NCBI GenBank assembly: GCA_014382665.1
Contig: JACNJH010000128.1
Span: 1-50,476, forward strand
From: Candidatus Desulfatibia profunda
Lineage (GTDB): Bacteria > Desulfobacterota > Desulfobacteria > Desulfobacterales > UBA11574
Direction: 5' to 3'
Length of the DNA stretch: 50,476 nucleotides
Shown: piece after piece, positions 1 to 50,476 of the stretch
Layout: every line of letters starts with the position of its first letter
How positions within the stretch are numbered: the stretch's first letter is position 1
Notes under the pieces: model-generated
Told to the model about the DNA's origin: nothing
The model's input: the letters and a program-made list of their open reading frames with translations, nothing else
Database searches by the model: none
Made by a program: the position numbers and the translations under genes

Positions 1-33
1 GTCGATGTGCTCACACTGGCACAAGCAACCTGA
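1..33 (+). CDS. C-terminal tail of an upstream gene (possibly ComF-type phosphoribosyltransferase), partial
   Basis: Frame 1 is open from the window edge and ends at a TGA, giving the residues VDVLTLAQAT. A C-terminal VDVLTLAR-like stretch is common in ComF-family phosphoribosyltransferases, which is the only reason for the suggestion. Ten residues cannot prove the family, and the frame may be open by chance. Confidence 0.3.
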   Translation, partial: VDVLTLAQAT

Positions 34-80
34 ACGCTTGCAGCGTTTCGAATTACAATTAAACTCATCCTAACCCGGAC

Positions 81-97
81 AATCGCCGCAGGCGGGA
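81..97. repeat. Degenerate mini-palindrome of the TCCCGCC-NNN-GGCGGGA type
   Basis: AATCGCC-GCA-GGCGGGA has a perfect right arm and a left arm matching 5 of 7 positions of the 17-bp palindromes at 18524-18540 and 50186-50202. It lies in the noncoding stretch before the heptose gene. It is listed only because of those two better copies. Confidence 0.3.
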
Positions 98-120
98 TAG
101 GCCGTAACCAAAAAGGATTT

Positions 121-185
121 GCCACAAAGGCACGAAGTCACAAAGGATTTTTTATTTTTTCTTGGTGTCTTGGTGTCTTCGTGGC
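121..185. repeat. Dispersed imperfect hairpin repeat, copy 1
   Basis: Left arm GCCACAAAGGCACGAAG (121 onward, 25 bp) and right arm ending TGTCTTCGTGGC at 185 pair at about 20 of 25 positions around an AT-rich loop. The same family occurs at 24306-24374 and, degenerate, at 28484-28570. Sequences of this type are scattered through many deltaproteobacterial genomes. Here it occupies the noncoding gap upstream of the heptose adenylyltransferase gene. Confidence 0.7.
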
Positions 186-254
186 TGGAAACAAATGTTG
201 CCATAAAAGTTTATCATTAAGGGACTAACAGCAGAGTTGAGCAGGGCGCTCGCA

Positions 255-749
255 ATGACGAAAATTTTAGAATTAAAAGATCTTATTCAAAAACTGGACA
301 TGCAGCGCCGGTCCGGAAAACGGGTCGTTTTCACCAACGGATGCTTTGATATTCTGCATGTGGGTCACGTGCGCTATCTGGCGGCTGCAAGGGCCGAAGG
401 GGATGTTTTGGTGGTGGGATTAAATTCCGATGAATCCGTTAGAACCATCAAAGACGAGAGTCGACCGATCGTAAACCAGGATCAGCGGGCGGAAATCCTG
501 GCCGGCTTGTGGTGTGTGGATTATATAACCATTTTTAATGAACCGGATCCTTTAAAGCTGATCACGGCCATTAAACCGGATGTGCTTGTAAAGGGAGCCG
601 ACTGGAAGGAACAGGATATCGTCGGGGCTGAGGTTGTAAAAGCAGGCGGGGGAAAAGTGGCGCGGGTTGCGGTCGTTCCCGGCATTTCAACGTCCATGAT
701 TATCGAGCGGATCGCCAAAAGATATCGATTCAAGGAGCCGTTGGCGTGA
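255..749 (+). CDS. rfaE2: D-glycero-beta-D-manno-heptose 1-phosphate adenylyltransferase (HldE C-terminal type / RfaE2)
   Basis: Transfers AMP from ATP to heptose 1-phosphate, making ADP-heptose for the LPS inner core in the cytoplasm. The 164-residue protein is a stand-alone cytidylyltransferase-like domain: TNGCFDILHVGH at residues 27-38 carries the HxGH nucleotide-binding motif, and ISTSMIIERI near the C-terminus is the second conserved block. The kinase half found in fused HldE proteins is absent, so a separate HldE1/RfaE1 kinase must lie elsewhere. An in-frame TTG at 237 would add six residues; I prefer the ATG at 255 because similarity begins directly after it. The stop overlaps the pgeF GTG start (GTGA), so the two are translationally coupled. 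Confidence 0.88.
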   Translation: MTKILELKDLIQKLDMQRRSGKRVVFTNGCFDILHVGHVRYLAAARAEGDVLVVGLNSDESVRTIKDESRPIVNQDQRAEILAGLWCVDYITIFNEPDPLKLITAIKPDVLVKGADWKEQDIVGAEVVKAGGGKVARVAVVPGISTSMIIERIAKRYRFKEPLA

Positions 750-1591
750 TCTTAAAGCATGTAAATGGTGTTTCATTTTTCCAATTTCCCAAGCTTGCAG
801 GGCTTGCCGATATCCGGCACGCAATTTTTACGAGGCATTCCGGAGACAGCAAAGGATCTTTCCGAAGTTTGAATGTAAGTTACGGTGTGGGGGATGATCG
901 CCGTAACGTAGGGAAAAACAGGGGCATTATTTCACGATGTATCGGTGAAGAAGAGCTTGTTTTTATCAATCAGGTTCACGGGACTTGCGTCCTAATTTTT
1001 GCAAAAGAGAACAAAGACGGCATCCCGGTTGCAGCAGATCATTGGCCTCAAGATTCACTTGGGAAAATTCAACACAGACAAGATGGTGGCGATGAACCTG
1101 ATTCCGGTCGCAGGCTTAGGGGTGATGCCATGGTGACCGATATCCAAAACAAGTTTCTGGCGATGCAGGTGGCCGACTGTCAATCCGTCCTCATGTATGA
1201 TCCTGTCCGGCAGGTAATCGCTAATGTTCATTCGGGTTGGCGCGGCAGTATCAACAATATCATCGGGCGGACCGTCAAGGTAATGGAACAACATTTCGAC
1301 TGCTGCTCCCGTGATATTGTAGCGGGAATCAGTCCGTCTCTCGGACCGTGTTGTGCGCAGTTCATTAATTATCAAAAGGAAATTCCTGCGGCCTTCTGGA
1401 AATACAAGGATGATAGAGATCATTTTGACTTCTGGTCTGTAAGTTGCGACCAGCTTTGCGATGCGGGTGTCCTGGCTGAAAACCTGGATTTAAGTCGGAT
1501 GTGTACAAGGTGTGATACCAACATTTTTTTTTCCTTCCGGGGAGAAGGTACCACCGGGAGGTTTGCAGCCGTCATCGGGTTAGCCGGTTAG
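746..1591 (+). CDS. pgeF: Peptidoglycan editing factor PgeF / multicopper polyphenol oxidase-fold (YfiH, DUF152) protein
   Basis: YfiH/PgeF-family cytoplasmic enzyme. Members show purine nucleoside phosphorylase/adenosine deaminase activity and, in E. coli, remove wrongly built muropeptide precursors. Probable zinc ligands are visible: H78 in NQVHG, C144 in VADCQSVL and H162 in VHSGWRG, followed by GPCC. At 281 aa it is about 30 residues longer than usual, with a polar insert at roughly 85-120. The GTG start overlaps the previous stop by four bases. The last residues (GLAG-stop) are written in the 16-bp tandem repeat that continues downstream, so the natural C-terminus may have been altered by repeat growth. 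Confidence 0.87.
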   Translation: MILKHVNGVSFFQFPKLAGLADIRHAIFTRHSGDSKGSFRSLNVSYGVGDDRRNVGKNRGIISRCIGEEELVFINQVHGTCVLIFAKENKDGIPVAADHWPQDSLGKIQHRQDGGDEPDSGRRLRGDAMVTDIQNKFLAMQVADCQSVLMYDPVRQVIANVHSGWRGSINNIIGRTVKVMEQHFDCCSRDIVAGISPSLGPCCAQFINYQKEIPAAFWKYKDDRDHFDFWSVSCDQLCDAGVLAENLDLSRMCTRCDTNIFFSFRGEGTTGRFAAVIGLAG

Positions 1592-1664
1592 CCGGTTGGC
1601 CCGTTAGCCGGTTGGCCCGTTAGCCGGTTGGGCCGTTAGCCGGTTAGCCCGTTAGCTGGTTGGG
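1577..1664. repeat. Tandem repeat, 16-bp unit, at the end of pgeF
   Basis: Four consecutive 16-bp units related to CCGTTAGCCGGTTGGC lie at 1601-1664, preceded from 1577 by a partly degenerate unit that includes the pgeF stop codon. Further short repeats built on CCGGCAAAC follow at about 1733-1762. I see no gene in the 255 bp between pgeF and pyrK. Confidence 0.85.
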
Positions 1665-1846
1665 CCTGTAAAGACCTCATTCAATTCAGCCGTCGTAGCC
1701 GTAGGCTACTATGGTGAAGTCGGCCCCGAACCGGCAAACCGGCAAACTGGCACACGGGCAAACTTTGTCCATTTTCAGATAGTTGCGGCTTATAAAAACG
1801 TTTTTATCATAATGGGCACAACTTTCAGAACTAAGGAACTAAAGGC

Positions 1847-2644
1847 ATGTTTCAGGAAAACGTTCAGGTTCTGTGGAACGAAAACGTAGGGCTTTCATAT
1901 TACCGCATCGGTTTAACGTGCCACCAGGGATACGCAACAGCCAAACCCGGGCAGTTTATCATGCTGCGCCTTCCCGATCAGATGGTTCCGCTCCTGCGGC
2001 GCCCCTTTTCAATTCACAGGATTATCAACACTGACGGCAGCACAACCGGTCTGGAACTTCTTTATAAGGTGGTCGGAGAAGGAACCAAAAAGCTTTCCAG
2101 ATGCCGACAAGGTGATATTGTAGATATTTTGGGACCGTTAGGGAATGGTTTTTCCTTTTTTGATCGTTATAAACAGATTGCTGTTGTTGCTGGGGGGATT
2201 GGGGTCGCTCCTTTGCTTTTTTTAGTTTCCACCCTGCGAACAAAAGGTGTTGATCTCTCGAAATCTACCGTTTTTATAGGCGGAAGATCAATGCAGGATC
2301 TGTTGTGCCGGGATGATTTCAGCCGCCTGGGGATCAATGTTCGGATTACAACAGACGATGGTAGTGCCGGGGATCAGTGTTTTGTTACGCATCCACTGGA
2401 AATTGCCATGGAAAAGCAGCGGGCGGATATTATTTATGCCTGCGGTCCTCAAGCAATGCTTAAATGCGTCATAGGGATTGCCGAGAAGCATCGCCTACCG
2501 TGCCAGATATCCATAGAAACGATCATGGCCTGCGGCATGGGGGTGTGCCTTGGATGTACTGTTGAGAAAAAGGGCGACCCATTCAAATATATGCATGCCT
2601 GTATGGATGGGCCTGTTTTTGACGCCGGCATCATTAAAATTTAA
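1847..2644 (+). CDS. pyrK: PyrK-like FAD/[2Fe-2S] electron transfer subunit (dihydroorotate dehydrogenase B type)
   Basis: Flavoprotein passing electrons between dihydroorotate dehydrogenase (PyrDB) and NAD+ in pyrimidine synthesis. It has the ferredoxin-reductase fold: RPFS at 52-55 binds FAD, GGIGVAPL at 117-123 contacts the nicotinamide dinucleotide, and C229, C234, C237 and C252 (C-x4-C-x2-C-x14-C) fit the [2Fe-2S] ligands. Length (265 aa) is normal for PyrK. No pyrD neighbour is present; the next genes are the ATP synthase F0 block. Related subunits work with sulfide dehydrogenase or NfnAB, which carry additional signatures I do not see. Family placement is solid; the exact partner is uncertain. 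Confidence 0.82.
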   Translation: MFQENVQVLWNENVGLSYYRIGLTCHQGYATAKPGQFIMLRLPDQMVPLLRRPFSIHRIINTDGSTTGLELLYKVVGEGTKKLSRCRQGDIVDILGPLGNGFSFFDRYKQIAVVAGGIGVAPLLFLVSTLRTKGVDLSKSTVFIGGRSMQDLLCRDDFSRLGINVRITTDDGSAGDQCFVTHPLEIAMEKQRADIIYACGPQAMLKCVIGIAEKHRLPCQISIETIMACGMGVCLGCTVEKKGDPFKYMHACMDGPVFDAGIIKI

Positions 2645-2673
2645 TTGACTTGCTCAAAATCCTGTGTTAGAGG
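2645..2673 (+). promoter_or_regulatory. Candidate sigma70 promoter for the atpZIBE block
   Basis: TTGACT (2645-2650) and TAGAGG (2668-2673) are separated by 17 bp, 60 bp upstream of atpZ and right after the pyrK stop. It fits an independent promoter for the F0 genes. Confidence 0.4.
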
Positions 2674-2733
2674 CATTCATTTTAAAACCGGCCCATTTAG
2701 GGCTTTTTCCTGGTCCCAAAGGCGTTCTTTTCC

Positions 2734-2955
2734 ATGAAAAAAGAAACCTTACGTACCATCAAGGAACTGGCATATTACAGCAGCCTTGGATTGCAGGTGG
2801 CGCTTTCAATTTTTATCGGTTTGGCTGTTGGACTGTACCTTGATCGACGGGTATTTGATACAACACCGTGGCTTACGTTGATTTTTCTCGGGATTGGGAT
2901 TGCAGCAGGATATAGAAATATCGGACTTGCGATAAAAAAAAGCCGAAAGCTTTAA
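2734..2955 (+). CDS. atpZ: AtpZ/AtpI-family small membrane protein of the ATP synthase operon
   Basis: A 73-residue protein with two predicted transmembrane helices (about 17-36 and 44-64) and a polar C-terminus, matching the AtpZ-type 'ATPase gene 1' family. Such proteins sit at the head of F1F0 operons and are thought to help assemble the c-ring or carry Mg2+/Ca2+ with AtpI. The AGYRNIGLAIKK tail is typical. It is 15 bp upstream of atpI and co-oriented with atpB and atpE. Confidence 0.78.
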   Translation: MKKETLRTIKELAYYSSLGLQVALSIFIGLAVGLYLDRRVFDTTPWLTLIFLGIGIAAGYRNIGLAIKKSRKL

Positions 2956-2970
2956 GAGGATATTCATACA

Positions 2971-3357
2971 GTGGAAATTCAGCAGCGTCTTTTGAAATTC
3001 GTTACCCGCGCCAATTGGATTTTGTTATTTGCCGCCAGTATCTTAGGGTTTTCTCTGTTGCCGCCTGATTTTGCCCGGGGAATCCTATTCGGGGGGTTGA
3101 TTGTGACTATAAATTTCCACTTGCTGTCACGGACCCTTAAATATGCCCTTGCGCCTCCCTATCTTTCCTCATTCAGTGCAGTTTTGGCCAAGTATTATCT
3201 TCGCTTCATTGCAAGCGGTTTGATTATATTTGTGCTGATATCAGGCCACCATGTCAATCCTCTAGGACTTTTTATCGGTCTTTCGGTTGTGGTTGTAAGT
3301 ATCATTACGGCAACCATGTGCGAATTAAAACATCATATTTTCAAGGAGGCAACTTAA
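2971..3357 (+). CDS. atpI: ATP synthase protein I (AtpI)
   Basis: A 128-residue integral membrane protein with about four predicted helices, in the position and size expected for AtpI, which assists assembly of the c-ring of the ATP synthase. It starts at GTG behind an AGAGGA Shine-Dalgarno (about 2956-2961). The stop is followed after one base by the GTG of atpB, so the genes are tightly coupled. AtpI proteins are poorly conserved in sequence; the call leans on topology and context. Confidence 0.75.
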   Translation: MEIQQRLLKFVTRANWILLFAASILGFSLLPPDFARGILFGGLIVTINFHLLSRTLKYALAPPYLSSFSAVLAKYYLRFIASGLIIFVLISGHHVNPLGLFIGLSVVVVSIITATMCELKHHIFKEAT

Positions 3358-3358
3358 G

Positions 3359-4048
3359 GTGGAACATCCCTATCTCTTTTTTGTCAAGCTGTTTGAAGCG
3401 ATCGGTCTCGGACACTTTGCCCATGCCTACCCGCATGTCATTTATTCCTGGGTGGTAATGATCATCCTTATTACCCTCGGGGCTCTTGCCGCCAAGAGCG
3501 TGTCGCTGATTCCCTCGAAAGCACAAAACGTTTTTGAAATTCTCATTTCCGGAATGGAAGAATTCATGGTTGAAATCACAGGGGAAGAAGGAAGGTGGCT
3601 CTTTCCTCTCATCGCTACGGTGTTTATTTATATTTTTGCCTCCAATCTGATCGGGCTTGTACCCGGTTTTTTTCCACCGACCGCCAGTCTGAACACGACG
3701 CTTTCGTGTGCGCTGGTTGTGGTCATTTTTACCCACATTATCGGTCTTAAATATCATGGCGCAGGGTATATCAAACATTTCCTGGGGCCGGTATGGTGGA
3801 TGATCCCCATTATCTTCCCCATTGAAGTTATCGGTCATGCCGCCCGTATCCTGTCACTTACATTCCGGCTTTTCGGCAATATGATGGGCCATGAGTTGGT
3901 GTTGGGGATTCTGTTCGCGCTGGCAGGCCTGTTCTTTGCGCCCCTGCCGATTATGGCCCTTGGTATTTTCGTCGCCCTGGTACAGGCTTTTGTGTTCTTT
4001 TTGCTTTCAATCATGTACTTTGCCGGTGCCATGGAACATGCGCACTGA
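3359..4048 (+). CDS. atpB: F0F1 ATP synthase subunit a
   Basis: Membrane stator subunit whose half-channels move H+ or Na+ past the c-ring. The 229-aa polytopic protein contains TFRLFGNMMGHE, including the essential arginine of the a/c interface. The GTG start follows AAGGAGG within the end of atpI. The length is normal for the short bacterial form. Subunits b, delta, alpha, gamma, beta and epsilon are not in this window, so F1 must be encoded in a second locus, an arrangement common in deltaproteobacteria. Confidence 0.93.
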   Translation: MEHPYLFFVKLFEAIGLGHFAHAYPHVIYSWVVMIILITLGALAAKSVSLIPSKAQNVFEILISGMEEFMVEITGEEGRWLFPLIATVFIYIFASNLIGLVPGFFPPTASLNTTLSCALVVVIFTHIIGLKYHGAGYIKHFLGPVWWMIPIIFPIEVIGHAARILSLTFRLFGNMMGHELVLGILFALAGLFFAPLPIMALGIFVALVQAFVFFLLSIMYFAGAMEHAH

Positions 4049-4158
4049 TTAAAACGTTTTCAGCCGATATATCACAGAAAAGAAGCAAGCATTTGTTTGT
4101 TATAGTAATGGGAAAATGGAAGAAGCTAAATAAAATCTAAAAGGAGGTAGAGTAGAGT

Positions 4159-4446
4159 ATGGAAGCACAAGCATTACAATTCTTCATCGCTAGTGTGATT
4201 GCAGCCGGTTTCGGGATTGCGATTGCCGCTTTTGGTTGCGGTATTGGACAGGGTCTTGGTCTGAAATCCGCCGTCGAAGGCATTGCCAGGAATCCCGAGT
4301 CTTCAGGTAAGGTAACGGTTACCATGCTGATCGGTCTGGCGATGATCGAATCGCTGTGTATCTACGCGCTGGTTGTTGCCCTGATTCTTATCTATGCACA
4401 TCCACAGGCAAAGGCCATTGCCGCATTGTTCGGCGCCGGCCACTAA
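4159..4446 (+). CDS. atpE: F0F1 ATP synthase subunit c
   Basis: The 95-residue proteolipid makes the rotating c-ring: two hydrophobic helices joined by the polar loop ARNPE. The ion-binding carboxylate is E64 in helix 2. Around it lie Q31 (GIGQG), S65 and Y69, which coincide with Q32, S66 and Y70 of the Na+-binding Ilyobacter tartaricus ring, while T67 is replaced by L66. The ribosome binding site AAAAGGAGG is strong, and a 110-bp gap to atpB suggests separately boosted translation. A strong terminator follows directly. Confidence 0.94.
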
Positions 4447-4467
4447 TAATAACAGACCCATATGGAG

Positions 4468-4513
4468 AACAAGACAGGGCTGCCCCCGTAAAAGGGCGCA
4501 GCCCTGTCTTGTT
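4468..4513. terminator. Bidirectional rho-independent terminator between atpE and uvrA
   Basis: A perfect stem of at least 15 bp (ACAAGACAGGGCTGC and its complement) with a loop of about 14 nt separates the convergent genes. It reaches into the uvrA stop codon (4512-4514). T-runs are short on both strands, but the stem is strong and ideally placed. Confidence 0.75.
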
Positions 4514-7334
4514 ATATGGGATATAAGACTTTCTTTAAAAACTGCCCGGTATAAGACTCCTTGACGGCTGCAATTTCTTCAGGGCTTCCGCACCCGACGA
4601 TGCGGCCGCCGTCATCTCCACCTTCGGGGCCGAGATCGATAATATGGTCGGCGGTCTTGATGACGTCCATATTGTGTTCAATTACAATCACCGTATTTTC
4701 TGCTGCCACAAATCGGGTCAGCACATTAAGAAGTTTGCGGATGTCGTCCATGTGCAGACCCGTGGTCGGCTCGTCAAGGATGTAGACGGTCCTCCCCGTA
4801 CTTTTTTTACTCAATTCCCGCGATAGTTTGACGCGCTGAGCTTCGCCGCCGGAAAGCGTCGGGGCCGGTTGACCGATCTGGATGTATCCCAAGCCCACAT
4901 CGACCAGAGTTTGCAGTTTTTGACGAATATTATGGATCTTTGCAAAAAAGTCGAGGGACTGATTTACGGTCATATCAAGAACATCCGCTATGTTCTTTCC
5001 CTTATATTTGATTTCGAGGGTTTCACGGTTGAATCTTTTGCCGCGGCAGACATCGCAGGCAACATAAACATCCGGCAGAAAATGCATCTCTATCCTGATA
5101 ATGCCATCGCCCTTGCAGGCCTCACATCTTCCGCCTTTCACATTGAAGCTGAACCGGCCGGGTTTATAGCCGCGTATACGGGCTTCAGCGGTTCGGGAGA
5201 AGAGTTCTCTGATAAATGTAAAAACACCGGTATACGTTCCGGGATTGCTGCGGGGTGTTCGGCCGATAGGAGACTGGTCAATATGGATGACCTTGTCGAC
5301 ATGCTCGAGCCCCAGTATACGTGTATGGGACCCTGCCGGTATTCTGGCATGATAAAGTCTCTGGGCAAGCAGATTATTAAGCGTTTCCAGAACGAGCGTC
5401 GATTTTCCCGAGCCGGATACGCCGGTGACGCATATGAAACAGCCAAGGGGAAATTCCACGTCGATTTTTTTGAGGTTGTTTTCCGTCGCCCCTTCGATGA
5501 TGAGTTTTTTCCCCTGGCCGCGGCGGCGATTGAGTGGGATTTCTATACGCTTTTTGCCTGAAAGATAGTTGCCGGTTAATGACTGGTCTTGTTCAAGCAG
5601 CGCCTCCGGCGTTCCGGAAAACACCACTTGTCCGCCTTGAACGCCGGCACCGGGCCCCATGTCAATGACATGATCCGAAGATCGTATGGTTTCTTCGTCA
5701 TGCTCTACGACGAGAACCGTGTTGCCAAGATCACGCATTTCCCTTAAGGCATCCAGCAGGCGCCGGTTGTCTCTCTGATGTAGACCGATACTCGGTTCAT
5801 CCAGAACGTAAAGAACTCCGGTTAATTTCGATCCGATTTGGGTTGCAAGACGGATGCGCTGGCTCTCGCCGCCGGAAAGGGTGGCGGCCGACCTGTCAAG
5901 GGTAAGGTAGGAAAGCCCGACATTTTCGAGAAAGCCGAGCCGCTCATTGATTTCTTTCAGGATCCTTTCGGCGATAATCGCTTTTTTGCCGCCAAGATTC
6001 AGTTTGTTAAAAAAAGAACGGGCCTTTGATACCGAAAGTGCGGTGGTTTCGCAGATGGTCAGACCTCCTACTTTTACAGATCGGCTGGCCTTGTTTAACT
6101 TTGTGCCGGCACATTCCGGACAGGGTTGAAAATTCATATAACGTTTGATTTCCTCCCTGGACTGGTAGGATTCCGTCTCCAGATAGCGCCGCTGCAAGTT
6201 GGGGATGAGGCCTTCGAAGTGTTTTTTATATGTATAACGGCGATTGCCGCGTTCAACGTAGAATGTAATGCGTTCATCTCCGGAGCCATATGACAGAACC
6301 TTTTTAAAGTGATCCGGAAGATCCTTATAAAGCGTATAAATGTCGACGCCATAGTGCCCGGTCAGAGCGTCTAAAAATTCAATAAAATGCACGGTGTTTC
6401 TGTTGGCCCATGGTGCCACCGCTCCTTCCCTTAAGGACAGTTCCTGGTTTGGAATGATAAGGTCGGGATCGAACTCGGTGGTTGATCCCAGGCCGTCACA
6501 TTGTGGACATGCTCCCTGCGGGGAGTTGAATGAAAAACTTGCCGGAGTGAAATCGGGATAGCTGATACCGCAGGCGATACATGCTGATTTTTCACTGAAA
6601 AGCACCGGTTCTCGACCCGAGACATCCACGGTGACGAGGCCGTCTGACAGGGACATGGCCAGCTCTAAAGAGTCTGCGAGGCGGTTGTTAATGCTTTCTT
6701 TTACGATCAAACGATCTACAACCACCTCGATGGTATGCTTCTTATTTTTATCAAGCTTGCCGACGTCTTCAATCTCCAGGACGTTTCCGTCTACCCGGAC
6801 CCGGGCAAAGCCTTCCTTCTTGAGCTGCTGGAAATGTTTTTCGTGGGACCCTTTCTGGCCGGTGACAACCGGTGCTAAAATAAGTATCTTGGAGCCTTCG
6901 GACAGAGACATTACCTTGTCGACAATCTGATCCAGAGACTGGGATGTGATCGGTTGGCCGCATTGGTAACAATGGGGTGTGCCGGTCCTGGCAAAAAGGA
7001 GGCGCAGATAGTCATAGATTTCGGTAACGGTTCCCACGGTTGAACGGGGATTGTGGCTGGCTGCTTTTTGTTGGATGGCGATGGCTGGAGACAGACCTTC
7101 GATCAGATCGACATCCGGCTTTTCCATACGCTCCAGAAATTGACGTGCATACGTGGAAAGTGATTCGACATATCGGCGTTGACCTTCGGCATACAGGGTG
7201 TCAAAGGCAAGGGTCGACTTGCCGGAACCGGACAGACCGGTGATAACCACAAGTTTGTTGCGGGGAATTTCGACCTGAATATTTTTCAGGTTGTGCTGTC
7301 TGGCGCCCCGTATAATGATTTTATCCGATTGCAT
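4512..7334 (-). CDS. uvrA: Excinuclease ABC subunit UvrA
   Basis: DNA-damage recognition ATPase of nucleotide excision repair, acting as a dimer that loads UvrB. Full length at 940 aa. Two ABC ATPase units are visible: the first Walker [10 protein letters not shown] at 33-41 and the second [10 protein letters not shown] near residue 640, with LSGGE signatures in both halves. Zinc-binding CxxC pairs occur in the first half (CYQC, CIAC, CPQC) and in the second (CEAC, CDVC). It is transcribed in the same direction as pdxA, with 12 bp between them. No LexA box was recognised upstream. Confidence 0.97.
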
Positions 7335-7346
7335 GGATCGATGGAA

Positions 7347-8360
7347 TTATTTATTTTCTGCCACACATATTGCCTGTTCTGCGGCCATTGTTATTGCTGC
7401 GATGAGGCTGCCGGGATCCGCGATGCCGCTTCCGGCAATATCATAGGCCGTGCCGTGGTCAACCGAAGTTCTGATGATGGGAAGCCCCAGCGTGGTATTG
7501 ACGCCGTCGGTAAAATGAATCAACTTAAAGGGAATCAACCCCTGGTCGTGATACATGCATACCACTGCGTCGTAAAGGCCTTTTGCCGCGTGATAAAACA
7601 GGGTGTCCGGTGGAAACGGACCGGTAACGTTAAACCCTTCGTTACGGGCCTGAATGACGGCCGGATCAATGATCTTTTTTTCCTCGTCACCGAAAAGGCC
7701 CCCTTCACCTGCATGGGGATTCAATCCGGCCACGGCGATGCGGGGATCTTTACACCCAAAGCGGTCAGACAACGCACGTCCGGTAATTCTTATGGTTTGA
7801 ACGATGCGATCTTTTGAAAGCATCGCCGGAACGCGTTTTAAGGGAATATGTATCGTTACGAGAACGACCCGGAGTCGACTGCCGGCAAGCATCATGGCAA
7901 AAAGATCGCACTTGGTCCGTTCCGCCAGCAGTTCGGTATGGCCACTGTAGCGAAAGCCGGCGATTTGCATGGCCATCTTGTTAATGGGGCAGGTTGTAAT
8001 TGCGGCAATACGAGCTTCGGTGGCCATATCGATTGCAGTCGTTACATAACGTACCATGGCCCTGCTGCTCTCAACGGTTGGCCGGCCCCATAATGTTTTT
8101 TCGGGGTCAAGTTCAGAAAGGTTCAGAACGTCAATTGAGCCACAATTATAGCGCCCGCCGGCGGGGTCCTCGACGGTATTAAGATGAAGCCGGCTTCCGG
8201 TAGATGTTTGGGCAGCGTTCAATATGCGGATATCGCCCAGCACCAAGGGTCGGCAGATGCTATAAATTGAAGGGTGGCTGAGTGCCAAAAGGATAATTTC
8301 CGGGCCGACCCCAACAGGGTCTCCCATGGTAATTCCTATCAACGGTCGAAAATTCGACAT
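7347..8360 (-). CDS. pdxA: 4-hydroxythreonine-4-phosphate dehydrogenase
   Basis: NAD-dependent oxidation of 4-phosphohydroxy-L-threonine in pyridoxal 5'-phosphate synthesis (DXP-dependent route). The 337-aa protein opens with GITMGDPVGVGPEI and carries the metal-binding histidine blocks GHTELLAERT, NPHAGEGGLFGDEE and MYHDQGLIPFK. Length is normal. It lies upstream of uvrA and divergent from dnaA, with a 559-bp AT-rich noncoding region between the two starts. Confidence 0.95.
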   Translation of the reverse strand: MSNFRPLIGITMGDPVGVGPEIILLALSHPSIYSICRPLVLGDIRILNAAQTSTGSRLHLNTVEDPAGGRYNCGSIDVLNLSELDPEKTLWGRPTVESSRAMVRYVTTAIDMATEARIAAITTCPINKMAMQIAGFRYSGHTELLAERTKCDLFAMMLAGSRLRVVLVTIHIPLKRVPAMLSKDRIVQTIRITGRALSDRFGCKDPRIAVAGLNPHAGEGGLFGDEEKKIIDPAVIQARNEGFNVTGPFPPDTLFYHAAKGLYDAVVCMYHDQGLIPFKLIHFTDGVNTTLGLPIIRTSVDHGTAYDIAGSGIADPGSLIAAITMAAEQAICVAENK

Positions 8361-8919
8361 AAGCGCTATAAAATCAATAGTTAAACGGTTAAATTAAAAA
8401 GCCAAATGATTCGATGAAAAGAAATGCTGGCAAAAAAAATATTATACTACAGGTCATAATTTTTTTTTTCAAACAAATTTCTTAAGTTGGTAATCTATTT
8501 TTGGCGCCGGCAGATTGAATATGAAAATAAGAGATAATTAAAGATAAAAAGAGTTTTTCGGAATAAACGTGATTGTAAACATTATGATCATATTGATGGA
8601 TATGCCTAAAATGCTTCAAAAAAAACCTTTGTTCAAAAATGATTGTGTTTAAAAGGAGTTGTCTTTTGGTTGATTGTTAAAAATAATTAAATCAGTAAGA
8701 TAAAGATTGTTAATAACTTATTTAAAACTAGAAGAAAAATCGGATTTATCAGGTTTGACACCAAAGGGCGGATCTCTTAAATTAGGCCCAATCTTTCAGT
8801 GATTTTTCGAATAATCTGAAATAATACTCCGATAACGTTTAAATTCGTAGCTTTTTAGATATTTCCCTCTGAGATAGCAATTAATTATTTTCTGTTTCAA
8901 TTTAAGAGCCTATAGTTCT
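8361..8919. other. AT-rich noncoding region between pdxA and dnaA with four GATTGT direct repeats (possible origin or dnaA control region)
   Basis: The 559 bp contain no credible gene and are strongly AT-rich. GATTGT occurs at 8571, 8641, 8672 and 8705, always on the + strand, in about 140 bp. No E. coli-type TTATCCACA box was seen. The dnaA promoter candidate lies at 8755-8783. Such a region upstream of dnaA could be an origin or an autoregulatory site; neither is proven. Confidence 0.4.
8755..8783 (+). promoter_or_regulatory. Candidate sigma70 promoter of dnaA
   Basis: TTGACA (8755-8760) and TAAATT (8778-8783) are spaced by 17 bp and would leave a leader of about 130 nt before the dnaA ATG. 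The GATTGT repeats end about 45 bp upstream of the -35 box. Confidence 0.5.
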
Positions 8920-10278
8920 ATGAAATCGATCTGGAAAGAGGTAAAAGCTGCCATTGGGTTGCGTGTTCCCCGTCACAGTTTCAGAATGTGGATTGAACCG
9001 CTGGAACTTGAAAAATGCCAACAGGACCATATCGTAATTTCTTGCCCCAACCTTTTTTTCAGGAAAAGGGTTTTAGAAAATTATGGCAAACTGATAGAAG
9101 CTGAAATACATCGAGTGGCCGGTACGGCCTGCGGTTATTCTATTGAGGTTTCCAGAGAAAATGAGGTTTCCAGAGAAAAGAATGTTTCAAGATCGACAAC
9201 AGATATCAATTTGCAACTGCCGCTTCCCAACGTGGGTGTTCGTCCCCATAACGGACGTCTTTTAAGAAAAGATTTTACTTTCGATCAGTTTGTGGTCGGA
9301 AGTAACAATGACTTTGCTTACTCAGCATCGCTTTCACTGGCTTCGCGTAAGGATACTCAGCAAAATTCTTTATTATTATTGTCAAATACCGGCATGGGAA
9401 AAAGCCATCTTTCCCAGGCCGTCGGCCATTATATCTTGTCTGAGCACCCTTCGGATCGTGTCTATTATATGACGGCTGAAGACTTCAGCAATGAAATGGT
9501 TCAAGCTTTTCGACATGATGCCATTAATGCGTTCAAGACAAAATACAGAAACGGCTGTGACGTCTTGCTGCTTGAAGATGTTCACTACTTGAGCGGCAAA
9601 GAACGAACTCAGATTGAACTGGCTTTTACTCTGGATACACTGTTTGAGAGCGGCAAAAAAATGATTTTTTCAAGTTGTTACTTGCCGGCCGATATTCCGA
9701 AACTTAATGATAACCTGCGGTCGCGTCTTTCAAGCAGCCTTATTTCAAATATTGATCCGCCGAACTTCAGGACAAGAGTCAGGATATTACAGAAAAAAGC
9801 GTTGCATAACGGCTATAAAATACCCGAAGACGTCATGCATTATTTGGCCAGCGAACTCACGGAGGATGTTCGGCAGCTGGAAAGCGGGCTTATTGGCGTT
9901 GCCGCCAAATCGTCACTTTTGGGAGTACCCATCGATCTTGCCCTTGCAGAAAGTGTCGTTAAGAATATCGTTCGTCAAAGAAAAAAAATAACCATGGATG
10001 TCATCAAGAAGCTGGTATGCAAATACTACAATCTTTCCATGGAAGACATTGTTTCCAATTCCCGCAAGCAATCCATTGTTCGGCCAAGGCAGATAGCGAT
10101 TTACCTGTCGCGCATGTATACGGATTCACCCCTTCAGACCATCGGGAAAAGCTTTAACCGCTACCATGCCACAGCGCTTCATTCCATCGGCACGGTTGAA
10201 CGGGCGGTTAAGGCAGACGGTGCCGTGCAGAAGCAGGTGGAATTTTTACGCCGGAAACTCGAATCTGGAACATATTGA
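8920..10278 (+). CDS. dnaA: DnaA-type replication initiator with divergent DNA-binding signature
   Basis: The four DnaA domains are present in 452 aa: domain I (1-75) with conserved hydrophobic W residues, a short linker (76-115), the AAA+ domain (about 117-350) and domain IV (353-452). Walker A is SNTGMGKS (155-162), Walker B DVLLLED (214-220; the second-last acid is E rather than the usual D). The arginine-finger segment LRSRL (266-270) and sensor II VRQLE (317-321) are kept. The signature usually written FGGRDHTTVLHA is FNRYHATALHS here: one residue is missing, and the D and first T that contact DnaA boxes are Y and A. The linker contains a tandem duplication (EVSREN/EVSREK). Either the sole, diverged initiator or a paralogue. 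Confidence 0.86.
   Translation: MKSIWKEVKAAIGLRVPRHSFRMWIEPLELEKCQQDHIVISCPNLFFRKRVLENYGKLIEAEIHRVAGTACGYSIEVSRENEVSREKNVSRSTTDINLQLPLPNVGVRPHNGRLLRKDFTFDQFVVGSNNDFAYSASLSLASRKDTQQNSLLLLSNTGMGKSHLSQAVGHYILSEHPSDRVYYMTAEDFSNEMVQAFRHDAINAFKTKYRNGCDVLLLEDVHYLSGKERTQIELAFTLDTLFESGKKMIFSSCYLPADIPKLNDNLRSRLSSSLISNIDPPNFRTRVRILQKKALHNGYKIPEDVMHYLASELTEDVRQLESGLIGVAAKSSLLGVPIDLALAESVVKNIVRQRKKITMDVIKKLVCKYYNLSMEDIVSNSRKQSIVRPRQIAIYLSRMYTDSPLQTIGKSFNRYHATALHSIGTVERAVKADGAVQKQVEFLRRKLESGTY
9145..9180 (+). repeat. 18-bp tandem duplication inside dnaA linker
   Basis: Two adjacent 18-bp units beginning GAGGTTTCCAGAGAAAA encode EVSREN and EVSREK, and a degenerate third unit follows. It lies in the unconserved domain II linker, where length change should be tolerated. 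Confidence 0.8.
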
Positions 10279-10283
10279 TCTTA

Positions 10284-11669
10284 ATGCCATTACGTGATTC
10301 TACGTTCTCAAAGCTTCAAAATATAGTAGGTAAGGCCAATTGCACCAGGAAAAGAGAAGATCTTGCCTGCTACGCCTATGATGCAACCGCGCGCACCTAT
10401 CTGCCTGATGCTGTTTTGTTTCCCAAAAACACAAAAGAAATATCCGCCATATTAAGGACCGCCAACCAAGACCGCTTTTTTGTAATACCGCGTGGCGCCG
10501 GCAGCGGGATGACCGGCGGGTCACTGGCCGTCAAAGGAGGAGTCGTCCTTGTAATGACTCGCTTGAACCGAATTCTTAAAATCGATAAGGAAAATCTCGT
10601 TGCCCATGTGGAACCCGGCGTTGTTACCGGGCGATTTCATAAAGCGGTTGAAAAAGAAGGCCTTTTTTATCCTCCCGATCCTTCAAGCTCGGAATTTTCT
10701 ACGCTGGGCGGAAACCTGGCAGAATGTGCCGGCGGTCCCCGTGCAGTAAAATATGGTGTCACCCGGGATTATGTCCTGGGCCTTGAGGCTGTTTTGCCGA
10801 CAGGAGAAATGATTCGCACCGGTGTGCAGACTGCCAAGGGTGTGGTCGGATATGACTTGACCCGGCTTTTGGTGGGATCCGAAGGCACCCTCGGCATCAT
10901 CACCCGTATGACGCTGCGGCTTTTACCCTTACCTGAGGTTATAAGGGCGATGACGGTTGTATTCGACAAGATCGATACGGCCGCGGAAACGGTTTCAAAA
11001 ATTATCAGAAGCGGCATCATACCACGGGCCATAGAATTTATGGATAATGCTTCCATTCGGTGTGTTGAAAACCACCTCAAGATAGGCCTGCCGGTTGAAG
11101 CCGAAGCTTTATTGCTGATCGAAGAGGACGGAGGGTCCGATGAGGTGGATCTTGCCATAGATAAGATCAAAGCACTATGCCTGTCTGAGGGTGCCAAACG
11201 TGTCGAAGTCGCCAAGACAAAGGCCGAGGTTGCAAAGCTGTGGCGAGCCCGTAAGGCGGTTTCTCCGGCGCTGTTTCAATACGGTCCGGATAAGATCAAT
11301 GAAGATATTGTCGTCCCCAGAAGCAAGCTGCCTGATATGGTCAGAAAGATAAATGCATTAAGGGTCGAAACCGGCCTGACAATGGTTAGTTTCGGGCATG
11401 CCGGTGACGGCAACATCCACTTTAATATCATGCTCGACAAAAAAGACAACGCGCAGTTGAAAAAGGCCCAGGGTGCTGTGGAGGCCCTGTTTGACTACAC
11501 GCTTAAGCTTGGCGGAACGATTTCCGGCGAACATGGCGTCGGCATCACCAAGGCCCCTTACCTGGCAAAAGAGATCGGCCCTGTTGAAATCAACCTGATG
11601 AAGAGGATAAAAACACTTTTTGATCCCAACGGGATATTAAATCCCGGCAAGATCTTTCCTTCAAATTAA
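10284..11669 (+). CDS. glcD: FAD-linked oxidase, GlcD/D-lactate dehydrogenase type
   Basis: FAD-binding PCMH-type dehydrogenase that oxidises a 2-hydroxy acid such as glycolate or D-lactate. The FAD pocket is marked by PRGAGSGMTGGSLAV, and the substrate domain by GHAGDGNIHFNI and the C-terminal SGEHGVG followed by a NPGKIFP ending. About 461 residues, normal for GlcD. An in-frame TTG at 10275 overlaps the dnaA stop; the ATG at 10284 is the simpler start. No GlcE/GlcF iron-sulfur partner is adjacent, so its electron acceptor is unknown. The substrate cannot be read from sequence alone. Confidence 0.87.
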   Translation: MPLRDSTFSKLQNIVGKANCTRKREDLACYAYDATARTYLPDAVLFPKNTKEISAILRTANQDRFFVIPRGAGSGMTGGSLAVKGGVVLVMTRLNRILKIDKENLVAHVEPGVVTGRFHKAVEKEGLFYPPDPSSSEFSTLGGNLAECAGGPRAVKYGVTRDYVLGLEAVLPTGEMIRTGVQTAKGVVGYDLTRLLVGSEGTLGIITRMTLRLLPLPEVIRAMTVVFDKIDTAAETVSKIIRSGIIPRAIEFMDNASIRCVENHLKIGLPVEAEALLLIEEDGGSDEVDLAIDKIKALCLSEGAKRVEVAKTKAEVAKLWRARKAVSPALFQYGPDKINEDIVVPRSKLPDMVRKINALRVETGLTMVSFGHAGDGNIHFNIMLDKKDNAQLKKAQGAVEALFDYTLKLGGTISGEHGVGITKAPYLAKEIGPVEINLMKRIKTLFDPNGILNPGKIFPSN

Positions 11670-11750
11670 TTCAGGGGCCGGGGAGTTTTTCTGTTTGACG
11701 GCTTTAAAATCCTATTGTGTTTACGCTCAATTGGAATGAAAAATTTAAAG

Positions 11751-11948
11751 TTACTGTAATTTGATAAACTCACAGTCAGAAGACATCAGGTCTTCCAGAA
11801 GTTCCAGCCTGTTGTTGTGATCGCGTTCTATGGCGCAACGCAAGCTTAAAACGCAAAGTTTTTTACAGATCGGGTTTTGGATGTTGAAGTTGCCAAAACA
11901 ACCCAGGTGATTATCAAGCGAGGCTTTACTGATCAGCTTTTCTTTCAT
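11751..11948 (-). CDS. Small conserved-type protein with a Cys motif, downstream of suhB
   Basis: Unrecognised 65-residue protein. It has the spacing C17-x10-C28-x3-C32-x5-C38 (GCFGNF...PICKKLC...RC), a pattern seen in small metal- or Fe-S-binding modules, plus an acidic C-terminus with C59. Its ATG overlaps the suhB-type stop by four bases (ATGA), so it is very probably translated with that gene. Metal binding is inference from the cysteines; no function can be assigned. Confidence 0.65.
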   Translation of the reverse strand: MKEKLISKASLDNHLGCFGNFNIQNPICKKLCVLSLRCAIERDHNNRLELLEDLMSSDCEFIKLQ

Positions 11949-12733
11949 ACGGCGTCCTTTAATTTTAATAATCCAAGCATTTCCTGGTGAATATTGCCGT
12001 TGGTTGCCAGAATTTCAGTTTTATTTATCGTAAACGTACGGTTTGAAAAATCGGTGACGATCGCTCCGGCTTCTCTGGCAATCAGCTCGCCGGCGGCCGT
12101 GTCCCACGGTTTCAGGTTCTGTTCCCAGAATCCGTCAAATCTTCCGCAAGCGACGTAACAAAGGTCAATGGCGGCCGAACCGAGTCTGCGCAAGCCCTGA
12201 GATGCTTGCAGGCAACTTGAAAATCGGGTGACTACGGGGTTTATCATGTCTTTAAAATTATATGGAAAACCGGTTACCAGTAAGCTTTCCGAAACTGTTT
12301 TCGTATTAGAGACTTTCATCGGCCGGCCGTTAAGATCGGCACCTTTGCCTTTCATCGCCGTGAAAAGCTCTGCGGTTAAAGGGCTCAGAACAATCCCGAG
12401 AACGATTTCGCGGCCAACGGCATAGGCTATGGAAATCGAGAACAGGCCGAGCTTGTGTGCAAAGTTTGTGGTGCCGTCAAGAGGGTCGATAATCCACATG
12501 TGATCGATCTTGCCCTGATTCAGCCCGCTTTCCTCCGCCAGAACGGCATGATCCGGAAACGATTTTTTAATGGTCTCAATGATGATCTTTTCTGATTCGA
12601 TGTCGGCTTCAGTGACAAGCTCAATGGCACCTTTTTTGCCGATGCTGGATATTTTGCCGTAATGAGACCTCAGCACACTGCCGCCCTTGAAGGCAGCAGC
12701 AATGGCGACTCGTTTTTGTGGTTCCAGATTCAT
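11945..12733 (-). CDS. suhB: Inositol monophosphatase family protein (SuhB-like)
   Basis: Mg2+-dependent sugar/inositol phosphate phosphatase. The 262-aa protein shows the family's metal sites in order: EES (about residue 67), WIIDPLDGTTNFAH (about 79-92) and KPWDTAAGELI (about 207-217). The length is typical. In bacteria these enzymes can act on inositol 1-phosphate, fructose 1,6-bisphosphate or as the SuhB antitermination factor; the sequence does not decide between them. It sits just downstream of hflX with a 36-bp gap and overlaps the small Cys protein gene. Confidence 0.9.
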   Translation of the reverse strand: MNLEPQKRVAIAAAFKGGSVLRSHYGKISSIGKKGAIELVTEADIESEKIIIETIKKSFPDHAVLAEESGLNQGKIDHMWIIDPLDGTTNFAHKLGLFSISIAYAVGREIVLGIVLSPLTAELFTAMKGKGADLNGRPMKVSNTKTVSESLLVTGFPYNFKDMINPVVTRFSSCLQASQGLRRLGSAAIDLCYVACGRFDGFWEQNLKPWDTAAGELIAREAGAIVTDFSNRTFTINKTEILATNGNIHQEMLGLLKLKDAV

Positions 12734-12769
12734 AACGAATTCATCTTTATATATATTTTGTTTGCAAAG

Positions 12770-14431
12770 TCAACCCCGTATTGGGCTACTGCCCTCCGGC
12801 GGCCGCTTCCTGCCAGATATCAACGTTTCCATTCTTTCTATCAAAGGCATCAATGTTGATACAGCCTTGGCGGAAATGGCAGTTCCGTTAAGGGTTCGGC
12901 ACAGCCTCCTGACGGTTTCATCGTCAACCAGATCTTTCTTGTTCAGAACCCGGATGGTGTCAATATTGTCAAGACCGAGCTCTTCAAGTATTGTTTCAAC
13001 AGATTTGATTTGCTGCTCAAAACGGGGATTGCTGATATCGATCACATGCAGAAGCAGGTCGGCACTTTCGAGCTCCTCCAGGGTGGCCCGGAAGGCCACC
13101 AACAGGTCGTTGGGGAGGTTTTTAATGAATCCGACGGTATCGGTAATAATGACCTCGATATCTTTTGGGAATTTAAGACGCCTGCTCGAAGGATCTAGGG
13201 TGGCAAACAGACGGCTTTCAGCTCTGACAGCGCTTTTTGTTAATGTGTTCAGAAGTGTCGATTTGCCGGCATTGGTATATCCGATGATGGAAATAACGGT
13301 CAAATCTCTTTTGCTACGCAGTGCCTTTTGTTGTTTACGCTGTTTCATTACAAGGACCAGCTCTTTTTCCAGGCGCACAATACGGTCGTGTACTCTTCTG
13401 CGGTTTATCTCCAGCTTGGTTTCCCCCGGCCCGCGCCCGCCGATACCACCGGTTAAACGTGACATGGCGGTGTTTTTTGTAATCAGACGTGGCAGCAAAT
13501 ACTTCAGCTGCGCAAGTTCAACCTGCAGTTTTCCTTCCTTTGTTTGAGCGCGCTGTGCAAAAATATCAAGGATCAATTGTGTTCGGTCGATAACCTTAAA
13601 ATCCAGCTTGTCCGTAATGGACCGGATTTGTGACGGGTTTAGTTCCTGATCGAAGATGATCAGGGTTGCTCCTTTTTCAAGCGCAATGATGGTCAGATCC
13701 TGAAGTTTCCCGATGCCCATGAGGAATCTAGAGTCCACACTTTTGCGCTGTTGCAGCAGGGTTCCGATGACATCGATACCACTGGATACGGCCAGTTCTT
13801 CAAGCTCTGCCAGAGAGTCCATGGCAATTCTCTTCGGCGCTGATGTCACGCTGACAAGCAGGGCCCTTTCTTTTTCTTTGTCGGCTTCATATAATGATTT
13901 GACATGGACCAACTCCGATTCCAGGGATTGGATGAGTTTCAGGCACTCGATATCAAGCTGGTGAGGTTTCAGAGGCTCTAAGATCTGAAACGGCTTTCCG
14001 GCGGAGCTTTTCGGGAGAATATGCCCGGTATGAACCTGATGCAGGTGCCCCTCTGCAGTCATGGTAATCGCAGCCATCAGGTCGAGCCTCAAAAGGGCAA
14101 GGTCGGTAAGGTCGTCTCTGGTCAAAGATTCGTCATTAAGGTGAGTATGGACACATCTAAGTCCTTTTAGCCGACCCGGAGCGATTCGATATTCACTGGT
14201 GTCCGGGATGATGATTTTCTGTTGATCTCCAACGATGACATAGGCGATTTTTCCCAGACGGTCGATAAGGAGACCGATCTGACGGCGTATTTCATGGGAG
14301 AGACTGCTGATATCACGTGCAAGTTCGAATGTGATCAAAAAATGCGGCGGTATGCGGCGGCGGTAAAGATTTTCAAGCCGGCGGATCTGATTGGGCTTGA
14401 GTCCGGTAGTATTCCCGAAAAGCTTTTTCAT
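12770..14431 (-). CDS. hflX: GTPase HflX, long form
   Basis: Ribosome-associated GTPase that splits stalled or heat-damaged 70S ribosomes. The G domain has G1 GYTNAGKST (384-392), G3 DTVGF and G4 NKKD; the HflX-specific GGIGGRGPGETKLE block is at about 328-341 before the coiled coil. At 553 aa it carries an extra N-terminal domain of about 185 residues not found in E. coli HflX; long forms of this kind are common in deltaproteobacteria. It heads the run hflX-suhB-small protein. Confidence 0.94.
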   Translation of the reverse strand: MKKLFGNTTGLKPNQIRRLENLYRRRIPPHFLITFELARDISSLSHEIRRQIGLLIDRLGKIAYVIVGDQQKIIIPDTSEYRIAPGRLKGLRCVHTHLNDESLTRDDLTDLALLRLDLMAAITMTAEGHLHQVHTGHILPKSSAGKPFQILEPLKPHQLDIECLKLIQSLESELVHVKSLYEADKEKERALLVSVTSAPKRIAMDSLAELEELAVSSGIDVIGTLLQQRKSVDSRFLMGIGKLQDLTIIALEKGATLIIFDQELNPSQIRSITDKLDFKVIDRTQLILDIFAQRAQTKEGKLQVELAQLKYLLPRLITKNTAMSRLTGGIGGRGPGETKLEINRRRVHDRIVRLEKELVLVMKQRKQQKALRSKRDLTVISIIGYTNAGKSTLLNTLTKSAVRAESRLFATLDPSSRRLKFPKDIEVIITDTVGFIKNLPNDLLVAFRATLEELESADLLLHVIDISNPRFEQQIKSVETILEELGLDNIDTIRVLNKKDLVDDETVRRLCRTLNGTAISAKAVSTLMPLIERMETLISGRKRPPEGSSPIRG

Positions 14432-14585
14432 TATATAAGTTTCATGTTTTTTGTATCTGAAGATCCCCTTAGTGCACGTATTCTTAAATACGAATACGTA
14501 TCATATCTGGTTTGTTCATTTAATTTTAAAAAGCAGCCCCTTCCAGGGGTAAACCAAAGCCGGGTCATCTGGGCACGGATGTTAC

Positions 14586-15200
14586 CTATGGTAGCGCCTG
14601 TTCAAACAGTTTACGGACGTTGAGCCGGTTGACGCTGTCTGAAAAAATATCACCCAGAACTTTCTCCGCGTCACCTATACCGAATGCTTTAATTCGTTCG
14701 GCGTCACCGCTGATGGTCTGTTCGGCCAGCAAGCGGTCTTCCTTTAAAAGACGGGCCTCATACATGATATTGGCGACCCATTTTCGATCGACAAGGTTCA
14801 GCCGGAAATTTTTAATAATGATTTCAATACCGGGTGTGCTTTGATCCTGTCGGGTGATTACGTCGATCCCCAGGTTTGCGAGTCTTCTTGAAAAGGCCTC
14901 TTTAAAGAGCGACGGCAGGTCAAAGGCGCCGGCCACAAACGGTTTTTCCCCCTGGTTCACAGAAAGCGAAAAAAGTCCGGTAAAGTGTTTAAATTCAGCT
15001 TTGGTCTTTTCGCCAAAAATCGTTTTATCGGGCCTCATATCCCTGCAATCGAGAAAAACCCGTTTTCCTTGAAAATCTTGCGCTGCCGCCGGCAGGCGGT
15101 AGGTGACGTCAATGTAAGATTTGGTGGCGCATGCGCAGATCACAACAGCGATCATCAAAACAGATCCAAGCAGCAAAATGAACTTAGTCGTTGGTTTCAT
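14586..15200 (-). CDS. Probable lipoprotein of unknown function
   Basis: A 204-aa protein starting with a charged MKPTTK and a hydrophobic stretch ending in the lipobox-like ICAC (cysteine at about residue 24), which predicts lipidation and export. The mature part is a mixed alpha/beta domain resembling YajG/ABC-auxiliary-type lipoproteins in general pattern (a beta-rich start, then an amphipathic LPSLFKEAFSRRLANLG segment and a second strand-rich half). I do not recognise a precise family. It lies alone between hflX and der. Confidence 0.7.
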   Translation of the reverse strand: MKPTTKFILLLGSVLMIAVVICACATKSYIDVTYRLPAAAQDFQGKRVFLDCRDMRPDKTIFGEKTKAEFKHFTGLFSLSVNQGEKPFVAGAFDLPSLFKEAFSRRLANLGIDVITRQDQSTPGIEIIIKNFRLNLVDRKWVANIMYEARLLKEDRLLAEQTISGDAERIKAFGIGDAEKVLGDIFSDSVNRLNVRKLFEQALP

Positions 15201-15502
15201 TTGATAAACCCCCAGTATAATTGGTAATATTTTGAGATATCAGTGGCATTTCAACAGCGCTGATAATAATGTGATGCAGTCCTCCTGGAATGTCGTTTTC
15301 TGCTTTAGATGCAATATAACTTAAAAACAGTCAAAATACAAGAATGTCGATATGTCATGGACATTTCCAATATTCCCGTGTCGAGTTTTACAGATTCAGC
15401 CGATGCACGGATGATCGCCCTTAACATGGGTTTACAATCATATCATAATCTGATTTAATAAGATGAGCTTAAAACAAAGTCTTATGTTGACGAAAGACCA
15501 AG
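15201..15502. other. Noncoding divergent region between the lipoprotein gene and der
   Basis: About 300 bp with no credible open reading frame. It must contain the promoters of both divergent genes, but I see no convincing -35/-10 pair, hairpin or repeat in it. Confidence 0.4.
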
Positions 15503-16828
15503 ATGAAACCGATTGTCGCTATTGTAGGCCGGCCCAATGTCGGCAAATCCACCCTTTTTAACCGCATCACCCGATCCCGGGACGCTATCGTGGATAATAT
15601 GCCCGGTGTTACCAGGGATCGCCATTATGGCGATGCCACCTGGAACGATGTGGATTTTACCCTGATCGACACCGGGGGGTTTGTCGGTGAAGATGAGGAT
15701 GATTTTGCGTCCGAGATTCGTCTCCAGATCCTGCAGGCCATCGAAGAGGCCGATGTTATTATTCTACTGCTGGACGGCAAGGGCGGCATCACGCCGTTTG
15801 ATGAAGATATCGTTAAAATCCTGCGGGAAATCAAGAAGCCGGTGTTTTACGGCGTCAACAAGATCGACGGGATGGCACAGGAGGTAAAGCTTTATGATTT
15901 TTACAGCCTCGGTCTGGAGAAACTCTATCCGCTGTCAGCCGAACACCGCTACGGTCTGAACGATTTTATGGATGATCTGGTACGTGCTCTGCCCGAGTCG
16001 ATTGCGGATGAATCCGGTGATATGATAAAAGTGGCCGTTATCGGCCGGCCCAATGTCGGCAAATCTTCTCTGATCAATAAAATCCTGGGCCAAGAACGCC
16101 TGGTCGTCAGCGATATCCCGGGCACAACCCGCGATGCCGTCGATTCTGTCTGCAAAGTGAACGGAAAGACTTATCTTTTAATCGACACCGCCGGCATCCG
16201 GCGTAAGAAAAAGGTGTCAAAAAAGATTGAGAAGTTTTCCATCATTAAAGCGTTGAAAAGCTTGGAGCGCTGTGATGTAGCGATGATTGTCGTCGATGCT
16301 CACGATGGTATTACCGAACAGGACGTAACCATCGCCGGGTACGCCTATGAGCGTGGCTGCGGATGTATTCTGCTGCTGAACAAATGGGATATCGTCGCAA
16401 AAGACGGCAAAACCGAAAAAAAGTATTTTGACAAGTTAAGAATGGAAGCAAAATTCTTAAGCTTTGCACCGGCCATGACGATTTCGGCCCTGACCGGACA
16501 GAGGGTCCCTAAGATATTCAGGATCATAGACGAGGTTTACCACCAGTACACCCTGCGGGTCGGGACGGGAGAGTTAAACCGGATTCTGGAACGGGCTGTC
16601 GAGCAAAACGGGCCGTCGATATACAGGGGCAGACGTTTAAAATTTTATTATTTCACCCAGGCGTCTACCGGACCTCCCACCATTGTGGGCTTTGTCAACT
16701 ATCCGGACGGCGTCCATTTTTCCTATAAGCGCTATCTTGCCAATCAGATCCGGAAAGGAACCGGGCTTGACAAGACGCCGATACGGCTCATTTTTCGCAA
16801 GCGGACCGGCCGGATGGATAAGGGTTGA
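15503..16828 (+). CDS. der: Ribosome biogenesis GTPase Der (EngA)
   Basis: Essential GTPase for assembly of the 50S subunit. It has the diagnostic pair of tandem G domains: the first G1 [11 protein letters not shown] at about 8-18 with DTGGF, and the second G1 [11 protein letters not shown] at about 180-190 with DTAGIRRK and NKWD, followed by the C-terminal KH-like domain. The 441-aa length is typical. It starts at ATG 15503 behind GACGAAAGACCAAG, a weak ribosome binding site. A GAGGGGTCGGGGAGTTTT tag follows 20 bp after the stop. Confidence 0.96.
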
Positions 16829-16937
16829 TTGGTTGAACAGCTAAATAGTTGAGGGGTCGGGGAGTTTTCGCTGTTAAGCCGCTCCATGGATGATCATAGC
16901 TTAAATAGCGAACTGTTTGATTTATTGAGAGGATACA

Positions 16938-18302
16938 TTGGACCTGTTTGAATACAGTGCTCAAAAGGCTGCCGATGAACTCAGGCCCCTGGCCGATCGG
17001 ATGCGGCCCAGAAGCTTGGACGAATTTATCGGGCAAGAGCAGGCGGTGGGCCGGGGGACCCTGATTCGTCATGCCATCGAGCAGGACCGGATATTTTCCA
17101 TGATCCTCTGGGGCCCTCCGGGATGCGGCAAAACCACCCTGGCCAGAATATTTGCCGCCGAGACCAGCAGCCATTTTGTTCAATTTTCAGCGGTGCTGTC
17201 CGGTATCAAGGAGATCCGGTCCGTGATCGAGGCGGCCAGAGATCAGCAACGCCTATACCGCAAACGGACGGTCCTGTTTGTGGATGAGATCCACAGATTC
17301 AACAAAGCCCAGCAGGACGCCTTTCTCCACCATGTGGAAAGCGGCCTGCTCACCTTGATCGGTGCGACCACTGAAAACCCTTCCTTCGAGGTGATACCGG
17401 CCCTCATGTCCCGGTGCCGCGTGATCACGTTGAGCGCCCTGACGCCCAAGGACCTTGAAACGATCATTGCAAGCGCCCTCAAAGACAAGGAAAGGGGTTT
17501 GGGAAATTTTAAGCTGGATATCGACCGGCAGGCGCTGGACCACCTGACACGCATTGCCGACGGCGATGCCCGCTCGGCTTTAAACGGTCTCGAAATAACG
17601 GCTTCCCTGGCGGTTTCAGATAATGTTCCGGAGCCAACAGGTAAAACCCTCGGCATCACGCTTGAAATTTTAGAGAAAGCTTTAGAGAAAAAGGCCCTGG
17701 TATATGACAAGGCCGGTGAAGAGCATTACAATCTGATATCCGCCTTTCACAAGAGCCTGCGGGGCAGCGATCCGGACGCAGCCTTATACTGGCTCGGGCG
17801 CATGCTATCCGGCGGTGAAGACCCTTTTTATATTGCCCGCAGGATGGTCAGATTTGCATCCGAGGATGTGGGCAATGCAGACCCGTATGCCCTGGGGATT
17901 GCGTTGAACGCCATGGAGGCCTTCAGGTTTCTCGGGCACCCCGAGGGTGAACTGGCCCTGGCCCAGGCCGCTGTTTATCTGGCCGTGGCTCCCAAGAGCA
18001 ACAGCGTTTATACAGCCTATGGTGAGGTTAACGCGTGTATCAAACGCACAGGGACGCTCCCTGTTCCGTTTCATATCCGCAATGCGCCGACCGAACTGAT
18101 GCAAGCGCTGGGTTACGGCAAGGATTACAAGTATGCCCATGATTATAAAGAGGCATATGTCTTCCAGGAATACCTGCCCGAGACCCTCAAGGGCCGGCGT
18201 TTCTTCTTGCCGGCCGACAGGGGTTACGAAAAAATCATCAGGCAGCGGCTCGAGAAATGGCGCAGTTTGAAAGATCGGCAAAAAAAGGGCAAAAACAGCT
18301 GA
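16938..18302 (+). CDS. rarA: Replication-associated recombination protein RarA (MgsA)
   Basis: AAA+ ATPase related to clamp loaders and RuvB that acts at stalled replication forks. Walker A GPPGCGKTTL (about 55-64), Walker B region VLFVDEIHRFNKAQQD, sensor I GATTENPSFEV, and the C-terminal tetramerisation domain beginning around 250 with ASEDVGNADP. At 454 aa it is full length. I use the TTG at 16938 because GAGAGGA lies 6-12 bp upstream and the MDLF start matches the family. It follows der after 109 bp. Confidence 0.94.
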   Translation: MDLFEYSAQKAADELRPLADRMRPRSLDEFIGQEQAVGRGTLIRHAIEQDRIFSMILWGPPGCGKTTLARIFAAETSSHFVQFSAVLSGIKEIRSVIEAARDQQRLYRKRTVLFVDEIHRFNKAQQDAFLHHVESGLLTLIGATTENPSFEVIPALMSRCRVITLSALTPKDLETIIASALKDKERGLGNFKLDIDRQALDHLTRIADGDARSALNGLEITASLAVSDNVPEPTGKTLGITLEILEKALEKKALVYDKAGEEHYNLISAFHKSLRGSDPDAALYWLGRMLSGGEDPFYIARRMVRFASEDVGNADPYALGIALNAMEAFRFLGHPEGELALAQAAVYLAVAPKSNSVYTAYGEVNACIKRTGTLPVPFHIRNAPTELMQALGYGKDYKYAHDYKEAYVFQEYLPETLKGRRFFLPADRGYEKIIRQRLEKWRSLKDRQKKGKNS

Positions 18303-18348
18303 TAAGTTTGTCTTCAGCCTTCCAATTTTCAATCCTTGTTTTTTTTAT

Positions 18349-18377
18349 TTGACAGACACGCTGAAATCTTTTATAGG
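18349..18377 (+). promoter_or_regulatory. Candidate sigma70 promoter for the 18696 gene
   Basis: TTGACA (18349-18354) and TATAGG (18372-18377) are separated by 17 bp in the gap after rarA. It would give a leader of about 310 nt rich in hairpins. Confidence 0.45.
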
Positions 18378-18484
18378 CAGAATCTCCTATCCTGAATTTT
18401 TATGTTTACATTATTTAATTTTCTGCCGATAAACATTTTAGCCAACAGTTCTGATCGAAATCTTAAATTGCAACAGCGCTCGTA

Positions 18485-18620
18485 CCCCGCGCCCGTTCGG
18501 CGGGGAGACCTTTGAAAAATATTTCCCGCCGTTGGCGGGATTCAAGGCCAAGTCGAAGATCCCGGACTTTGAGCGGGGGAAGGCGAAAATTTTAACCACC
18601 CCGATGGGAAAACCATCGGG
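18485..18620. repeat. Cluster of three GC-rich mini-palindromes in the leader of the 18696 gene
   Basis: Hairpins are visible at 18485-18505 (CCCCGC/GCGGGG), 18524-18540 (TCCCGCC-GTT-GGCGGGA, perfect 7-3-7) and 18600-18620 (CCCGATGG-GAAAA-CCATCGGG). They sit within 18303-18695, which has no credible gene. The second has the same 17-bp architecture as the palindrome interrupting the group II intron maturase. Confidence 0.7.
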
Positions 18621-18695
18621 ACAGGGGGCTTCAAATTTCCGGTTTTGAACTTTTCCCAAAAGACAGCCGGGTTGCCAAAAAATACGGAGGTATAA

Positions 18696-19298
18696 ATGAG
18701 TGATTTTCTTCATAGTCTGCGTAGCGGCAAATTTAAGCGCAACGACAGAAACAACAGGCATCAAAATGATTCCCATCACAAAAGCTCTCAATGGCGAGGC
18801 GATGCCGAAGCTAGAAAAGGCCCCCAGCATCCCGCATATGCGCCTGGACAGCTCTCGACAATTATTAGTGACGGTGTTTCAGAGATTAAAACCATCCTGG
18901 AAGACATTGCCGCGAGCCAAAGGCGCCTTGCCGAGGCCTATGCATCGATAGCCGTTGCAGATGAGCGCAGGGCCGATGCCATGGAACATATTGTCGAGTT
19001 TCTAAGACAGCGATTTGGAGGTGGTTTTGAACCCGGGAGGGATGATCGAGCCGGTTCAGGATCAGAACTGGAACCCGATCCCCTGGCAATGCAAGACGAG
19101 TTTTCCATTACAACCGGTGACCCTGATCGCGAGCGGCTGCCTAACGACATACTTGATATGAGAAATGCGGGGATGAGTTACGACAAGATTGCGCAACAAC
19201 TGGAATCGGACGGCGTGCCGACATTTTCAGGCAAAGGCCAATGGCGAGGGCATACCATCAGCAAATTATGCAAGGAATTCAGCGAATCCGGTGTGTGA
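18696..19298 (+). CDS. Unrecognised protein with C-terminal resolvase-type helix-turn-helix
   Basis: 200 residues in three parts: a basic N-terminus rich in N, H, K and S (1-50), a helical, possibly coiled-coil middle (about 55-110, with repeated alanine/glutamate heptads) and a C-terminal segment (about 150-195) containing MRNAGMSYDKIAQQLESDGV then GKGQWRGHTI. The last part resembles the small helix-turn-helix that ends serine recombinases, but no catalytic domain is present. A good ATACGGAGG ribosome binding site precedes the ATG. DNA binding is inference; function unknown. Confidence 0.72.
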   Translation: MSDFLHSLRSGKFKRNDRNNRHQNDSHHKSSQWRGDAEARKGPQHPAYAPGQLSTIISDGVSEIKTILEDIAASQRRLAEAYASIAVADERRADAMEHIVEFLRQRFGGGFEPGRDDRAGSGSELEPDPLAMQDEFSITTGDPDRERLPNDILDMRNAGMSYDKIAQQLESDGVPTFSGKGQWRGHTISKLCKEFSESGV

Positions 19299-19350
19299 GT
19301 CATCCGGGACGGTGGGAAATCCGGGCGAACTTGCATCAAGGCAAGCTGCT

Positions 19351-20382
19351 CTATTTTTGGTGATTGCCCGCTATTTTTTGAATGACATCCCGGCATTGTT
19401 TCATTTCCTCCAAAGCGGTTATATCTGCATCAACCATTAGCCGTACCAGCTCTTTAAAGCCGATCGTTGGTTCCCATCCCAGAATTTTTTTGGCGCGCCC
19501 GGCATCGCCTTGAAGGAATTCAACCTCTGTAGGTCTGAAATATCTTGAATCAATTTCCACATATGCTTTCCAGTCCAAATCGGCATATGAGAAGGCTTCA
19601 TCCAAAAATTCCCTGACAGAATGGCTTTCACCCGTGGCAATCACAAAGTCTTGGGGCTTATCCTGTTGCAGCATCAACCACATCGCTTTTATATAATCCG
19701 GAGCATACCCCCAATCCCTTTTGGCATCCAGATTTCCAAGAAACAATCTGTCCTGCAGCCCGTATTTTATCCGGGCGACCGCCCGGGTTATTTTTCTGGT
19801 GACAAAGGTTTCTCCGCGTCGTGGAGATTCGTGGTTGAATAAGATACCATTGCAGACAAACATGTTATAGCCTTCTCTATAGTTCCTTGCCATCCAGTAG
19901 GCATAGACCTTGGCGGCCGCATACGGGCTTCGGGGTCTGAAAAGGGTGTCTTCATTTTGAGGCGGCGGGGCGTCTCCAAACATTTCACTGCTGCTGGCCT
20001 GGTAAAAGCGGGTTTTTATGCCGCTTCTGCGTATGGCTTCCAAAATCCTGGTTGTTCCTAATCCTGTGATATCTCCCGTAAATTCAGGCATATCAAAACT
20101 GACTCGGACATGGCTCTGGGCACCTAAGTGATAAATTTCATCAGGATGAATATTGTAAACCAGATTGCTGAGCTGACCGCCGTCGTTTAAGTCCCCATAG
20201 TGGAGATAAAACCTGCCGGCAGGATCGTGAGGGTCGACATAAATATGATCGATTCGATGGGTATTAAACGTGCTGGATCGCCGCATGAGTCCATGGACTT
20301 CATAGCCCCTGTCGAGTAGAAATTCGGCCAGATAACTGCCGTCCTGGCCGGTGATGCCGGTGATGAGCGCTTTTTGAGACAT
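19351..20382 (-). CDS. gmd: GDP-mannose 4,6-dehydratase
   Basis: Converts GDP-D-mannose to GDP-4-keto-6-deoxy-D-mannose, the precursor of GDP-fucose, GDP-rhamnose and perosamine for surface polysaccharides. Short-chain dehydrogenase fold: [17 protein letters not shown] near the N-terminus binds NADP, SSSEMFG and [12 protein letters not shown] provide the catalytic Ser/Glu and Tyr-xxx-Lys. 343 aa, normal length. No partner (fcl, rmd) is next to it, so it is an isolated sugar-nucleotide gene. Confidence 0.95.
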
Positions 20383-20798
20383 TGCCTTCCCCGCCTGGTG
20401 TTACCTAAATTGAGCGTTTCAAATTGTGCCAGAATACATAAGTTGAATAGTTTTTATCCCTTACATTGCTTTAAAACATCGGATATTATAAAAAAACTCC
20501 CCGACCGCTGAACTATAGAAAAAAAGAGAAGGTGGTGTCAAGCCCAATGGCAAGACATTTAAATTCGCATGCGGCATTTTAAAAAGGATAGTTTGGATTT
20601 AAGATGTCAAATTCGCAAATTTGTCAGATCAACTATCCAATTAAATCGTAATTTCAATTTTGCAAGTTCCGCTTTTAAGCGCACCGTTGTATAAAAACTT
20701 GAAACGATTTTATAACTTGACACTGGTAGAAAATGAAAATACAAAGCAGCTAAATTTTAGACTCGGCAATTCATTTTGCCCGGGACGTTATAGCGCAG
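20383..20798. other. Noncoding divergent region between gmd and the P-loop ATPase gene
   Basis: 416 bp without a credible gene. It contains a minus-strand copy of the TCGGGGAGTTTTT tag (20491-20512) and a candidate promoter at 20717-20745. Confidence 0.5.
20717..20745 (+). promoter_or_regulatory. Candidate sigma70 promoter for the ATPase-korDABC operon
   Basis: TTGACA (20717-20722) and TACAAA (20740-20745) with a 17-bp spacer, 54 bp before the first start codon of the operon. Confidence 0.45.
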
Positions 20799-21521
20799 TT
20801 GTTACGGGATTTCATTAAGGTGGATAAACTTGAGGGGATTGTTATAGTTATAGGAAATTACGGTAGCGGAAAAACCGAAGTCTCCATAAACCTTGCTGTG
20901 AACCGCAAGCGTTCAGGCTTTGATGTTCGTATCGCCGATCTTGATCTCGTTAGTCCCTATTTCAGAACACGTCAAGCCCGGGGGCCGCTTTCTGACCTGG
21001 GGATCGAAGTGGTTTTACCTCCTGAAAAATTCCTGCAAGCCGATCTGCCCGTATTGAGCCCTGTTATTGCCGGTGTGATCCGTCGTCCGGGTCAACTGAC
21101 AGTATTGGATGTCGGTGGCGAAGACGTCGGGGCCAGAGTGCTGGCAACACTTGCCGATTCGCTGCGGGCAAAGCATGTCCACATGCTGCAGGTTGTGAAT
21201 CCATTCCGGCCGTTTGCGGACACGGTGGCAGGATGTCTGAACATACGTGATAAGATCGAAAAAGCGTCGAAGATGACCATCACCGGTATCGTCGGCAACG
21301 CCAATCTCCTTGATGAAACTACGGCGGCAGACATATACAAAGGATACGATTTCGTTAAAATTGTATCCAAAGAGAGCGGGCTGCCGCTTACGTTTATTAC
21401 CGTTGCGATAGAGTTGTTGCCCCGGATAGACAGCTGGCGTTTTTCCTGTCCGGTTCTGACCATCGAAAGACAACTGGTTCCGCCATGGAAAAAACCGGTG
21501 ACACTGATGCGGAAAGTTTAA
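20799..21521 (+). CDS. MinD/CobQ-like P-loop ATPase linked to korDABC
   Basis: About 240 aa. A P-loop GNYGSGKTEVSINLA lies near residue 18-32, and DLDLVSPYFRTRQ follows as a switch I-like block; DVGGEDVGARVL (about 106-117) is Walker B-like. This places it with deviant-Walker/SIMIBI ATPases (MinD, ArsA, CobB/CobQ), although the signature lysine of the deviant Walker A (KGGxGK) is not present. It heads the run leading into the 2-oxoacid:ferredoxin oxidoreductase genes, 45 bp upstream of the ferredoxin subunit. Start is TTG 20799 or GTG 20820; neither has a strong ribosome binding site. Function unknown; a cofactor- or cluster-handling role is only a guess from context. Confidence 0.78.
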   Translation: MLRDFIKVDKLEGIVIVIGNYGSGKTEVSINLAVNRKRSGFDVRIADLDLVSPYFRTRQARGPLSDLGIEVVLPPEKFLQADLPVLSPVIAGVIRRPGQLTVLDVGGEDVGARVLATLADSLRAKHVHMLQVVNPFRPFADTVAGCLNIRDKIEKASKMTITGIVGNANLLDETTAADIYKGYDFVKIVSKESGLPLTFITVAIELLPRIDSWRFSCPVLTIERQLVPPWKKPVTLMRKV

Positions 21522-21566
21522 GGCCTAAAATCGCGAAGTGATTTTATAATTAGGAGTGATATACTG

Positions 21567-21800
21567 ATGGGATATGAACATGTTATCGACAAAGATAGGT
21601 GCAAGGGCTGCGGATTATGTGTCGCCGTATGCCCAAAAAAAGTTCTGGAAATGTCTGAAGACGTCAATGCGATGGGTTATTTCCCTGCATATCAGGCACG
21701 TCCTGAAGACTGTATCTTCTGTACGACCTGCTGTATTATGTGTCCTGATGTGGCGATTGCCATTAACAAAACCGTTGAAGCTGCTGCAGAGCCGGAATAA
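21567..21800 (+). CDS. korD: 2-oxoacid:ferredoxin oxidoreductase, ferredoxin-type delta subunit
   Basis: 77-residue protein with two [4Fe-4S] motifs: [12 protein letters not shown] at about 12-23 and [12 protein letters not shown] at about 49-60. It carries electrons from the catalytic alpha/beta core to external ferredoxin. AGGAGTG lies just upstream of the ATG. Order delta-alpha-beta-gamma is typical of four-subunit Kor/Vor enzymes. Confidence 0.92.
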
Positions 21801-21813
21801 GCGGAGGTAAGTC

Positions 21814-22887
21814 ATGGGCCGAATATTAATGAAAGGAAATGAAGCAATCGGCGAGGCGGCCATAAGGGCTGGATGCCTGAATTATTTTGCCTATCCGATT
21901 ACCCCCCAATCTGAAGTTGCGGAATATCTTTCCCGCCGAATGCCGGAAGTCGGCGGCGTATTTTTACAGGGCGAAAGTGAAGTCGCCGTAGGATACATGA
22001 TTTTTGGCGCGGCCGCGTGCGGGGCCAGGGTTTTCACCACTTCGTCAAGCCCCGGTATCAGCCTGATGAGCGAAGCTTTAAGTTATATTTCCGCGGCTCA
22101 ATGCCCGGCTGTTTTCGTAAACATTATGCGAGGCGGTCCCGGATTGGGAGGCATCCTTCCATCCCAGGCGGATTACTTCCAGGCGACGAAAGGGGGCGGG
22201 CATGGTGACTACAGACTGCTTGTAATGGCGCCGGCAGGTGTTCAGGAAGCCGTTGAAATGGTCATGATGGCCTTTCCTTTGGCCGAGAAATATCGTAACC
22301 CGGTGATGCTTCTGGGTGACGGCTTGATCGGTCAAATGATGGAGCCCGTAGAGTTTCCGGATGAACTCAAATCCGAACCGAGCAACAAGGATGACTGGGC
22401 CACAAATGGTATGGACACCCGCAAAAGCAGCCGGCGCAATCTGGTCAAATCACTCTTTCTGAATTCAGAGGAGTTGGAAGCCCACAATCGCGTCTTAAAG
22501 GCCAAGTATGATCGGATGAAGCGTGAAGAGGTCCGCTATGAGCCATATAACTTGGATGCCGATTACAAAGTACTGATCGTCAGCTATGGAACCATGAGCA
22601 GAGTATGCCGCACGGCCATTGACATCTTGAAGTCCGAGGGATTCGAAGTTGGTATGGTTAGACCGCAAACCCTCTTTCCGTTCCCTGAAAAAGCGATTGA
22701 AGACGCTGCCCGGCGCGACAGCTGTATGGTGGTGGTGAGTATCGAGCTGAGCATGGGACAGATGGTTGAAGACGTAGAGCGAAGTGTTCACGGCAGCCGC
22801 CCGGTTGAATGGTTTGGAAAAGCAGGGGGGGATGTGCCGACACCGGAGGAGATCATGGATGTGGTCAGATCTTTTGTTAAAGCTTGA
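21814..22887 (+). CDS. korA: 2-oxoacid:ferredoxin oxidoreductase alpha subunit (KorA/VorB type)
   Basis: Pyrimidine-binding half of a thiamine-dependent enzyme that decarboxylates a 2-oxoacid (2-oxoglutarate or branched-chain) to the acyl-CoA with ferredoxin reduction, or runs in reverse for CO2 fixation. 357 aa with GNEAIGEAAIRAGCLNYFAYPITP at the N-terminal core and GESEVAVGYMIFGAAACGARVFTTSSSPG, both split here by family convention around the TPP site. RBS GGAGG lies nine bases before the ATG. Substrate (2-oxoglutarate versus 3-methyl-2-oxobutanoate) is not resolved by eye. Confidence 0.9.
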   Translation: MGRILMKGNEAIGEAAIRAGCLNYFAYPITPQSEVAEYLSRRMPEVGGVFLQGESEVAVGYMIFGAAACGARVFTTSSSPGISLMSEALSYISAAQCPAVFVNIMRGGPGLGGILPSQADYFQATKGGGHGDYRLLVMAPAGVQEAVEMVMMAFPLAEKYRNPVMLLGDGLIGQMMEPVEFPDELKSEPSNKDDWATNGMDTRKSSRRNLVKSLFLNSEELEAHNRVLKAKYDRMKREEVRYEPYNLDADYKVLIVSYGTMSRVCRTAIDILKSEGFEVGMVRPQTLFPFPEKAIEDAARRDSCMVVVSIELSMGQMVEDVERSVHGSRPVEWFGKAGGDVPTPEEIMDVVRSFVKA

Positions 22888-22960
22888 CGGATGATGTGAA
22901 ATCGCCAAATTACTTCCAATTGAGCATATGCGCTCAACCATGATAAAAGGAGCCGCTACA

Positions 22961-23698
22961 ATGGCAAAGACATTCAAAAAACCCGAAGCCCTTTCCGACC
23001 AGCCCACCCACTACTGCCCGGGCTGTACTCACGGAGTCATTCACCGGTTGGTGGCTGAAGTCATCGACGAGTTGGGCGTCCGGGGGCGCACGGTCGGTAT
23101 TGCACCTGTCGGATGTGCGGTGTTGGCCTATAATTATTTTACATTTGACTTTCAGGAGGCTGCCCACGGGCGTGCGCCGGCAATGGCCACCGGCATAAAA
23201 AGGGTACGGCCCGACCTGGTTGTGTTTACCTATCAGGGTGACGGCGATCTGGCAAGCATCGGCATGGGAGAGATTATCCATGCCGCCAACCGCGGTGAAA
23301 AGTTTACTACCATTTTTGTCAACAACACGGTCTATGGCATGACCGGCGGTCAAATGGCACCGACAACGCTGCCGGGCCAGCGTACCACGACGTCTCCTGC
23401 GGGGCGCAACGTGGAAGAGGTCGGTATGCCCATCAAGATTGCCGAGTTGATTTCCGCCCTTGAAACACCGGCCTTTGTGGCCAGGCATACCGTGATAAAG
23501 CCAAAGTACATCGTTAAGGCCAAAAAAGCCATTAAAAGGGCTTTTCAGTATCAGCTCGACAGGCGATGCTTTAGCCTGGTGGAAATCGTCAGTACCTGTC
23601 CGACCAACTGGGGGCTTACGCCATTGGAGGCGATTACGTGGACCGAAGAGACCATGCTGCCCTATTTTCAGCTGGGGGAATACAAAACACCCGAGTAG
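22961..23698 (+). CDS. korB: 2-oxoacid:ferredoxin oxidoreductase beta subunit (thiamine diphosphate binding)
   Basis: Binds the diphosphate-Mg end of TPP: the motif GDGDLASIGMGEIIHAANR followed by NN in IFVNNTVYGMTGGQ is the classic GDG-x(20-30)-NN signature, and YCPGCTHG near the N-terminus is typical of beta subunits. An ATG at 22928 is in frame, but AAAGGAG at 22945-22951 points to the ATG at 22961, giving 245 aa. It lies between the alpha and gamma genes. Confidence 0.93.
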   Translation: MAKTFKKPEALSDQPTHYCPGCTHGVIHRLVAEVIDELGVRGRTVGIAPVGCAVLAYNYFTFDFQEAAHGRAPAMATGIKRVRPDLVVFTYQGDGDLASIGMGEIIHAANRGEKFTTIFVNNTVYGMTGGQMAPTTLPGQRTTTSPAGRNVEEVGMPIKIAELISALETPAFVARHTVIKPKYIVKAKKAIKRAFQYQLDRRCFSLVEIVSTCPTNWGLTPLEAITWTEETMLPYFQLGEYKTPE

Positions 23699-23713
23699 TG
23701 TGAGGAGGAGTGA

Positions 23714-24253
23714 ATGCAGAAAGAAGTCATGTTTGCCGGTTTCGGCGGCCAGGGAATTTTGTTGATCGGGAATATCCTGGCACACGCAGCGATGGAAGCA
23801 GGTTTTGAAGTGGCATGGATTCCTTCTTATGGTCCGGAGATGCGGGGCGGGACCGCCTATTGCCTGGTGGTTCTGAGCGACCGGGTGATCGGTTCCCCGA
23901 TTATCAGAAACCCTATGCATCTGGTTGCCATGAACCGTCCCTCCCTGGAAAAGTTTGCTCCGCTGGTGAAGCCAAACGGCGTGGTAGTGATCAACAGTTC
24001 ATTAATTCCCGTCGCTTCAGGTCGCGACGATGTTGACGAGCTGTTAATCCCGGCCAATGATATTGCCAAAGACATCGGAAGCGTTAAGGTGGCAAATATT
24101 GTGGCGCTGGCCGCATTTGTCGCCCGCACCAAAATCGTTGATTTTGACTTACTGCGCGAGTGTGTCAAAGAGGAGTTTGCCGGACGCGAAAAGTTGATCC
24201 CGATCAATCTGCAAGCTCTGGAAGAAGGCCGCAAGGCGGCGCTGCCGGCCTGA
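23714..24253 (+). CDS. korC: 2-oxoacid:ferredoxin oxidoreductase gamma subunit
   Basis: 179-aa gamma domain of the POR/KOR superfamily, which contacts CoA and the alpha/beta core. GFGGQGILLIGNILAHAA near the start and YGPEMRGGTAYC at about 38-49 are its conserved blocks. TGAGGAGTG just before the ATG is a good ribosome binding site. Last gene of the operon, 15 bp after korB. Confidence 0.92.
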   Translation: MQKEVMFAGFGGQGILLIGNILAHAAMEAGFEVAWIPSYGPEMRGGTAYCLVVLSDRVIGSPIIRNPMHLVAMNRPSLEKFAPLVKPNGVVVINSSLIPVASGRDDVDELLIPANDIAKDIGSVKVANIVALAAFVARTKIVDFDLLRECVKEEFAGREKLIPINLQALEEGRKAALPA

Positions 24254-24305
24254 CATAATAAAGTCCCCAAAGGGCCCAACCTGTATGAGCCGGAATCAAA
24301 AAAAT

Positions 24306-24374
24306 GCCACAAAGGCACTAAGACACAAAGGATATATTTATATTTTTTTCTTCGTGTCTTGGTGCCTTAGTGGC
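24306..24374. repeat. Dispersed imperfect hairpin repeat, copy 2
   Basis: Left arm GCCACAAAGGCACTAAGA and right arm GTGTCTTGGTGCCTTAGTGGC pair at 22 of 25 positions, separated by an AT-rich loop of about 19 nt. Best-preserved copy of the family also at 121-185. It lies 53 bp after korC and may also stop transcription there. Confidence 0.8.
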
Positions 24375-24441
24375 AATGAAAAAAGTTTTACCGTAATATG
24401 CAAAAATTTTGTATTCGGCGACCAAAGACCAAAGGCGTAAT

Positions 24442-25542
24442 ATGAAACTATCGATTCCCGACAACATTTTAGCGATAAAGCCGTATACACCCGGAAAGCC
24501 TCTGGAGGAACTTGCGCGGGAATATGGTATTGATCGCTCCATTAAGCTGGCTTCCAACGAAAATCCTCTGGGGCCGTCTCCTCTGGCGATGAAAGCGATC
24601 CGGGGCGCGATCGCTAAACTCAACCGCTATCCTGATGGCAGCGGTCATGATCTTATTCAAAAAATTTCAGAGCATCTATCAGACCATCTAAAGGTGTCAC
24701 CCAGGAATATTGTTTTAGGAAACGGCTCCGATGAGATTATCGGTATGCTTGCCTGTGCACTGCTGCGACCGGGTGATGAAGTGATTTTGCCGCAACCTTC
24801 GTTTCTTATGTACGAAATCATGGTTCGTTGTGCCGACGCAAGACCCGTATTCGTTCCCTTGAAGTCTCTTTGCATTGATTTGGAAGGGATGCAGGCCAAA
24901 ATCACATCCGCAACCCGCATGGTTTTTTTGTGCAATCCCCATAATCCCACGGGAACCGTTATCTATAAACAGGATTTTGAAACTTTTTTGGAAAGCATGC
25001 CGCCTGAAGTCGTTGTTATGGTGGATGAGGCCTATTTTGAATTTATCAGGGATCAAAAAACATGTGCAAGCGGCATCGAATATCTTGATGAAGCCAGACC
25101 ATTGGTTACCCTTCGCACGTTTTCAAAAGCATATGGTCTGGCAGGGCTTCGAATCGGCTACGGTATCATGCCTGAAAAAATTGCCGGCTTGCTGCACAGG
25201 GTCAGACAACCTTTTAATGCAAACTCTCTGGCTCAGATCGGCGCTGGAGCAGCGCTGGATGATAAAGCCTTCTTAAAAAAGACCTTAAAGCTCACGCATG
25301 CAGGTCTCGATTATTTGTATGCTGCGCTGGACAGGCTGGGAGTGAGCTATTTTCCGACACGAGCGAACTTTTTCCTCATCGACGTTGAAAAAGACGCTGA
25401 TGAAGTTTTTGAGAGCATGCTCAGACATGGCGTCATTGTACGGTCGATGAAATCATATGACTACCCTCATTATATCAGGATTAACGTAGGTCTTGCCGAG
25501 GAAAACGCTCGTTTTATCGAAGTGCTTGAGAAAGTCCTTTAG
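24442..25542 (+). CDS. hisC: Histidinol-phosphate aminotransferase
   Basis: PLP enzyme of histidine synthesis converting imidazole-acetol phosphate and glutamate to histidinol phosphate and 2-oxoglutarate. KLASNENPLGPSP near the N-terminus, CNPHNPTGT in the middle, VDEAYFEF, and the PLP lysine in TFSKAYGLAGLRIGY define the class I/II fold. I choose the ATG at 24442 (366 aa) over an upstream TTG at 24409, because homology starts with the IPDNILAIKPYTPGKP block. No other his genes are nearby, so it may also serve aromatic transamination. Confidence 0.93.
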   Translation: MKLSIPDNILAIKPYTPGKPLEELAREYGIDRSIKLASNENPLGPSPLAMKAIRGAIAKLNRYPDGSGHDLIQKISEHLSDHLKVSPRNIVLGNGSDEIIGMLACALLRPGDEVILPQPSFLMYEIMVRCADARPVFVPLKSLCIDLEGMQAKITSATRMVFLCNPHNPTGTVIYKQDFETFLESMPPEVVVMVDEAYFEFIRDQKTCASGIEYLDEARPLVTLRTFSKAYGLAGLRIGYGIMPEKIAGLLHRVRQPFNANSLAQIGAGAALDDKAFLKKTLKLTHAGLDYLYAALDRLGVSYFPTRANFFLIDVEKDADEVFESMLRHGVIVRSMKSYDYPHYIRINVGLAEENARFIEVLEKVL

Positions 25543-25587
25543 GGGCTGAGACAGGAATCTTTGCTCCATAAAACCATATTGTGCTAT

Positions 25588-26292
25588 ATGAAACGCCTGC
25601 TTATTACCATAGACGGTCCCGCCGGTGCAGGCAAAACGACGGTCAGCCGGATGCTTGCAGATCGCTTGGGCTATAAATATATCGATACCGGTGCGCTGTA
25701 CAGGGGTGTAGCATTGCAAGCCATATCCGCGGGATTGAAGCCGGACGATGATGCGGGCCTGGAAAAGCTGTGCAGCACCCTGAAAATGACGTTTGTGCCG
25801 GGCAAGCAAGGTTTGCGTCTGTTATCGAATGATGCGGATATTACGGATAGCATCCGAACACCTGAAATAACAATGGTTGCTTCGGCGGTTTCCGCCAGAG
25901 CGGTTGTCAGAAGGTATCTTTTGGATGTGCAAAGGGAAATGGGACGCGAAAAGGCGGTTGTTTTCGAGGGGCGTGACATGGGTACGGTTGTGTTTCCTGA
26001 TGCTGATGTAAAATTTTATCTGGATGCATCTTTAAAAACCAGGGCTCTCAGGCGCTACAAGGAATTGGCAGCCGGAGCCTTTCAAATGCTGGACGAGGTT
26101 GAGAGCAGTATGAAACAGCGGGATGAAAATGACAGTACCAGAGATTTGGCGCCTTTGAAACCGGCTAAGGATGCGATAATAATAGATTCTACTGATCTTC
26201 CTGTCAAAGCGGTTGTCGAACGGATGCTGGCGTATATCGAGCCTTGCAAGCGAACCCATTTTCCATCCGCCTCCGGTCCAGGGAGGGATTAA
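25588..26292 (+). CDS. cmk: Cytidylate kinase
   Basis: Phosphorylates CMP/dCMP with ATP. P-loop DGPAGAGKTTVSRML at about 8-22, then DTGALYRGVAL (CMP-binding) and EGRDMGTVVFPDADVKFYLDA, all standard for Cmk. The ATG at 25588 gives 234 aa; an upstream in-frame TTG at 25561 would add nine unneeded residues. It precedes rpsA, a neighbourhood conserved in many bacteria (cmk-rpsA). Confidence 0.94.
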   Translation: MKRLLITIDGPAGAGKTTVSRMLADRLGYKYIDTGALYRGVALQAISAGLKPDDDAGLEKLCSTLKMTFVPGKQGLRLLSNDADITDSIRTPEITMVASAVSARAVVRRYLLDVQREMGREKAVVFEGRDMGTVVFPDADVKFYLDASLKTRALRRYKELAAGAFQMLDEVESSMKQRDENDSTRDLAPLKPAKDAIIIDSTDLPVKAVVERMLAYIEPCKRTHFPSASGPGRD

Positions 26293-26415
26293 TAAGCGCA
26301 ACAAAAGACTTTAAAAAATAATCATTGTTTTTTGGAAGTGAGTCTGCTATCAATAGCGCTTATGCTGTCATTTGCAGGATGTGGTAAAAAAAATGGTTAG
26401 GGGGTATTTTGTTTA

Positions 26416-28395
26416 ATGAATAACTTTGAAAAAACCAATTCAACTGAAGAGCTAAAACAACAACAATTATCTGATGAGCCTGTATCTGATGAGCTTGGCC
26501 AGGCAGAATCAGATGCTGCAGATATGCCGTCAAAACAAGGAATGCAAGCAGATACATCCGCCGATAATACGTCATCGAAAGCAGTGCGAGATCTGGGTGA
26601 GAGTGCTGATAAGGTCCAGGCAACAGCTAACGTTTCAAAGAAAGACCAGTCAAAAGCCGATGCTGCCCAAGAAGTTGAGGCCACGGCTGATCGTGCCAAA
26701 GGGGCTCAAGAAGCCCCTGACAACATGGAAAGTTTGCTGGACATGTATGAGGAAAGCTTCAAGCGATTTGCAGAAGGGGAGGTTGTCACCGGCAAGATCA
26801 TTTCGGTGGACAAGGATCACGTCCTTGTTGATATCGGATATAAATCAGAGGGTCAAATTCGGATTAGTGAATTCATCGATGAAAATGGCAATTTGAATGC
26901 CAAGGTCGGCGACCCGGTAGATGTTATGGTCGAATGGTGGGATGACGAGGAAGAACGTGTCGTCCTTTCAAAAGAAAAAGCCGCCAAGGTCAAGGTATGG
27001 GAAGATATCAAGAAATCATACGATGAAGATGGAAAGGTCAAGGGCGTTATTGTAAATCGTGTCAAGGGTGGATTTTCAGTGGATATCGGGGTTCAGGCTT
27101 TCTTGCCGGGTTCACAGGCGGACTTGCGGCCGATTCGCAACCTTGACGAGATGGTCGGCAAAACATACACTTTTAAAATCTTAAAATATAATCGAAAACG
27201 CAGCAATATCGTTTTATCCAGACGGGCTATCCTTGAAGAGGAACGCGAAAACAAGCGGACGGAAACATTGTCTTCTGTTCATGAGGGCAAAGTTGTTCAG
27301 GGTATTGTTAAAAATATTACTGAGTACGGTGTCTTTGTTGATCTGGGCGGCGTGGACGGCCTGCTCCATATTACAGACATTTCATGGGGCCGGGTTAAAC
27401 ATCCTTCGGAACTCTTTTCGGTCGGCGATGAGATAACCGTAAAGATTCTGAATCTTGATGTCGAAAGAGAAAGAGTTTCTTTGGGCATGAAACAACTGAC
27501 CCCGGATCCCTGGTCGATTGCCACCGAAAAATATCCGCTAGGCTCCCGCGTCAGCGGCAAGGTTGTAAGCCTTACGGACTATGGTGCCTTTGTGGAACTG
27601 GAAGAGGGGATCGAAGGGTTGATCCATGTCTCGGAAATGTCCTGGACCCGAAAGATTCGGCATCCTTCCAAAGTCGTCTCGGTCGGAGAGGTGGTTGAAG
27701 CGGTTGTTCTTGACATCCGACCTGAAAACAGACGTATATCTCTCGGTATGAAGCAGGTGGTCCCAAATCCGTGGGACGTTATCAGCGAAATGTATCCGGT
27801 CGGTACGACCATAGAGGGAAAAATCAAAAATATTACCGACTTCGGCATTTTTATCGGTATAGACGAAGGTATCGACGGTCTTGTACATATTTCGGATATC
27901 TCCTGGACAAAACGGATAAAGCATCCTTCGGAGTTGTATAAAAAAGGTGAGGTGATACAGGCGATTGTTCTTGATATTGAAAAGGAACACGAAAGGTTTT
28001 CACTGGGGATAAAACAATTGCAGACAGATCCCTGGACAACTGTGAGCGAGCGTTATGAAGTCGGCAAAGAGATAACCGGTACGGTGACAAACCTGACCGA
28101 TTTCGGTGTTTTTGTTGAACTGGAGGAGGGCATCGAAGGTCTTATACATGTATCCGAAATCAGTAAGGAAAAGGTAAAAACCCCTGTCGGGAAGTTTAAC
28201 ATTGGAGACGTCATTACCGCCAGGGTCATGAATATCAACAGCGAGGAAAGGCGGATCGGCCTTTCAATTAAACGGCTTGAAATTGAAGATGAGCAGAGCT
28301 TGCTGAGCGAATATGTCAGCAATATGAAGCCTGCAACTTCAACTTTTGGGGAAATTTTAAGAGAGAATCTACAGAAAAAGTTAAACGAGGAATAG
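26416..28395 (+). CDS. rpsA: 30S ribosomal protein S1 with a long acidic N-terminal extension
   Basis: Binds mRNA leaders on the 30S subunit. Six S1 (OB-fold) repeats run from about residue 118 to 630; the later ones share the pattern GxVxxLTDFGVFVELEEGIEGLIHVSE and appear as near copies. 659 aa in total. The usual protein would begin near residue 104 (MESLLDMYEESFKRF, ATG at 26725). Residues 1-103 are low-complexity, rich in D, E, Q, S, K and A, and have no S1 similarity. The upstream ATG at 26416 has only a weak ribosome binding site (GGGGTAT), so the shorter form may also be made. Confidence 0.93.
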   Translation: MNNFEKTNSTEELKQQQLSDEPVSDELGQAESDAADMPSKQGMQADTSADNTSSKAVRDLGESADKVQATANVSKKDQSKADAAQEVEATADRAKGAQEAPDNMESLLDMYEESFKRFAEGEVVTGKIISVDKDHVLVDIGYKSEGQIRISEFIDENGNLNAKVGDPVDVMVEWWDDEEERVVLSKEKAAKVKVWEDIKKSYDEDGKVKGVIVNRVKGGFSVDIGVQAFLPGSQADLRPIRNLDEMVGKTYTFKILKYNRKRSNIVLSRRAILEEERENKRTETLSSVHEGKVVQGIVKNITEYGVFVDLGGVDGLLHITDISWGRVKHPSELFSVGDEITVKILNLDVERERVSLGMKQLTPDPWSIATEKYPLGSRVSGKVVSLTDYGAFVELEEGIEGLIHVSEMSWTRKIRHPSKVVSVGEVVEAVVLDIRPENRRISLGMKQVVPNPWDVISEMYPVGTTIEGKIKNITDFGIFIGIDEGIDGLVHISDISWTKRIKHPSELYKKGEVIQAIVLDIEKEHERFSLGIKQLQTDPWTTVSERYEVGKEITGTVTNLTDFGVFVELEEGIEGLIHVSEISKEKVKTPVGKFNIGDVITARVMNINSEERRIGLSIKRLEIEDEQSLLSEYVSNMKPATSTFGEILRENLQKKLNEE

Positions 28396-28483
28396 CAGTT
28401 GTAAATCCCTTGCCGCCGTCAGCGGGCGGATAGTTATATCCTTAATTGCGATTTTTATGCTTATTAGGGTAAAATTTTAACAA

Positions 28484-28570
28484 TCATCAAGAAAACTCGA
28501 AATTTGGAAAGCAAGAAATTTAATTATATTTTTTCTTTTTCGTGTTTTCGTACTTTCGCGCTTTCGTGAT
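28484..28570. repeat. Dispersed imperfect hairpin repeat, degenerate copy 3
   Basis: Right arm CGTGTTTTCGTACTTTCGCG...CGTGAT and left arm ATCAAGAAAACTCGAAATTT pair at roughly two thirds of positions. The arms have the 8-bp periodicity of the family at 121-185 and 24306-24374, but are based on CGAAAAC. It fills most of the rpsA-sppA gap. Confidence 0.5.
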
Positions 28571-28615
28571 AAATAAAGTCTGTTTGGTTCCAACTTGTCC
28601 GGCTTAGGTTTTTCA

Positions 28616-29506
28616 ATGTTTTCCCGCAGACATCCTTATCTTTTTTTTATTCTGATCTTCACATCTGTCATAGCAGTTGCAATGATAGGAATGTCCCTGT
28701 TGTTTGTATTGGGTGCCAGGACTTCTGATTTTGAATTTGGAGAAAAAGTCGGCATTATTGAGATCAACGGCATTATTGCAGATGCCCAAAAAGCCATCCA
28801 TAACCTTAAGCGCTTCCGGGAGGATGATTCTATCAAGGCGATTGTCGTTCGGATCGATTCGCCGGGGGGTGCTGTGGGGCCTTCTCAGGAGATTTTCAGG
28901 GAGATTCGCAAAACATCCAACAAAAAGAAAGTGATCGCTTCCATGGGTGCCATTGCAGCTTCCGGAGGGTATTATGTTGCCGCCGGAACCGACGGGATTG
29001 TTGCCAATCCCGGTACAATAACGGGAAGCATCGGCGTTATTATGGGATTTACCAATTATCAGGAGCTGTTACAAAAAATCGGACTGGTTCCCATTGTGGT
29101 AAAAAGTGGAGAATTCAAGGATATGGGATCACCGGTCCGCAGTATGACGGCAGAAGAACACAAGATCCTCAAAAGTTTTGCCGAGAAAATCCACAGACAA
29201 TTTATCATGGATATTGTCGAAGGTCGCAAACTGGATCGGGCTAAAGTCGAATCGCTGGCGGATGGTCGTATTTTTACAGGAGAAGAGTCCAAAGATCTGG
29301 GCCTGGTTGACCGCCTCGGTAATCTTGAAGACGCCATCGAATGGGCCGGCCGCTTGGGCGGCATCAAAGGGAAAATTTCCGCGGTGTATGCCCGCGAAAA
29401 GAAGTTTTCCCTGTTGAAATACCTTTCGGATTCATCCGTAAAAGGGTTGTTCAATCAGATCTTTCGGCCCTATTTGACGGCGGATTATCTGTATCGCCCG
29501 GAATAG
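28616..29506 (+). CDS. sppA: Signal peptide peptidase SppA, short form
   Basis: Membrane-anchored serine/lysine protease that degrades cleaved signal peptides. An N-terminal transmembrane helix (about 8-33) is followed by one S49 peptidase domain. The nucleophile is S116 in AASGGYYVAAG, and the general-base lysine K168 in SGEFKDMGSP lies 52 residues later, the spacing seen in Bacillus SppA. I use the ATG at 28616; a TTG at 28595 is also in frame. 296 aa, the length of the single-domain form. A terminator follows. Confidence 0.92.
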   Translation: MFSRRHPYLFFILIFTSVIAVAMIGMSLLFVLGARTSDFEFGEKVGIIEINGIIADAQKAIHNLKRFREDDSIKAIVVRIDSPGGAVGPSQEIFREIRKTSNKKKVIASMGAIAASGGYYVAAGTDGIVANPGTITGSIGVIMGFTNYQELLQKIGLVPIVVKSGEFKDMGSPVRSMTAEEHKILKSFAEKIHRQFIMDIVEGRKLDRAKVESLADGRIFTGEESKDLGLVDRLGNLEDAIEWAGRLGGIKGKISAVYAREKKFSLLKYLSDSSVKGLFNQIFRPYLTADYLYRPE

Positions 29507-29559
29507 TTCCCCGCTATCCCAGCCTTGATATTTGTTTGGCCTGGAATCACATTCAACAA

Positions 29560-29586
29560 GGCGCTCCTTTTTGCGAGCGTTTTTTT
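29560..29586 (+). terminator. Rho-independent terminator after sppA
   Basis: CGCTC (29562-29566) and GAGCG (29575-29579) form a short GC stem followed by seven Ts. It lies between the convergent sppA and Sua5/YciO genes. Confidence 0.65.
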
Positions 29587-30223
29587 ATCTGAAACTACTG
29601 ACGTCGCCCCGGCCTTCGCGAATGACTTCGGGGATGTCATCCATCAGTGATATAACACTGGAAGGATATCCCGGAACGGGTCCTCCATCGATGACGACAT
29701 CAATGCTGGATTGAAAAAAATCATGGATCAGCGATGGGTCGAAAAAAATCGTACCGTCCGGCATTGATGCACTGGTGTTGATAATCGCATTTCCCAGTGC
29801 TTCGACCAGCGCCAGGCAGATCGAATTATCCGGCACCCGTATTCCGGCGGTTTTGCGCTTGGTCAGCATGATTTTGGGGACCAGTTTCGAACCCTCGAGA
29901 ACAAACGTATAGGGGCCCGGCAAAAGTCGCTTCATGGTCTTGTAAGCATAGTTTGAAACCTTGGCATAATCACTGATATGTTTGAGCCCTGAACAGATAA
30001 AGCTAAAGGGCTTGGTGGTATTCCGCTGCTTTAAAAGGTATATTTTCTCTATAGCCTTTTTGTTCATGATATCGCAGCCGATACCATAATACGTGTCGGT
30101 CGGATAGGCAATGATACCGCCCTTTTTAATCATCTCAACAACCTTGGCGATGAGTCGCTGCTGGGGGTTCCTATGGTTGATTTCAATCAGCATGACAGTC
30201 TTTAAATCTTCTTTAAATATCAT
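29585..30223 (-). CDS. Threonylcarbamoyl-AMP synthase family protein (Sua5/YrdC/YciO)
   Basis: Sua5/YrdC-family protein; characterised members make L-threonylcarbamoyl-AMP for the t6A modification of tRNA. IIAYPTDTYYGIGCD at about 38-52 and the KQRNTTKPFSFIC block form the nucleotide/bicarbonate pocket, and GPYTFVLEGS, TAGIRVPDN and INTSASMPDG follow in the usual order. The 212-aa length and divergent motifs (TYYGIGCD in place of TVYGLG) fit the YciO subfamily, whose activity is weaker. An alternative ATG at 30193 would remove ten residues. Monocistronic and divergent from guaB. Confidence 0.88.
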   Translation of the reverse strand: MIFKEDLKTVMLIEINHRNPQQRLIAKVVEMIKKGGIIAYPTDTYYGIGCDIMNKKAIEKIYLLKQRNTTKPFSFICSGLKHISDYAKVSNYAYKTMKRLLPGPYTFVLEGSKLVPKIMLTKRKTAGIRVPDNSICLALVEALGNAIINTSASMPDGTIFFDPSLIHDFFQSSIDVVIDGGPVPGYPSSVISLMDDIPEVIREGRGDVSSFR

Positions 30224-30420
30224 TTTTTCAAATTTTACGAGACCATAAATATTACGAGCATCATTCGAATGTCAAGGCGGCAAATTAAAGATTGCTAAAG
30301 CGAATTCCATTTGTTATTCGGATGGAAGTTCGTTGCAGTGCCGCTAACGAATAAAGTCTAATCGAGTTTTGACCCGATTGGGGTAATATCAACCCAAGAT
30401 GCCTATGGTGGAGGAAGCAC

Positions 30421-31896
30421 ATGTTAAAAATACCGCCTGAAGAAGCTTATTCCTTTGACGATGTCTTGTTGATGCCTGGATATTCCGATGTATTACCCAA
30501 AGATGTTCATACCGGTACACAGCTGACCAAAAACATTACCCTCAATATCCCCATTGTCGGTGCTGCAATGGATACCGTTACAGAAGCACGAACGTCCATC
30601 AGCCTGGCTCGTGAAGGCGGCATGGGTTTTATTCACCGGAATATGAGTATCGAGACTCAGGCCGTGGAAGTTGACAAGGTCAAAAAATCTGAAAGCGGCA
30701 TGATCGTCGATCCTGTAACGATTCACCCCGACCAGCAAGTTTATGAAGTCCTGAAATTGATGGAGCAGTATCATATTTCCGGAGTTCCGGTTACCAAGGG
30801 CGATCAACTCGTAGGTATCGTCACCAACAGGGATTTACGCTTTGAAACCGAACTTGAAAAGAAGGTTTCAGAGGTCATGACCAAGGATAACCTGATTACG
30901 GTTTCCGAAGGTATTACTCTGGAAGATTCCAAAAAGCTTTTGCATAAACACCGCATAGAAAAGCTTCTGGTGGTTGACAAAAATGGACGTCTAATCGGCA
31001 TGATAACCATCAAAGACATTGAAAAGATAAAAAAATACCCGAATGCCTGCAAGGACAGGATGGGCAGGCTCAGAGTCGGTGCCGCCGTGGGTGTCGGTGC
31101 CGATATGGAGGAACGCACCGAAGCACTTTTGAAGGCCGGGGCCGATGTTATTTTAATCGACACGTCTCACGGTCATTCCAAAAATGTTATTCGAGCCGTT
31201 AACATCCTGAAAAGTAATTTTAAAAATATCGAACTGATTGCCGGGAACGTGGGTACGGAAGGCGGCGCCCGGGACCTTATTAAAGCCGGTGTTGACGGTG
31301 TCAAGATCGGTATTGGGCCCGGATCCATCTGTACCACCCGTATCGTGGCCGGTATCGGGGTTCCTCAGATTACCGCTATAATGAATTGTAAGTCTATCTG
31401 TGGCAAAACAGGTGTCCCCTTGATTGCGGACGGCGGCATCAAATTTTCGGGTGATATTACCAAAGCAATCGCTGCCGGAGCCCATGTGGTGATGATCGGC
31501 GGACTTTTTGCCGGAACCGAGGAAAGTCCGGGTGAGCTGGTTATTTACCAGGGCCGCAGCTACAAAGTCTATAGGGGTATGGGCTCCATTGAGGCCATGC
31601 AAAAGGGGAGCAGGGACAGATATTATCAGGGAGATGATTTTGAAGGCGACAAGCTGGTCCCGGAAGGTATCGTCGGACGAGTCCCCTACCGAGGCAGCCT
31701 GTCCGATAATGTTTTTCAGCTTGTTGGAGGATTAAAGGCCGGCATGGGATATGTGGGGTGCCGAACTCTGGAAGAACTCAGGGAAAAGGCCCGGTTCATG
31801 AAAATCAGCGCCGCAGGTATGCGTGAAAGCCATGTCCATGACGTCATCATTACTAAAGAGGCACCGAACTATCGCCGGGAATTTTCGACCTCATAG
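30421..31896 (+). CDS. guaB: IMP dehydrogenase
   Basis: Oxidises IMP to XMP with NAD+, the committed step to GMP. 491 aa: TIM barrel with [18 protein letters not shown] at the start, an inserted pair of CBS domains (about 95-205), the catalytic Cys in [15 protein letters not shown], and the mobile flap near [20 protein letters not shown] ribosome binding site precedes the ATG. No guaA follows; dnaE is 51 bp downstream. No recognisable purine riboswitch lies upstream. Confidence 0.97.
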
Positions 31897-31947
31897 AAAA
31901 ATTCTCGTAACTATTTGAGGGGTCGGGAAGTTTTTTTATAAAACGAA

Positions 31948-34900
31948 ATGACAGATTCTGCACCCAGCTTTGTTCACCTTCATGTTCATACCGAGTACAG
32001 CCTTCTGGACGGCGCCATCCGGATCGATCCCCTTTTAAAGCGTGCCCGTGATTCCGGCATGGAAGCCGTGGCCATTACCGATCACGGCACCATGTTTGGC
32101 GCCCTGGAGTTTTATGAAAAAGCCGTCAAGGCCGGCATCAAACCGATCATGGGGTGCGAATGTTACCTGGCCCCCCGTCGTCTTTCAGATAAAACCGTTT
32201 TGGACAATAAAGGGCTGACCCACCTGATTCTTCTGGCTGAAAACCGGGAGGGGTACCGCAACCTGTGCCGCCTGGTATCCATTGCCCAACTCGAAGGATT
32301 TTATTACAGGCCCCGCATCGATAAGGAGGTTCTCAAACAGCACAGCAAAGGCCTTATCGGTCTGTCCGCATGCCTGCATGGTGAAATTCCCAAACTTATT
32401 CAGGAAAACAAAATAGACCAGGCTGATGAAGCGGCGCGCGCATATCTTAGGATCTTTGGTGAGGGCAATTTTTTTTTAGAGGTTCAAAGCAACGGTATCC
32501 AAATGCAGGAGCAGGTGAATCAGGCCCTGTTGGATATGAGCACGAGGCTTTCCATCCCTCTGGTTGCTTCCAATGACTGCCATTATTTGGACAAAAAAGA
32601 TGTTCGTGCCCACGACGTACTCTTGTGTATCCAGACCGGCAAGACCGTTCATGACACCGAGCGATTAAAGTTTAGAACCGACCAGCTCTATTTCAAATCA
32701 AGCGCCGAGATGCAGGCCGCTTTCAAGAACTATCCAAATGCGCTTGAAAACACCGTGGATATTGCCAAACGGTGCAATATTGATTTCGATTTTGATACTT
32801 ATCATTTTCCCAGGTTTGAAACATCTGCCGGACAGAAGCTGGATGTGCTCTTTGAAGACAGTGTCAGGCAGGGGTTACAGAAAAAATTGGAGCAGATAAA
32901 GGCAAAGAACCCCCAGCTCAATGAAAAGCCTTACATCGATCGTATCGAGAATGAGATCGCCGTGATCAACTCCATGGATTTTGCGGGTTATTTTCTGATT
33001 GTGGCCGATTTTATTCGCTATGCCAAAGAACACAACATTCCGGTGGGACCCGGCAGGGGTTCGGCCGCAGGGAGCCTTGTGGCCTATTCACTTGGAATTA
33101 CGGGTTTGGATCCGATCGAACATGGTCTGATTTTCGAACGCTTCCTTAACCCCGCCCGCAAAAGCATGCCGGATATCGATGTTGATTTTTGCATGAAAGG
33201 CAGGGAAGAAGTCTTTAAGTACGTGGTAGATAAATACGGCGGCGGCGAGTACGTTGCCCAGATTATCACCTTCGGAAAACTTAAAACCCGGGCCGTCATT
33301 CGTGATGTGGGCCGGGCTTTGGATATTCCCCTTTACGAGGTGGATGCCATCGCCAAAATGGTTCCGGATGTATTGAACATCAGCCTTGACGAAGCTTTGC
33401 AGCAGGAACCCAGACTCAGAGATCTTGCCAAAGAGAAACCTGAAGTCGCCGATCTGATAAATATCTGCCGCGTGCTTGAAGGGCTCCCGCGGCATGCCTC
33501 AACCCATGCTGCCGGTGTTGTGATTGCCGACCGGCCCCTGGTGGAGTACCTGCCCTTATATAAAGGCAAGAAAGACGAGGTGGTGACCCAGTTCGACATG
33601 AAATGTGTCGAAAAAATCGGGCTGGTGAAGTTCGATTTTCTGGGCCTTCGCAACCTGACGGTGATTGCCGATACCCTTGTGCTGATTGCGGCCCAGGACG
33701 GCAGCCCGCCGGATCTTTCAACTCTGGAATTAAATGATCCGGATACCTACCGCCTGCTTGCATCCGGTAATACCACCGGTGTTTTCCAGCTTGAAAGCAG
33801 CGGCATGAAAGATTTGCTCGTCAGACTAAGACCGGAGTTTTTCGATGACGTCATCGCTCTGGTTGCGCTGTATCGTCCCGGTCCCCTTGACAGCGGCATG
33901 GTGGACGATTTTGTAGAAAGAAAGCACGGCAAAAGATCTGTTGAATACCTTGTTCCCCAGCTCGAGCCGATTCTGAAAGAAACATACGGCGTCATTGTTT
34001 ATCAGGAACAGGTGATGAAAATTGCCAGCGATCTGGCCAATTATTCCATGGCTGAAGCCGATGATCTCAGAAAGGCGATGGGAAAGAAAATCCCTGAGAT
34101 CATGGCCGAGCACAGAGAGCGCTTTATGCAGGGAGCCGTTGAAAACGGCATATCATCCGACAAAGCCGGCAAAATTTTTTACCTCATGGAAAAGTTCGGG
34201 GGATATGGGTTCAACAAGTCCCATAGCGCGGCATATGCGCTGATTGCCTATCAAACCGCCTATCTGAAAGCGCATTTTCCCGTGGAGTTCATGGCGTCCC
34301 TGCTCACCAGTGAAATGCATTCCACTGACGGCGTCGTCAAATATATTGCCGAATGCCGCAGCCAGGGCATTGAAATTCTTCCGCCGGATATCAATGAAAG
34401 TGGTAAAGAATTTATCGTTTCCGGTTCAAAGATACGGTTCGGGCTCGTTGCGGTTAAGAATGTCGGCGAAAGTGCCATTGATTACATTGTCGAGGCCAGA
34501 AAAGAGGGGAAATTTTCCACCTTGTTTGAATTTTGCGAACGCGTTGATCTTAAAAAAGTGAACAAACGGGTTATCGAGAGCCTGATTAAATGCGGCGCCT
34601 TTGATTCTACCGGCCAATACCGCAGCCGGATCCTGGCATCTTTGGAAGACAGTCTCGATTATGGACAACGGATCCAGCGGGAGCGTTCGGATCCCCAGAT
34701 GGGATTATTCGATATGGAAGGCAGCCGGCCGGTCGTTAACTTTCCTTTGGTGCCCGAGATTGATGAGTGGGATGAAAACCAGATGCTGGCTTTCGAGAAG
34801 GAATCCTTGGGCTTCTATATCACCGGGCATCCCTTGTCCAGATATGAAGATGTGCTGGAAAAGTTCACCAATGCCAATTCTACGGCGCTGCAGGAACGAA

Positions 34901-35436
34901 ACGACGGGGAAATTATCAGGATCGGCGGTATTGTCAGAAATACCAAAACGATCAAGACCAAAAAGGGCGACTTAATGGCCTTTGTTGTCATTGAGGATCT
35001 GCATGGCTCTGTTGAAGCCACGGTTTTTTCTTCAGTATATGTAAAAGTGTATGATTTGCTGATCGATGATAATCCGATCATTGTCCAAGGACCCTTGCAG
35101 AAGGATGAAAACTCGGTAAAAATTTTGGCAGATACCATTATACCCATGGAAAAAGCCGAGGAGACCTGGAGCGCAAGTATCCATTTTAAGCTTGATATTG
35201 CCAAAACAGATAAAGCCTCGCTGGTTCGATTACACGAAATTTTTAAAAGACACCCGGGAGCATGCCAAGGGTATCTTCACCTGCTGAGCCCCGGCAAAAC
35301 AGAAACGATTGTCGCGCTGTCAGATGCTCTGAAACTAAGGGCCGGCCTGCCCTTGACCAACGAGGTTCATGGACTGCTCGGCTATCATGCCGTGGAAACC
35401 GTTTGCAGTCCGGTTGCGTCTGCCGTTAAAACCTGA
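31948..35436 (+). CDS. dnaE: DNA polymerase III alpha subunit (DnaE1 type)
   Basis: Replicative polymerase. 1162 aa in the order PHP domain (1-about 280, starting FVHLHVHTEYSLLDGA), polymerase palm with the aspartates of PDIDVDF (about 409-415), fingers, helix-hairpin-helix (about 800-900) and an OB fold (about 1000 onward). GRGSAAGSLVAYSLGI and GFNKSHSAAYALIAYQTAYL are diagnostic. The PHP histidines appear kept, so proofreading by that domain is possible. Length and order fit DnaE1 rather than ImuC/DnaE2. Confidence 0.97.
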   Translation: MTDSAPSFVHLHVHTEYSLLDGAIRIDPLLKRARDSGMEAVAITDHGTMFGALEFYEKAVKAGIKPIMGCECYLAPRRLSDKTVLDNKGLTHLILLAENREGYRNLCRLVSIAQLEGFYYRPRIDKEVLKQHSKGLIGLSACLHGEIPKLIQENKIDQADEAARAYLRIFGEGNFFLEVQSNGIQMQEQVNQALLDMSTRLSIPLVASNDCHYLDKKDVRAHDVLLCIQTGKTVHDTERLKFRTDQLYFKSSAEMQAAFKNYPNALENTVDIAKRCNIDFDFDTYHFPRFETSAGQKLDVLFEDSVRQGLQKKLEQIKAKNPQLNEKPYIDRIENEIAVINSMDFAGYFLIVADFIRYAKEHNIPVGPGRGSAAGSLVAYSLGITGLDPIEHGLIFERFLNPARKSMPDIDVDFCMKGREEVFKYVVDKYGGGEYVAQIITFGKLKTRAVIRDVGRALDIPLYEVDAIAKMVPDVLNISLDEALQQEPRLRDLAKEKPEVADLINICRVLEGLPRHASTHAAGVVIADRPLVEYLPLYKGKKDEVVTQFDMKCVEKIGLVKFDFLGLRNLTVIADTLVLIAAQDGSPPDLSTLELNDPDTYRLLASGNTTGVFQLESSGMKDLLVRLRPEFFDDVIALVALYRPGPLDSGMVDDFVERKHGKRSVEYLVPQLEPILKETYGVIVYQEQVMKIASDLANYSMAEADDLRKAMGKKIPEIMAEHRERFMQGAVENGISSDKAGKIFYLMEKFGGYGFNKSHSAAYALIAYQTAYLKAHFPVEFMASLLTSEMHSTDGVVKYIAECRSQGIEILPPDINESGKEFIVSGSKIRFGLVAVKNVGESAIDYIVEARKEGKFSTLFEFCERVDLKKVNKRVIESLIKCGAFDSTGQYRSRILASLEDSLDYGQRIQRERSDPQMGLFDMEGSRPVVNFPLVPEIDEWDENQMLAFEKESLGFYITGHPLSRYEDVLEKFTNANSTALQERNDGEIIRIGGIVRNTKTIKTKKGDLMAFVVIEDLHGSVEATVFSSVYVKVYDLLIDDNPIIVQGPLQKDENSVKILADTIIPMEKAEETWSASIHFKLDIAKTDKASLVRLHEIFKRHPGACQGYLHLLSPGKTETIVALSDALKLRAGLPLTNEVHGLLGYHAVETVCSPVASAVKT

Positions 35437-35437
35437 A

Positions 35438-36592
35438 ATGGATAAAGTGAAACCGAGAATGAAAGTACCTTTACTTGACCTAAAAGCCCAGTACCGGACC
35501 ATTAAAGAAGATGTTTTGAAAGTGACGCAAGAGGTCTTTGACAGCCAGCAATTTATTCTTGGGCCACGGGTTGAAGCCCTGGAAAAGCAGATTGGCGCCT
35601 ATTGCGCTTCCAAGCATGCCGTAGGGGTTTCATCGGGCACGGATGCACTCCTGATGGCACTGATGGCCGCTGAAATCGGACCAGGGGACGCTGTTATTAC
35701 GACCCCATATACATTTTTTGCAACGGCAGGGTCCATCGTCCGTACGGGAGCCAGACCGGTCTTTGTCGATATTGACCCTGATACCTATACAATCTCCTGC
35801 GAGCATCTGAGCCGTGTCTTAGCGGCCAGGGGCAGGGAAGACCTGGCAGGGCTCAAGGCCGTCATTCCGGTTCACCTCTATGGTCAATGCGCGGATATGG
35901 AGCCGATCTTAACGCTTGCGGCTGAAAACGACCTTGTCGTTATCGAGGATGCTGCTCAGGCCATTGGCGCGGAATACCGGGGCCGGCGGTCAGGATCGAT
36001 GGGTGATTTCGGCTGTTTTTCCTTTTTTCCTTCCAAAAACCTTGGTGCGTTTGGAGATGGCGGGGTGGTCACAACCGATTCGGACGAGTATTACAATACA
36101 TTGTGCATGCTGCGGGTTCATGGTTCCCGCCCCAAATATTATCATCGGATCACAGGCGGTAATTTCAGGCTGGACGCCCTCCAGGCGGCCATTGTTTCCG
36201 TAAAGCTGAAACATCTTGACGACTGGACAAAGGCTCGCCGGGAAAACGCGCAAAAATACAGAGAACTCTTCACCCTAACGGGCCTTGACGGCATGGTTAA
36301 GGTTCCGGTTGAAAAGCAAAACCGGCACGTTTACAATCAGTTTGTCATCAGCGTCAAAGAAAACCGAGACGAACTGCGCCTGTTTTTAAATGATGCCGGA
36401 GTTGGAACGGAAGTTTACTATCCGGTCCCTTTGCATCTTCAGGAATGTTTTTCAAATCTGAATTACAAAAACGGAGACTTTCCTGTGGCCGAGCACGCTG
36501 CCTCGCATACCTTGGCCCTTCCAATATATCCCGAACTTAGCGCTGACCAGCAGGCTTACGTGGTGGAAAAGATCAGGGAGTTTTATTTCTGA
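35438..36592 (+). CDS. DegT/DnrJ/EryC1/StrS-family aminotransferase
   Basis: PLP-dependent sugar aminotransferase that adds an amino group to a nucleotide-linked keto-sugar. The PLP lysine lies in FFPSKNLGAFGDGG (about 190-203), with EDAAQAIGAEYRG before it and HVYNQFVI near residue 300. 384 aa from the ATG at 35438, one base after the dnaE stop; an ATG at 35459 is also possible, and the family pattern begins KVPLLDLKAQY. The presence of only one sugar gene here means its product is unknown. It overlaps the next, convergent gene by ten bases. Confidence 0.9.
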   Translation: MDKVKPRMKVPLLDLKAQYRTIKEDVLKVTQEVFDSQQFILGPRVEALEKQIGAYCASKHAVGVSSGTDALLMALMAAEIGPGDAVITTPYTFFATAGSIVRTGARPVFVDIDPDTYTISCEHLSRVLAARGREDLAGLKAVIPVHLYGQCADMEPILTLAAENDLVVIEDAAQAIGAEYRGRRSGSMGDFGCFSFFPSKNLGAFGDGGVVTTDSDEYYNTLCMLRVHGSRPKYYHRITGGNFRLDALQAAIVSVKLKHLDDWTKARRENAQKYRELFTLTGLDGMVKVPVEKQNRHVYNQFVISVKENRDELRLFLNDAGVGTEVYYPVPLHLQECFSNLNYKNGDFPVAEHAASHTLALPIYPELSADQQAYVVEKIREFYF

Positions 36593-37602
36593 GGCATTTC
36601 ATCTTCGTAGGCCTCTTGGGCCTCTAGTTCCAAAAGGTGTCCCTGTCCCATGTAACGGGGCGAGAAATGAAAAGGCGTGAATTGCTTTACGCGGGACTTG
36701 CCGGCGATATGGCCGGCCTGCCGGGCGGTAAGATGACCTCTTTTAGCGGCAATATCCCGGTCCTTTTCAAGAAAAGCAGCTTCTATAAACAAATGATCGG
36801 CATCCTTGGCAAGCCTGACGATCTTTTCCACATTCGATTGGTTGTAAGCGACATCCGCAATATACGCTACCTTCTGCCCCGGCGTAATACGGGCGATCCG
36901 TTTGGCAAGCTCACCTAAGACAAACCGTTTTTTGATGGAACTGTTTTCTCCGCACTTGACTTCGAATTCCGAATTCGGATCCTGGTTTTTGAACAGGGCC
37001 TGCTTGAATTCATTCAGCCAGGGACCGATCTTGAGCCCAAGCTCGGAAACACTGTCTTTTATAATATTAATGTGGAATCGTTCCTGGAAACTAAATCCGA
37101 GACAGGGAATGTCGTCGTGATTCAGCAATTCGGCTTCAAAAGACAGGGTGGGTTCCTTGTGCAGAATGCCGTCAAACGGCTGTTTGACAGCCTTTTTGGC
37201 CGGGAGAAATCTGTTGCGGCACAGATACTCCCTTGTGATTAAATGTTCGGGGTAAACCTCGGAGACCTTCAAAACGAATCGATGGCTGTAATGTTGGACC
37301 AGGTTCCAGGAATACCCGGACAGTTTGCCCTCGACGTTTTTCAAAAACCCTTCCGGACCGTACATGTGAATCGATTGATCGCGGCCGAGAAACAGTCGCA
37401 GCAGCCGGTCGAAACCGATAAAATGGTCCATGTGGGTATGGGTGATGAACACATGGCTGATTTTGAGGATGTCCCGCGGCGCAAGTGAATGGATGTCGCC
37501 CAGATCAAACATTGCCGCCCGTTTTTCAAAAAGAAAAGAGATAAACAGTCCAGGGTCGTCAAAGGGTCCGTTCACTAGTCTGGGGTAAAAGGACGGGCGC
37601 AT
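36583..37602 (-). CDS. Metallo-beta-lactamase-fold hydrolase, ribonuclease Z-like
   Basis: 339 aa. The zinc motif HTHMDH (about 55-60) sits in the expected place, later histidines follow (LTARQAGHIAG, FTPFHFSPRY), and the last block resembles the RNase Z/elaC arm region in order. RNase Z cleaves the 3' trailer of tRNA precursors. Insertions after the zinc motif differ from the standard enzyme, so a general phosphodiesterase role cannot be ruled out. It follows the 139-aa gene by two bases and probably shares its transcript. Confidence 0.83.
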   Translation of the reverse strand: MRPSFYPRLVNGPFDDPGLFISFLFEKRAAMFDLGDIHSLAPRDILKISHVFITHTHMDHFIGFDRLLRLFLGRDQSIHMYGPEGFLKNVEGKLSGYSWNLVQHYSHRFVLKVSEVYPEHLITREYLCRNRFLPAKKAVKQPFDGILHKEPTLSFEAELLNHDDIPCLGFSFQERFHINIIKDSVSELGLKIGPWLNEFKQALFKNQDPNSEFEVKCGENSSIKKRFVLGELAKRIARITPGQKVAYIADVAYNQSNVEKIVRLAKDADHLFIEAAFLEKDRDIAAKRGHLTARQAGHIAGKSRVKQFTPFHFSPRYMGQGHLLELEAQEAYEDEMPQK

Positions 37603-37604
37603 TG

Positions 37605-38024
37605 TTACGACAGGAATTTAGCGACTTGCTTATTTATACAGCGGTAGATTTCTTCATCTGAACCGTAAATATCAACAACAATCTTATGGTTAATCAGGGT
37701 CTCGATTACAAAAGCGGTCACATAGAGGCTGACCACATGCGGCTGAGGCACAATATTTCGAAACGGTGCGTTTTGATAATCAATATCAAAGTCCTCGGCA
37801 TGACTCAGCCTCTCGAGGCATTTTGAAATTTGTTCTTCAAGGGCATTCTTGTTGGTGGTTTCCACCAGGTTGGTTTCAATAAGCTTCATTGCAATCGCAT
37901 TGGAAAGCGGTTCAATATAATCTTTCACGCTGGTAATTGTCTTTTTGCGTGCATATTCCTTGGAAGATTCGATTTTTGATAAGATGCTTGATTCGCGTGT
38001 ACTCGGCCTAAATATTTTTGCCAT
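37605..38024 (-). CDS. Unrecognised 139-aa protein
   Basis: I do not recognise this protein. It starts MAKIFRPSTRESS and is predicted to be mostly helical with a hydrophobic, strand-rich core in the second half (VVSLYVTAFVIETLINHKIVVDIYG). No cysteines of note apart from two isolated ones and no signal peptide. It sits directly upstream of the RNase Z-like gene (two bases apart), so the two are probably co-translated. Separate from recJ by 212 bp. Confidence 0.7.
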   Translation of the reverse strand: MAKIFRPSTRESSILSKIESSKEYARKKTITSVKDYIEPLSNAIAMKLIETNLVETTNKNALEEQISKCLERLSHAEDFDIDYQNAPFRNIVPQPHVVSLYVTAFVIETLINHKIVVDIYGSDEEIYRCINKQVAKFLS

Positions 38025-38236
38025 ATAAAGTCACCATTTTACCTTTGAAAATGGATTGAGTTTTTTTGGAATAATAATGTCAGCCATAATGGATTGCAAG
38101 AAAAATATTCATATTGGCCAGCAAAAACTGATCCTAACTCCATTACTCCGGCATTCCAAAAAGCCCAAAAGGATGTCTCAACATTCCGAAACCCTGTAGA
38201 AGGCGATGAAAACCAAATACTTTGGATAAGGATTTT
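38025..38236. other. Short noncoding gap upstream of the 37605 gene, after recJ
   Basis: 212 bp between two genes on the same strand; it must contain the recJ end and possibly a promoter for the 139-aa gene. I see no strong hairpin, repeat or reading frame in it. Confidence 0.4.
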
Positions 38237-39967
38237 CTAATTGATGTTCGGTGAAGTATCATCGATGACAATCTGGGCGGTTTTTCTGTCGTTCCAGCGG
38301 TTCCAGCGCAGCCGGAAAACGATCCTGTCCAATATTTCCGGCAACGGAGCTTTATTGCGAATATTGTAATGGATGGCCTTGAAAATGTTGTTCCGAGTGC
38401 CGGAAACCCGCTTTAAAAGCATCCGTCTGTGATAGTTGCCAACGATTGCTGAAGATGTAACCTTTATGTTCCTGGCCAGAAAGATCGGCTCATGGTTGCC
38501 GGTGCCGAAGGGCTTTAGGGATTCAAGTTCGTCGATGAGCGTATTTGAAATTTCATCGAAATCGAGCTCATAATCGATCGACCTGTTAAGGATAAAATCA
38601 TCGGGATTTGTCATCCGGATAACGGCGCTTTCGAAGTTTTTTTGAAAACGAGCTATTTTTTCAATATGTATTTTCAAGCCCGCCGCCATGGAATGGCCGC
38701 CAAAGCTTTCAAGGTCGTGCGCACAGGCCTGAAGTCCTTTGTAAATATCGAATCCCGGTATGCTGCGGGCCGAACCCCTGGCGATGTCGCCGGAGGTTGA
38801 AAGCAGTATAACCGGCCGAAAATATTCATTTACAATTCTGGCGGCAACGATTCCAAGGACGCCTTCATGCCAATCGTTACCTGAAAGAATCAGGGTTTTT
38901 TTTTGGAGAAGGTGAGGGTTGCTTTTTAGATAGGTGCGGATTTGATCAAAAATGGTTTTTTCGAGGCTGCGTCTTTTTTCATTCAAGTCGCTTAGAACCT
39001 GTGCAATCTTGCTTGCCGTCGCAAAATTTTTCGTTGTTAACAGGTCAACGCCCATTGAAGCGTGGTCCAACCGGCCGGCGGCATTTAATCTGGGTATCAG
39101 ACGGAAAACCATGTCTTCGGCATCTACAGCATGTCTTTGAATTCCGCTGACGTTCAACAGTGCTTTGATGCCAAGGCGGTCACCGGTGTTGATGATATCG
39201 AGCCCGTTTTTTGAAAGTATCCGATTTTCATCAACAAGGGGAACCATGTCGGCCAGCGTACCTAAGGCGACAAGGTCGCAGACTTTTTTCAAATTGGGTT
39301 GCGGACGGTTCTGCCAGAAGTTTATGTCACGAAGTTGCTTTCTGAGACAGAGCAGCATGTAAAAGGCTACGCCGACACCGGCAAGATCATTAAAACCGGA
39401 TGTGCACTCGGAACGTTTCGGATTAACGACCGCAACAGCTTGGGGCAAGTTTCCCGGCGGTATATGATGGTCGGTTATGATGACATCAATTCCTGCGGCC
39501 TGAGCCGCTTTGACGGCATCGTGACTGCCTGAACCGCAGTCAACCGTAATGATGAGGGTTATTCCGCGGGGCCGGGCGAATTCTGATATGTGGTTAACTT
39601 GCAGACCGTAACCTTCTTTAGCCCGATGGGGGATATAGTACGAAACCTTTGTGCCGATGTAACGAAAAAACTCCAAGAGAATTGCCGTTGCCGTGACCCC
39701 GTCAACATCATAATCCCCAAAGATCAAAATATGTTCATGACGAATGACGGCATCGACAATGCGGCGCACGGCAGCATCCATGTCTTTGATGTCAGCTGGC
39801 GGTCGCAGGTGGTTCAAGGCGGCGTTCAGGAACACCAAAGCCTTTTTTGCAGAAGTGATCTTGCGATTAACCAGAGCGGCCGCGGTGGCCCGGTGACAGT
39901 TCAGGGTCTTGCAGAGGGTTTCAATGGACTGCGGATCAGGTTGAAGGATTTGCCAGCGCTTTTTCAT
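38237..39967 (-). CDS. recJ: Single-stranded-DNA-specific 5'-3' exonuclease RecJ
   Basis: Exonuclease of mismatch repair, base excision repair and RecF recombination. DHH-family motifs in order: FGDYDVDGVTATAIL (about 80-94), VDCGSGSHD, IITDHHIPPG, and the DHHA1 motif GGHSMAAGLKI near residue 420. The C-terminal OB domain (from about 460) is present. 576 aa, full length. Divergent from the DUF4911-miaB cluster with 190 bp between starts. Confidence 0.95.
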   Translation of the reverse strand: MKKRWQILQPDPQSIETLCKTLNCHRATAAALVNRKITSAKKALVFLNAALNHLRPPADIKDMDAAVRRIVDAVIRHEHILIFGDYDVDGVTATAILLEFFRYIGTKVSYYIPHRAKEGYGLQVNHISEFARPRGITLIITVDCGSGSHDAVKAAQAAGIDVIITDHHIPPGNLPQAVAVVNPKRSECTSGFNDLAGVGVAFYMLLCLRKQLRDINFWQNRPQPNLKKVCDLVALGTLADMVPLVDENRILSKNGLDIINTGDRLGIKALLNVSGIQRHAVDAEDMVFRLIPRLNAAGRLDHASMGVDLLTTKNFATASKIAQVLSDLNEKRRSLEKTIFDQIRTYLKSNPHLLQKKTLILSGNDWHEGVLGIVAARIVNEYFRPVILLSTSGDIARGSARSIPGFDIYKGLQACAHDLESFGGHSMAAGLKIHIEKIARFQKNFESAVIRMTNPDDFILNRSIDYELDFDEISNTLIDELESLKPFGTGNHEPIFLARNIKVTSSAIVGNYHRRMLLKRVSGTRNNIFKAIHYNIRNKAPLPEILDRIVFRLRWNRWNDRKTAQIVIDDTSPNIN

Positions 39968-40158
39968 GAAAGGGTCATTCCCGCATTAAACTCGTTAGAA
40001 GTTCAAACATACCCCATAATCGAAATTTGAACAATATCTTAATTACACCGCTTGCCAAGCGTCCGGACTTTTCTATTGAAATGGGTTGCAATATGATGAT
40101 ACCTATTATTTTGAAACCTAAGACGTGACGAATTCGACTTTTTACGAATTCATCGAAC

Positions 40159-40440
40159 TTGATGGCAGCGGCATTGGAAACAATAAAAAAATATCTGCGT
40201 GTTGACCGGAGTGAAATCTCCTTTCTTAAGTTTATTTTTGAGGCTTATGACGGCCTGGCCGTGTTATCAACGGTCGATCCGGAGTCCACTATCGTGATGT
40301 TTCAGATTGCTCCCGGATGTGAGGCGGATGTAGACATGATTTTGCAGGATCTTAAAAAGAAAATCATGATTGAGCAGGTCGCTGCTCAATCAGTACCATC
40401 TTTTAGATCTTGGCACCAGCGGGCTCCAAGAATGCACTGA
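40159..40440 (+). CDS. DUF4911-type protein upstream of miaB
   Basis: 93 aa with the block YLRVDRSEISFLKFIFEAYD at 12-31 and later FQIAPGCEADVDMIL, the pattern of the DUF4911 family. Such genes commonly sit directly before miaB in deltaproteobacteria, so a role with MiaB or RNA modification is possible, but the function is unknown. The 43-bp gap to miaB supports one transcript. Confidence 0.75.
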   Translation: MMAAALETIKKYLRVDRSEISFLKFIFEAYDGLAVLSTVDPESTIVMFQIAPGCEADVDMILQDLKKKIMIEQVAAQSVPSFRSWHQRAPRMH

Positions 40441-40482
40441 GAACTTGTATTTCGGTGTATAAGAGTCTGAAAATAAAAGGAA

Positions 40483-41904
40483 ATGAATACAAAATACGTA
40501 TACATTAACACCATCGGATGTCAGATGAATGTCTATGACTCCGACCGGATTGCAATGGTCCTGAAGCCGCTGGGATACAAGCCGAGCTCTTTTTTAAAAA
40601 TGGCGGACCTTGTTATTGTGAATACCTGTGCAATCCGGGAAAAGGCCGAACAGAAAGTCTTCAGCTTCTTGGGGCGTCTGGCCGATATGAAAAGGAAAAA
40701 ACCTGATCTTATTATCGGGGTCGGCGGATGTGTGGCCCAGCAGGAAGGTGCCAGGATCATGGATCGCATGGCGCATGTCGATCTTGTATTCGGAACAAGT
40801 GCCATCAGCCGCCTGCCTGGTTTAATCGAAAAGATCGAGTCGGAAAGATGCCAGGTTGCCGATATTGAGATGACCCCGGGGATCGACGAATTCGGTTTTG
40901 TTGCAGATGAGCGCCGCAATGAAAAAATTACGCGTTTCGTGACCGTCATGCAGGGGTGTGACAATTTTTGTTCTTACTGCGTGGTTCCTTATGTGCGCGG
41001 TCCGGAAACAAGCAGGCCTCCCGGTAATATTATTAATGAAATCAAGTTCTTGGTTGAAAACGGTGTGCGCGAAGTTACCCTTTTGGGGCAAAATGTAAAC
41101 AGCTACGGCCAAAAGGAAGGTCTTTGTTCATTTCCCGAACTGCTGGCACTTGTAAACGACATCGACGGGCTTTTGAGGATCAGGTTTACGACGTCGCATC
41201 CCAAAGACCTTTCGGAAGATCTTATGTTTGCTTTCAAAGATCTTGAAAAATTATGCGGGCATATCCATCTGCCGGTACAATCAGGCTCAAACAGAATTCT
41301 GAATTTAATGAATCGGAAATATACTCGGGAGCTGTACCTTGAAAAAGTAAAAATGCTGCGTAACTTATGCCCTGACATTGCGATTACGTCCGATATTATC
41401 GTCGGGTTTCCAGGAGAGACAGTCCCTGATTTTGAAAAGACCCTGGAATTGATCAAAGCAGTGGAGTTCGACGGTTTGTTTGCGTTTAAGTATTCTGATC
41501 GCCCCAAGGCCGCGGCAGCGCGTTTGCCCGGCAAGATCTCGGAGCAGGAAAAAAAAGAAAGATTGCAAAAGGTGCTCGATCAGCAGGATCATTATACGAC
41601 CTTAAAGAATGAGGCCCTGGTCGGATCCATTCAAGATATCCTTGTTGAAGGCTACAGCAAGCGGCATAGAGTGATTGATCGGCACAGCAGACAGCAGGAC
41701 GTTCAATGGACCGGCCGGACATCGTCTAATAAAATTGTAAACTTCATCCAGGGTGATGGCGTGATGTTCAAAGATGAAATTGTTGCCGGAAAAATGGTTC
41801 GTATCAGGATTGTGAAAGCATTTTCCCATTCACTCTGGGGCCAACCGGTCAAGGCAGAACCCATCCCCTTCGGTTTGATAGGAGAGAAAAGTAATGTTGC
41901 ATGA
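40483..41904 (+). CDS. miaB: tRNA-2-methylthio-N6-dimethylallyladenosine synthase
   Basis: Radical SAM methylthiotransferase that turns i6A37 into ms2i6A37 in tRNAs reading UNN codons. The N-terminal UPF0004 domain has TIGCQMNVYDS and NTCAIREKA; the radical SAM core has GCDNFCSYCVVPYVRG (CxxxCxxC) at about 160-175; a TRAM domain ends the protein. 473 aa. The stop overlaps the start of the next gene by 11 bases. Confidence 0.96.
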   Translation: MNTKYVYINTIGCQMNVYDSDRIAMVLKPLGYKPSSFLKMADLVIVNTCAIREKAEQKVFSFLGRLADMKRKKPDLIIGVGGCVAQQEGARIMDRMAHVDLVFGTSAISRLPGLIEKIESERCQVADIEMTPGIDEFGFVADERRNEKITRFVTVMQGCDNFCSYCVVPYVRGPETSRPPGNIINEIKFLVENGVREVTLLGQNVNSYGQKEGLCSFPELLALVNDIDGLLRIRFTTSHPKDLSEDLMFAFKDLEKLCGHIHLPVQSGSNRILNLMNRKYTRELYLEKVKMLRNLCPDIAITSDIIVGFPGETVPDFEKTLELIKAVEFDGLFAFKYSDRPKAAAARLPGKISEQEKKERLQKVLDQQDHYTTLKNEALVGSIQDILVEGYSKRHRVIDRHSRQQDVQWTGRTSSNKIVNFIQGDGVMFKDEIVAGKMVRIRIVKAFSHSLWGQPVKAEPIPFGLIGEKSNVA

Positions 41905-42391
41905 AGTAAACATAGCGGGTATGACCATGGATCCGACATCAAACACACCGGTTATCATCTTGAAGTTGGTGAAAGGTGACCAGGCGATACCCATATGGAT
42001 CGGATTGCTCGAGGCCACCTCCATCGCTTCGGCACTCAGGGACATTAAGTTCGATCGGCCCATGACCCATGACCTTTTCAAAAATTTCATCGAGACCTTG
42101 AATATCGACGTCTCGAAGGTCGAGGTATGTGATTTAAAGGAAAATACTTTTTACGCTAAAATATATTTCATCTCCAAGGAAAAAAGCTTCATTATGGATG
42201 CCCGGCCCAGCGACGCGATCGCCATTGCAATCCGGTTTCGAGCTCCAATTTACGTGGATGATAAGGTCATCGAAAAATCTCAAACGGTTGGCGCTGCTCA
42301 TGAGATCTTAGACGAAACTGAAGAAGGCAAAAAGTGGGCTGAATATCTTGAAAGTCTTAATCCTGAAGATTTCGGCAAATACAAGGTCTAA
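41894..42391 (+). CDS. Bifunctional nuclease (BFN/DUF151) family protein
   Basis: 165 aa matching the BFN domain family: LHEVNIAGMTMDPTSNTPV at the start, WIGLLEATSIA, then DARPSDAIAIAIRFRAPIYV. A member from plants has DNase/RNase activity; bacterial homologues are common but little studied. Acidic C-terminal tail resembles a linker. GGAGAG before the ATG serves as ribosome binding site, and the ATG lies inside the end of miaB. Confidence 0.88.
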   Translation: MLHEVNIAGMTMDPTSNTPVIILKLVKGDQAIPIWIGLLEATSIASALRDIKFDRPMTHDLFKNFIETLNIDVSKVEVCDLKENTFYAKIYFISKEKSFIMDARPSDAIAIAIRFRAPIYVDDKVIEKSQTVGAAHEILDETEEGKKWAEYLESLNPEDFGKYKV

Positions 42392-42395
42392 ACAT

Positions 42396-43031
42396 ATGAT
42401 TGATCTTCATACGCATTCAATTTTCAGTGACGGGGTTCTGATTCCATCCGAGTTGGCAAGGCGTGCCGAGTTTGCCGGGCTAAGAGGCCTCGGGATAACC
42501 GACCATGGCGATTTGTCCAATATCGATTTCATTATTCCCAGAATCGTCGCCATCGCCCAGGAGTTGAACAGGGTTATGAATATTACGGTTATTGCGGGCA
42601 TAGAAATCACCCATGTTCCCCCGGCTCTGATCGCAAGAACCGTCCAAAAGGCTCGCGGCTTAGGCGCAAAGATCATTGTGGTTCACGGGGAGACATTGGC
42701 CGAACCGGTTGCTCCCGGCACCAATCGTACGGCTCTGGAGGCAGATATCGACGTGCTGGCCCATCCCGGGCTGATTACCGAGGAGGAGGTTTACAAGGCC
42801 AAAGAAAAGGGGATTTTGCTGGAGATCTCGGCCCGCAAAGGGCACTGCCTGGCCAATGGGCATGTTGCCCGGCTGGCACAAAAAGTCGGCGCCAAACTTG
42901 TCATCAACACCGATGCCCATGAACCCGGCGATCTGATTGATCAAAACAAGGCAAAAAAGATTGTTTGCGGCGCCGGCCTTAGCGAGCGAGACTTTGAACA
43001 GATGCAGAAAAATGCATCCGTCTTCCTTTAA
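42396..43031 (+). CDS. PHP-domain phosphoesterase
   Basis: 211 aa from the ATG at 42396, which opens MIDLHTHSIFSDG, the metal-binding start of PHP proteins. GITDHGDLSNIDF, IAGIEITH, VVHGETL, DVLAHPG and NTDAHEPGD supply the remaining ligands. Relatives include histidinol phosphatase (HisK type) and 3',5'-nucleoside bisphosphate phosphatases; the substrate is not visible. An upstream in-frame ATG at 42348 lies inside the BFN gene and is unlikely. Convergent with the aminopeptidase, overlapping it by four bases. Confidence 0.88.
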   Translation: MIDLHTHSIFSDGVLIPSELARRAEFAGLRGLGITDHGDLSNIDFIIPRIVAIAQELNRVMNITVIAGIEITHVPPALIARTVQKARGLGAKIIVVHGETLAEPVAPGTNRTALEADIDVLAHPGLITEEEVYKAKEKGILLEISARKGHCLANGHVARLAQKVGAKLVINTDAHEPGDLIDQNKAKKIVCGAGLSERDFEQMQKNASVFL

Positions 43032-44230
43032 TATGTAAATTTGCCGTTTTCGTAAATGGTGACCTTCCGGCCGGATCTAAGATGGGCAACAACCCTTTTC
43101 TTTTCGGTATTCACAAGGTCCCAGTGCAGGGCGGAATCGTTAAAGCCCAATTTTTTCTTTGATTTTTTTGTCAACTCTTTGGGATTGTCGTCATAGGTGT
43201 CCGCATAGGAAGCGCCCAGGGCCACATGGCAATTGCCGTATTTCCCGCCGTAGTTTTCATCAAAAAGCGTGTTTGCCATAAAGGTGTTGATTCTTGAGAA
43301 TCTTTTGTCCGTGAGTGAAAATTCGCCAAGCTTATTGGCCCCCTTATCCATTGCAAGCTGCTTTTTGACAAAATCCTCTCCCTGTTGAGCCTCGACCTTG
43401 ACCACGGCGCCTTTTTGGAATTCAAGCCTCACACCTTCTACATAATTTCCGCTGCGGAATGAGGGTTGGTTTGCAAAGTACTTTCCTTTGGTTCCTCTCC
43501 AGTCCGGTGACATAAATACTTCAAAACTCGGGATGTTATGTCCGGAGATGCCGATCCATTTTCTTTTTTCTCCGGGAGTGATTTCAAGATCGATATTTTC
43601 GGATTCAATATGAAAGCAATTGACGCTCATACTGTTCAGCCATTTTTTTATGGATTGCACGTTTCTGTAAATCGTTTGCCAGTGGGATACCGGTGCGGTT
43701 CTGTTCAGAAAGCAGGCTTTGATGATCTGATCGGTGTAGTCCTTTAGGGAGAGTCCGGCGTGCCGGGCCTGTTCTTTGGTGGGGAAAATGCAGAGGGTCC
43801 AGCCGAAAGCACCTTCTTCATCGCGTTTGTCGAGAATATCCCGCAAATATTTTCGAGCCACGGCCACTTTGCCGATCCTTTTAGGATCTATGCCGCCAAG
43901 ATGAGTTAAAGCTTCCGGTGAGTGCAAAAAAATGCTGCCGTTAAGACGCGAATAAAGGACTTCATCTCCAGGGGGCTGAAAGACGAGCTGTTGGTTATTG
44001 GAGAGCTGATAAAAATCAAGCTCCATCGTCGTGGTAAGATTCAGGCGCTGAACCGGATTCAACCCCATATCCAACAGTTTGGCGTATACGATTTCGGCCA
44101 GCCGCAGGGCCGGTTTGTCAGACCGAATCAGCACGATATCGTTTTTCTTAAAGCGCTGGGTTCGGGCGGTTTTCAGACCCCATAAGAGCACATCGGCATA
44201 TCGGTCCAATTGGGTTTCGGTGAACATCAT
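43028..44230 (-). CDS. Peptidase family M29 aminopeptidase
   Basis: Metal-dependent aminopeptidase like AmpS and thermophilic aminopeptidase T. The ligand blocks occur in the expected order in the C-terminal half: PSFEVFMSPD with the first Glu, KLGEFSL with the second, FDENYGGKYGNCHVALG with His and Tyr, and LHWDLV (HxD) near the end. 400 aa, typical length. The start codon ATG at 44230 is one of two consecutive Met codons. Downstream of the 83-aa gene on the same strand. Confidence 0.93.
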   Translation of the reverse strand: MMFTETQLDRYADVLLWGLKTARTQRFKKNDIVLIRSDKPALRLAEIVYAKLLDMGLNPVQRLNLTTTMELDFYQLSNNQQLVFQPPGDEVLYSRLNGSIFLHSPEALTHLGGIDPKRIGKVAVARKYLRDILDKRDEEGAFGWTLCIFPTKEQARHAGLSLKDYTDQIIKACFLNRTAPVSHWQTIYRNVQSIKKWLNSMSVNCFHIESENIDLEITPGEKRKWIGISGHNIPSFEVFMSPDWRGTKGKYFANQPSFRSGNYVEGVRLEFQKGAVVKVEAQQGEDFVKKQLAMDKGANKLGEFSLTDKRFSRINTFMANTLFDENYGGKYGNCHVALGASYADTYDDNPKELTKKSKKKLGFNDSALHWDLVNTEKKRVVAHLRSGRKVTIYENGKFTY

Positions 44231-44251
44231 TTTTCCTTATCTTGAGCTGCT

Positions 44252-44503
44252 CTAAAGATGATCTTTCAGAAATAGTGTGTGATATTCGCTTTCCGTCAAA
44301 TGATTTTTTAAAAGACGTGTCAGCAGGCTGAAGATCTCGTCAAGTTCAGCGTCGGTCAGCCTTTGGATCAATGTTTTCATCAGTTCGTCATCGCAAAACT
44401 TTTGCAGGTAATAGACGATCGTATGTTCATCGGTTTTTCGATCAAGACCGAATCCTACCAGCCCTTCATAGGTTTCTACATGCTTGTGAGAGTGTTTTGC
44501 CAT
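44252..44503 (-). CDS. Small cytoplasmic protein upstream of the M29 aminopeptidase
   Basis: 83 aa, starting MAKHSHKHVETYEGLVGFGLDR. It is soluble, mostly helical, and charged, with a repeated LTDAELDEIFSLLTRLLK helix. Similar small proteins annotated only as cytoplasmic protein are, from memory, common in sulfate reducers. A possible GGGAGAAAAA ribosome binding site precedes the ATG. The aminopeptidase follows after 21 bp, so the two form a small operon. Function unknown. Confidence 0.75.
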   Translation of the reverse strand: MAKHSHKHVETYEGLVGFGLDRKTDEHTIVYYLQKFCDDELMKTLIQRLTDAELDEIFSLLTRLLKNHLTESEYHTLFLKDHL

Positions 44504-44591
44504 TTTTTCTCCCGAAAAAAGTTGACATTATGCGTTGTTCATTAAAAAGAAAACATAATGGAAAAATGCATCGGCGTCAACGGACACTTTT

Positions 44592-44718
44592 ATGGCAGTT
44601 CCCATAAATATGTTCCGATTGCGAGTTTTTGCCGATCTAAACAAAAATTATCCGGCGGCGGAAACGGAACGTTATTTTGACAACCACTATAATAAACATG
44701 CTATCACCTTTTGGCAGA
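44592..44718 (+). pseudogene. Probable N-terminal part of the alpha/beta hydrolase, out of frame
   Basis: Reading from the ATG at 44592 gives MAVPINMFRLRVFADLN..., a sensible 42-residue N-terminus ending ...ITFWQ, in a frame one base off the hydrolase. Dropping one A from CAGAATGACC (44714-44723) joins it directly to MTTRDNYFLRYGIW. I take it as the displaced start of the same gene, by mutation or sequencing error; the alternative is that the hydrolase simply starts at 44719 and this is a chance frame. Confidence 0.4.
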
Positions 44719-45612
44719 ATGACCACCCGCGACAATTATTTCCTGCGGTATGGCATCTGGCGCTGCGATCAAATCAAAAGACGCGGAACCGTGATACTGC
44801 TCGGCGGCCGCACGGAATTTATGGAAAAATATGCTGAAACGATCGGCGCATTAAAGCACAGAGGATTTGATGTTTACAGTTTTGACTGGCGCGGCCAGGG
44901 TCTTTCATCACGGGAGTTGCCAAACCGGCATAAAGGCTTTGTCAAAACCTATGGGCGCTATGTTGATGATTTGGCCATGTTTGTCGAAAACATCGTTAAA
45001 CCGGAAGCCGTATCCCCATTCATTATCCTGGCGCATTCCATGGGCGGCCACATTGCCCTTCGTTATCTTCATGATTATCCCGGGGTGATCGAGCGGGCGA
45101 TCCTGGTATCGCCGATGATCGACATTTTGACATCATCCTTTCCAAGGTGGCTGGTCAGGTTGATCACCCGCCTTGCCGCTAAAGCCGGGCAGAACCATGC
45201 GTATGTCATCGGGTCCGGCAACTATTCTGCTGAGGATGAAATATTCGAAGGCAACCGGCTTACAATCGATCCCCGGCGTTTTCTGGATGCGAAAAGGGCC
45301 ATTGCAAAAAACCCGGATCTTGCGCTGGGCGGTGTTACCTACGGCTGGCTTGCGGCGACGTTCGCATCGATAGATATCCTCAAATCGCCCGGATTCGGAG
45401 AAAATATCGCCGTTCCGATTCTGATGATTGGCGCCGGAGCGGACGAGATCGTTTCCGTCAAGGCTCAAAAAACTATCTGTTCACACCTGCAACAGTGCCG
45501 TTTGACCGTTATTCCCCGAGTGCGTCACGAAATTCTCAAAGAAACGGATGCCGTCCAATCCGTCTTCTGGGACGAATTCGACAGATTTACCGCCGTTGAT
45601 ACAGCCCGATGA
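44677..45612 (+). CDS. Alpha/beta hydrolase, lysophospholipase (PldB) type
   Basis: Serine hydrolase of the alpha/beta fold. LLGGRTEFMEKYAE and DWRGQGLSS lead to the nucleophile elbow HSMGGH; the acid (GADEIVS) and the histidine (VRHEIL) follow near the C-terminus. The sequence matches monoacylglycerol lipase/lysophospholipase relatives. Possible starts in frame are TTG 44677, ATG 44698 and ATG 44719; a longer N-terminus exists in another frame. The 3' end overlaps the convergent PEBP gene by 26 bases. Substrate unknown. Confidence 0.85.
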   Translation: MTTTIINMLSPFGRMTTRDNYFLRYGIWRCDQIKRRGTVILLGGRTEFMEKYAETIGALKHRGFDVYSFDWRGQGLSSRELPNRHKGFVKTYGRYVDDLAMFVENIVKPEAVSPFIILAHSMGGHIALRYLHDYPGVIERAILVSPMIDILTSSFPRWLVRLITRLAAKAGQNHAYVIGSGNYSAEDEIFEGNRLTIDPRRFLDAKRAIAKNPDLALGGVTYGWLAATFASIDILKSPGFGENIAVPILMIGAGADEIVSVKAQKTICSHLQQCRLTVIPRVRHEILKETDAVQSVFWDEFDRFTAVDTAR

Positions 45613-46138
45613 GCTCCGCCTTGAAAAGCACATGGCTTTTCATCGCTTTTTCGAGCTTGGCTTTGGTTGGGTGTCCCAGGTCCGGAAGAACCGTATCCAG
45701 AGCATATAGTTTGTGAAAATAGCGGTGCTTGCCGATGGGCGGGCAGGGGCCGCCGTAGCCGGTTCTCTTCCAATCGTTCAGACCTTCCAGGGTTCCTTTG
45801 GGAAGATCCTTGGCAGTGGCGCCTTCAGGTAAAGAAACCGCTTCTGCAGGAATGTTGTAAAGAACCCAATGCACCCATGTCATTCTTGGATTGGCAGGGT
45901 CCGGAGCATCAGGATCGTCAACAATCAAGGCAAAGCTTTTGGTTTTTTCCGGTACGTCTGACCATGTCAGGGCCGGAGAAATGTCCGCACCGTCGCAGGT
46001 ATACTTTGCCGGGATTTCCCCCTGGTTCATAAAATTTGGTGATGTCAGTTCCATAGCCCAACTCACCTCCTTTGCATGTGTAGATAAAATTAATAAAGAC
46101 AAGGCAATCTGTGTAAAAAGAAAGGACCGTCTTTTCAT
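45587..46138 (-). CDS. YbhB/YbcL family (PEBP, Raf kinase inhibitor-like) protein, exported
   Basis: 183 aa. The N-terminus (MKRRSFLFTQIALSLLILS...) is a signal peptide, with a possible cleavage after HAKEVSWA. The mature part has the PEBP blocks KYTCDGADISPALTW, DDPDAPDP and WVHWVLYNIP, and GGPCPPIGKHRYFHKLYALD. Bacterial members bind small anionic ligands; function is unclear. Periplasmic location is inferred. RBS AGGGAG is visible upstream. Confidence 0.9.
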   Translation of the reverse strand: MKRRSFLFTQIALSLLILSTHAKEVSWAMELTSPNFMNQGEIPAKYTCDGADISPALTWSDVPEKTKSFALIVDDPDAPDPANPRMTWVHWVLYNIPAEAVSLPEGATAKDLPKGTLEGLNDWKRTGYGGPCPPIGKHRYFHKLYALDTVLPDLGHPTKAKLEKAMKSHVLFKAELIGLYQRR

Positions 46139-46258
46139 AATGCTTCTCCCTAGCTGATCTTCATTATGCTAAACATTATATAAGTTTTTGGGCCGGTGTC
46201 AAATTTAGTACAGGTATTCTTAAATATGGTATCGTATTATAATTGGATAATTTATAAT

Positions 46259-46487
46259 CACCGCTGAGACGCAGAGGTCGCAGAGAATTTGTTTCTCTTT
46301 TGCTTTCCGTTGAGAGGGCGGAAAGCAAAAACATGCATCCCTGTGTGATAAAGAAATAACCACCTGTATTTCAATACAATATTGCTTTTATAAAGCTTGA
46401 GCTATTTTCTTTTTGCCGTCCCCTCAACGGCAAAAAGAAATAATATATAACTCTGCGGACTTTGCGTCTCAAGCGAAGCGGGCGGTG
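46259..46487. repeat. Nested-palindrome element (outer inverted repeat around two inverted hairpins)
   Basis: Outer arms CACCGCTGAGACGCAGAG (from 46259) and GACTTTGCGTCTC...GGCGGTG (to 46487) match as inverted repeats (18 of 21 core bases, the right arm with 10 extra bases). Inside are two perfect hairpins: TTTTGCTTTCCG stem, 12 bp, 9-nt loop (46298-46330), and TTTCTTTTTGCCG stem, 13 bp, 9-nt loop (46406-46440). The second is nearly the reverse complement of the first, including the loops. No gene lies inside. Confidence 0.8.
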
Positions 46488-46819
46488 AAACAATATAAAA
46501 AAATACGTCATCGAACTTACGAATCAGAGCACTTAGATGAATTCGTAAGGAAATGTTTTGTTTTTTTTACAAAATATGCATTATCAATAGCTTATAATAT
46601 TCCGGGTGAACATCACTTAAAATGCCGACTTTAAAAAAAATATTCGGTGCGCCAACAATTCATTTGATTTTATTTAAAAAATTATTTAATATTGCAACAA
46701 TCATGAAAGGTCCTACTACAGTCGGGGGCCGGTTTCGTTCTTAGGGGAAAGCCATTTGCCAAAGTGGTAGCCTAAAGTTTGAAACTATGAGAACTTTTTT
46801 AAGAAAGGAGGAGATCACT

Positions 46820-47020
46820 ATGGCGAATGGGATTGTGAAATGGTTTAGCGATAAAAAGGGCTATGGTTTTATTGAGCAAGAAGATGGGCCGGATATATTC
46901 GTTCATCATTCAGGGATCGGGGGGGCAGGTTTCAAGTCTCTTCATGAGGGCGATCGGGTTACCTTTGACATAGAGGATGGTCAAAAAGGTCCGGCAGCAG
47001 TAAATGTCACCGTAGTTTAG
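46820..47020 (+). CDS. Cold-shock protein, CspA family
   Basis: 66-aa single OB-fold RNA chaperone. [18 protein letters not shown] gives RNP1 (KGYGFI), and DIFVHHSGI gives RNP2 (VFVHH type). The start at 46820 has an excellent AAGGAGG ribosome binding site; an upstream in-frame ATG at 46787 lies before it and is not needed. The 5' leader (46640-46819) is long, as often in csp genes. A terminator follows. Confidence 0.95.
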
Positions 47021-47041
47021 CCAACAGTTTTTTTAAACAAC

Positions 47042-47080
47042 AAAGGGCATTCCATCAATTATAAGGGGATGCCCTTTTTA
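47042..47080. terminator. Rho-independent terminator between csp and the Cys-rich gene
   Basis: AAAGGGCAT (47042-47050) pairs with ATGCCCTTT (47069-47077) with an 18-nt loop, followed by TTTTTA on the + strand. The stem ends on the stop codon (47078-47080) of the minus-strand Cys-rich gene, so it may serve both sides. Confidence 0.7.
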
Positions 47081-47518
47081 TTTCTCTGAAGATTTCCGGC
47101 AATCGCTTTTTTTGGGCCCAAGACACACGCTACACCTGTCGTCACTGCACAACTGGCAGACATAGCCCGGATATTTCACGCCCCTGAGGTGTTCATTTGC
47201 AAGGCATTTAAGGACGCAGCCGTAATGTTCTACTGCAAGTCCTTAATAACGCAGCAAATGGGCACCTCAGGGAGCGCCTGGAAGGTGAAATCTTTTCAGC
47301 TTTTGAGTATTTCCGACTGGGGTACAGTTTGTCACCTTCGATTTTTGACCATTTTTCATCCAAAGCATATGGAATCATTTATTTTTTAGTTATCGATGGA
47401 AAGATTTCATGAAATATTCGGGATAGCAATCCTTGCACGGATGCTTTTTGAGACTTCCCTGCTGTTTTTCAGGGATATAAACTTTTCCCTCTAATCCGGG
47501 TACCCGAACAAACAACAT
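47078..47518 (-). pseudogene. Small Cys-rich protein gene interrupted by a MITE-like element
   Basis: Reading the minus strand from ATG (47516-47518, GGAG eight bases upstream) gives MLFVRVPGLEGKVYIPEKQQ...KHPCKDC, then enters the insert and stops at 47390. After the insert (47165-47423) the frame resumes and ends at TAA 47078-47080. Removing the insert and one TA restores a 59-aa protein continuing HPCKDCYVCQLCSDDRCSVC, with cysteines at 28, 31, 34, 37, 42, 45 and 53 (CxxCxxCxxCx4CxxC). A zinc or iron-sulfur site is likely by pattern; I know no function. Confidence 0.8.
47165..47423. mobile_element. MITE-like element, 259 bp, TA-flanked, terminal inverted repeats
   Basis: Starts GCCCGGATATTTCACG (47165-47180) and ends with the near reverse complement CATGAAATATTCGGGA (47408-47423); 13 of 16 positions match. 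TA precedes (47163-47164) and follows (47424-47425), as a target duplication. Inside lies a long hairpin (47182-47272, with CCCTGAGGTG and CACCTCAGGG arms) and a further inverted pair GAAGGTGA/TCACCTTC (47281-47338). No transposase gene is present, so it is non-autonomous. Confidence 0.8.
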
Positions 47519-47630
47519 GATTGAACTCCGCTGGCAGTTGAAATGCAACGCGGTCGAAGATTACTAATCGCCGTTTGGAGCGCAGCGAAACACCGGTCTG
47601 GTGAACTGATAGGTGTGTGAAGTTTTTGAT

Positions 47631-47960
47631 TTATTGGCTTAGTTTGGAACTGGCAATCCGATTGAGGCTCACACCGGATTCAGCGGCTTGAACAGCGAGT
47701 TTTCGATGAACATCCGGCGGCACCCGAACCATAAACTTGCCACTATAAGACCTGCAAGCAATAGGTTCCGGAACTGTTTCCCCGGATGCATCCATGTCCT
47801 TTACAACGTCAGCAACCAATTTTCGGATACCTTTCAGAGCAGCTTCCGGGGTAAGAGCCAGCCAACTTAAGCTCGGAAACTCCGCACACAAACCTACATA
47901 TTCATTATCATCTTCAGACCAGGTTACACGGTATGTATATCGATCATTTTTTAGCGCCAC
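47631..47960 (-). CDS. hicB: Type II toxin-antitoxin antitoxin, HicB family
   Basis: 110 aa (from GTG 47960). The N-terminal half is a partial RNase H-like fold (RYTYRVTWSEDDNEYVGLCAEFPSLSW, LTPEAALKGI) and the C-terminal half a ribbon-helix-helix (VRVPPDVHRKLAVQAAESG, VSLNRIA). It binds HicA and represses the operon. A GGAGG lies seven bases before the GTG; an upstream TTG at 47981 would lengthen it. It overlaps the end of hicA. Confidence 0.85.
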   Translation of the reverse strand: MALKNDRYTYRVTWSEDDNEYVGLCAEFPSLSWLALTPEAALKGIRKLVADVVKDMDASGETVPEPIACRSYSGKFMVRVPPDVHRKLAVQAAESGVSLNRIASSKLSQ

Positions 47961-48204
47961 GGCTGACCTCCAACTTCTCAAGAGCCAAAAGCACCTGTTT
48001 TACTTGGTATGCCTTGGCCCTTCCTTTATGATTTTGGATATTGATTCTTTGATCACCTTGCCAGGGGGTTCTGTAAATTCGATGGCTGCTTGCACTTTTA
48101 CGAGGTTCCCCAAAGAAATTTTCACAAACTTTGCATAAATCTGTGAATCTGACATCGTTGGGGTTTCGCTTCATTTGTGTCAATATGTCATCGATTTTTG
48201 CCAT
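47944..48204 (-). CDS. hicA: Type II toxin HicA family mRNA interferase
   Basis: 86 aa. The block VRFTDLCKVCENFFGEP then SSHRIYRTPW contains the catalytic histidine region of HicA (here SSHR rather than GSHR), followed by QGDQRINIQNHKGRAKAYQVKQVL. HicA cleaves mRNA during stress and is neutralised by HicB. It is the first gene of the pair, and 17 bases overlap with hicB when the GTG start is used. The start is at or near the transcription start. Confidence 0.85.
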   Translation of the reverse strand: MAKIDDILTQMKRNPNDVRFTDLCKVCENFFGEPRKSASSHRIYRTPWQGDQRINIQNHKGRAKAYQVKQVLLALEKLEVSRGAKK

Positions 48205-48210
48205 GGCTAT

Positions 48211-48238
48211 ATAGTATCAATATTGATATCGTTGTCAA
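48211..48238 (-). promoter_or_regulatory. hicAB promoter with palindromic operator
   Basis: On the minus strand TTGACA (48233-48238) and TACTAT (48211-48216) are 16 bp apart. The spacer holds a perfect 14-bp palindrome, TATCAATATTGATA (48215-48228), a likely HicB operator. The -10 box ends seven bases before the hicA ATG, so the mRNA would be leaderless or nearly so. Confidence 0.6.
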
Positions 48239-48797
48239 GTGCAGATCGCATCATTATTAGATGATCGTGCCCATTGTTTATTACACGCAACTATAGTTAT
48301 GTGCCCTAAAAATATGGACAAACGCGTACATTTATAGACGTATAAGACGCACCAAATAGATTTGAATTCCCTGCGTTATTCTTATTTAAACGCTCCCCTC
48401 TTTTTTTGATGAATCGTTATGCCCTCCGCCCTAAAACCAGTAACAAGCAACCAGCCCTGTCGCGCCGTGTTCCCGCGCCGTAACATTGAGAAGGCGGGAG
48501 CCCGGCGAAGGCGGAAACATGTAACCAGTTTCTCCGATCACTGTTTACCCCGTTAAATTCCGCAGGCCATTTAACTGGGGCCTACTGTCTGCTGCTTATT
48601 GCTCTCTGCTCTGTGCTCCCTGCTCTCTGCTCTGTGCTCCCTGCTCTCTGCTCTGTGCTCCCTGCTCTCTGCTTACTGTCCCTTCCCCTCCCCGTTAACT
48701 ACTAAGAATTTTATAATTTGAGGGGCGTTCCGGAAGTTCCCATTTGTCATTTTGTTAGCATTTAATTAGAAGTCTTATCAGTAGAGTAGAACTTCAG
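48239..48797. other. Noncoding, repeat-bearing region between hicAB and the group II intron
   Basis: No credible gene. It contains a GC-rich stretch around 48440-48540 and the 21-bp tandem repeat at 48601-48675. The AAATTATAATTTGAGGGGCG tract at about 48705-48725 resembles the start of the TTGAGGGGTCGGGGAGTT tags only partly. Confidence 0.4.
48601..48675. repeat. Tandem repeat, 21-bp unit, 3.5 copies
   Basis: Three identical units GCTCTCTGCTCTGTGCTCCCT at 48601-48663 followed by a partial fourth (to about 48675). Pyrimidine-rich on this strand. Not a CRISPR: there are no spacers. No coding sense. Confidence 0.9.
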
Positions 48798-48897
48798 TGC
48801 AGTATTTTTAGGTAAGGGAAGTAGCTGTTTCCGGCGGCTTTCGCCCTATGCCGGTGCCTTAGTCCTTACCAAGATACATTCCCTTAGTCCCCTCGTC

Positions 48898-48930
48898 GAA
48901 CCGTACGTCGGGTTTTCCCCGGTACGGCTC
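48898..48930 (-). ncRNA. Group II intron domain V
   Basis: On the minus strand GAGCCGTAC...GTACGGTTC form the basal stem, with the catalytic AGC at the start, an AC bulge on the 3' side and a CGGG/CCCG upper stem. The terminal loop is GAAAA, one base longer than the usual GAAA. It lies 55 bp beyond the maturase stop, as expected. Confidence 0.85.
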
Positions 48931-48985
48931 TCCGACGACCTTCCCCATGGGCTTATCAGTAACCGTTGTCGTTGATGTACAGCGA

Positions 48986-50137
48986 TTAAACGAACTGGTA
49001 CAATCCCAATCGTACAGGTAGATTGCCGTGGACTCTCCGTGTGCCCCTCGATTGATCGCTATACTTCCGCTTCAGGAAAATTCGTAGCCGCTCGCGAATA
49101 AAACCGTTGAGCCCGCGGATGCGTTTGCGGGCTGCTTTTGCTTGCCTGTGATAGTTATCCCACCCTCTTAGCACTGGATTTAGCTCTGCTATCAGATCTT
49201 CCGGCGATAAACTGAATCGCCGCCCTATCACTTCTCTAACCCGCTCTTTTATCCGCTTTATCGAGCGGTCCGAGGGCCAGATGGCACAGTACTGCTTGGT
49301 CTTTGCATTCTTTGTCGGTACCGGACACAAACGAAAATGCACACCAAGAAAGTCAAATCCCTTTTCCGCTTTAACTACTCGCGTTTTGCCCGGGTGCAGC
49401 TTCAATCCCAGCCGACCCAGCATCTGTGACACTTGCTCGATGACCTTCTTCCCGTTCCGCCAAAGCAAAATAACAAAATCATCGCAGTACCTTACCAACG
49501 TTCCTGGAATTGCCGACTGTTGGAACATCTTGTCAAACGAGTGCAGGTAGATATTACTCAGCAACGGTGATATCACACCGCCTTGCGGGGTTCCCAAACC
49601 GTTTGGCGCGATATGTTTGCCCTCTTCCATGACGCCAGCCTCAAGCCACATGCGGATTAGCTTTAAAACACGGCGATCCGATATGCGGCGTGCGACCAGC
49701 TCCAGAAGAATATCCTGCCGAATATTATCGAAAAAACCGGTTATGTCGGCGTCTATCACAACATGCCGACCTTTAAACGTAATCGTCCGGTCTATGATGC
49801 GAATCGCATCATGGGCGCTACGGCCAACTCGAAATCCATGAGAACATTCAAGGAAATTGGTCTCAAATATCGGCTCGATTACCAACTTCGTTGCCGCTTG
49901 CACCACGCGGTCTCTTATGACCAGAATCCCTAAAGGCCTTTTATCAGGTTTGCCCGGCTTGTCGATATAGCGCCGCAATACCGGTCGCGGGCTGTATCGC
50001 TCGCTTTTCATTTGCTCACGCACCTCGACCAGAAATTGCTCTACACCAATAACGTCCTCGATGTATTCAAAATCCTGCTTGTCAACGCCAGGCGCCCCTT
50101 TGTTGGCCCGCACCCGTTCCCAAGACTCGGCAATCAC
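48986..50137 (-). CDS. ltrA: Group II intron reverse transcriptase/maturase (main fragment)
   Basis: Intron-encoded protein that splices and reverse-transcribes its intron. RT motifs are intact over 383 aa: NKGAPGVD, DADITGFFDNI, GTPQGGVISPLLSNIYLH, YCDD active site at 217-220 (more often YADD), and the maturase X domain LNPVLRGWDNYHR at about 319-331. No HNH endonuclease follows. The real N-terminus is missing: in frame upstream sense continues only after deleting a 17-bp palindrome, so this GTG start is probably an artefact of a broken gene. Confidence 0.85.
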   Translation of the reverse strand: MIAESWERVRANKGAPGVDKQDFEYIEDVIGVEQFLVEVREQMKSERYSPRPVLRRYIDKPGKPDKRPLGILVIRDRVVQAATKLVIEPIFETNFLECSHGFRVGRSAHDAIRIIDRTITFKGRHVVIDADITGFFDNIRQDILLELVARRISDRRVLKLIRMWLEAGVMEEGKHIAPNGLGTPQGGVISPLLSNIYLHSFDKMFQQSAIPGTLVRYCDDFVILLWRNGKKVIEQVSQMLGRLGLKLHPGKTRVVKAEKGFDFLGVHFRLCPVPTKNAKTKQYCAIWPSDRSIKRIKERVREVIGRRFSLSPEDLIAELNPVLRGWDNYHRQAKAARKRIRGLNGFIRERLRIFLKRKYSDQSRGTRRVHGNLPVRLGLYQFV

Positions 50138-50185
50138 ATCTTCACGATAGATCTTATCGTAAAGAGCTCCGAACCTCCTATCCAG

Positions 50186-50202
50186 TCCCGCTAAAAGCGG
50201 GA
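50186..50202. repeat. 17-bp perfect palindrome TCCCGCT-AAA-AGCGGGA inserted in the maturase gene
   Basis: A 7-3-7 perfect palindrome. Deleting exactly these 17 bp joins the maturase N-terminal frame (from 50277) to the main frame without a stop, giving ...HAAK then LDRRFGALYDKIYREDV. Same form as TCCCGCC-GTT-GGCGGGA at 18524-18540. Confidence 0.8.
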
Positions 50203-50277
50203 TTTCGCTGCATGGAACAGTTTAGACTGCAAGTCAAACACGTTACTGCGCACGTTAATAGCTCCTTGAGCACTCAT
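50191..50277 (-). pseudogene. N-terminal fragment of the group II intron maturase
   Basis: ATG at 50275-50277 opens MSAQGAINVRSNVFDLQSK, reading LFHAAKSRF then TAG (50191-50193) within the palindrome. With the 17-bp insert removed the full protein would have 424 aa, a normal size for bacterial group II intron proteins. CAAGGAG precedes the second codons, so the exact start is uncertain. Confidence 0.75.
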
Positions 50278-50476
50278 GCGGTCTCCACTTACCTCTAAAC
50301 ATGGTCGAAGCATGGCCCCACGCTCAAGGCAAGTTATGTTGTCTTGCCCGTCATCACTTCAAGGCCACTCCGACTTCCCTACGCCCATCGCACGCCTCTT
50401 GCCGGTTTCAACCGACTTGAATCATGCTTACCGCAGTTGGAGTCCTGCGGAGACGCTGGGATCTCAGGTCCTACCT

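What the first reader, a model, noticed from the sequence alone, without database searches (positions are those of the whole stretch)
8361..8919. Four GATTGT direct repeats in the AT-rich region before dnaA
GATTGT at 8571, 8641, 8672 and 8705, all in the same orientation in 140 bp; in random sequence about 0.03 would be expected per strand. No TTATCCACA boxes are present. Together with the unusual DNA-binding signature of the adjacent DnaA, they are candidates for altered DnaA boxes or a regulator site, and the region for an origin.
Basis: partly seen in the sequence, partly recalled or inferred. Interest (0 to 1): 0.6.

Follow-up and report, generated by a model that had tools for sequence, protein, structure and literature searches.

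The report
dnaA promoter with variant DnaA boxes
The repeats in front of the replication-starter gene dnaA are mostly fragments of a binding site for the DnaA protein in the gene's own promoter, with one letter changed from the textbook site throughout this bacterial order, and the chromosome probably starts copying elsewhere, next to dnaN.

Summary
The four GATTGT copies are real and exceed chance, but GATTGT is not the functional unit. Across 84 Desulfobacterales loci the conserved unit is TTGTTNATAAC, a DnaA box TTATNAACA (C6 to A of TTATNCACA). It is found 66 times against 1.1 expected, on one strand, often in 11-bp head-to-tail pairs, and 45 bp upstream of a conserved dnaA promoter. In the window only the 8705 copy is a full box. 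The 8571 copy sits in a degenerated tandem array, the 8641 copy in a conserved block that is not box-like, and the 8672 copy is not conserved. A matrix built only from boxes upstream of dnaN ranks the 8705 box first in the whole 50-kb window. The same boxes, in an 85% A+T stretch, precede dnaN-gyrB on another contig of this genome. GC skew turns at dnaN in three relatives; two others are uninformative. Best reading: an autoregulatory dnaA promoter, with oriC at dnaN. DnaA's changed helix (RYHAT for RDHTT) is order-wide, not peculiar to this genome. TTATCAACA-type boxes are already described elsewhere, so this is a lineage variant of a known kind. DnaA binding itself is untested.

The parts
8361..8919 (.). 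AT-rich (72-75%) intergenic region between divergent pdxA and dnaA; dnaA regulatory region
8573..8605 (+). degenerate head-to-tail array of three 11-mers (TTGTAAACATT ATGATCATATT GATGGATATGC); holds the 8571 GATTGT. In relatives the same columns read e.g. CTGTTGATAAC TGTGGATATGC or TTGTTCATAAC TTGTCAATAAC
   Evidence: alignment A1; 11-bp offset preference; weak PWM score in the window itself
8598..8616 (+). conserved element GGATATGCCTAAAATGCTT (consensus GGATATGCTTAAAATGCTT), unknown function; only exact copy in this genome
   Evidence: (59 of 84 loci)
8641..8661 (+). conserved block GATTGTGTTTAAAAGGAGTTG (consensus GATTGTATTTAAAAGCAGTTG) containing the second GATTGT; fits the DnaA-box matrix poorly
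   Evidence: 39 of 84 loci
8672..8683 (+). GATTGTTAAAAA, third GATTGT; one mismatch to the box core but not conserved in relatives
8707..8717 (+). full variant DnaA box TTGTTAATAAC (9-mer 8708-8716 = TTATTAACA on the other strand); fourth GATTGT begins at 8705
   Evidence: best of all positions in the 50-kb window with a matrix built from dnaN-upstream boxes (18.8 against 13.7 bits for the next); conserved
8718..8728 (+). degenerate second 11-mer TTATTTAAAAC; in the near relative L034 it is TTGTTTATAAC
8755..8783 (+). conserved dnaA promoter TTGACA-17-TAAATT
8444..8472 (-). possible divergent pdxA promoter (TTGAAA-17-TAGTAT over the conserved ATTATACTACAG); weak consensus match
8920..10278 (+). 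dnaA, the only full-length DnaA gene of this 98%-complete genome
10159..10173 (+). DnaA codons 414-418 RYHAT, aligned with E. coli/B. subtilis RDHTT at the start of the recognition helix; one residue shorter (FN-R for FGGR)

Best explanation
The region is the promoter and control region of dnaA, not the chromosomal origin. DnaA protein probably binds a full box at 8707-8717 and a weaker, decayed tandem array at 8573-8605. Both lie on one strand at fixed distances upstream of a sigma-70-type promoter (TTGACA-17-TAAATT, 8755-8783), and binding there adjusts dnaA transcription. The box of this lineage is TTATNAACA rather than TTATNCACA. The same box occurs in an 85% A+T region upstream of dnaN-gyrB on another contig, which is the likely oriC. 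Shown here: motif, conservation, spacing, promoter match, and the GC-skew turn at dnaN in three relatives. Inferred: that DnaA binds these sites, and that binding mainly represses.
For: TTGTTNATAA: 66 forward and 5 reverse copies upstream of dnaA in 84 loci, against about 1 expected each. Box 45-46 bp before the promoter match in 31 of 57 loci with the promoter. Second box-like 9-mer at +/-11 bp far above other offsets (40 and 20, against a mean of 3). The same 9-mer upstream of dnaN: 13 forward and 27 reverse, against about 1 each, with no TGTGGATAA. A matrix from those dnaN sites puts the 8708 box first in the window. Own genome: boxes at C144 7688, 7753 and 7812 just before dnaN-gyrB, 85% A+T. 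Skew turns at dnaN in G010 (two-arc fit R2 0.73), in G066 (origin fit 520-580 kb, dnaN 587 kb, dnaA 768 kb) and locally in G115. No skew sign change at dnaA in the window. DnaA represses its own gene in E. coli and binds its dnaA promoter in several other bacteria (PMC8203912).
Against: No binding data. Only one intact box remains in the window. G010, whose skew is the clearest, lacks the box upstream of dnaN, and its skew turn is resolved only to tens of kb. Skew in G049 and G117 is noisy, and the weak G049 fit falls nearer dnaA than dnaN. This genome is in 293 contigs, so its own skew cannot be drawn.
Confidence: 0.7

Rival explanations
1. The region is oriC: DnaA opens the AT-rich DNA upstream of dnaA.
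For: DnaA-box-like sites, the most AT-rich 300 bp of the window and a dnaA neighbour; the noisy G049 skew fit lies close to dnaA.
Against: Skew turns at dnaN in G010, G066 and G115, with dnaA 0.18-1.3 Mb away; no sign change at dnaA in the window; dnaN upstream is richer in intact boxes and in A+T.
Confidence: 0.1
2. GATTGT is the half-site of another transcription regulator of dnaA, and DnaA is not the main binder of those copies.
For: The 8641 copy lies in a conserved block that does not fit the box matrix, and an unexplained element GGATATGCTTAAAATGCTT lies beside it.
Against: GATTGT itself is only modestly enriched in relatives (35 against 14), while TTGTTNATAA is enriched about 60-fold; the 8672 copy is not conserved; the 8571 and 8705 copies align to box positions.
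Confidence: 0.15
3. The four copies are chance in AT-rich DNA.
For: Two of four copies are not box-like or not conserved.
Against: None of 3000 shuffles reaches four copies; two copies sit on conserved positions of box arrays.
Confidence: 0.05

Closest known systems
DnaA box, R type (TTATNCACA) and autoregulated dnaA promoters, as in E. coli (PMC8203912)
   Same: 9-mer DnaA sites upstream of or within the dnaA promoter, next to a sigma-70-type promoter
   Different: position 6 is A rather than C; here the box lies about 45 bp before the -35 element
Double DnaA box with a 2-3 bp gap (E. coli ChIP-seq, PMC11317965)
   Same: 9-mers head to tail with a 2-bp gap (11-bp period) in relatives
   Different: in this window the second member of each pair has decayed; binding is untested
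Mollicute/phytoplasma box TT(T/A)TCAACA (PMC3322544) and the Cyanothece linear-chromosome box TTATCAACA (PMC4674748)
   Same: A at position 6
   Different: other phyla; here it is the dominant form at two loci of a whole order
oriC next to the start of dnaN, as described for most cyanobacteria (PMC4674748)
   Same: boxes just upstream of dnaN
   Different: here dnaN is followed by gyrB and preceded by a divergent uvrD-like helicase gene, and dnaA lies far away in the single-contig assemblies examined

Membership tests
DnaA box | 9-mer within about two mismatches of TTATCCACA | tested here: met
   8708-8716 reads TTATTAACA, two mismatches; consensus TTATNAACA
DnaA box | same motif at another DnaA-controlled locus (oriC candidate) | tested here: met
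   40 copies against about 2 expected upstream of dnaN
DnaA box, R type | 3' part NCACA | tested here: not met
   TGTGNATAA 7 against TGTTNATAA 82 on the forward strand upstream of dnaA; so not R type but a variant
DnaA box | bound by DnaA | not testable with these tools
   needs footprint or ChIP
DnaA-autoregulated promoter | boxes at a fixed place relative to the dnaA promoter | tested here: met
   45-46 bp before the promoter match in 31 of 57 loci
DnaA-autoregulated promoter | DnaA level changes dnaA transcription | not testable with these tools
   needs reporter assay
Chromosomal origin (oriC) at 8361-8919 | GC-skew turn from negative to positive | tested here: not met
   positive on both sides in the window; the turn is at dnaN in G010, G066 and G115; G049 and G117 uninformative
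Chromosomal origin (oriC) at 8361-8919 | cluster of several intact boxes | tested here: not met
   one intact box, against three upstream of dnaN in the same genome
DnaA protein | DnaA_N, AAA+ and Bac_DnaA_C domains above cut-offs | tested here: met

The most novel reading that the evidence does not exclude
In Desulfobacterales the changed DnaA recognition helix (RDHTT to RYHAT with one residue lost) and the changed box (C6 to A) evolved together, so that this order's DnaA prefers TTATNAACA over TTATNCACA: a natural switch of initiator specificity that could be read out residue by residue.
Probability: 0.3. Interest if true: 0.55.

Novelty: new variant of a known kind. Interest (0 to 1): 0.36.

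Why it matters
It gives a working DnaA-box consensus for Desulfobacterales, an order whose genomes here are mostly from uncultured organisms, and moves the origin candidate from dnaA to dnaN. Origin finders that look for TTATCCACA near dnaA may misplace oriC in these genomes. It also pairs an order-wide change in the DnaA recognition helix with a changed box, which can be tested in vitro with domain IV alone.

Tried and rejected
GATTGT as the unit: only 35 against 14 upstream of dnaA in relatives, and the first G is not conserved. dnaA as origin: skew. A strict match between the RYHAT helix and A6 boxes in the phylum: not shown, since families with canonical GGRDHST or KDHST DnaA also carry A6 boxes (L268, L271, L276). 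GGATATGCTTAAAATGCTT as a regulon-wide site: the only exact copy in this genome is at dnaA; the second exact copy in G083 is another dnaA-upstream contig end, and the G088 near-match outside dnaA is inside a coding frame. RNA element: no Rfam match up to E = 1 in 8200-9100. Skew of G117 and G049: too noisy to place an origin. A first version of the upstream table used unoriented loci for minus-strand matches; it was redone with oriented loci. A first script to extract DnaA sequences failed on its search expression and was replaced.

Full report
OBSERVATION. The four GATTGT copies are at the stated places and on the stated strand. They lie between pdxA (divergent) and dnaA; gene names other than dnaA are read from the translations. 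Dinucleotide shuffles of the 559-bp region give 0.16 copies on average; four were never reached in 3000 shuffles, and any G/C-containing 6-mer reaches four in 140 bp in 0.27%. No TTATNCACA box is present.

WHAT IS CONSERVED. I collected dnaA-upstream DNA from Desulfobacterales relatives and compared 84 non-duplicate loci. GATTGT is modestly enriched (35 against 14), but TTGTTNATAA is enriched from 1.1 to 66, almost only on the strand of dnaA. Read on the other strand this is TTATNAACA, a DnaA box whose sixth base is A instead of C. In the alignment of close relatives the 8705 copy lies on such a box (TTGTTAATAAC). The 8571 copy lies on the first 11-mer of a head-to-tail array that is intact in relatives (for example CTGTTGATAAC TGTGGATATGC) and decayed here. 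The 8641 copy lies in a conserved block that is not box-like. The 8672 copy is not conserved. Second box-like 9-mers prefer an offset of 11 bp, the 2-bp-gap double box that E. coli DnaA prefers (PMC11317965). A promoter match TTGACA-17-TAAATT at 8755-8783 is conserved, and the box lies 45-46 bp before the promoter match in 31 of 57 loci.

INDEPENDENT TEST. A matrix built only from boxes upstream of dnaN gave its best score in the whole 50-kb window to the box at 8708 (18.8 bits; next 13.7). Upstream of dnaN the same 9-mer is found 40 times in 30 loci, against about 2 expected, and TGTGGATAA never.

WHERE THE ORIGIN IS. In G010 sampled GC skew gives a clear two-arc picture (R2 0.73) with the turn at 4.44-0 Mb; dnaN is at 4.42 Mb and dnaA at 1.23 Mb. 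In G066 skew turns at 520-580 kb, where three boxes precede dnaN-gyrB at 587 kb; dnaA is at 768 kb (overall fit weak, R2 0.20). In G115 the local skew turns at dnaN. G117 and G049 are too noisy, and the weak G049 fit lies nearer dnaA. G010, G115 and G117 lack the box directly in front of dnaN. In the present genome dnaN-gyrB is on contig C144, preceded by three boxes in an 85% A+T stretch, with skew -0.02 to the left and +0.07 to the right. In the window skew is positive on both sides of dnaA.

THE DnaA PROTEIN. It is an ordinary three-domain DnaA above curated cut-offs and the only full-length one in the genome. Its recognition helix reads RYHAT where E. coli (1j1v) and B. subtilis (8btg) have RDHTT, with one residue fewer before it. 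The same signature, with K for R in one locus, is found in nearly all Desulfobacterales loci examined; L097 has RRHAT. In the other families of the phylum that I read, the Y was not seen, while the shortened FNR form is common. E. coli T435M is defective in box binding (PMC5742627); here the aligned position is A. A strict pairing of helix and box was not shown: some families with canonical helices also carry A6 boxes.

MECHANISM. Shown: conserved variant boxes on one strand at fixed distance from a conserved promoter match, and the same boxes at the origin candidate. Inferred from known biology (DnaA represses its own gene in E. coli and binds its promoter in several other bacteria, PMC8203912): DnaA binds the 8707 box, and more weakly the 8573-8605 array, to adjust its own transcription. 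Titration of DnaA is a possible further role.

COMPARISON. Listed high-affinity 9-mer boxes of model bacteria all keep CACA at the end (PMC4285127). A at position 6 is, however, described for mollicutes, TT(T/A)TCAACA (PMC3322544), and once in Cyanothece (PMC4674748). Searches of the open library for Desulfobacter with oriC, dnaA and dnaN, or Desulfo- with DnaA box and domain IV, returned nothing; most subscription papers are not held, so prior description cannot be excluded.

VERDICT. Observation confirmed; "altered boxes" partly right; "origin" not supported. A lineage variant of a known kind, moderately useful.

Noticed in passing
window 8598-8616: Order-wide conserved element GGATATGCTTAAAATGCTT beside the first box array, in 59 of 84 dnaA-upstream loci and the only exact copy in this genome; no known regulator assigned.
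   Followed up: partly
window about 47000-50000: GC skew changes from positive to negative near 47 kb, the only lasting sign change in the window; gene content not examined.
   Followed up: no
G083 contigs C31 and C52: Two further dnaA-dnaN pairs (DnaA about 29%, DnaN about 36% identical) in a same-family genome; contamination or a second replicon. Another contig end, C116, repeats the dnaA-upstream/pdxA/uvrA region.
   Followed up: partly
L209 (G049 dnaN upstream): The dnaN-upstream region appears twice in tandem, each copy with TGTCAATAA and TTATTAACA, separated by a stretch with GGGTGTTGCAAAG-like ends that resembles an insertion.
   Followed up: no
G010:C1 about 4433450-4433980: AT-rich stretch with a canonical TGTGGATAA box about 12 kb from dnaN; a possible oriC of that family, which lacks boxes directly before dnaN.
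   Followed up: no
L002 and L003 (G000 C84, C33): Two further weak matches to the DnaA ATPase model in this genome, not full-length DnaA.
   Followed up: no

Follow-up and report, generated by a model that had tools for sequence, protein, structure and literature searches.

A 229-bp palindrome of Candidatus Desulfatibia profunda is probably a gene-less derivative of a one-gene GxxExxY element

A contig of Candidatus Desulfatibia profunda (JACNJH010000128.1) contains a palindrome of 229 bp (46259-46487), which has a gene of the PEBP family on one side (45587-46138, minus strand) and a cold-shock gene on the other (46820-47020, plus strand). What type of element is this palindrome, and which system could have brought it to its place? 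The window, i.e., the whole stretch of 50,476 nucleotides that was analyzed, also includes an open reading frame (48986-50137) whose product has domains of a reverse transcriptase and of a group II intron maturase. The reading favored here, with a probability of about 0.6, is that the palindrome is a non-autonomous, MITE-like derivative of an element that has a GxxExxY gene as its only gene.

Anatomy of the palindrome and its copies

The palindrome is bounded by two inverted arms with three words of 7 nt each, which are of the CGCAGAG type. The left arm (46259-46285, plus strand) starts with CACC, followed by the words CGCTGAG (46262), CGCAGAG (46270), and CGCAGAG (46279). The resulting spacing of 0/8/17 is of the same class as that of the arrays that adjoin GxxExxY genes of the LSSKIIG clade. 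The right arm (46451-46487, minus strand) contains the words CGCAGAG (46451-46457) and CGCAAAG (46460-46466), while its third, outermost word is split by an insert of 10 bp, AGCGAAGCGG (46472-46481). Over 21 nt (46265-46285 and 46451-46471) the arms are 86% complementary, and the outer palindrome is thus imperfect. The two hairpins inside the arms are perfect. Hairpin 1 (46298-46330, plus strand) has a stem of 12 bp (46298-46309 and 46319-46330) and the 9-nt loop TTGAGAGGG; hairpin 2 (46406-46440, minus strand) has a stem of 14 bp (46406-46419 and 46427-46440) and a 7-nt loop, which, read on the other strand, belongs to the loop family of hairpin 1. The spacer between the hairpins (46331-46405) is devoid of open reading frames of 80 amino acids, and it is at this position that gene-bearing relatives carry their gene. 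A scan for open reading frames revealed no gene inside the window copy, which is therefore classified as a derivative and not as a full GxxExxY element.

An earlier note on this DNA had described a gene-less palindrome at two levels, with a pair of mutually reverse-complementary hairpins and, in the outer right arm, an insert of 10 bp. All of this was borne out, the two hairpin regions being reverse complements at 75% over 28 nt and the insert being asymmetric. The stems of 12 and 13 bp and loops of 9 nt that it gave are correct for hairpin 1, but not for hairpin 2.

The folding energy of the palindrome as an RNA is -91 kcal/mol, with z-scores of -8.3 on the plus strand and -7.6 on the minus strand, which were equaled by none of 200 shuffled sequences. 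This strong fold on both strands would be in line with a structured RNA or a bidirectional terminator. However, an Rfam search of the window matched no family, the stems are T-rich first and then A-rich, which is opposite to an intrinsic terminator and in agreement with the earlier assessment that the palindrome is none, and relatives are found in many unrelated contexts, in some cases around a gene. An RNA-based explanation is therefore extremely improbable.

The window copy is one among dozens in related genomes. BLAST retrieved 10 matches at 8 places of its own assembly; counting this genome, 28 of the 60 genomes compared have matches. The copies have a common order of arm, hairpin, spacer, hairpin, and arm, with varying stem sequences and spacers. 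The loop core alone was not enriched as a search key (97 matches with at most two mismatches, versus 162 for the reversed pattern). Covariation was analyzed with 50 distinct hairpins picked solely by the loop TGAGAGG, in which 92.3% of the stem cells are paired and 13 of 14 pairs exhibit changes on both sides. The covariation score of 0.516 is far above the mean of shuffled alignments (0.143), none of which came near, and above any slid register (at most 0.137). The loop and its orientation are common to both hairpins, and the loop is invariant while the stems covary. Therefore, the hairpins are maintained by selection on pairing.

A hairpin of this kind occurs in 91 of 149 distinct half-elements, compared to 6 of 447 shuffled ones. 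Among 74 complete elements with CGCAGAG arms, 60 have a core of at least 150 nt, and these contain both hairpins in 30 cases, one in 16, and none in 14. The earlier note had asked whether both hairpins always occur together inside the arms. They do not: the arms are the more constant part, and the hairpins, which belong inside them, are accessory. An insert like that of the window copy is present in exactly one arm of 27 of the 74 elements, and in both arms of none. The hairpins are also limited to some word types: they accompany 7 of 14 arrays with CRCAGAG, CRCAAAG, or CRCGGAG words at 0/8/17 and 2 of 11 arrays of the CRCAGAC type, but none of the other 34 (shuffled sequences, 0 of 59). The word array is therefore the common feature, and the hairpins look like a clade-specific addition.

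Two further observations concern individual copies. One copy that consists only of the arms (L013, about 703-775, G000:C291) lies in frame inside the reading frame of pglX (BREX), which is read through it. Small GC-rich palindromes, e.g., CCCCGCTTTTAGCGGGAC, are located within hairpin loops or arm words at seven loci (L006, L099, L107, L110, L114, L115, and L129), and they look like a second tiny repeat that targets these parts of some copies.

The GxxExxY gene and its word arrays

At two loci, L132 (genome G045) and L258, a GxxExxY gene is found between the arms and hairpins known from the palindrome. At a third, L137, which stems from the window's own family (G008), a full GxxExxY gene lies between such arms and hairpins, with the AGCGAAGCGG insert in one arm. 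At L101, a Desulfobacteraceae MAG locus that was found by the pattern of arm plus hairpin, the order is left arm, hairpin, and gene, and the available sequence covers the left side only. Two further loci (L125, L091) retain gene fragments between the arms. As in MITEs, the gene-less copies have their terminal inverted repeats in common with the protein-coding parent.

The gene of the full elements has about 125 codons and encodes a GxxExxY protein (PF13366/TIGR04256, PDDEXK_3), a family of small PD-(D/E)XK nucleases. The L101 protein scores far above the curated cut-offs of both profiles (153 bits versus 22 for PF13366 and 159 versus 35 for TIGR04256), and the residues D67, E77, K79, Q91, and Y95 are invariant in 14 proteins from many clades, in agreement with membership in the family. 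The pattern D...ExK...QxxxY is known from RecB/Cas4-type nucleases. The likeness to Cas4 profiles is weak and below the cut-off (Pfam, 15.2 bits versus 22.7; PADLOC, E 0.0015), so that the protein is not counted as a Cas4. A PDB sequence search with one protein gave no match, and a profile search gave four weak matches at chance level (best E 0.09), including T7 endonuclease I (E 0.76 and 0.93) and 4ic1 (E 0.83). The structure model, built from three sequences, is poor (pLDDT 52).

In the order to which the window belongs, 83 of 146 genomes contain GxxExxY genes, as do 111 of 297 genomes sampled across the phylum. The window's own assembly yielded no intact gene, but two partial matches, whose arm words are different. 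Phage records gave no match. Among viral contigs, one scan was without relatives, and further scans gave 3, 1, and 1 loci from three contigs; rare genes or gene fragments with adjoining word arrays are present on IMG/VR contigs labeled as viral (L278, L279, and L280). Three GxxExxY genes follow each other within a few kb at L207 (G045:C32) and at G318:C3 (169505-172251). On a plasmid of Sphingomonas parapaucimobilis (L224), the gene is tightly placed between fabD and fabG.

The association of arrays and gene was surveyed with 70 gene loci (L151-L220), which were the best-scoring among the listed matches and not a random draw. After removal of L167, whose gene did not fit the motif, 71 genes in 69 loci were kept, three of which had short flanks and were left out of the comparison of flank repeats. 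In this comparison, the inverted-repeat score was at least 40 for 42 of 68 genes, compared to 2.4% of mismatched flank pairs. Scores of at least 60 were reached by direct repeats in 20 and by inverted repeats in 6 of the 68; direct repeats between the flanks are thus also common, and the score alone does not prove an inverted layout. An orientation-specific array test was devised after this comparison, requiring at least three equal 7-nt words at distances of 8-11 nt. Inward arrays were found on at least one side of 61 of the 71 genes (reversed-sequence control, 1), and 10 genes had no array. Arrays on both sides faced inward in 31 cases (control, 0) and outward in 5. Of 123 other open reading frames of the same loci, 32 had an array on either side, as expected for neighbors, and only one had arrays on both sides. 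From one outer word to the other, the units span 426-965 bp (n = 31). In named plasmid records, arms flank the gene in Gemmatirosa, Bacteroides finegoldii, and Bernardetia, and were partial or unseen by inspection in the other four of seven.

Genes of the family PF05635 (four-helix-bundle, 23S rRNA IVP) are also located between inverted arrays, of other words (AGTGGTC, CTGAGGG, AGGCTGA, and others). For 30 loci, of which 12 could not be parsed and were dropped, scores of at least 36 were obtained in 11 of 18, compared to 2% of mismatched pairs (L281-L310; also L270, at G166:C152). This is possibly a parallel system.

Words and spacings follow the protein. On a tree of the 71 proteins, 16 changes suffice for the four variable word letters (61 labeled rows, 12 states), compared to at least 37 in 200 shuffles, and 10 changes suffice for the spacing (5 states), compared to at least 31. 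The array test had been designed on the same loci, and it was therefore applied without modification to loci that stem from other orders of the phylum. This held-out set comprised 30 genes in 29 loci, 24 of which had an array (reversed control, 1), on both sides in 14 cases (control, 1). Predictions from the closest protein in the first set were correct for the word in 19 of 24 cases, compared to a mean of 3.9 and a maximum of 10 in shuffles, and for the spacing in 17 of 24, compared to a mean of 5.2 and a maximum of 13. The association of the gene with the arrays and the word code are strong. The concerted change of end words and nuclease suggests that the nuclease reads the words.

A co-evolution of arrays and protein would also be expected for a regulator. 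The arrays could instead act as operators of a chromosomal or defense nuclease, or serve as binding sites in another capacity, and the gene-less copies could be decayed loci that owe their spread to ordinary duplication and recombination and not to the nuclease. The tandem arrangement of some genes (L207) would fit this explanation. However, two-sided arrays predominantly face inward (31 of 71, versus 5 outward), the units are short, and copies with sharp edges are found at unrelated sites, so that this explanation is regarded as unlikely.

The earlier note had advised to look for a RAYT or an IS91/HUH transposase with matching ends. The inverted pair of hairpins, the covariation of the stems, and the lack of a target duplication (see below) are indeed compatible with a REPIN or another element mobilized by such an enzyme. 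This possibility is nevertheless highly improbable, because none of the five loci of the genome that encode a Y1 (HUH) transposase has a word array, and, according to profile searches, the gene between the arms encodes a PD-(D/E)XK nuclease and not an HUH enzyme. On the basis of these Y1 loci, a RAYT/HUH partner was rejected.

Mobility and the outer shell

Seven elements of the genome G045 were compared with six congeners through their joined flanks. At site 2, a gene-bearing element of 697 bp is absent from the orthologous site in G106, G142, G166, and G167, while G168 and G169 yielded one flank only. At site 3, G142 has an intact gene and G045 a remnant (tail only), and other sequences are found in G106, G167, and G169. 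At site 1, G106 contains a short arm remnant, G142 nothing, and G166 and G167 other sequences. At site 6, G142 and G168 are occupied as well. The junctions of the empty sites are not readable to the base, because the short intergenic stretches differ as well. G045 has two copies in unrelated surroundings with an identity of 96.6% over 204 nt, which corresponds to about the element and ten flanking bases. The repeat is probably mobile, as was implied before; copies occur at unrelated sites, and there are orthologous sites without the element.

No target duplication was detected in 34 plain-ended elements, in which direct repeats of 2-9 nt at the ends were no more common than in 300 shuffles. 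The CACC end is preceded by T in 90% of cases. For one copy of the window's assembly (C183), a 13-nt direct repeat, AATTAACCGCTCC, was observed outside of the composite described below; it is a single case and was not counted. A search for the empty site of the window's own copy found none and mainly retrieved cold-shock loci that are paralogs. Upstream of the cold-shock gene, the stretch 46664-46820 resembles its counterparts at the paralogs across the family and is a possible conserved leader.

In the window's family, the palindrome is real, but the repeated unit is larger than the 229 bp assumed earlier. The similarity to copies at unrelated sites extends over a composite of 332 bp (about 46205-46536), in which the element is copied together with a left outer shell (46205-46258), starting with TTAGTAC, and a right outer shell (46488-46536), ending with CACTTAG. 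L112 and L113, two copies from G008, have an identity of 95.6% over 320 nt with edges at CTAAGTGC...ACTAAG, and their flanks are unrelated. The shell has ends of the type CTWAGTRC and many copies in the family. In 5 of 21 shell pairs, it encloses a different interior, which carries CTAAAGTG word arrays, and the window copy is thus nested. No match that joins both halves of an empty shell was found among the matches listed.

The shell may therefore be what moved last, and this is the main weakness of a simple GxxExxY reading. Because the composite is the copied unit, another enzyme may have moved the window copy: a system that recognizes the outer shell, with the GxxExxY-type arms as nested cargo. 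The extent of the similarity block, the edges of L112 and L113, and the different interiors all agree with such a system. However, in G045 and G050 the similarity stops at the arms or no more than about 10 nt away from them, which shows that arm-ended units were copied there without the shell. Transport by a shell-specific system is possible, but judged to be rather unlikely.

Proposed mechanism and comparison with known systems

The favored reading, a MITE-like derivative of a one-gene GxxExxY element, is explained by the following model. The full element has TT-CACC ends and inverted arms, each with three 7-nt words about one helical turn apart; in the clade of the window copy, one hairpin is located inside each arm, and a single PD-(D/E)XK nuclease gene between the hairpins. 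The GxxExxY nuclease would bind its own word arrays and cut at or near the ends, which would enable the element and, in trans, gene-less copies to spread without target duplication. As each clade has its own word, each nuclease would serve its own copies. In the window's family, the copy has been taken up into the 332-bp composite, and the outer shell is now copied along. Judged from the sequences, the most probable mechanism, albeit unproven, is that the nuclease moves the element.

A generalization is more tentative and falls somewhat short of even odds. GxxExxY elements might represent a class of self-mobile DNAs that is widespread, starts at a size of about 430 bp, and has a single small Cas4/RecB-like PD-(D/E)XK nuclease as the sole protein. 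Each nuclease would read a three-word end address that evolves with it, and short genomic repeats with CGCAGAG, CACGAAG, CGCAGAT, CACGGAT, or CACAGAC words might be their non-autonomous copies. The link to GxxExxY would then explain a common class of intergenic repeats. Word arrays that are predictable from the protein give the GxxExxY family a testable role, and the combinations of word and protein provide a series of natural partners for the study of protein-DNA recognition. Should the nuclease indeed move the element, the latter would rank with the smallest mobile elements that have one gene, and it would use an enzyme type that is not known to act alone. In the open literature, to which the search was confined, GxxExxY has passing mentions without a mobile context (PMC12085832, PMC9756366, PMC8934634), e.g., a table entry for an algal virus genome (PMC12085832). 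The arm sequences gave only unrelated matches in the open literature.

Several known systems resemble these elements in part. REPIN/RAYT hairpins have a tag of the GTAG or CGTC type at their foot. REPINs are short palindromic doublets, whose hairpins exhibit compensatory changes and which are presumably mobilized in trans by one protein (PMC3116915). Hairpin doublets with compensatory changes and a presumed one-protein mobilization in trans are thus features of both systems. However, the partner of REPINs is a Y1 tyrosine HUH enzyme and not a PD-(D/E)XK nuclease, and here the ends are arrays of three 7-nt words, with the partner gene inside identical ends. IS91 and Helitron-like elements are defined by a Rep/HUH transposase and asymmetric ends; of the present elements, some have ends that differ through the insert in one arm. 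Like MITEs derived from insertion sequences, the gene-less inverted-repeat copies keep gene fragments of a protein-coding parent; in contrast, a DDE transposase is lacking, the parent encodes solely GxxExxY, and none of the 34 elements revealed a target duplication. Palindromic elements of Rickettsia are known as copies in frame inside protein genes, which is paralleled by the copy in pglX, with the difference that the parent element and its gene are known here. By the curated cut-offs, the gene of the full elements is a member of the GxxExxY family (TIGR04256/PF13366, PDDEXK_3). With Cas4 and RecB-type PD-(D/E)XK nucleases its product has the D...ExK...QxxxY pattern and a weak Cas4 profile similarity in common, but it differs from them in that the similarity stays below the curated cut-off, and in that it is a single small domain, encoded inside its own element.
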